DNA of 33,324 nucleotides, taken from contig JAUWJS010000010.1 in the NCBI GenBank assembly GCA_030607575.1, positions 1-33,324 on the forward strand, given 5' to 3'. The position numbers and the translations under genes are program-made. This DNA is from Candidatus Heimdallarchaeota archaeon (GTDB taxonomy: Archaea; Asgardarchaeota; Heimdallarchaeia; Heimdallarchaeales; Heimdallarchaeaceae). This document shows, piece after piece, positions 1 through 33,324 of the stretch (the first letter of the stretch is position 1; every line of letters starts with the position of its first letter). The notes under the pieces are model-generated. The model ran no database searches. It had not been told where the DNA came from and saw only the letters and a program-made list of their open reading frames with translations.

Positions 1-150
1 AATGCTGATGTCAATGCAGCTTATAACATTTTACTCAAAAGCGATCCACAAGCACTCCTTCCAAGGCGTGTGGGTGGGGTAGGAGGGTATGTGATGTACC
101 CCCTTAGAGTGAGTTATCAGACTATGAGCTCTAGGAAAGCTTTAGTGTAA
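1..150 (+). CDS. tnpB: IS200/IS605-family TnpB (OrfB) transposase/RNA-guided nuclease, C-terminal fragment (5' truncated by window)
   Basis: Frame 1 from base 1 reads NADVNAAYNILLKSDPQALLPRRVGGVGGYVMYPLRVSYQTMSSRKALV*, matching the RuvC-III D-x-N-A-A-x-N-I signature and C-terminal tail of TnpB. Not in the supplied ORF track. Confidence 0.85.
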   Translation, partial: NADVNAAYNILLKSDPQALLPRRVGGVGGYVMYPLRVSYQTMSSRKALV

Positions 151-687
151 TTACACAGTTACAAAAAAGCATATCATGAATTCTAAAACACCATAGAAAC
201 CGTATAAAATAAAAACAGGGGAATCAATCTTGTTTGAAGGTGCTAATAATTCACTAAAACTTTTAAATGCCATGTTAAGTGCAACAAAACCTACTAACTG
301 CACTAAAGCTTGTAAAACTGCTATTACAATTGTTGCTACACCTGGATAAACAAAAAGTAATACTATATTGGTTACTAAAAGCATGATCATATAAAAGACT
401 AAACCGAAACGAGCAGCATTGATAGGTGTACTAGCATCTGGTTTTAGTTCTAACATTGTTGTTAAAACAAACACAATGAAAACTACACTAATTAGAATCA
501 AAATTAAACCTAAAATGATAAAAATCAGAATAGCTACTATACTGGGTATAAAGTTACCAATTAGCATAAATATTGTTGCTAAAATAAACAATATTCCAGC
601 ATATTTCATTTGATTTATTATATCTTCTGAAATCGTTACTCTATTTAACATGAGAACTTTCTCCAACTGTTTTAATCTCAAGTACAT
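151..687 (-). CDS. Small multi-pass membrane protein (DUF996-like)
   Basis: 178 aa, about 5 hydrophobic segments; stop codon abuts the tnpB stop codon. Confidence 0.7.
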   Translation of the reverse strand: MYLRLKQLEKVLMLNRVTISEDIINQMKYAGILFILATIFMLIGNFIPSIVAILIFIILGLILILISVVFIVFVLTTMLELKPDASTPINAARFGLVFYMIMLLVTNIVLLFVYPGVATIVIAVLQALVQLVGFVALNMAFKSFSELLAPSNKIDSPVFILYGFYGVLEFMICFFVTV

Positions 688-828
688 TATTTATTTGTTT
701 CTGAATCTTAATCTTATTACTTCATATTAGAAATGCTCTTAATCTCTCTTTTCTATTGATTTTTGTGAATACTTATATAATGATATGTTAAAGAAATTTC
801 AAGTTTATCCAAACTATCGGTGTAATTA

Positions 829-1311
829 ATGAGTGAAAAAGAAAGAATTGAGTTTTTTACAGATCAAATTGAAGTTGAAAAGAAAATCATCGCAGCTGCT
901 CAAAAAGCTGTAAAAGGTCTAAAAAATCCATTAATCAGGGAGATGATTCTTGCTGTAGCTTTAGATTCTCAAAAACACGAAACTATGTTGCAAGCTCTGC
1001 TCGATAGATTAACTGGACCAAATCCAGCAATTGATGAGAATGTATCTGAGGAGATTGCTCACGCAATACACGAACATATGGAACTTGAAGCTCTAGCTAT
1101 AAAGAAATACAAAGAATATCTAGACGGTCTATGCTGTATAGATAATAAAGAAAAGATTGTAATTAAAGCAATCTATGAGGATGAACTTAGACATCATGAG
1201 TTAATGAAATGGATCTATAAAACTATAGTTGAAAAAGAAACGCTCATTGAAGAAGACATCTGGGATCATATGTGGAATGATGCCTTTTCACATGGAACAC
1301 CAGGCGGATAA
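829..1311 (+). CDS. Ferritin-like / rubrerythrin-type di-iron protein
   Basis: 160 aa, helical; E/H-rich motifs EVEKK, DSQKHE, HEHMELEA, YEDELRHHELM typical of ferritin-like four-helix bundles. Confidence 0.7.
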   Translation: MSEKERIEFFTDQIEVEKKIIAAAQKAVKGLKNPLIREMILAVALDSQKHETMLQALLDRLTGPNPAIDENVSEEIAHAIHEHMELEALAIKKYKEYLDGLCCIDNKEKIVIKAIYEDELRHHELMKWIYKTIVEKETLIEEDIWDHMWNDAFSHGTPGG

Positions 1312-1409
1312 GACCAATTTACACTAAACAGATCAAAGTTGGATTTTTCTATATCTTAGTTGTAGAAAAATTAAATAATATGCTAGTCAAAGCTATTAGC
1401 TGATAGAAA

Positions 1410-2105
1410 ATGAAGATTAATCTCGATTCCGATAATGAATGGGGTCATTTTATTGATCCTGATTCATTTCAAATTGTGGAAATTACAGATGAAGTTCCAG
1501 ATAGATCCTTTGTTGTTTTCAAAGAACGTGAATACATTGATGACATAGATAGAACAGTCATTCAGACCACTTATGGAATAGTTGATGGCAATAAGCTTCA
1601 ACCAATGAATAAAAGAGAATTAAGTAAACTAATGTCAAAAGCTTGTGCAAAATACATCATTGATTTCGAAAAATTACCTCCTAAAATTATGGTGGAGAAA
1701 AAGCTTATTACTGATAAACCCGCACGACTAGCTTTCATTATGTCCAATCGCGATACATTCCATTTGAAGATAGATAAAACTGCTTTAGAAGGAGGAAATC
1801 CCTATGAGATTATTAATTCTATCATGGAAAATCAGGACTTTAAAACTACTATGTATGATCGAGAAGAGAAGTGGAAAATTGAATATGCGAAAAGCAGTCG
1901 TGCCAAATGCAGAAAGTGTGGTTCAAATATTGAAAAGGATACTGTAAGAATAGGCGAACCTCACTATTTTGAAGATCACTTAAACTATCGTTGGCATCAT
2001 GAGAAATGTATATTTCTTCAAAGATTTGAGAAGGAAAATATTAAGGGACTTGATCTTCTAGAAGAAGAAGATAGAAAGAGGATAGAAGAGATATTGGATT
2101 CTTAA
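1410..2105 (+). CDS. Protein of unknown function with C-terminal PARP-type zinc finger
   Basis: 231 aa; SRAKCRKCGSNIEKDTVRIGEPHYFEDHLNYRWHHEKCIF gives C-x2-C-x26-H-x2-C with the K-D-x-[VL]-R and W-x-H-x2-C context of zf-PARP. Confidence 0.75.
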   Translation: MKINLDSDNEWGHFIDPDSFQIVEITDEVPDRSFVVFKEREYIDDIDRTVIQTTYGIVDGNKLQPMNKRELSKLMSKACAKYIIDFEKLPPKIMVEKKLITDKPARLAFIMSNRDTFHLKIDKTALEGGNPYEIINSIMENQDFKTTMYDREEKWKIEYAKSSRAKCRKCGSNIEKDTVRIGEPHYFEDHLNYRWHHEKCIFLQRFEKENIKGLDLLEEEDRKRIEEILDS

Positions 2106-2115
2106 ATATACTCAA

Positions 2116-3828
2116 CTATTTCTTAATTACTTCTTGTTTGATATCAGGAGCTCTAGTAATACTTCTAGCTGCTGCTTCACTTTGTCGTAAATCTTTTCGG
2201 GAGACTTTACCTACAGCAGTTCTTGGTAGATCTTCCTTGTACTCAATAATTGTTGGTATTTTGTAAGGAGCTAGTTTATCTTTGCAGTAAGCTCTGATTT
2301 CAGCACGAGATAGTTCTTTAGATCCTGGTTCAGTAACTAGAAAAGCTTTAACTTTCTCAGAAGTACCTTCTTTAACTTGAACGACACCAACCATATTGAT
2401 ATCGGGATGAGCATAAAGAACTTCTTCTACATCACTAGGCCAGACCTTATATCCAGATACAATAATCATATCTTTTGCTCTGTCTACTATTTTGAAGAAA
2501 CCTTTTTCATCCATTGATGCAATATCACCAGTTCTTAGCCAACCTTTGACTAAAACAGCATCTGAAGCCTCCTTATTATTCCAATATCCTTTCATAACAC
2601 TAGGACCGCGAACCCAAAGTTCTCCTTCCTTACCATATTCTGTGAGTTCTTCTTGAGTATCAAGATCAACTATCATAGCCAGAGTATTAGGGATTGGAAT
2701 ACCAATAGCATTAACCTTACGTAAGTTCTTATTTCCAGGATTGACATGAGTGACAGGAGACGATTCAGACAAACCATATCCTTCAATTAAGACTCCTTCA
2801 ATGGCTTCTTCAAATTTTTCAGCTGTAGATTGAGGAAGGCTTTCTCCACCAGATATACACAAGTAAAGAGAGGATAAGTCATATTTGCCAATATCAGGAT
2901 GTTCAGCTATTTTTTGATAAAGAATAGGGACTGCAAACATGAAATGAATTTTATGCTTACTGACACTCTGCATAACTTCCTCAAGTTTCCTTGGATCAGG
3001 AATAAGATAAAGCAATCCACCTACAGCAATAGTCCAAAGGAAAGAGGTTGAAAAACCAAAAATATGCGACATGGGAAGACAACCAGATATTCTGTACTGG
3101 CCTTCAGGTCGGGAAGGTAACCATATATCCCAATAAGGTAAAATGGTAGCCTGAGCCATGAGGTTGTAGTTTGTGAGCATCGCGCCCTTCATGATTCCAG
3201 TCGTACCCCCAGTGTACTGCAAAACTGCAACATCTTCTTTTGAATCTACTTTTGTTTCTATTCTCTTATTTTCACCTTTCTTCAAGAAATCCTTGTAGGC
3301 TAACTCATCAAGTAATTTAGGATTCTTTCTTGCTATTATATTCTTATATAGAAATGCTGTAAATCCTGGTAGTTCATCACCTATTGAACCTACTATAACA
3401 AATTCAAGTTTTGTATCGTCTTTTACTTCTCTAACCTTATCTAGAAACAGATCTAGTGTAATTATTGCTTTTGCTTCACTATCCTGCAGCTGATATCTTA
3501 TTTCTTTTGCGGTATACAATATACTTATTGCTGTAAAAATCGCACCTAAAGAATTTACTGCGAAAAATGCTACAACATATTGTGGACAGTTGGGCATTAA
3601 ACATGCAACTCTATCTCCTTTTTTTATCCCTATATCTTTGAGAGAATTTGCAAATTTGTTTACATCTTCTTCCATTTCTTTATAGGTTTTGAATTTTCCT
3701 TTAAATTCAGTAATTTGTCTGTCAGGAAACTTCTCTGCCGTGTTTCGAAACATTTCTACAATGCTAATTTCTGGTACGTCTATATGATCAGGAATTCCTT
3801 TGCAATAGCTCCATATCTTTTCTGGCAT
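2116..3828 (-). CDS. Long-chain acyl-CoA ligase / AMP-binding enzyme
   Basis: 570 aa; P-loop YTGGTTGIMKGAMLTN, GYGLSESSP, GWLRTGDIA, C-terminal PRTAVGKVSRKDLR: ANL superfamily hallmarks. Confidence 0.93.
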   Translation of the reverse strand: MPEKIWSYCKGIPDHIDVPEISIVEMFRNTAEKFPDRQITEFKGKFKTYKEMEEDVNKFANSLKDIGIKKGDRVACLMPNCPQYVVAFFAVNSLGAIFTAISILYTAKEIRYQLQDSEAKAIITLDLFLDKVREVKDDTKLEFVIVGSIGDELPGFTAFLYKNIIARKNPKLLDELAYKDFLKKGENKRIETKVDSKEDVAVLQYTGGTTGIMKGAMLTNYNLMAQATILPYWDIWLPSRPEGQYRISGCLPMSHIFGFSTSFLWTIAVGGLLYLIPDPRKLEEVMQSVSKHKIHFMFAVPILYQKIAEHPDIGKYDLSSLYLCISGGESLPQSTAEKFEEAIEGVLIEGYGLSESSPVTHVNPGNKNLRKVNAIGIPIPNTLAMIVDLDTQEELTEYGKEGELWVRGPSVMKGYWNNKEASDAVLVKGWLRTGDIASMDEKGFFKIVDRAKDMIIVSGYKVWPSDVEEVLYAHPDINMVGVVQVKEGTSEKVKAFLVTEPGSKELSRAEIRAYCKDKLAPYKIPTIIEYKEDLPRTAVGKVSRKDLRQSEAAARSITRAPDIKQEVIKK

Positions 3829-4097
3829 AATTTTTCACTTCTTTAATTTAGTAAGTTCAACCACTACTCCTTTAAAATATTTTCTATAAATCAACACCGT
3901 TCATTAAAGAAAAATAGAAAAAGAGTTTGAAATTAGTTATTCCAAGTCTTAGTGGCTTTTTAAGCCAATCTGGGAAATTGTATCCCAAATATCTGAAAAG
4001 TACTCCTACACCTGCAGATATCTATGTTGCATAGTAAAACGCTGAATATTGTTAAAATGGGGTATTTCATTACTAATTGATACCCAAACTATTAGGT

Positions 4098-4544
4098 TCA
4101 CCAAAACGATTCTTTTATTTTCTTTAGAGCTGAGCTATCTTTAGCTGATTCATCCCATTTTATCATGAAATCATCTATAATAGTAGTCATCTTTTCTTCT
4201 TCCTCTGCGTTTAGTATTCCTGCTTCTGGAAGTTCTTCAAAATTAGAAGTAATCTGGGTTATTACTTCTGCAATCATTTCATTAATTGCTTCCGATTTGA
4301 ATTTATCTTCTACATCTTTTACAAGAGCTATAGCAAAATCGTTGGTAGCTTCTATATAGACTTCATGAGTTTGAGTAGTAAAGTAATTTGCTTCCCCAGC
4401 ATCTAACTCAATCAATGCTGAACGTATTGCTGAAATTACTCCAGAAAATAAAGTAATTTTAGTTACATCATCTTCTTCTGGTATCCTCTCCTTGAAATAT
4501 AGAGGAATACCTGTTCTTGAGATAATGTAAACAGCTTGAATCAT
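4098..4544 (-). CDS. Longin-like domain protein
   Basis: 148 aa starting MIQAVYIISRTGIPLYF then alpha/beta pattern resembling longin/SRX folds; fold assignment by eye. Confidence 0.5.
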   Translation of the reverse strand: MIQAVYIISRTGIPLYFKERIPEEDDVTKITLFSGVISAIRSALIELDAGEANYFTTQTHEVYIEATNDFAIALVKDVEDKFKSEAINEMIAEVITQITSNFEELPEAGILNAEEEEKMTTIIDDFMIKWDESAKDSSALKKIKESFW

Positions 4545-4665
4545 TACAAGTGACTTTCAGTTATATGATTTTTAAATCTGATGAGACTGACAAAAGAAAA
4601 TGGTGAATTTATTATCAGTTTTTAGTTTCAGAAAGATTTTTGTTTAATGAAGATTCAATGAAACT

Positions 4666-4860
4666 ATGCACATTGTAGTAAATTCAAAGCAAGAAAGAGA
4701 TATTCTCATTCAGTTATTCAACAACTTAGAGAAGAAAGATATGAACTTTTTTTTGGATTTCGATGATCCATTATCTCTTCAAATTGAATCAATTTTTGAT
4801 GATCTATGTTCATGCGAGATTCTAATAGACAAAAATGAAGAACCTTCAGGGATTGTCTGA
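4666..4860 (+). CDS. Small acidic hypothetical protein
   Basis: 64 aa ORF with ATG in an otherwise empty intergenic region, codirectional with the next gene; no recognised family. Confidence 0.4.
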   Translation: MHIVVNSKQERDILIQLFNNLEKKDMNFFLDFDDPLSLQIESIFDDLCSCEILIDKNEEPSGIV

Positions 4861-4908
4861 AGAGCATATACCATAGAGTTATAATAGATTTTTACCTAAT
4901 ATTTTTAG

Positions 4909-6252
4909 ATGCATAGAGAACAGAACATTTGTCAAAAATGTGGAAATTTGCGTATAGGTAATTCATTACGTTGTTCTTCATGTAATAATTTGATACCTAT
5001 TACGCCAATTCAAGGTCCCTCTAAATCTGTTATTACTCTAACATCTATGTGGTCTTTAAGAGATTTTCTTCCAAATTACTCTGATCCTGTTTCCTTACAT
5101 GAGGGAAACACGCCACTTCTAAAGGTTAAGAATCTAAGGAATCTTCTAGATTTAAGTTTGAAACTGGAATTCAGAAATCCTACTGGATCCTTTAGAGATA
5201 GAGCTAGTTCTCTGATAATTTCAGATGCTGTTGAGAGTAAAAGCTCTCAAGTAATTGGTGCAAGTACAGGGTCTTTTAGTATCAGTTTATCAGCTTATGC
5301 TGCAAAAGCTGGAATAAGATCTCAAAATGTAATTCCTCAAAATTTAGAACTTTCTAAAATTGAACAAATGAAGGTTTATGGTAGTAATGTAATCGAAATT
5401 GGCGATTCGGTTGAAGAATCTATTGCTGAAGCGAACAGGCTTAGTACTGAAACAAATGCTTATTTAGCAACTCCTGAAAACAATGTTTTAGCTATTGAAG
5501 GTCAAAAAACCTTAGGCTTAGAAATAGCTTTACAAAAAGAGTTTTTTGATGCTCTAATTATCCCTAGAGGATCTGGGTCTCTTATATATTCAATCTATAG
5601 AGGTCTGGAAGATGCACTTGCTTCAGACTGGATAGACGAACTCCCCAGAATTTATGCAATATCTTTAGAGAAAACAAAGAGTGCTTACATGGCTGAATCC
5701 TTAGAAATAGAACAACCTTTTCTTTTAGAGGAAGTACGGGAAACAATTAAGTTTTCTAAAGGAAAAGAGATAGAAATTGATGCTCAACAGATGATTGAGG
5801 AAGCTTTGAATCTTTCCAAAAAGGAAGGATTATTTATTGAACCAGCTTCAGCTTCTGTTTTAGTAGCTGCTGATGAGTTGATTAAAGAAAAAGAAATAAA
5901 TCCTCAACACAGCGTTGCGATTCTTTCTGGATCTGGTTTTAATGCACTCAATATTTATGCTTCTCAATTGAGAGATAAACGAAAAGTCGTTTGGGGTTTG
6001 TCTGAAAGTTCTACAACTAAATTTGAGATACTGAATCTAATTTCAGAAGGTAAAGCGACTTATGGAATTTCTCTTTGGGAATCCTTAGGACGAGCTAAAT
6101 CTAAACAATCTATTTATCAACATCTGAACCAACTTCAAGAGAAAGGCTTGATTGTGCTATTCGAACAAGATACTAAAATTAAGGAGTTCAAAGTGACAAA
6201 GAAAGGATTTGAAACCTTGGAAAAAATGAGAAATCTTATAGATTTTCTTTAA
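4909..6252 (+). CDS. Threonine-synthase-like (PLP fold type II) protein with N-terminal zinc ribbon and C-terminal winged-helix domain; PLP lysine position replaced by Arg
   Basis: CQKCGN...CSSCNN zinc ribbon; HEGNTPLLK; NPTGSFRDRAS (normally NPTGSFKDR); then KFEILNLISEGKATYGISLWESLGRAKSKQSIYQHLNQLQEKGLIVLFEQDTKIKEFKVTKKGFETL = wHTH. Confidence 0.85.
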   Translation: MHREQNICQKCGNLRIGNSLRCSSCNNLIPITPIQGPSKSVITLTSMWSLRDFLPNYSDPVSLHEGNTPLLKVKNLRNLLDLSLKLEFRNPTGSFRDRASSLIISDAVESKSSQVIGASTGSFSISLSAYAAKAGIRSQNVIPQNLELSKIEQMKVYGSNVIEIGDSVEESIAEANRLSTETNAYLATPENNVLAIEGQKTLGLEIALQKEFFDALIIPRGSGSLIYSIYRGLEDALASDWIDELPRIYAISLEKTKSAYMAESLEIEQPFLLEEVRETIKFSKGKEIEIDAQQMIEEALNLSKKEGLFIEPASASVLVAADELIKEKEINPQHSVAILSGSGFNALNIYASQLRDKRKVVWGLSESSTTKFEILNLISEGKATYGISLWESLGRAKSKQSIYQHLNQLQEKGLIVLFEQDTKIKEFKVTKKGFETLEKMRNLIDFL

Positions 6253-6324
6253 AAACCTACAATTTTATAGTAACAATAAAAGAAGTGTAAATTTATCAAA
6301 AAAATACAAAAGATGGATTATATT

Positions 6325-6663
6325 CTAATCTTGACAGCTTCCATCTTGTAATTTATCTTTAATTCTGTCTCTAATCATGTCTTGAATTTGATCACATAAA
6401 TTATCACAATCACAATCACAATTACAATCGCCATCACCTTCGCAATTGCAATCGCAATCACCATCACAATCACCTAAACGATTGTGTAGTTGATATCTTT
6501 CATGGATTTGCTCTAAATCAGTATCTCCAGAACTGAAGAATGAGAAATATTCGTTACCAGTGCTAACTGTTTGATTTGAGGATGCGAGCTGCAATGTAAA
6601 AATCAGTAGAACAGCTAGACTAAAGCCGATAAATAGGTTTTTTGCCTTCATAGGTTTCGCCAA
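6325..6663 (-). CDS. Secreted/anchored small Cys/Asp-rich repeat protein
   Basis: 112 aa; N-terminal hydrophobic signal/anchor (KNLFIGFSLAVLLIFTLQLASS), then GDCDGDCDCNCEGDGDCNCDCDCDNLCDQ. Confidence 0.7.
   Translation of the reverse strand: MAKPMKAKNLFIGFSLAVLLIFTLQLASSNQTVSTGNEYFSFFSSGDTDLEQIHERYQLHNRLGDCDGDCDCNCEGDGDCNCDCDCDNLCDQIQDMIRDRIKDKLQDGSCQD
6408..6475. repeat. Low-complexity CAATCA/CAATCG-type hexamer repeat encoding the Cys-Asp/Asn tract
   Basis: caatcacaatcacaattacaatcgccatcaccttcgcaattgcaatcgcaatcaccatcacaatc. Confidence 0.8.
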
Positions 6664-6780
6664 GATTTTGTGATGTACGTATTTATTAATACTTACTGCT
6701 TTAGAAAACTAAAGTAATCGTAAAACTCTATTATAGGAATTTTTAAGACTTAACTGCGCACCAAAAAAGTTATAATAAAT

Positions 6781-6802
6781 TATTCAAGTTGTAACTTGAA
6801 TA
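6781..6802. promoter_or_regulatory. 22-bp palindrome (candidate operator) upstream of ECF transporter operon
   Basis: TATTCAAGTT-GT-AACTTGAATA: two perfect 10-bp arms with 2-nt spacer, just 3' of a TATA-like gttataataaat. Confidence 0.7.
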
Positions 6803-7707
6803 TTATCTGTGGTGTTGTACGAATGGAACAAGAAGTAGGTTTGCGTCAAAGTCTAATTAATGAAGTGAATTCAATAAGAAATTTATCATTGATTGTTACT
6901 TTTACAGGTCTAGTATTTCTTTCTACTTCTATATTCTTTATTGCCATACCAGCTTCAAATGGATTTTTCAACATAGGAGAAGCTTTTGTATATCTAGCAG
7001 CTTTAATCGGAGGACCTATTACCGGAGCTATTGCAGGTGGTTTAGGTGCTTCTATGGCTGATTTAGCTTTAGGGTATGGTATTTTTGCACCTGCAACTGC
7101 AATTTTAAAAGCTGCTGAGGGGTTTGCTGTAGGATTACTTTTTCATTATGGAAAAAAGATGAAGAAATGGTTGAAGTTCCTTTTCATTGGAATTATTTGT
7201 TCTTTCTTAATTGTTTTTTCAGCAATTTTTGTAAATCAAACATTTGAATTTGGTCTTTCGTTATATGGAGGTGAACCCACGTTTCTTATTGGGTTCTCAA
7301 GGCTGATAGAAACTAGTATTTTCCCAGTTGCTTTAGCTTTTTCTGGTGGTAGAACATTTATTATGGATATTCCAGGTTATGCTTTCTTGATTATTGCTCT
7401 CATTCTTTCTACTCTCATTGTTTTAGTTGTGATTTTTCTAAAAGAAAAAGGCGAAATGGCATTATCCTGTACTATAGGTGGAATGATTATTGTTTTAGGT
7501 TACTTCTTCTATGAAACAGTTGTTCTAAATTATCCCGTAGGAGGGGCTGCAGTTGAGATTCCATTTAATATTGCTCAAGTTATTCTTGGAGCAGCGATTG
7601 CCATACCTATTGTTTCTTATTTGAGGGAACTTGGAATAATACATTCTGAAAGAGATGTGGAATATTCGGACCTTGAAGAAGATCTGATAGAAACCAACGA
7701 GAATTAG
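6796..7707 (+). CDS. ECF transporter S component (substrate-binding membrane subunit); true start probably ATG 6823
   Basis: GEAFVYLAALIGGPITGAIAGGLGASMADLALGYGIFAPATAILKAAEGFAVGLL and GYFFYETVVL...EIPFNIAQVILGAAIAIP are S-component signatures. TTG at 6796 lies inside the palindrome, ATG at 6823 starts MEQEVGLRQSL. Confidence 0.85.
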   Translation: MNIICGVVRMEQEVGLRQSLINEVNSIRNLSLIVTFTGLVFLSTSIFFIAIPASNGFFNIGEAFVYLAALIGGPITGAIAGGLGASMADLALGYGIFAPATAILKAAEGFAVGLLFHYGKKMKKWLKFLFIGIICSFLIVFSAIFVNQTFEFGLSLYGGEPTFLIGFSRLIETSIFPVALAFSGGRTFIMDIPGYAFLIIALILSTLIVLVVIFLKEKGEMALSCTIGGMIIVLGYFFYETVVLNYPVGGAAVEIPFNIAQVILGAAIAIPIVSYLRELGIIHSERDVEYSDLEEDLIETNEN

Positions 7708-7732
7708 AATTTTAATTTGAAGAGGAAATCTG

Positions 7733-9370
7733 ATGCTTAAGGTTAAAGATTTAACAGTAAAATATCCAACACAAAAAAAATATGCTCTTAAATCAGTAAA
7801 CTTTGAAGCACAAATAGGAGAATTCATTGTTGTAGCAGGTGCTAGTGGAAGTGGGAAAAGTACATTAGCTCAAGTCTTAATGACACTAATTCCTAATTTT
7901 ACACAAGCAGAAATTTCTGGTGATGTTTCATTCAATAATCTTTCATTTAACGAATTTACTAGAGAAAATCTAGTCAATACTTTAGGTTATGTACCTCAAT
8001 ATCCTAGTGACTTTACTACTTCATTACTTGTTGAAGAGGAAATTGTTTTTTTGTTAGAAAACCTTGCAGTAGATTCAGAAGAGATTTTATCTTCACTTAA
8101 TCAAGTATTGGAAGAATTAGGTATTAGTAAATTAAAGAGAAGACTAATCCCTGAATTAAGTTCTGGAGAATTGCAGAGAGTATTTTTAGCATCAGCTTTA
8201 GCTTTTACACCACCTATCATTATTCTGGATGAACCTATTGCTAGGATTGATCCTAAAACAGAGGTAAAACTTGTTGAACTGCTAAGAAATTTAGCTGATA
8301 AAGGTCATTTAGTAATAGCCTTTGAACACCGTCTCGATTATATTGCAACAAAAGCTAATAGGCTAATTATCTTGAAAAATGGGGAGATAGTTAGTGATGA
8401 GCACCCATCTAAAACTATAGAGATGTTAGAAGAGATTGATCCACCAGAACTGTCTCTGATAGATTCCGAAAATAGAGACAAGATACTTTCTCTTGAAGAT
8501 CAAATTGATTCGAAAAGAATAATATCAAGAATTAAGAAAGCAAATACTTCAGAGCTATTCAAGTTAGAAAACAAGAAACCAAGTGATACTGCCATTTCTT
8601 TGAATCATGTTAATTTTAGATATAACAATAAAAGTAACTGGATATTGAAAGATGTAAATCTTCAATTTAAGAAGGGAGAATCTATAGGATTGATGGGGAT
8701 AAATGGTTGCGGAAAATCTACATTATTGAAAGTTATTTTAGGAGTTGAAAAAGTAAAGGAAGGTGAAGTTTGGAGTAAAGGAAGAAGAATTAAGAATGTT
8801 AGAAAGGGAAAGAAAGATTCTATATATGTTCCTGAAAACGCGAAACTATTCCTAATTGGACCTACACCAGTACAAGATCTAGAAAGACAGCTTAGAAATG
8901 AAGAAGAAGTAGTGGAAATCTATAGCAAATTCAAAATGCAAAAGCTGATGAAAAGAAAGCTCTATCATTTGAGTGAAGGAGAAAGAAGACTTTTTGCTTT
9001 GATAAACTCATTTCATTTTCAAGAGGATTTTATTTTGTTGGATGAACCTACAATTGCTTTGGATAAAAAAGGTCGAACAATTCTACTTGAATTAGTTAAG
9101 ACAGCAACAGATAATGGAAACACAGTTATTCTTGCATCCAATGATCCCAGAATTGTAACTTCTTTGGATAGATTAATTGTTATTGAAAAGGGAAATATTT
9201 GTCTAGATGGACCTCCTCGAGAAGTTCTTTATAACTTAGAGAAACATACAAATTTGATACCTAATCAAACTGTAAGATTCATTCAAAAGCTCGAAAAAGA
9301 AACAGGTCTATCTCTTCCTAGAATTCTTAATCCTAAAGAATTCAACGTTTTACTTAAGGAGGCTGAATAG
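7733..9370 (+). CDS. ECF transporter energy-coupling ATPase, two fused ABC domains (EcfA-type)
   Basis: 545 aa; Walker A GASGSGKST and GINGCGKST; signatures LSSGELQR and LSEGERRL; Walker B IIILDEP and FILLDEP. Confidence 0.93.
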   Translation: MLKVKDLTVKYPTQKKYALKSVNFEAQIGEFIVVAGASGSGKSTLAQVLMTLIPNFTQAEISGDVSFNNLSFNEFTRENLVNTLGYVPQYPSDFTTSLLVEEEIVFLLENLAVDSEEILSSLNQVLEELGISKLKRRLIPELSSGELQRVFLASALAFTPPIIILDEPIARIDPKTEVKLVELLRNLADKGHLVIAFEHRLDYIATKANRLIILKNGEIVSDEHPSKTIEMLEEIDPPELSLIDSENRDKILSLEDQIDSKRIISRIKKANTSELFKLENKKPSDTAISLNHVNFRYNNKSNWILKDVNLQFKKGESIGLMGINGCGKSTLLKVILGVEKVKEGEVWSKGRRIKNVRKGKKDSIYVPENAKLFLIGPTPVQDLERQLRNEEEVVEIYSKFKMQKLMKRKLYHLSEGERRLFALINSFHFQEDFILLDEPTIALDKKGRTILLELVKTATDNGNTVILASNDPRIVTSLDRLIVIEKGNICLDGPPREVLYNLEKHTNLIPNQTVRFIQKLEKETGLSLPRILNPKEFNVLLKEAE

Positions 9371-10096
9371 ATGTCCTTTATGTTAAAGAGAATTTATGAT
9401 GGTTTTTTGTATAAACCAGATAAACTACAAATTCACCCATTATTTGGAATTAGTATTGTATTCGTTCAATTTGGATTTTTAGTTCTTAACAAAAACTGGG
9501 TGTTAGCACTATTGTTAACATTCATCATTTTTGAAAATGTTATTTTTAAAAATATAAGAGGATCCTTGAGTATTTTGTGGGCTCTTTTACCAATTATAAT
9601 ACCTCTAGGAGGGTTAACTTATATCTTTGGAGGGTGGCTTCTCGTGTATCGTGTCTTAATGCGTTTACTTGTTGGAGGATTAGGTTTTTCCTTTTTCTTT
9701 TCTATTGTTAATCCTTCAGACTTGACAAGAAGTCTTGAAAAATTAAAAATCCCAACCAAAATTGCATTGATTCCATCTCTAGCTTTAATGATGATTCCAA
9801 GGATAGCTAAAGATGCTGAAGACACTTTTACCACTCTAAAAATTAGGGGTGAAATCAAAGGTATTTTTTTGAGATGGTTACCAAGAGTATTAGCAATCTT
9901 TATTGCTTCAGTAATCTATAGATCAGAATTCCTAGCACAGTCTTTATACTTCAAAGGTTTAGGGATACAGAAAAGAACACATTACAGGAAAATTCCTTTC
10001 AGGTGGGTTGACCTTTTTAGATTATTTATTTGGAGTAGCTTTATAGTTTGTTTTATTTTGTTCGATAGATATGATTTATTCTATTTCTTCGTTTAG
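9371..10096 (+). CDS. ECF transporter transmembrane coupling subunit EcfT
   Basis: 241 aa; PSDLTRSLEKLKIP, ALMMIPRI, SLYFKGLG coupling motifs; follows ATPase directly. Confidence 0.85.
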   Translation: MSFMLKRIYDGFLYKPDKLQIHPLFGISIVFVQFGFLVLNKNWVLALLLTFIIFENVIFKNIRGSLSILWALLPIIIPLGGLTYIFGGWLLVYRVLMRLLVGGLGFSFFFSIVNPSDLTRSLEKLKIPTKIALIPSLALMMIPRIAKDAEDTFTTLKIRGEIKGIFLRWLPRVLAIFIASVIYRSEFLAQSLYFKGLGIQKRTHYRKIPFRWVDLFRLFIWSSFIVCFILFDRYDLFYFFV

Positions 10097-10179
10097 AAAA
10101 ACTTGAAATAATCGGGAGCATTAACTCATTTAGTAAGAAATTTAAATCTAACAAAATTAAAAAAATAAGAAAAGAGAAT

Positions 10180-12912
10180 TTAGCTCTCTTGTTTGCTAAA
10201 CTCAACGATAGTTTTCTTTCGCTCAACTACATTATCATAAAAATTTTCGTGTTTCTTTATAAATATTTTAATTGCTTTATCATATGCTGAAATAGCGAAA
10301 TTACAGTTATCTTCTTTGTTTTCTTCATACGATAGCACATTATATACGTCACCTAAAATTGTTGTAGATACTGCGTATTCAAAAGGAAATTGTGCTTGGT
10401 TTCTTATTGTTAATGAATCATTTAGAACCAGTAATGCTTGTTTACAGTTGAATAACTTCTCTTGGGTTTCAGCTAGCAATCTATAAGCTACTCCAATATT
10501 GCTGTAAATCATCGCTCTTTCTATAGGCATCTGATCTATAGATCCAGTCCTAAGAGAGGCGTTATAAGATTCTATTGCAAATGTAGAATAAAACTCGTTT
10601 GCTTCTATTCCAGATAGTGTCTGATAAGCAATCCCTTGATTTACTAAAGTTATTGCATGTTCAAAAGGAAAGCTTGCTAAATCGCGTCCTTTAATTGCTT
10701 CTTTGTATGAGAATATTGCGAATTTACTATTTACTTCTTTTTCTTCTAGTTCAGCTAATGTTTGATAAGCTAAGCCAAGGTTATGATTTACCTGGCTATA
10801 TTCGAAAACAAACAAATCAGCTGAAAACACCTTTAAAGCCTCCTTATATGAAACAATTGCAAGTTTATAATTTTCAATTCTATTCTCAATTTCTGCAAGA
10901 CTTGAATAGAAGTTACCTAAATCATTTTGTGTTTTAGCAAACAGAAGTGGTGAGTTCTTTAACGTATATTTCTTTAGAGCTGCAGTATATGATCTAATTG
11001 CTAATTTGATGAATTTAGTTCTCCATTCAGCTAGAGAAAAATCTCCGATGAATGATTGAATATTCCAAAACTGAGAAGAATACAAACTATCTATGTTTCC
11101 TAAGAAATATGCTGCATTACCTATTTTCACTATTTCATCAGGAACGTTTTTGAATAAAGTAATCAACTTCTTGAAATTCGCTGGAATATTTGGTGCAAGG
11201 TTAGCTCCAAAACCTAGAGCTTCACGTAGATAAGTTTCTTCAACAGGTAATTCATAATTTGCCATTGCAAGCAATTTATCATTGTTTAAAGCACCTAACC
11301 ATTCTTTCCATAAATATCTTCCTCCTAGGAAAGATTCAGTTTTATATGCTGCTTTGATGTTCCATTCTTTTGGAACTTTCTCTATTTCAGCTTCAGAACT
11401 TGAATCTATCATTTCTTTGAGTAGAGCTTCCTCAGCTGAATAATTATCATAGTTTGTTTCAATAACAGTATCACCAATTTTTTGAATCAAGACCCCTCTT
11501 TTCTTCATTGCGTGTGCAGCAACAAGCTGGTAGTGACCACCATAAACAGCGAAATCTAAAATTTGATGGATTCTCTCATCTGCTGTGTGAAAAATATTTC
11601 GAACAGTTCTAACTGAAGTGTTTCGAGCATAAGCGATATCTATGAATGTAAGGTTGATTTCTTCCTTCAAATGCCAAACATACCACTGATTATCATTGAG
11701 AATAAGCGGGTAGGGATTTTCTAAACGCATATAACCATATTTCAGTAAGAAACGATAAGCTTGACCAAATTGAACTATATCTCCACCCATTATAAGATTA
11801 TCAATTGAGATAGGATCTTTCTCATCGAGCAATTCAATTTTGTTGAATTGGGTTCTTGGATTAATGGTAATTTTTAGCAAGGGTTTTTTCTCTTTCTCTT
11901 CCCAAAAATCTATTAGTTTTGCAGAATCAGTCTTATCAGCTAGAAACTCTTTAATGTGTTGAAAATTCTTTATTTCGAAAATTTCAACATCACCTGGTAT
12001 TGGAAGTAGATCTCGTTTGATTTTATCTCCTTCTTCCTTTATAGTATCACCTAATGTAGCTGATGCTAAGTTACGTGCATCATCTGGAACCTTTTCTAAA
12101 TGCGATTGAGAATCTTTCAGTGCTGTTCTAACTTGCTTTACAGACATTTGCGGTCTTTGCACTTGTTCTAAAACAGGTTTAAGACTAGCTTTTGCATCGC
12201 GAATTGTGGTTTTAAGATCCTTCTTAGATAAAGAATGACGTTTTTCTTCTGCAGATAACTTTGTTAACCCCTTCTTAGTATCAAGGATCTCTGTTTGTAA
12301 ATCTTGTTTTGATAGAACATGCTTTATTTGATCATCCGCTACAGGTCTTAAACTTGAAATAACATTTTTAATTGCTAGTTCTAAGTCTTGTTTTGATATC
12401 GAGTGCTTCTTATCACTATCGGAAACTGGACTAAAACTATTAAGGGCATCTTGAATTGCTGTTTCAAGGTCTTTCTTCAAAACACGTTTCTTATCAGTCT
12501 CTTCTGGAATCTCTGTTAAGCTGGCTTTTGCATCTTTAATCTCTGATTTCAAATCCTTTTTTATTAGAGCATGGCTCTTGTCTTCAGAAGAAACTGGAAT
12601 TAAATTATCTATAACATCATGAATTGCTGATTCAAGATCTTCCTTTAGAACTCGCTTATTACTTTGAACTTGATCTGATAAAGGCTTGAGTTTACCAATT
12701 GCATCCTTTATCGCTATTTCAAGATCCTCTTTTGTTGTTTCTTCTTTTTCTATTTTCTCAACTTTTTTCAATTTGGATTTTAATTCATCTCCTGATTTTT
12801 CCAGAAGCAAAGCTGTTGGAGACTTAGCTTTCTTATCACTAGATTTTTTAGAGCGTTTAGTTTTTTTCTTGGACATACAATTCACCTGTTTTTTTAAAGT
12901 GCCTTTATTCAA
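10180..12912 (-). CDS. Large protein: N-terminal 28-aa repeats, HTH-like middle, C-terminal TPR-like repeats
   Basis: 910 aa; K-rich N terminus, about 8 tandem units like RVLKKDLETAIQDALNSFSPVSDSDKKH, then TPR-like units (NLGLAYQTLAELEEKEVNSKFAIFSYKEAIK, NQGIAYQTL..., NIGVAYRLL...). Confidence 0.75.
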   Translation of the reverse strand: MNKGTLKKQVNCMSKKKTKRSKKSSDKKAKSPTALLLEKSGDELKSKLKKVEKIEKEETTKEDLEIAIKDAIGKLKPLSDQVQSNKRVLKEDLESAIHDVIDNLIPVSSEDKSHALIKKDLKSEIKDAKASLTEIPEETDKKRVLKKDLETAIQDALNSFSPVSDSDKKHSISKQDLELAIKNVISSLRPVADDQIKHVLSKQDLQTEILDTKKGLTKLSAEEKRHSLSKKDLKTTIRDAKASLKPVLEQVQRPQMSVKQVRTALKDSQSHLEKVPDDARNLASATLGDTIKEEGDKIKRDLLPIPGDVEIFEIKNFQHIKEFLADKTDSAKLIDFWEEKEKKPLLKITINPRTQFNKIELLDEKDPISIDNLIMGGDIVQFGQAYRFLLKYGYMRLENPYPLILNDNQWYVWHLKEEINLTFIDIAYARNTSVRTVRNIFHTADERIHQILDFAVYGGHYQLVAAHAMKKRGVLIQKIGDTVIETNYDNYSAEEALLKEMIDSSSEAEIEKVPKEWNIKAAYKTESFLGGRYLWKEWLGALNNDKLLAMANYELPVEETYLREALGFGANLAPNIPANFKKLITLFKNVPDEIVKIGNAAYFLGNIDSLYSSQFWNIQSFIGDFSLAEWRTKFIKLAIRSYTAALKKYTLKNSPLLFAKTQNDLGNFYSSLAEIENRIENYKLAIVSYKEALKVFSADLFVFEYSQVNHNLGLAYQTLAELEEKEVNSKFAIFSYKEAIKGRDLASFPFEHAITLVNQGIAYQTLSGIEANEFYSTFAIESYNASLRTGSIDQMPIERAMIYSNIGVAYRLLAETQEKLFNCKQALLVLNDSLTIRNQAQFPFEYAVSTTILGDVYNVLSYEENKEDNCNFAISAYDKAIKIFIKKHENFYDNVVERKKTIVEFSKQES
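12070..12738 (-). repeat. ~84-bp coding repeat array (28-aa units, ~8 copies)
   Basis: Units RVLKEDLESAIHDVIDNLIPVSSEDKSH / ALIKKDLKSEIKDAKASLTEIPEETDKK / RVLKKDLETAIQDALNSFSPVSDSDKKH / SISKQDLELAIKNVISSLRPVADDQIKH / VLSKQDLQTEILDTKKGLTKLSAEEKRH / SLSKKDLKTTIRDAKASLKPV... read directly. Confidence 0.85.
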
Positions 12913-12971
12913 AGTTTTAATCTTCTAATTTTATTTATAATAATAATTGTTAATATAATTCTGAAAGAAAA

Positions 12972-12995
12972 GTGAAAAAACATGGAAAAATATGG
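12972..12995 (-). promoter_or_regulatory. 24-bp conserved upstream motif, copy 1
   Basis: Gene-strand CCATATTTTTCCATGTTTTTTCAC; 59 bp separate it from the start of the 910-aa gene. Confidence 0.8.
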
Positions 12996-13039
12996 CAAAA
13001 ACAACAATATCAGATTAGAATCTATGAGATTGAACATTT

Positions 13040-13978
13040 TTAGATCTTATACTCTTGAATTTCCTTATAGTTGCCATCCGATATCTTGAAAGTTTGTGTA
13101 ATAAAATCTACCAATTCTTCTCTAGAATCAGATTCTCTTTTCTCAAGATGGTTAAATATGATTTCAATCAGTCTTTGTGCTTCTATCTGAGAATCATCAG
13201 GTTCTGTAATTAGAGAAATGACGATTTCCCCCCTTTCTTGAAAAACAATTTGTCCATAATTTGAGACAATACTGGCAACTCTTTCCTCTCTTAGAGTATT
13301 ATTCTTATCATCATATACTTTAGCCAGCAAATCTAAAACAGAGATAAGATTGCTAGTTACATCAGAGAAATCCAAGAATAATTTGATGTTACCAAAAATG
13401 GATGATATTATCAACCCTTTAGGAGAGACTGTTTGTTCTTTAATATATTCCTGTATTTTTCTAGTAAACCATTCCATTGCGTTATCAACATTCATTGATG
13501 TCTTAACGCTAATTTCAAAAATCTGAAAGCTTATTTTTGGAAAATTACTGAGTTTTTGTAAATCTAGTACTTCAATAATCTCATCAAGCTCCATAGAATT
13601 CAAATCAGCTTTATTTGCAAGGAAAGCAAAAGCAATTCTACGATCTATTTCTAGATTATTAATAAGATACCAAAACCATTCTTTACCCTCCTCAGTTCGT
13701 TTTCTATTAGAAGCATCAAAAATAAAGAGAATCCCATAACTATTTGCAGCATAATTTAACCAAAATTGCCGCCTTAAAACCTTATGACCACCCACATCGA
13801 ATAGTTTCAGAAGAGTATCTCCAGCTCTAAATATTTCAAAGTTTACTCCAATTGTTGGAGAAGTATTGTCAACCCATTTCCCTTTAACCAATCTTAACGC
13901 TAAACTTGTTTTACCTGCTTGATCTAATCCTAGTAAAGTAACGGGAACTCCCTTCTTATCGAAATTTAAACTTGTCAT
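13040..13978 (-). CDS. Arf/Sar1-like small GTPase with C-terminal longin-like extension (DVGGH type)
   Basis: 312 aa; G1 GLDQAGKTS, switch I SPTIGV, G3 DVGGH, G4 NKAD, G5 SVKT, plus ~120-aa extension. Confidence 0.88.
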   Translation of the reverse strand: MTSLNFDKKGVPVTLLGLDQAGKTSLALRLVKGKWVDNTSPTIGVNFEIFRAGDTLLKLFDVGGHKVLRRQFWLNYAANSYGILFIFDASNRKRTEEGKEWFWYLINNLEIDRRIAFAFLANKADLNSMELDEIIEVLDLQKLSNFPKISFQIFEISVKTSMNVDNAMEWFTRKIQEYIKEQTVSPKGLIISSIFGNIKLFLDFSDVTSNLISVLDLLAKVYDDKNNTLREERVASIVSNYGQIVFQERGEIVISLITEPDDSQIEAQRLIEIIFNHLEKRESDSREELVDFITQTFKISDGNYKEIQEYKI

Positions 13979-14025
13979 TTTTTCACCTTTTTCATTTTTT
14001 TAACTTTTTTTTATTTCATTAATCC

Positions 14026-15342
14026 TTATTCAACAAACACAATTTCTCTAAATTGTGCGAGTTCTTCTTTATTCATTCGATTTGGAAACTCAAATTTATT
14101 AATCAAATCCTTAAAACCTTTCTCTATTTTTTTATTTGGGAGTAGGAATTCTATCTTTCTGTCTGGCAGAATCACAGCTATAAGGTAATATTGTCTTCCT
14201 TTCATACGATGATCAAGTGGAATATCATCTTTTCCAAAGAATGCATAAATGATTGTTATATAATTATCCAATTTAGGTGCTGGAATAGGACCGAATACAC
14301 CAACTGGTTGCTTATTTCCTTGGGCAATACCTGTATAGCACATAGTAGAAAAATATTCGGGAGCGATTGGAATACTCCTTAAATCCTCCCGAACTAACTC
14401 ACCTCCAAAAGAAGCAAAACGGAAAAGAGCAACACCAATATTATCTTCATTAGCTATTGATATTCTGAGATTTTTAATTTCTGCTTCTTTCTTAAGATGG
14501 TAACTAGCATCATTTAAAGTAATAATGAAGTTCTTTCTATCACCTTCAGTTACTTGTGTAATGGTTACATGACATGGAAATTCAGATCCATCTTTCCTTC
14601 GGATTTGATAGATTAATCCATCCATTACGTTGCCTTCAAGTATAATAAATGAGAAATCTGGAAAAATGTTGTTGATAAGTGTTGAAGATGCATGTAATTC
14701 TTGTAAACTATATCCAATCATCATTTCAAACATCTGATTAGCAAAAAGAAACGTACCTTTTGAATCAATTGAAGCTATTCCTGAGGAGATACTCTGAAGG
14801 ATTTTTGTTGATTCTTTAGATTCGAGATTCCTCATCTTCTGATGATTTGCATTCTTCAAACTAATATGGATTACTGGTAGAATTTCTAGAACTTCATTTA
14901 TAATTTGTTGTGCTTCGAAAGGAGGTTGAATAAGAGGAATTTCTAATATGAATTCTAAAGAATTCCTTAAGACATACGGGCAATATATTGTTGGTATGTT
15001 TTTTCTTAATGATATTGATCTTTTTCTAAAGACTGGCTTAGTAATTGAATAAATTCTAGAAATGAGTTTTTCATTTAAAATTGCAATAGTTTCAGGTTTT
15101 TCAGAACTTCTATTATAAGCAATAATTCTATCTTCTATTTTATCAACAACATAAAAAGAACAATTTTCACAATTATAAATATCAAACAAAAAATTGAATA
15201 CTCCTTTTACTACATCTGAAATGGAAGAAACTTCTGTTAAAGTGTGAAAGAAACTTAAGAATGATCTAGTTTTGTTGTTAGGGCATTGTAGATTTTCTCG
15301 TTTGTGTTTGGTAATAGGAGCTGAGTTCATCAAAGCGATCAC
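14026..15342 (-). CDS. GAF-like + PAS sensor protein with uncharacterised C-terminal domain
   Basis: 438 aa; PAS core ISSGIASIDSKGTFLFANQMFEMMIGYSLQEL...RRKDGSEFPCHVTITQV; GAF-like N terminus; no kinase domain. Confidence 0.7.
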   Translation of the reverse strand: MIALMNSAPITKHKRENLQCPNNKTRSFLSFFHTLTEVSSISDVVKGVFNFLFDIYNCENCSFYVVDKIEDRIIAYNRSSEKPETIAILNEKLISRIYSITKPVFRKRSISLRKNIPTIYCPYVLRNSLEFILEIPLIQPPFEAQQIINEVLEILPVIHISLKNANHQKMRNLESKESTKILQSISSGIASIDSKGTFLFANQMFEMMIGYSLQELHASSTLINNIFPDFSFIILEGNVMDGLIYQIRRKDGSEFPCHVTITQVTEGDRKNFIITLNDASYHLKKEAEIKNLRISIANEDNIGVALFRFASFGGELVREDLRSIPIAPEYFSTMCYTGIAQGNKQPVGVFGPIPAPKLDNYITIIYAFFGKDDIPLDHRMKGRQYYLIAVILPDRKIEFLLPNKKIEKGFKDLINKFEFPNRMNKEELAQFREIVFVE

Positions 15343-15362
15343 ACTTTACATTCGTATTCGAT

Positions 15363-16262
15363 TTAGAATTCCCATTTAACTGAGTCAATTAGATTCTTTA
15401 TTGTATCCTTATCTATTTTTAATTCTCGTTTCATTCGGGACAGAACTTCGAAAAACAAAGTCAATCCAGTTTCTCTAGCTATGCTCTGTTCATCATCCTG
15501 ATCAGCATATAAGATTGCATAGTAATCCCCCTTCTTTAACATATGAACCACATAGTTGTCAATGTTTATAGATGGTAAGGAATCGATCATTTTCAGAGAA
15601 TGGGCTCGGAATACTTGTTTTACATCTTGAATTTCAGTTTTCTGTTCATTTTCGATGAATATCTCGTCAAATATAGGTTCAAGTCTGTCATCCAGGATTT
15701 CAAAAGAATAGACATTCACAGAAGGTTTAGCTTCCATTCTTCTCCTGATAGATTGAGATAACCATGTCCAGCATTCCTTGATATTTTTTCCAGATACACT
15801 TGATGTTTCAAAGATTCGAAAACTTTTCAGCGGTGATTCACTGAATTTTGTAAGGTCAAGATTTTCCACTATTTCTTCAAGACTGAGTGAGTCTTCTAAA
15901 TCAGATTTGTTTGCAAAGAAAGCGAAGTTCGCGTCTTTAGGTATCCATTCTTCTACTTTCCACAACCACTCTTTCACTAGTTTCATTCTATTTTTATCAG
16001 TTCTGTCAAATACAAATATACATCCTTGGCAAGAAGAAACGAAATTTTCCCAGAAAGTAGACCTGAAGGCTTGTTGTCCCCCTAAATCTACTATATCAAA
16101 ACGGTAATCCTCTTCTTTGATAATAGAAAGGTCATAGCCGACAGTTGGTTTGAAATCATCTTTAAATTCTCCTGTTTTTAATCGATGAATGAAAGTTGTT
16201 TTCCCAGCTTTTTCTAATCCAGTGATTGCAATCAATGGATGAATTTTCTTTTTAATGCTCAT
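15363..16262 (-). CDS. Arf-like small GTPase with C-terminal longin-like extension (DLGGQ type)
   Basis: 299 aa; G1 GLEKAGKTT, switch I KPTVGY, G3 DLGGQ, G4 NKSD, plus ~120-aa extension. Confidence 0.88.
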   Translation of the reverse strand: MSIKKKIHPLIAITGLEKAGKTTFIHRLKTGEFKDDFKPTVGYDLSIIKEEDYRFDIVDLGGQQAFRSTFWENFVSSCQGCIFVFDRTDKNRMKLVKEWLWKVEEWIPKDANFAFFANKSDLEDSLSLEEIVENLDLTKFSESPLKSFRIFETSSVSGKNIKECWTWLSQSIRRRMEAKPSVNVYSFEILDDRLEPIFDEIFIENEQKTEIQDVKQVFRAHSLKMIDSLPSINIDNYVVHMLKKGDYYAILYADQDDEQSIARETGLTLFFEVLSRMKRELKIDKDTIKNLIDSVKWEF

Positions 16263-16315
16263 ACATATCCCAGTTAATTTACTGTAAAATATATTAATTC
16301 TATATTGAAAGAAAA

Positions 16316-16339
16316 GTGAAAAAACATGGAAAAATAGGG
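16316..16339 (-). promoter_or_regulatory. 24-bp conserved upstream motif, copy 2
   Basis: Gene-strand CCCTATTTTTCCATGTTTTTTCAC, 53 bp from the start of the 299-aa GTPase, in the divergent intergenic region; followed by CTTTTCTTTCAATATAG. Confidence 0.8.
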
Positions 16340-16443
16340 AAAAGACTTTTTTATCATAAAAACTATTGTTATATTTAGTGCATTGTTATTAGATAAGAGG
16401 TTCAAACCTTATTGTTTCAAAGGCACTGAAGAAGGGGATTATC

Positions 16444-19398
16444 TTGTGTGTTGGTGTAATAAGCTCTCAATTACTGCTTGATATAGCAGATTTCATTTAT
16501 ATTGCAGTTGATGTAAATCAAAAAGTTACTCTCATTAATAGAAAAGGATGCGAGATTCTTGGTTATTCAGAGGATGAGATAATTGGTAAGAACTGGTTCG
16601 ATAATTTTCTCCCTAAGAGAATTCGTGAAGAAACAAAAGAAATTTTTCAAGAATTATTAGCTGGTAAAATAACACACTCTGAGTCCCATGAAAACCTCAT
16701 TCTCACTAAAGATGGTGAAGAGAGACTAATAGCCTGGGATAATACCTATATTAGGGATGAAGAAGGAACAATTATAAGTACATTAAGTTCTGGAAAAGAT
16801 GTTACTGAGATTAAAAAAACTCAAAAAGAACTTATAGACAGCGAAGAAAAATTCAGGATGATTTTTAATAACGCAAATGATGCAGTTTATCTTTTTTGTA
16901 TTGATGATGAGCAGATACCATCAAATTTTATTGAAATAAATGATGTTGCTTGCAAAATGTTAGGTTATACTGAAGAAGAATTTAGAAAAATGTCTCCTAG
17001 TGATTTAACCTCAAAGAGTGTAACACTGAAGATCCCAGAGATTATTAATAAACTTACAACGTTAAAAAGCCTAACCTTTGAATCTATTCATTTTACAAAA
17101 GAAGGAGAAGGGATTCCAGTAGAAATCAGTTCTCATACTTTCCTTTATAATAACAAACAAATGGTGCTTTCAATTGTTAGAGATATTTCGGAAAGGAAAA
17201 AGAATGAAGAAAAAATCAAATCTTCAGAAGTAATATACAAAGCACTCTTTGACAATACAGGAACAGCGATGATGTTAGCAGAAGAAGACTTTACTATAAC
17301 ACTAGTCAATAGACTATTTTTGGAAAAGTCAGGTTTATCAAAAGATGAATTGTTAGGGAAAAAGTGGACAGATTTTATTCAAAAAGCAGAAAGAGAAAAT
17401 ATAATTAAAGCTATTGAAAGGATGGGTACAGATTTTATTCCACCTATAATTTTTGAAACCTCGGAATTTGGGATACTTGGAGAAAATACGACTTTATTAG
17501 TAACAATAGGCATTAATCCTGAAACGAGTCAACACATAGCATCGCTTATTGATATATCTGAAAAGAAGGAACTTGAAAAAGAACTCTCTAAAAGTGAAGA
17601 AAAATTTAGGGAGCTATTTAACAATGTTCCTGTTGCTCTGAGTCAAACAAAACCTAGCGGTGAGATAGTAGAATGCAACTCTGCTTTCCTCACTATTTTT
17701 GGATACAAAAATGCTGAAGAACTAAAAAAGATTAATGTAGAGGAATTATACTTTGATCCAATCGAACGAAAGGATGTTCTAGCTATAAAAAATGAAGTAG
17801 GTTACTATGATTCTTTACTTCAAAAGATGAAAAAGAAGGATCAAACCCCTATTTGGGTTAAAATGAACTCAAAAGCATCCTACGACAAAAACCATAATGT
17901 TTCACATTATGATACATACTTGAAAGATGTAACAGATAAAAAAGAGATGGAAGCGAGGTTGAAGGAAAGCGAAGAAAAATTCAGAAGCATTTTTAACCAT
18001 TCGGTTGACGGATATTTGCTTCGTGATGACGAAGGAATAATTCTTGATTACAACCCAAAGTTTTCTGAAATTTTCGGTTATGATAAGGAAGATCTAGATA
18101 GTGAAAATGTTGCAAAATTTGATATAAGAGAAAATATTGATGATTTAAAGAAAATAAGAAACATGCTTGCTTCGAAAGGTCATGGTTTTATAGAAACAAG
18201 ATTCATGAAAAAAGATAAGACGTTGGTTTCAACTGCAGTTTCAGCAATTAAATTTGATCTTGCTGGAAAAGATGTAATCTTCTCTATATTGAGAGATATT
18301 TCAAAACGGAAAGAAGCAGAAGAAGAGTTGAAAACAAGCGAAGAAAGACTTCGAACTTTGTTTGAAAACATTCCCCTAGCTATTTCAACTAATTCCTCAG
18401 ATGGTGAGTTAATTGATATAAATCCAGCGTTTTTGAATCTATATGGATATAACAATAAAGAGGATTGCTTCTCAACCCCTTTTACTAATCGTTGGTTCAA
18501 TATCAAAGATCGAGAAAGGTTCTATGATTCATTACGTCAGAGGAATTTCGTTCAAAATTTTGAAGCAAAACAATACAGAAAAGATGGAAGTGAATTTTGG
18601 GTATCAATCACTGCAGTAGCTCAGCCCGATATTTCTGGAGAGAAGAAGTACTTCAATGCACTTAGAGAAATCACAATTGAAAAACAGAGAGAAGATGAGC
18701 TGAAAAAACAAACCATGAGATATCATTTGAAAGAATCGCAATTATATCTAACTGAAGAAGAGCAACCATATATTTCAAAAGAAGCCTTTATTGATTTATT
18801 AAAAGTAGGGTATAATGGTCTAGTACTATCAAGATTACCTGAAACAGAATGGAAGAGAGATACAAATTATGAATTCGATTTCTTTAGATTAGCTGAAAAA
18901 GGAAATCTGAAAACTATCTCTTCCAATCTAAGCAAGATAGAACAACTAATAGAAGAACTACCTAATAAACATGTAATTGTTATTGATAGACTCGATTATC
19001 TCATTTCTAAGAATGGGTTTGAAACCACTTTGTTCTTCATCTTTAGATTAATGGATATTGCTTACCTTTCTAATCACATAATCATCATTTCACTTGATCC
19101 TGCAACTATAAATGAAAAAGAAAGGAAATCAATGAGAAAGGAGATGCGAATGATTGAATCCGTAGCTGAATCTTCATTACCTGAAGAACTAATTGAAATA
19201 TTGGAATTTGTTCATAGGAAGAACATCGCAGGAAACAAACCTTCCTATACAGATATTGTTGAAACTTTCATAATAAGTAGACCTACAGCAAGGAAACGAA
19301 TAAAGGACTTAATTAACGAGGAGTTCATATTTGAATTAACAAAAGGAAGAAGCAAAGTTCTAGGAATAACAGCAAGAGGTAAAGCTATTTTTGAGTAA
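16444..19398 (+). CDS. Sensor protein with six PAS domains, DUF835-like domain and C-terminal winged helix
   Basis: 984 aa (TTG start); six PAS units separated by SEEKFR/SEVIYK/SEERLR linkers; YNGLVLSRLPETEWKR...HVIVIDRLDYLISKNGFETTLFF = DUF835-like; SYTDIVETFIISRPTARKRIKDLINEEFIFELTKGRSKVLGITARGKAIF = wHTH. Confidence 0.85.
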   Translation: MCVGVISSQLLLDIADFIYIAVDVNQKVTLINRKGCEILGYSEDEIIGKNWFDNFLPKRIREETKEIFQELLAGKITHSESHENLILTKDGEERLIAWDNTYIRDEEGTIISTLSSGKDVTEIKKTQKELIDSEEKFRMIFNNANDAVYLFCIDDEQIPSNFIEINDVACKMLGYTEEEFRKMSPSDLTSKSVTLKIPEIINKLTTLKSLTFESIHFTKEGEGIPVEISSHTFLYNNKQMVLSIVRDISERKKNEEKIKSSEVIYKALFDNTGTAMMLAEEDFTITLVNRLFLEKSGLSKDELLGKKWTDFIQKAERENIIKAIERMGTDFIPPIIFETSEFGILGENTTLLVTIGINPETSQHIASLIDISEKKELEKELSKSEEKFRELFNNVPVALSQTKPSGEIVECNSAFLTIFGYKNAEELKKINVEELYFDPIERKDVLAIKNEVGYYDSLLQKMKKKDQTPIWVKMNSKASYDKNHNVSHYDTYLKDVTDKKEMEARLKESEEKFRSIFNHSVDGYLLRDDEGIILDYNPKFSEIFGYDKEDLDSENVAKFDIRENIDDLKKIRNMLASKGHGFIETRFMKKDKTLVSTAVSAIKFDLAGKDVIFSILRDISKRKEAEEELKTSEERLRTLFENIPLAISTNSSDGELIDINPAFLNLYGYNNKEDCFSTPFTNRWFNIKDRERFYDSLRQRNFVQNFEAKQYRKDGSEFWVSITAVAQPDISGEKKYFNALREITIEKQREDELKKQTMRYHLKESQLYLTEEEQPYISKEAFIDLLKVGYNGLVLSRLPETEWKRDTNYEFDFFRLAEKGNLKTISSNLSKIEQLIEELPNKHVIVIDRLDYLISKNGFETTLFFIFRLMDIAYLSNHIIIISLDPATINEKERKSMRKEMRMIESVAESSLPEELIEILEFVHRKNIAGNKPSYTDIVETFIISRPTARKRIKDLINEEFIFELTKGRSKVLGITARGKAIFE

Positions 19399-19406
19399 TT
19401 TTTTTA

Positions 19407-19430
19407 CCCTATTTTTCCACATTTTTTCAT
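19407..19430 (+). promoter_or_regulatory. 24-bp conserved upstream motif, copy 3 (most diverged)
   Basis: CCCTATTTTTCCACATTTTTTCAT, 95 bp upstream of the MEDS ORF start. Confidence 0.7.
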
Positions 19431-19525
19431 TTATATTACCAAATTTTGTTATAAAGAAAGAGGGATGTTCATCTACAGTGAATATCTGAAAAGATTAAAA
19501 TCACTTTCAAAAGATTGGGATCAAA

Positions 19526-20756
19526 TTGCCTGTTAAAACAGAAAATGAGGATAAAATAGTGACGAACTCTAAGGAATTATCTGATTTTCCTGGAAGATAT
19601 GATGACTTAGGTGAAGACTTAATGAGACTATTTTCTAATGAGCATATTTGTACAATATATCGAAAAGATGAAGATAAGATATATACTATTATAGAATTCA
19701 TTAAATCAGGCTTAGTAAAAAACGAAAGATGTTTGATTTTTGTTGATAAGAAAACAGAAGAATGCATTCGAAAAAAAATTAAAAAATTCAAAGAGTTAAA
19801 TAGTCAATTAAGTAATTCAATTGTAAAATTTGTATCTTCTGATCTAATCTTTTCTAATGAAGTTAGTTCCAATCTTGAACGAACTGTTGATTTGTTTAAA
19901 TCTCATTTAGAGAAATTCGTAGAAGTTGGTTCAAATGATTTAAGAGTAATAATTGAGATGTTACCAATTGAGAGTAATAACACAAAAATTAGTTTAATGT
20001 TAGAATTTAATACAATTATTGACAAATTGACATTAGAAAGAGATTTTAGTATATTCTGCTTCTACAATGAGTATAGATTTGAACCTAAAGTACTATTGGA
20101 AGCCATTTTTACTCATCCTAAGTTGATTTTCAATGGGTATTTGTGTGATAATTCTTATTTCATAAATTCCAATGACTTTCAATTGATTCAGAAGAAGGAA
20201 TTTGATAACACTCTATACAAAAGAGTCGTTTATGATATCGTTCAAAGAGAAATAAATGAACAACAAAGAAAAAAACTAGAATCCTATATTCAAAAAGAAT
20301 CTCTCAAAGAATATCAATGATTCTGTCTTTCTATTAGATTTTGAAGGAAATATACTCGAAGTAAATGAAATAGCATACAAATCCAGAGGATATACAGAAG
20401 AAGAGATACATGAACTAAATATATTGGACATTATGACCTCAGAAAACAAAGACTTATTTGATTCGAGAATTGAAGAACTAAAGACAAAGGGAGAGATAAC
20501 ATTTGAAACAACTCATTACTGTAAGTATGGTTCAATCATGGATGTTGAATTTAAAACTAAAATAATCACATATGAAAATCAACAACATCATGTATTTGAG
20601 CGTAGTTTTAAGCTTGGTAAAACAGCAGGAACTGGTCTTGGGTTATACATTGTTAAGAAAACCATTGAAAGATATGGAGGAGAGATTACACTTAAGGATA
20701 ATTATCCTAAAGGCACAATTTTTGAGATTAGGCTAAAGAATAAAGAGGAAAATTAA
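19526..20756 (+). pseudogene. MEDS-PAS-HATPase sensor kinase remnant, frameshifted near 20318 and lacking the kinase core
   Basis: ORF 19526-20320 has a MEDS-like start (HICTIYRKDEDKIYTIIEFIKSGLVKNERCLIFV). The shifted frame continues NDSVFLLDFEGNILEVNEIAYKSRGYTEEEI (PAS) and then jumps to FERSFKLGKTAGTGLGLYIVKKTIERYGGEI, the C-terminal part of HATPase_c. Confidence 0.7.
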
Positions 20757-20776
20757 TTTTAGAATCTAAGTATTTT

Positions 20777-20800
20777 CCATATTTTGCCATGTTTTTTCAC
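20777..20800 (+). promoter_or_regulatory. 24-bp conserved upstream motif, copy 4
   Basis: CCATATTTTGCCATGTTTTTTCAC followed by ATCGCTTTCAATATAG; 80 bp upstream of the 157-aa ORF. Confidence 0.8.
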
Positions 20801-20880
20801 ATCGCTTTCAATATAGTGTTATTGCTTGTTAGGGTATTTTCAATTGAGAAAAAGAATATAGAAAGAGACGGGAAGTCAAA

Positions 20881-21354
20881 TTGAACTCGAAAATCAAAGA
20901 TGTCAAAGAAGAAAGTGTAATTTCTAATAATTCTTCAAGAGGTTACTTAGACCTAAATTCAGAAAAATCTGCCAAAAAACTAAGCAAGCAATTAACTGAG
21001 TTTTTAAAATCTAAACTTAAGTTATTAAGATTTCGATATAGAAAAATAAATAAAAATATTTTAGTTGGTGCTGGAAACTTTCAAACTAGATACCTTTGTG
21101 AATTAGTTTTAAGAAAATATAGTTTCTTAATCACAACCATCTCTAACGTAGATGAAATTTTAGATATCATCAATGGTGATTATGAAACTATTCTTTTTGA
21201 TGAAACAGACTACAATGAGGGAGATTCGGATATTATTGAAGTGATAAAAATAACCAGTCCAGAAGTAAAACTACTGACATTTTCAAGAAATCTGAAACTA
21301 ATCAACAAAAAGATGTTTCCACTTTTCATGAAATATCTTCGAATAATAGTGTAA
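20881..21354 (+). CDS. Degenerate response-regulator receiver-like protein (TTG start)
   Basis: NKNILVGAGNFQTRYLCELVLRKYSFLITTISNVDEILDIINGDYETILFDETDYNEGDSDIIEVIKITSPEVKLLTFS follows receiver-fold spacing; the acidic pocket is GAGN instead of DD. Confidence 0.5.
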   Translation: MNSKIKDVKEESVISNNSSRGYLDLNSEKSAKKLSKQLTEFLKSKLKLLRFRYRKINKNILVGAGNFQTRYLCELVLRKYSFLITTISNVDEILDIINGDYETILFDETDYNEGDSDIIEVIKITSPEVKLLTFSRNLKLINKKMFPLFMKYLRIIV

Positions 21355-21431
21355 AAGAGGAAAATGAATTAGCATCTGAAGTATCAATTACAGTTACAGT
21401 CAATGAAATTACTATTAATGAGAGTGCATAG

Positions 21432-22346
21432 ATGGGAACTAGAAAGCAACCAGTTAATTTTGTAATACTAGGTTTAGAGAATGCAGGAAAAACCACTTTA
21501 TTAAGAAATATCTCAGGAAAAGAATTTACTGAGACATTTACCACCATCGGTATCAATATTGAGCAGTTAAGACACAGAGGTTTGGATTTCCAAGCAATTG
21601 ATGTTGGAGGACAACTTCACTTTCGTGAAACAATGTGGCAATATTATACGACTTTAGCAAAAGGTGTTATTTTTGTATTTGACATTTTTGACAGAAGCAA
21701 ATTCTTAGAAGCAAAGAACTGGTTTGAATATATCTCACATCGTCTCTCCAAGAAAGCAGTTCTAATGTTTCTAGCTAACAAAATAGATCTTAAAGATGAA
21801 GATGACACATATTTAACAACCGAAGAAATAATAACAATGTTTGAACTTGATAATGTTTCTAAATATCCTGAAAGATCCTTTAGAATATGGGAAATATCAG
21901 CTAAAACTGGTGAAAATGTAAATAATGCAATTTCATGGATGTTCAATAAACTAGTGGAGTTTATCAAAGAGGAGTCAAGAATTTCTTTTGTTTTGGTATT
22001 AGATCAGAATAATAAAATTGTATATAAGACTTCTATAAATGAAAAAACTGATGAATTTGAGACAATCATTAACAAATGCATCATTCAGATGAAAGATCTT
22101 GGTGCAAATGAAAACATGATCTCAATACAAGATTTCTCCGCAAGTATAAAAACAGAAAAAGATTACAGTGTAGTTGTAGGTGCTGAAAAAGGAGTGTCCA
22201 AAGATGATCTTTCAACTGCAACAATATCTATAGCTCAGCTAATAAATACTGAATTTTATCCTCCTGAAAAATTCAAAGATCAACTAGAAGAGGTTGTGAA
22301 CATCTCTCTTCTTCATAATTTAAACAAGAAATCGAGGCATGATTAA
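21432..22346 (+). CDS. Arf-like small GTPase with C-terminal longin-like extension (DVGGQ type)
   Basis: 304 aa; GLENAGKTT, FTTIGI, DVGGQ, NKID, SAKTG, extension ISFVLVLDQNNKIVYKT.... Confidence 0.9.
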   Translation: MGTRKQPVNFVILGLENAGKTTLLRNISGKEFTETFTTIGINIEQLRHRGLDFQAIDVGGQLHFRETMWQYYTTLAKGVIFVFDIFDRSKFLEAKNWFEYISHRLSKKAVLMFLANKIDLKDEDDTYLTTEEIITMFELDNVSKYPERSFRIWEISAKTGENVNNAISWMFNKLVEFIKEESRISFVLVLDQNNKIVYKTSINEKTDEFETIINKCIIQMKDLGANENMISIQDFSASIKTEKDYSVVVGAEKGVSKDDLSTATISIAQLINTEFYPPEKFKDQLEEVVNISLLHNLNKKSRHD

Positions 22347-23289
22347 AATGAAGAGAACTACTATAGCAATTACTGGATTACCTGGGGCAGGAAAAACATG
22401 TTTTACACAGAGACTACTAACAGGAAATCATATTTCATCCCAACCTACTTATGGGGTAGATGTAGAGTTTGCATCTTATAAGAATCTACCTTTACAAATC
22501 TGGGATATGGGTGGACATATGGCTTTCAGAACACATATTTGGGAAAATTATATCAAAATGTCCTCTGGATTAATATATATTTTTGATGCTTCAGATTTAT
22601 CTCAATTGGAAGAAAGTTCTGAATGGTTTTGGAAATGTTTCTCTTGGATAGAAGATAAGGAAGCACCCGTTTTGTTTTTGGCCAATAAATGGGATTTAGT
22701 TGAAAATGAAGAGAGAGTCATGAATTCTATTGTTGAAGGATTTAGATTAAATGAAATAGCGCTCAAATCACTTGATTCCCCTTTCAGATTTTTCTTCATA
22801 TCTGTCAAAACAGGTGCATACTTCTCAGATGCTCTGAATTGGTTAATTGTAAAACAATTTATCGAAAAGCGACAAAGCCAGAATAAAATAATTTCATTAG
22901 ATATTTTCGTAAAAATTGGAGACAGTTTAGCACATATTCACGATAATTCACAAGAAAGAAATGAAGTCTTGAGTACAATTGACATTTATAAGAAGAAATT
23001 TGAACAATCTGAAAGTGAGAAATTAAAACTACTAGAAGAGATTAGCTATGAAGGTCATAAAGTGCTTCATATATCTCATTCCTCCATGGCTCTTCTTGTA
23101 ATATCTAGAGAGGATTTTATAGATAGAGCAGGATTTACAAACATTTTGGAGAAAATAGAAACAAAAAAATCATTTGAGGACATAAATGAGTTCTATACTT
23201 TATACGAAAGCGTAAAAGAATCAGTCTCAAAGAATTTTCACACGAACATTTCAACAACACTTAGTTGTGACTTATTAGTTACTAATTAA
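22339..23289 (+). CDS. Arf/Sar1-like small GTPase with C-terminal extension (DMGGH type)
   Basis: 316 aa; GLPGAGKTC, QPTYGV, DMGGH, NKWD, SVKTG; overlaps the preceding GTPase ORF by 8 nt. Confidence 0.88.
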   Translation: MIKMKRTTIAITGLPGAGKTCFTQRLLTGNHISSQPTYGVDVEFASYKNLPLQIWDMGGHMAFRTHIWENYIKMSSGLIYIFDASDLSQLEESSEWFWKCFSWIEDKEAPVLFLANKWDLVENEERVMNSIVEGFRLNEIALKSLDSPFRFFFISVKTGAYFSDALNWLIVKQFIEKRQSQNKIISLDIFVKIGDSLAHIHDNSQERNEVLSTIDIYKKKFEQSESEKLKLLEEISYEGHKVLHISHSSMALLVISREDFIDRAGFTNILEKIETKKSFEDINEFYTLYESVKESVSKNFHTNISTTLSCDLLVTN

Positions 23290-23371
23290 AAAGGTTTAAA
23301 TTTTCGTTTTTTTTCTCTTTTCAAGATAATCCTTTATTTAGTAGGTTATATAAACACATTTTTTGTAACTG

Positions 23372-23395
23372 ATTATCATCGAAATTTATGATAAT
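23372..23395. terminator. Inverted repeat between convergent genes (candidate terminator)
   Basis: ATTATCAT-cgaaattt-ATGATAAT, 8-bp perfect arms; T-rich tract at about 23303. Confidence 0.4.
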
Positions 23396-23429
23396 TCATT
23401 ATTATGTAGCTCATCATGATTAGGTTTTG

Positions 23430-23888
23430 TTATGATATTAAAGCAATTACTTCTTTAACTGCTCTTTCTATCTCTTTAGAAGGGGCTTGCATAAATTCAA
23501 CTGATTTAGCCTGAGCCCCTATGAACAAGAACTCCTTTTTTTGAATTTCAACTAACTCTTTTATCTGAAGTAAAGGAATTGAATGACTTGTTAAAGGTCT
23601 TATATAATCTGATATATCAGCTGTTACAAGCACTGACCCTGGTTTAGCTCCATAATCTATCGCATCTATAATCACTACAACATCATAGATGTCTTTACTT
23701 ATTATATCTACAAGAAAAACAGATATATCTTCAGCTTCTTCAGAAAAAACATTCTTAGGATAAAATTCTACTAGTTTCTCAGCTACCATCAAACCAAAAG
23801 CATCATCTGCTCTATCTCTATTGCCAAAACAAAAAAAAGCTATTCTAGAAGGTTCAATGTTATGAAAAAAAGAGAGGGGAGGTGGCAC
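23430..23888 (-). CDS. [NiFe]-hydrogenase maturation protease
   Basis: 152 aa; FGNRDRADDAFGLMVAE, VVIIDAIDYG, LTSHSIPL motifs of the HyaD/HycI family; last gene of the hydrogenase operon. Confidence 0.85.
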   Translation of the reverse strand: MPPPLSFFHNIEPSRIAFFCFGNRDRADDAFGLMVAEKLVEFYPKNVFSEEAEDISVFLVDIISKDIYDVVVIIDAIDYGAKPGSVLVTADISDYIRPLTSHSIPLLQIKELVEIQKKEFLFIGAQAKSVEFMQAPSKEIERAVKEVIALIS

Positions 23889-25178
23889 TTATTGTTTCAC
23901 CAATTTAACCATGTGACAGCTACAACTTATGCAAGGATCATATGCTCTTGCAATCATTTCTAACTGAAGCTCAGTATCCGGATTATCTTCTGCTAAGAGT
24001 TTCTCTGCGGCTGTTTTAATGAATTCTTCAACATCATCTAAGAACTGTGCAGTCGGAGTAATGATGTCTGCGTGGACTATTTTATGATCTTTGATCTCAT
24101 AAGAGTGGTATAAAGTTCCTCTTGGAGCTTCTACAGCAGCTGTTCCTTTACCATCCATTTCGTAGTTAGTTACTATTTCAGAATCTGGCAAAGCTTTGAT
24201 TTGATCTATCAATCCTGGTATTTGTTCAAAACACCAGAGAGCTTCAATTAATTGTGCCATATTGTTGTATATTGGATTTACTTTCCACTTGTCATTATAG
24301 TATTTGTCGAATTTCTCTTTTGCTTCTCCAGTAAGTCTATCTCCAATGAGTATTAATCTGGCTAATGCACCTACTGTAAATGGTTTATCGTTGTATTTTG
24401 ATCTCTTGGCATAACTGTGCTCTACAACACGTTCATTGGTTAGTTTTTTATAATCCTCTACAGGATATTCTTCTCCTGTTGAAATAAGAATTGTTTCTCC
24501 TTCAAAACCAAATTTTCCATTAGCTGGATTGCAGCACATGAATTGAGTTTCTCTCTCACAATAGTCAGGAATTGGTAATGTACCCCAAACTTCAATGAAA
24601 GCCGAAATCTTTTCCTTGAATTCAACTGCTTTTTCAGCAAAATAATCTAATTCTTCATCAGTTGGAACTCTTCCAAAACCACCAATCAGAGCATTTTCTC
24701 CATGGATTTTTCTTCCATGAAGAAGTTTCATCAATTCAGTTCCATATTTCTTCATTACTACTGCTTCAACTACAGTGTCTGTGTGAGTAGGAAGCATTGC
24801 AATAGCAGAAGCTTGTTTAAAGAAATCTGGTAGTGCTAAATAATATACGTGCAGCACATGGCTTTCTATATATTCTGCATAATGCCAAAGATGTCTAAGT
24901 AACTGAGTCTTTTCTGGAACTTTAACCTTTAGAGCTTTTTCAATTGCACTAATTGAAGCATTTCTATGAGAAACTGTACATATTGCACAAATTCTAGCTA
25001 CTAGTGAAATGTTTTCATGAATAGTTTTACCTCTAACAAGGGCTTCAATCATTCTTGGGCCTTCGAAAATGTCCACAAGAACTTTGTCTACTTTTCCATC
25101 CTTTGTATATACTTGAATTCCTCCGTCTCCTTCAACTCTAGCAAGCACATCTACACTAATTATCTTTTCACTCATCAT
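23889..25178 (-). CDS. hydA: [NiFe]-hydrogenase large subunit, group 3b-like (sulfhydrogenase alpha)
   Basis: RICAICTVSH (L1) and DPCISCSCH (L2) Ni-ligand motifs; operon context. Confidence 0.92.
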   Translation of the reverse strand: MMSEKIISVDVLARVEGDGGIQVYTKDGKVDKVLVDIFEGPRMIEALVRGKTIHENISLVARICAICTVSHRNASISAIEKALKVKVPEKTQLLRHLWHYAEYIESHVLHVYYLALPDFFKQASAIAMLPTHTDTVVEAVVMKKYGTELMKLLHGRKIHGENALIGGFGRVPTDEELDYFAEKAVEFKEKISAFIEVWGTLPIPDYCERETQFMCCNPANGKFGFEGETILISTGEEYPVEDYKKLTNERVVEHSYAKRSKYNDKPFTVGALARLILIGDRLTGEAKEKFDKYYNDKWKVNPIYNNMAQLIEALWCFEQIPGLIDQIKALPDSEIVTNYEMDGKGTAAVEAPRGTLYHSYEIKDHKIVHADIITPTAQFLDDVEEFIKTAAEKLLAEDNPDTELQLEMIARAYDPCISCSCHMVKLVKQ

Positions 25179-25969
25179 TTTTCACCCTTTAAAGCTAGCT
25201 CTGTGGCTTCGCCTCCAAACATCATCAACTTCCTTTTCGCATCTTCTTCAGTTAAACCGATTTCAATCAACTTCTCAATCATTGATTCAAAGTTTGCTCC
25301 TTCGTATGCTCCAAAGCATCCAACACAAGGAACACCAAAGGTAGGACAACATGCATCACAACCGCCAGCTGTAACTGGACCCAAACAATATTCTCCGTGT
25401 AACAAGAAGCAATCATTTCCTTGGAATTTGCATTCAATGCATACAGGATAAGGATATTTAGAAGGTTTTAAGCCACTAATTAATTTAGTATAAATTGGAA
25501 TGAAATTTTCCTTAGCAATAGGACACCCTGGGATTGAAAAATCGACTTCTATGAATTTATGAATAGGTTTTGCAGGTATTGGATTTCCAACTAATTCACT
25601 GAATTCAGGAATCTTTCCATCTTTACCATATACAAGTAGCATTCTCTCTTCGAATTCTTTCTCATTGTCACCAAGATATTGAATTCCACCGTGAGTAGCG
25701 CAGGTTCCGAGAGCTACAACAATGTCTGCTTTTTTTCTAATTTCTTTAAGTTCTGCAAGCTGTTTGTCAGTGTTAATACTTCCTTCAACAAGAGCAATAT
25801 CTACATGTTCAACCTCTTGATGAGATTGAGCCATATGGAAGAATTTTATATCAGCACTTGTAAAGAAATCAACCAATTCATCTTCCATGTGAAGTATAGC
25901 AAGTTGATCTCCAGCACAGCCTGAAAATCCGAAAACACCTACAACAGGTTTCTTTTCTCTCTTCCACAT
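25175..25969 (-). CDS. hydD: [NiFe]-hydrogenase small subunit (sulfhydrogenase delta)
   Basis: VFGFSGCAGDQLAIL, VALGTCATHGG, PGCPI, CLGPVTAGGCDACCPTFGVPCVGCFG. Confidence 0.9.
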   Translation of the reverse strand: MWKREKKPVVGVFGFSGCAGDQLAILHMEDELVDFFTSADIKFFHMAQSHQEVEHVDIALVEGSINTDKQLAELKEIRKKADIVVALGTCATHGGIQYLGDNEKEFEERMLLVYGKDGKIPEFSELVGNPIPAKPIHKFIEVDFSIPGCPIAKENFIPIYTKLISGLKPSKYPYPVCIECKFQGNDCFLLHGEYCLGPVTAGGCDACCPTFGVPCVGCFGAYEGANFESMIEKLIEIGLTEEDAKRKLMMFGGEATELALKGEK

Positions 25970-25970
25970 C

Positions 25971-26825
25971 TTAGATCAGCTCCTTAATATGTTGAACGTC
26001 ATAATAGGTAAAAACTGGACCTTCTAAACAGGTGTATCTGCCACCAATAGCACAGTGACCACAATGACCTTGACCACATTTCATTCTGCGTTCAAGTGTC
26101 ATCAAGATTTGATCCTTTGGAATTTTCAGTTTAAGTAGCTCTTGAATTACATATTTGTACATTATTGGAGGACCACAAATGATAGCAGTTGTTTTTTCAC
26201 TTACAACTCTGTCTACAATCTTTGGAAATAATGTTGTTACAACACCTTCATTATAAGGCCATTCTCCAGTATCATCCTTATCAACAGATAAATGGGATTC
26301 TATGATTCCTCTTTGAGCCATAGCTATGATATCATCTCTATATAACATATCAGCTGGACTTCTAGCTCCATTTAAGAAAAATACTTGATTAAATTCTTCT
26401 CTTCTATCTTCCACGTAAAGAAGTACCGATCTCAAAGGAATAGCTCCCAAACCACCTGAAACAATTATCAGATCCTTTCCTCCTAGACTCTCCATGTCAA
26501 ATCCATCTCCATAAGGACCTCGTAGATTGACTATATCACCTACTTTTAGATTGAATAATGCTTCTGTAAATGAACCTACTTTTCGCACTCCAAATTCAAT
26601 GAAATCTGTTCTTGTTGGTGGCGAGGATATTGAAAATACTGCTTCTCCAACACCTGGTAAAGACATAATTGCAAATTGTCCAGGTTTATAATCCTCTTCT
26701 ACAATACTTTCATCTAAGAATTTAAACTTAAAATATCTTGTATCTTCTGTTAAATCTTTCATAGCAAGAATTTTTGCTGGTTGTGTTGTATATGCATGAT
26801 CTCCTTCTTTGGTTGTTATTGTCAT
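25971..26825 (-). CDS. hydG: Sulfhydrogenase gamma subunit, FAD/NAD(P)-binding with Fe-S
   Basis: Ferredoxin-reductase-like fold GPYGDGF, IVSGGLGAIPLRS, CGPPIMYK, C-terminal CGQGHCGHCAIGGRYTC. Confidence 0.9.
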   Translation of the reverse strand: MTITTKEGDHAYTTQPAKILAMKDLTEDTRYFKFKFLDESIVEEDYKPGQFAIMSLPGVGEAVFSISSPPTRTDFIEFGVRKVGSFTEALFNLKVGDIVNLRGPYGDGFDMESLGGKDLIIVSGGLGAIPLRSVLLYVEDRREEFNQVFFLNGARSPADMLYRDDIIAMAQRGIIESHLSVDKDDTGEWPYNEGVVTTLFPKIVDRVVSEKTTAIICGPPIMYKYVIQELLKLKIPKDQILMTLERRMKCGQGHCGHCAIGGRYTCLEGPVFTYYDVQHIKELI

Positions 26826-27868
26826 TAGTCACAAACCTCCTGGTTTTCACATACTTCTCCAAACAATGCTTCAGAGACTGTTATCACATTGATATCTACT
26901 GGACAGAAGGTTACACATCTACCGCAACCTACACAGCTTGGTTGTCCCCATTTTCCAATGTATTCCTTTAATTTATGAGTGTAATATAATTTCAATCGAG
27001 CTGTTCTATCTGGTCTGAAATCATGATTACCTGCAACCATTGAATAGTATGGAAGTGTGCAACTATCAAGAATCCTTTCTCTGTATCCATCTTCTGCGTT
27101 CATATTTATCCTATCTTCTACATTGAAGCAGTTGCATGTAGGGCATACAAGACTACAAGTTCCACAAGATAGACATTTTTCACCAAATTGATCCCATACT
27201 TTACTATCATAATTTAGATGAATTATGTCAGCTAAATATTTGAAAGAAGGTATTTCACTCTTAAACATTCCTGACCTCTTTTGTTGCCATCTAACGTAAT
27301 CTTGAATATCTTCTTCTGAAATTTCTTCAGAAAGGAGGTTTTCTGCTTCTATGGCAATACTGAGCCCTTTATCTGATCCTACCCATACAAGATAATGCTT
27401 TTCTAATTCTGTAAAAAACAAATCAAAACCGTCTTCTACCATATCAGTACCTGTTGATTTACAGATACAATTCTCATCAGGAAAGCATGAATGACCTATT
27501 ATTATCAGATTGTTTCTTCGTTTTTCGTAATATGGATCTTTTATGTTCCCTAGGAACAATCTATCCAGGATATTAATTCCGTGAATATCACAAGGATGTA
27601 CTCCTATAACTATTTGAGGTTCATCACTGACAAATACATCAGATTGACCTGTCTTATCATAACGAAGAGTTGGATATCTAGATGGTGTAAGGAATTTTTT
27701 TGGGCCTATAACAGTTCTTTGATAATCGAAATCAAGATCTTCAAATTTCTCGATTTTTTCAAAGGAATAATGCCCGTTTCCTTTTACTGGTCCGAAGAGT
27801 TGTCCTTTAGTTTTTATTAGCTCAATGAACTCTGGAAACCTATCCTTAGACATCTTATAAGTTTTCAT
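26825..27868 (-). CDS. hydB: Sulfhydrogenase beta subunit, 4Fe-4S
   Basis: CLSCGTCSLVCPTCNCF and CVGCGRCVTFCPVDINV; GVHPCDIHG. Confidence 0.9.
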   Translation of the reverse strand: MKTYKMSKDRFPEFIELIKTKGQLFGPVKGNGHYSFEKIEKFEDLDFDYQRTVIGPKKFLTPSRYPTLRYDKTGQSDVFVSDEPQIVIGVHPCDIHGINILDRLFLGNIKDPYYEKRRNNLIIIGHSCFPDENCICKSTGTDMVEDGFDLFFTELEKHYLVWVGSDKGLSIAIEAENLLSEEISEEDIQDYVRWQQKRSGMFKSEIPSFKYLADIIHLNYDSKVWDQFGEKCLSCGTCSLVCPTCNCFNVEDRINMNAEDGYRERILDSCTLPYYSMVAGNHDFRPDRTARLKLYYTHKLKEYIGKWGQPSCVGCGRCVTFCPVDINVITVSEALFGEVCENQEVCD

Positions 27869-28018
27869 GTCAAGAGAATTTTTAGCATTATACTTATAAG
27901 GTAATCTATATGGATGAGCTATTGAAAATGAGGAATTTTAGAGACATGTAATCAAGTAATTTTGAGTAAAACTCCAAGATTTTTGACATTTATAAAATTT
28001 ACAAACAAGCACTTTATC

Positions 28019-28039
28019 TGTGTGATTTTTCGACACACA
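28019..28039. repeat. Inverted repeat in divergent hydrogenase intergenic region
   Basis: TGTGTG-attttt cga-CACACA, 6-bp perfect arms, 9-nt loop. Confidence 0.5.
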
Positions 28040-28265
28040 AATTAGAACAAAACTTAGCTATTAATTGTATAAAATATGTATTAGCGACACGTATGATACT
28101 TTGTACAATTGGTTTAAAACTACTTTTAACAACCTAATAGTAGTGTCAACTGTTTGTTTAATTATTCAAACGTTTTATTTGTAAGAAAAACTTATAACAT
28201 ATTATATAGAAGATTTATTAATAAAACATTGATAAAATGCTTGAAGGAGCATCAAATCTACTCTT

Positions 28266-28292
28266 TATACCACAAGTCACCTTTGTGTTATA
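28266..28292. promoter_or_regulatory. Imperfect inverted repeat upstream of the Mvh-type operon
   Basis: TATACCACAA-gtcacct-TTGTGTTATA, 10-bp arms with one mismatch, about 75 bp upstream of ATG 28367. Confidence 0.5.
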
Positions 28293-28366
28293 AGCCCTAG
28301 AATTTCTTAGATTCCTTTGTTACTTCATTAAATCTACTACATCTATTACTTCCTAAAGGTGAATAA

Positions 28367-29380
28367 ATGAATAAAAAAGAAATTGAAGAGAAAAATAGTT
28401 CTAATAGTGATAGCAAGTTACAGCTAGCATTCTACTGGGCTGCCAGTTGTGGTGGTTGCGAAATTGCTGTATTAGATATAAATGAAAAAATTTTGGATGT
28501 TGTTGCTCTTGCTGACATTCTTTTTTGGCCTGTAGCGTTAGATTTCAAGTATAAAGATGTTGAAGCAATGGATGATAATCAAATAGATGTCTGTTTCTTC
28601 AATGGCGCTGTAAGAACTTCTGAACAAAAGCATCTAGCAGAATTGCTTAGAAAAAAATCGAAGACTATGGTAGCTTTTGGTTCGTGTGCCGTTACAGGAG
28701 GTATTCCAGGTCTAGCTAATTTAGCAAGTCGTGAGGAAATATTTCATGTCGCTTACCTTGAGAATCCTTCCACATCTAATCCTCAAGGAATATTACCTAA
28801 AACTGAAGTTGAAGTAAAGGAAGGAATTCTAACTCTCCCCGAATTTTATGATGAAGTAAGGAGTCTCAACCAAGTTATTGATGTTGATTATTACTTACCT
28901 GGTTGTCCACCTCATCCGGATCTTATTATGACAGCTATTGGAGCTATAGTTGAAAACAAACTTCCTCCTAAAGGTTCAGTAATTGGCCCATTAAAATCCG
29001 TTTGTGATGAGTGCAGATTTGAAAAAACAGAAAAGAAAATAGATTCGATAAAAAGAATTTACGAGCTTGAAACAATAGAAGATAAGTGTCTTCTAGAACA
29101 GGGAGTTATTTGTTTAGGACCAGCTACACGAGGAGGGTGTGCTGCACAATGTCTGGATGCCTTTATGCCTTGTACTGGTTGTGGAGGACCAGCTCCTAAT
29201 TCCATTGATCAAGGTGCAAGTATGATGTCCGCTTTGGCGTCTATACTTGGACTAGAGGGAGAAGAAGAAATGAAAGAAGAGGAAGTAGAGAAACTGATTG
29301 AGCAGATAGTCGATCCAGTTGGTACTTTTTACAAATATGGCTTACCAACAGCTATAATCAATAGGAAGGCGAAAGAATGA
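28367..29380 (+). CDS. mvhG: F420-non-reducing (Mvh-type, group 3c-like) hydrogenase small subunit
   Basis: FYWAASCGGCEIAVLDI, AFGSCAVTGGIPGLANL, LPGCPPHPDLI, CLGPATRGGC. Confidence 0.92.
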   Translation: MNKKEIEEKNSSNSDSKLQLAFYWAASCGGCEIAVLDINEKILDVVALADILFWPVALDFKYKDVEAMDDNQIDVCFFNGAVRTSEQKHLAELLRKKSKTMVAFGSCAVTGGIPGLANLASREEIFHVAYLENPSTSNPQGILPKTEVEVKEGILTLPEFYDEVRSLNQVIDVDYYLPGCPPHPDLIMTAIGAIVENKLPPKGSVIGPLKSVCDECRFEKTEKKIDSIKRIYELETIEDKCLLEQGVICLGPATRGGCAAQCLDAFMPCTGCGGPAPNSIDQGASMMSALASILGLEGEEEMKEEEVEKLIEQIVDPVGTFYKYGLPTAIINRKAKE

Positions 29381-30840
29381 AAAAAACCATTACAATTGAT
29401 CCAGTAACAAGATTAGAGGGACATGGAAAGATAGTTATTTTTCTTACAGAAGAAGGAGATGTTGATAATGTTTATCTTCAAATACCTGAGTTAAGAGGAT
29501 TTGAACGTTTTTCACAAGGAAGAAGAGCAGAAGACATGCCACAAATAACCTCTAGAATATGTGGTGTATGTCCAGTAGCTCATCATTTCGCATCAGCAAA
29601 AGCATTAGATAGGGCTTTTAATGTCGACCCTCCACCAGTTGCCAAAAAGCTTAGAGAATTAATGTATTGTGGATACTTTATTTATGATCACATATTGCAT
29701 TTTTACTATTTAGGAGGACCAGATTTTATTGTAGGTCCAGATGCTCCTGCAGCTAAGAGAAACATATTGGGAGTCATTGAAAAAGCTGGAATTGAAATTG
29801 GTAAAGAAGTCATTAAGCACAGAGCTTATGGACAAAAAATTACAGCTATCTTAGGTGGTAAAGCAACTCATCCCGTCTGTGGTTTACCAGGAGGTGTATC
29901 TAAACCGCTTTCTTCAGAAGAAGTTGACGACATCAAAACAATGGTTACATCATGTGTTGATTTTGCTCAATTCTCACTGAAACTTTTTGATGATATTGTC
30001 CTTAAAAATGAGGATTATGTTAATCTCATTCTAAGTGATCCTTATACTTTGAAGACTTACAACATGGGTTTAGTAGATGAAAATAACAAAGTAAATTTCT
30101 ATGATGGGTTAATTCGTGTAACTGATACTCAAGGAAAAGAATTTCTCAAATTTGATGTTAATGACTATTTCAAACATATCGATGAGCATGTTGAAGAATG
30201 GAGTTATATTAAATTTCCATATCTGAAAAAGATTGGTTGGAAGGGTTTTGTGGATGGTCAAGAAAGCGGCATTTATCGAGTAGGACCACTTGGAAGATTA
30301 AATGCAGCTGATGGAATGACAACACCATTAGCAGATGCAGAGTACAAAAGAATGTACGAAACCTTAGGAGGAAAACCTATCAATTCTACATTAGCTTTTC
30401 ATTGGGCAAGATTAATAGAACTATTATATGCAACAGAAAGAGCTCAAGAGCTGATAAATGAACCAGATATAACTTCCAAAAAAATCAGGAACCCAGTTGG
30501 ACAACCTGGTGAGGGTATAGGAGTTACTGAAGCAGCTCGTGGGACGCTTATTCATCATTATAAACTAGATGAAAAGGGATTAATCGAAAAAGCAAATCTA
30601 GTTGTAGCTACAACTAATAATTCCGCAGCAATTAGTATGTCTGTCAGAGATGCTGCTAAAGGACTTATCAAGAAAGGGGTAGTTAATGATGGACTACTCA
30701 ATATGGTAGAAATGGCTTTTAGAGCATATGATCCTTGTTTTGCATGTGCTACGCATTCACTTCCTGGTCAAATGCTTTTGGAAGTACAAATCTATTCACA
30801 CGATGAAAAATTACTCAAAACCATAAGGAGAGATGTTTAA
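29377..30840 (+). CDS. mvhA: F420-non-reducing (Mvh-type) hydrogenase large subunit
   Basis: RICGVCPVAHH and DPCFACATH Ni-site motifs; DPVTRLEGHGKI. Confidence 0.93.
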   Translation: MKKTITIDPVTRLEGHGKIVIFLTEEGDVDNVYLQIPELRGFERFSQGRRAEDMPQITSRICGVCPVAHHFASAKALDRAFNVDPPPVAKKLRELMYCGYFIYDHILHFYYLGGPDFIVGPDAPAAKRNILGVIEKAGIEIGKEVIKHRAYGQKITAILGGKATHPVCGLPGGVSKPLSSEEVDDIKTMVTSCVDFAQFSLKLFDDIVLKNEDYVNLILSDPYTLKTYNMGLVDENNKVNFYDGLIRVTDTQGKEFLKFDVNDYFKHIDEHVEEWSYIKFPYLKKIGWKGFVDGQESGIYRVGPLGRLNAADGMTTPLADAEYKRMYETLGGKPINSTLAFHWARLIELLYATERAQELINEPDITSKKIRNPVGQPGEGIGVTEAARGTLIHHYKLDEKGLIEKANLVVATTNNSAAISMSVRDAAKGLIKKGVVNDGLLNMVEMAFRAYDPCFACATHSLPGQMLLEVQIYSHDEKLLKTIRRDV

Positions 30841-31294
30841 AATGACTGTAACTGAAACAAAAACTGAGTTAGAAGAGTTTGAACCCAACATAATAGGGTT
30901 CCTCTGTAATTGGTGCAGTTATGCAGGAGCTGATCTAGCTGGAACCAGTAGGATACAATATCCAGCAAACATTAAGATCATCAAAGTGATGTGTTCGGGA
31001 AGAGTAAATCCAATGTATGTTGTGAATGCTCTTCAACAAGGAGCTGATGGTGTTTTAATCGGAGGGTGTCATCCAGGTGATTGTCACTATCAACATGGAA
31101 ACTTGTTAGCTAGACGACGAATGGTAATTTTGAAAAATCTTTTAGAATCCATTGGGATTGATTCAAGGAGGGTTCGAATGACTTGGGTGAGTGCAGCTGA
31201 AGGCAGGAAATTTGCTGATGTGATCAAAGAAGTAACCGAGGAGATAAAGAAAATTGGTCCAATGAAAGATATTCAGAGGGTGAATGAATGGTAG
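30833..31294 (+). CDS. mvhD: MvhD-like delta subunit, 2Fe-2S (FlxD-type)
   Basis: IIGFLCNWCSYAGADLAGTSRIQYP, CSGRVNP, GCHPGDCHYQHGN. Confidence 0.93.
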   Translation: MFKMTVTETKTELEEFEPNIIGFLCNWCSYAGADLAGTSRIQYPANIKIIKVMCSGRVNPMYVVNALQQGADGVLIGGCHPGDCHYQHGNLLARRRMVILKNLLESIGIDSRRVRMTWVSAAEGRKFADVIKEVTEEIKKIGPMKDIQRVNEW

Positions 31295-32271
31295 ATCAGC
31301 AATTGCTTATAGAGGAAGTTAAAGAAATTGTTTCTCGTGATGATGTTAAGTATGTTATTGGTTATAAAAAAGGAACTTATGGTTTTACTGTAAGTCCTGC
31401 ATTTGCTTATTCTCCTGAATATGCTGATAAATTCATCTTTAACCCTTTATGCAAGAAGAATCTAGCTGCTTATCCTATCTTAGAAGATAAACTTCCTTTG
31501 AAAAGGGGAGAAAAAGAGGATAAAAGAAAGATAGGTATTGTTGCTAAAGGGTGTGATACCCGTGCTTTGGTTCAGATAATCCAAGAGAAAGGGCTTAAAC
31601 GAGAGGATATTGTTATTATTGGCATTCCATGTACAGGAGTAATTGATCAAAAGAAAATTATCTCACGATTTCCCAGTGAACCAACCTATTCTGAAATAAC
31701 AGAAGAGCAAGGAGTTTATAAGATCACAATTAATGGGAAAGTTCATGAAATTGCTAAAGAAGAACTGTTAGCAGATTATTGTACTAGTTGTATTGCACCT
31801 AATCCAGTGATTTATGATGTACTTATTGGAGAAGAGGTTGAACCTTGGGAGCTTAAAGAGCATAAGAATCTTGATGTTCTAGAAGAGAAAAGTGTTGGAG
31901 AGCGGTGGGAATATTGGAAAGAACACTTTGATAGATGTATTCGATGTTATGCTTGTAGAGAAGCATGTCCATTGTGTTATTGTAAGGAATGTATGGCAGA
32001 TCTTCTTAATCCTCAGTGGATTAGACGATCTGTAAATCTATCTGAAAATACAGCTTGGAACATTATGCGAGCATATCATCTAGCTGGACGTTGTGTGGGG
32101 TGTGGAGAGTGTGAATCCGTTTGTCCAGTGAATATCCCACTTATGGAATTAAATAAAGAAATTGAGAAAGACGTGAAAAATTTGTTTGAATATACTGCAG
32201 GTATGGACTCAGAAGAAAAACCACTGTTTGGAACATTCCGACCCGATGATCCTGAGGAGTTTATAATGTGA
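31288..32271 (+). CDS. FrhB/FdhB-like N terminus with two 4Fe-4S motifs (FlxC-like candidate)
   Basis: GIVAKGCDTRALVQIIQE, GIPCTGV; CIRCYACREACPLCYCKEC and CVGCGECESVCPVNIPL. Confidence 0.75.
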   Translation: MVDQQLLIEEVKEIVSRDDVKYVIGYKKGTYGFTVSPAFAYSPEYADKFIFNPLCKKNLAAYPILEDKLPLKRGEKEDKRKIGIVAKGCDTRALVQIIQEKGLKREDIVIIGIPCTGVIDQKKIISRFPSEPTYSEITEEQGVYKITINGKVHEIAKEELLADYCTSCIAPNPVIYDVLIGEEVEPWELKEHKNLDVLEEKSVGERWEYWKEHFDRCIRCYACREACPLCYCKECMADLLNPQWIRRSVNLSENTAWNIMRAYHLAGRCVGCGECESVCPVNIPLMELNKEIEKDVKNLFEYTAGMDSEEKPLFGTFRPDDPEEFIM

Positions 32272-32277
32272 GGTGTT

Positions 32278-33309
32278 ATGATGGAAAACTTAGTTTTACA
32301 AAAAGACAAACTTCCTAAACTGATTGAGGAGCTCTCTTCCAATTATGTTTTGTATGGACCTACAGAAGAAAGTGGTATTTCATTGTTTAAACAAATTATG
32401 AATTTCGAGGAACTAAACCTAGAAAATCTTCTAACTAGTGTTTCTCCAAAATCTCTTGTCTTCAAACAGACAGAGACTTTATTCAAGTTTAAACCAGGGA
32501 GAAAAGGTAGTGTTACTTCGTCAGAAATATATGAAGAGAAGAGCATAATCTTTGCTATTAGACCTTGTGATGCTCATAGTTTTAAAATAATTGATCCAGT
32601 ATTCAATGGGGAATTTGAGGATCCTTTCTACATTTCAAAAAGGAAAAATACTGTCCTAATAGGTTTAACATGTAACAATCCAGAGAGGAATTGTTTCTGC
32701 ACTTCATTTGATGATAATCCAGGCTCAACTGAAAATGTTGACATTCTTTTTACAGATTTAGAAGATAGATTCTATGTAGAAGTAGTCACAGAAAAAGGCA
32801 AAAAACTGATCAATTCAATAGAAAATCTATTTGAAAAATCTACAAAAAATGAGGAAGATTCAAAGAAAAATATTGTAACTAATTCTGTTGAAAGGATCAC
32901 AAGAAAAATGAATCTTGAGAATTTAGTTACTAATCTTGATAAGATATTTGATCACGAATTATGGCAAAATACTGCCCAAAAATGTATTGGATGTGGTATT
33001 TGTACTTATTTGTGTCCAACTTGTCATTGTTTCGATATGCAAGATGAATCTTCTCTGCGAGAAGGAGCAAGAATACGTGTATGGGATTCTTGCATGTATC
33101 CTGAATACACTCATCATGCTTCAGGACACAATCCAAGAGCAATAAGAATGAGCAGAGTAAGAAATAGGATTTATCACAAGTTCAGCTATTTCCCAAAAAA
33201 TGATGATATCACAGCTTGTACGGGTTGTGGAAGATGTATTGATTATTGTCCTGTTAATATTGACATTATAGATGTCATAGATAAAGTAGGTGTCATAGCA
33301 AATGAGTAA
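32278..33309 (+). CDS. HydB/FlxB-like 4Fe-4S protein, paralogue of 26825-27868
   Basis: CIGCGICTYLCPTCHCF and CTGCGRCIDYCPVNIDI; AIRPCDAHSFKIIDPVF parallels VHPCDIHGINILDRLF. Confidence 0.88.
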   Translation: MMENLVLQKDKLPKLIEELSSNYVLYGPTEESGISLFKQIMNFEELNLENLLTSVSPKSLVFKQTETLFKFKPGRKGSVTSSEIYEEKSIIFAIRPCDAHSFKIIDPVFNGEFEDPFYISKRKNTVLIGLTCNNPERNCFCTSFDDNPGSTENVDILFTDLEDRFYVEVVTEKGKKLINSIENLFEKSTKNEEDSKKNIVTNSVERITRKMNLENLVTNLDKIFDHELWQNTAQKCIGCGICTYLCPTCHCFDMQDESSLREGARIRVWDSCMYPEYTHHASGHNPRAIRMSRVRNRIYHKFSYFPKNDDITACTGCGRCIDYCPVNIDIIDVIDKVGVIANE

Positions 33310-33324
33310 CAATCCATATAGTCC
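33302..33324 (+). CDS. Start of next gene (MSNNPYS...), truncated by window end; HydG/FlxA-like expected from synteny
   Basis: ATG overlaps the stop of the preceding gene; identity is only a synteny prediction. Confidence 0.4.

Follow-up and report, generated by a model that had tools for sequence, protein, structure and literature searches.

The protein encoded at 4909-6252 of a Candidatus Heimdallarchaeota contig has the fold of a threonine synthase, an arginine in place of the lysine that forms the Schiff base with PLP, and a winged helix (wHTH) at its C-terminus. The question raised by this locus is what such a protein senses and which genes it controls. The window, i.e. the whole stretch of DNA that was analysed, is 33,324 nucleotides long. 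The overall comparison comprised about 150 archaeal genomes; the Asgard survey covered 228 genomes, in which full-length relatives are common.

An earlier note on this DNA had proposed that a PLP-fold protein had been turned into a transcription regulator which senses a ligand. In outline this proposal is supported by a family-wide wHTH with which lysine loss is associated, by the PadR-like fold and by an operator-like palindrome at vitamin B6 genes; the ligand and the targets of the regulator, which that note did not name, point to vitamin B6. The protein probably represses vitamin B6 uptake and synthesis in response to PLP; it would be derived from a fold-type-II enzyme without its lysine and resemble bacterial PdxR in its working. 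For this explanation the lysine loss, the residues of the PLP cradle, the gene linkage, the palindrome shared by Asgard archaea and Thermococcales and the absence of the palindrome where there is no regulator were computed.

The regulator gene and its domains

The following features were assigned to the gene.

4909..6252 (+), regulator gene, 447 aa: zinc ribbon, lysine-less threonine-synthase-like PALP domain and PadR-like winged helix
4930..4983 (+), N-terminal zinc-ribbon-like segment CxxC...CxxC, residues 8-25, from the sequence
5089..5931 (+), PALP domain (PF00291), residues 61-341, E 5e-55, predicted structure and PDB fold match
5194..5196 (+), codon AGA, Arg96 at the position of the Schiff-base lysine, within NPTGSFRDR
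5263..5274 (+), S-T-G-S, residues 119-122, with Ser122 for the Asn of the GN motif; active enzymes read S-T-G-N
5563..5586 (+), P-R-G-S-G-S-L-I, residues 219-226, PLP-phosphate loop, retained
6004..6249 (+), PadR-like winged-helix domain, residues 366-447, profile and fold matches

The zinc ribbon and the overall fold are retained and a wHTH follows, as the earlier note had described: the cysteine pairs, the PALP match and the PadR-like C-terminus were all found. Cysteines 8, 11, 22 and 25, which form the two CxxC pairs, are kept in at least 90% of 59 aligned family members, and the AlphaFold model of the regulator (pLDDT 87) has threonine synthases, e.g. 6nmx and 2zsj, as its nearest solved folds. 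The phosphate-loop role of residues 219-226 is our assignment from general knowledge of fold-type-II enzymes. The C-terminus of the window protein gives weak profile matches to PadR and HTH_45 (PadR PF03551, 21.6 bits against a cut-off of 27), and PF03551 is above its cut-off in all six relatives tested. Modelled alone, the C-terminal 92 residues (pLDDT 86) have PadR-family regulators as best structural matches, and in the models this domain resembles PadR regulators.

Loss of the Schiff-base lysine

The codon AGA at 5194-5196 confirms the replacement of the Schiff-base lysine of the NPTGSFKDR motif by arginine. Since all window-family orthologues spanning position 96, down to about 55% identity, carry Arg, it is not a sequencing error, and an isolated mutation or error was rejected on the same grounds. 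In the 111 aligned wHTH-bearing Asgard sequences the position is occupied by R (39), K (31), I (19), L (18) and, once each, by S, N, T and V; the lysine is thus replaced in 80 of them, whereas all 21 Asgard paralogues that lack the wHTH have the lysine. Thermococcota members have Arg in all 34 loci read; in Bathyarchaeia R predominates, beside M, S, I and, in two members, K.

Throughout the family the wHTH is the rule and lysine loss goes along with it. The lysine is kept despite the wHTH in the Asgard family f19, which includes a Lokiarchaeota genome, and in two Bathyarchaeia; as these have the same genomic context, lysine loss is common and not essential to the architecture. The earlier note had proposed to check whether the K-to-R change and the wHTH co-occur; they often do, but several other residues also replace the lysine and these members retain it. 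Orthologues with both wHTH and lysine, which that note had counted against its own reading, exist in f19 and the two Bathyarchaeia, and not in the window family. The loci in question (L057, L060, L062, L064 and others of f19, plus L401 and L402) adjoin the same transporter as the window protein. The genome collection gave 80 named loci, of which 75 encode lysine-bearing proteins without a wHTH.

For a tree of the family, the wHTH and the alignment column of the lysine were left out. All wHTH proteins lie on one side of one branch, but this branch is without support. The presence of lysine needs two changes on the tree and, as the K-bearing f19 nests inside an Arg group, a regain of lysine in f19 is possible; a single clade of all Lys-less members is not clearly rejected (p-AU 0.07). 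One contig of a family-f6 genome (G037:C27, loci L030 and L165) carries a fragment of a locus like that of the window's genus, from either transfer or bin contamination.

Neighbouring genes and a shared palindrome

Downstream of the regulator the following features are found.

6770..6777 (+), TATA-box-like TTATAATA of the transporter promoter, inferred from position
6781..6802 (+), operator-like 22-bp palindrome TATTCAAGTTGTAACTTGAATA, shortly after the TATA-like box and ~20 bases before ATG 6823
6823..7707 (+), ECF transporter S-component (PF07155, HmpT/PdxU2-related), likely start ATG 6823; start in the ORF list TTG 6796
7733..9370 (+), ECF transporter double ATPase, profile match, conserved next gene in relatives
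9371..10096 (+), ECF transporter T-component (CbiQ-like), weak match, conserved next gene in relatives

In 83 Asgard genomes the regulator has an S-component of one sequence cluster as an adjacent or nearby gene, and the same holds for nearly every Bathyarchaeia locus read. Instead of the transporter, pdxS-pdxT adjoin the regulator in family f6, in genomes G058 and G177 and, within the window's genus, in G018; G018 and a second genome of that genus (G003) have PdxS and lack the transporter at the locus. None of the 83 Asgard genomes with a transporter neighbour has PdxS, against 16 of 30 other regulator-bearing ones (raw counts, kinship ignored), and at this locus the transporter and PdxS stand in for one another. 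Cases that speak against the B6 reading are the Bathyarchaeia genome G469, which combines the transporter neighbour with PdxS, and 14 regulator-bearing Asgard genomes which have neither the transporter nearby nor PdxS, in some of them because contigs end. In the window's own genome, which is 88%-complete, neither PdxS nor a clear pyridoxal kinase of family PF08543 was found.

Either the transporter or pdxS carries the palindrome TATWCAAGTTRTAACTTGWATA a short way below its TATA box. In the window's genus it stands before the transporter; f6 genomes have it before pdxS, as TATACAAGTTATAACTTGTATA, and G018 has two copies before pdxS. For the window palindrome at up to three mismatches 0.02 occurrences are expected, and at up to two mismatches it is the single site in the whole 2.49 Mb own genome. 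In the lineages f23, f26 and f28 the intergenic region shared by regulator and transporter contains another palindrome, so that the specificity for DNA has shifted in the course of time. Between divergent regulator and transporter genes (L079, L087, L095-L124) a different palindrome reads AATATATAGG-N6-CCTATATATT or ATATATAAnnTTGAGCCTATATATAGG. A search of upstream regions in Bathyarchaeia gave no palindrome in common.

Further genes are conserved around the regulator. Between regulator and transporter a small predicted secreted protein with Asp/Cys-rich repeats (6325-6663, minus strand) is encoded in most same-genus genomes, and an AMP-binding, acyl-CoA-ligase-like gene (2116-3828, minus strand) is conserved beside the regulator throughout the genus. 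Next to the regulator, f10, f12 and f13 have MCM and GINS genes, and in Thermococcales a beta-CASP gene lies upstream of it; these neighbours are conserved, have no link to B6 and were taken as incidental.

The pocket and its probable ligand

The pocket was compared between 48 Lys-less wHTH proteins and lysine-bearing enzymes. The Lys-less proteins keep the residues NPT.S..DR around the lost lysine, Gly221, Gly223 and Ser/Thr340 near the pyridine nitrogen, the two phosphate-loop glycines being invariant in the family, while many positions fixed in core threonine synthases have drifted. The retained residues presumably serve the phosphate loop and the pyridine nitrogen as they do in fold-type-II enzymes. 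In the same comparison no family-specific conserved lysine that might replace the lost one was found in the PALP domain. Such conservation agrees with a ligand of cofactor size that is bound without a Schiff base.

The altered GN motif pointed out earlier does read STGS, and all window-family orthologues have Ser or Ala in place of the Asn; the loss of this Asn, however, goes no further than the window's group and those most closely related to it. Affinity for PLP could be low in this group, because the residue expected at the PLP O3' is Ser or Ala.

The loss of this Asn would also suit a regulator of B6 genes that senses another ligand in the old active site, such as an amino acid, O-phosphohomoserine or a PLP-amino-acid adduct. 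The ancestors of the fold bind amino-acid substrates, and a fold-type-II protein without its lysine can hold an external aldimine; the K-to-A mutant of O-acetylserine sulfhydrylase (1d6s) is among the fold matches. We consider such a ligand unlikely, since the targets found are genes of B6 uptake and synthesis, whose natural end product is PLP, and since the residues that have drifted include many conserved in threonine synthases and do not include the phosphate-loop glycines.

Proposed mode of control

With PLP as the most likely ligand, the protein would govern the supply of vitamin B6 as a one-component transcription regulator. The threonine-synthase-like domain, with catalysis lost and the PLP cradle kept, would sense PLP or a B6 derivative non-covalently, and the PadR-like winged helix would bind, as a dimer, to the palindrome that closely follows the TATA box. 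Ample PLP would make it shut off transcription of the B6 ECF transporter (window's own genome) or of pdxST (relatives), and a shortage of PLP would release it from the operator. In archaea, an operator that lies past the TATA box and spans the start site occupies a repressor position. Here the site lies across the expected transcription start, which suggests repression, and as the targets are those of B6 uptake and synthesis, PLP would be the simplest signal, as co-repressor. We infer PLP as the ligand, direct binding of the palindrome by the regulator, and repression with PLP as co-repressor.

A regulator which activates its targets when free of PLP would follow bacterial PdxR, whose apo form activates pdxST (PMC5320631). 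The place of the palindrome, which is that of an archaeal repressor, makes such a mode improbable.

Thermococcales allow regulator and palindrome to be followed separately, as in these genomes the regulator gene is unlinked to B6 genes. The same palindrome is found below the TATA box upstream of pdxS, and in a genome-wide search nearly all sites precede pdxS or a PF07155 S-component. Upstream of pdxS the mean number of mismatches to the palindrome is 2.1 in 19 regulator-bearing genomes and 6.0 in 15 genomes without the regulator (Mann-Whitney p 2e-6, kinship ignored). Regulator-bearing genomes have at most three mismatches, except for G257 and G259 with five each, and genomes without it have at least four in every case; in these 15 genomes the palindrome is absent upstream of pdxS.

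This association bears on the idea that another, unlinked regulator binds the palindrome and that the linked protein is an enzyme or has some other role. In its favour, palindromes differ between lineages, and binding of the palindrome by the regulator is our deduction. We give this idea little credit, because the palindrome tracks the presence of the regulator both in Thermococcales and in Asgard families, including f3, whose genomes have PdxS, no regulator and no palindrome, and because the regulator has a wHTH of its own and adjoins the site in families f1 and f6.

The substrate of the transporter

The neighbouring S-component is above the cut-off of PF07155, the family to which the known B6 transporters PdxU and PdxU2 belong (PMC9997740), and among solved structures only 4HZU_S is convincingly related to it; the substrate identified for this protein, HmpT/PdxU2, is pyridoxamine (PMC4860826). 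At low identity, the window S-component has equivalents of HmpT/PdxU2 residues Glu41, Tyr120, Asn140 and Gln143, and Lys and Glu at the positions of His84 and Gln87.

PF07155 is named for riboflavin transporters and HmpT was at first thought to be a hydroxymethylpyrimidine carrier (PMC4860826), so that transporter and regulon might concern riboflavin or a thiamine precursor and the B6 link be incidental. This is very unlikely, as the same palindrome also precedes pdxS and as transporter and PdxS swap at the same locus.

Relation to known families

The fold and zinc ribbon are those of threonine synthase (ThrC), which supplies the best PDB fold matches, and the PALP fold is present; the window protein differs in lacking the catalytic lysine and in the added wHTH, and it is below the cut-off of every NCBIfam threonine synthase model. 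The Thermococcales equivalog NF004170 / PRK05638 has the same domain order end to end, with the Lys-to-Arg change in 34 of 34 Thermococcota loci read; it is annotated as an active enzyme, and the window protein scores 270 bits against its cut-off of 421. The members read in Thermococcales (L251, L332-L360, L403-L406 and L408) all have a wHTH and no Schiff-base lysine, and the name 'threonine synthase' is probably wrong for this equivalog.

The active thrC that the earlier note expected elsewhere in the genome was found among the lysine-bearing paralogues: locus L002 on contig C45 reaches 570 bits against the PRK08197 threonine synthase model (cut-off 303), and by this measure active threonine synthase is supplied by paralogues such as this one. 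That the protein is itself an active threonine synthase carrying a regulatory domain, and its Arg a local mutation or an error, agrees with the NCBIfam name and with the lysine of one Asgard family and two Bathyarchaeia, but is hardly tenable with Arg in every window-family orthologue and all 34 Thermococcota loci, Ile, Leu and others elsewhere, and a proper threonine synthase in the same genome; for Lys-less members it was rejected on the orthologue evidence.

Bacterial PdxR, of the MocR/GabR family, likewise joins a domain derived from a PLP enzyme to a wHTH, and its targets are pdxST and pdxU (PMC5320631). PdxR has an N-terminal GntR wHTH and a fold-type-I aminotransferase domain, whereas the window family has fold type II, usually without the lysine, and a C-terminal PadR-like wHTH. 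The window protein thus lies outside the structural definition of MocR/GabR/PdxR (N-terminal GntR wHTH, C-terminal fold-type-I aminotransferase), from which the earlier note had rightly kept it apart; judged by operator and context, it shares with this group B6 synthesis and uptake genes as targets.

Enzyme-derived vitamin regulators are already a known theme in archaea. RbkR and ThiR, which we take to consist of an enzyme-derived domain and a wHTH, also control the genes of a vitamin, and differ from the window family in having other folds and serving other vitamins (B2 and B1). Their regulon roles in archaea have been described (PMC10746257). No earlier description of a lysine-less B6 regulator was found in the openly available papers searched, and as far as could be found there, this is the first vitamin B6 regulator indicated in archaea.

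The family is a previously unrecognised one, spread over Asgard archaea, Bathyarchaeia and Thermococcales. It is likely that this widespread and ancient family, annotated as threonine synthase, is the archaeal B6 regulator, a PLP pseudoenzyme with Schiff-base-free sensing, a palindrome common to Thermococcales and Heimdall-type archaea and an origin independent of PdxR. If so, archaea gain a vitamin B6 regulator, the name 'threonine synthase', wrongly given to this family in many genomes, is accounted for, a substrate is assigned to an archaeal ECF transporter, and bacteria and archaea would separately have made PLP sensors from unrelated PLP enzymes.

Other genes in the window

Elsewhere in the window two Arf/Ras-like small GTPase genes are found (13043-13978 and 21432-22343), as expected in an Asgard archaeon. 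The product of the gene at 1410-2105 has a PARP-type zinc finger at its end (PF00645, E 7e-17), a domain which is to our knowledge unusual in archaea.
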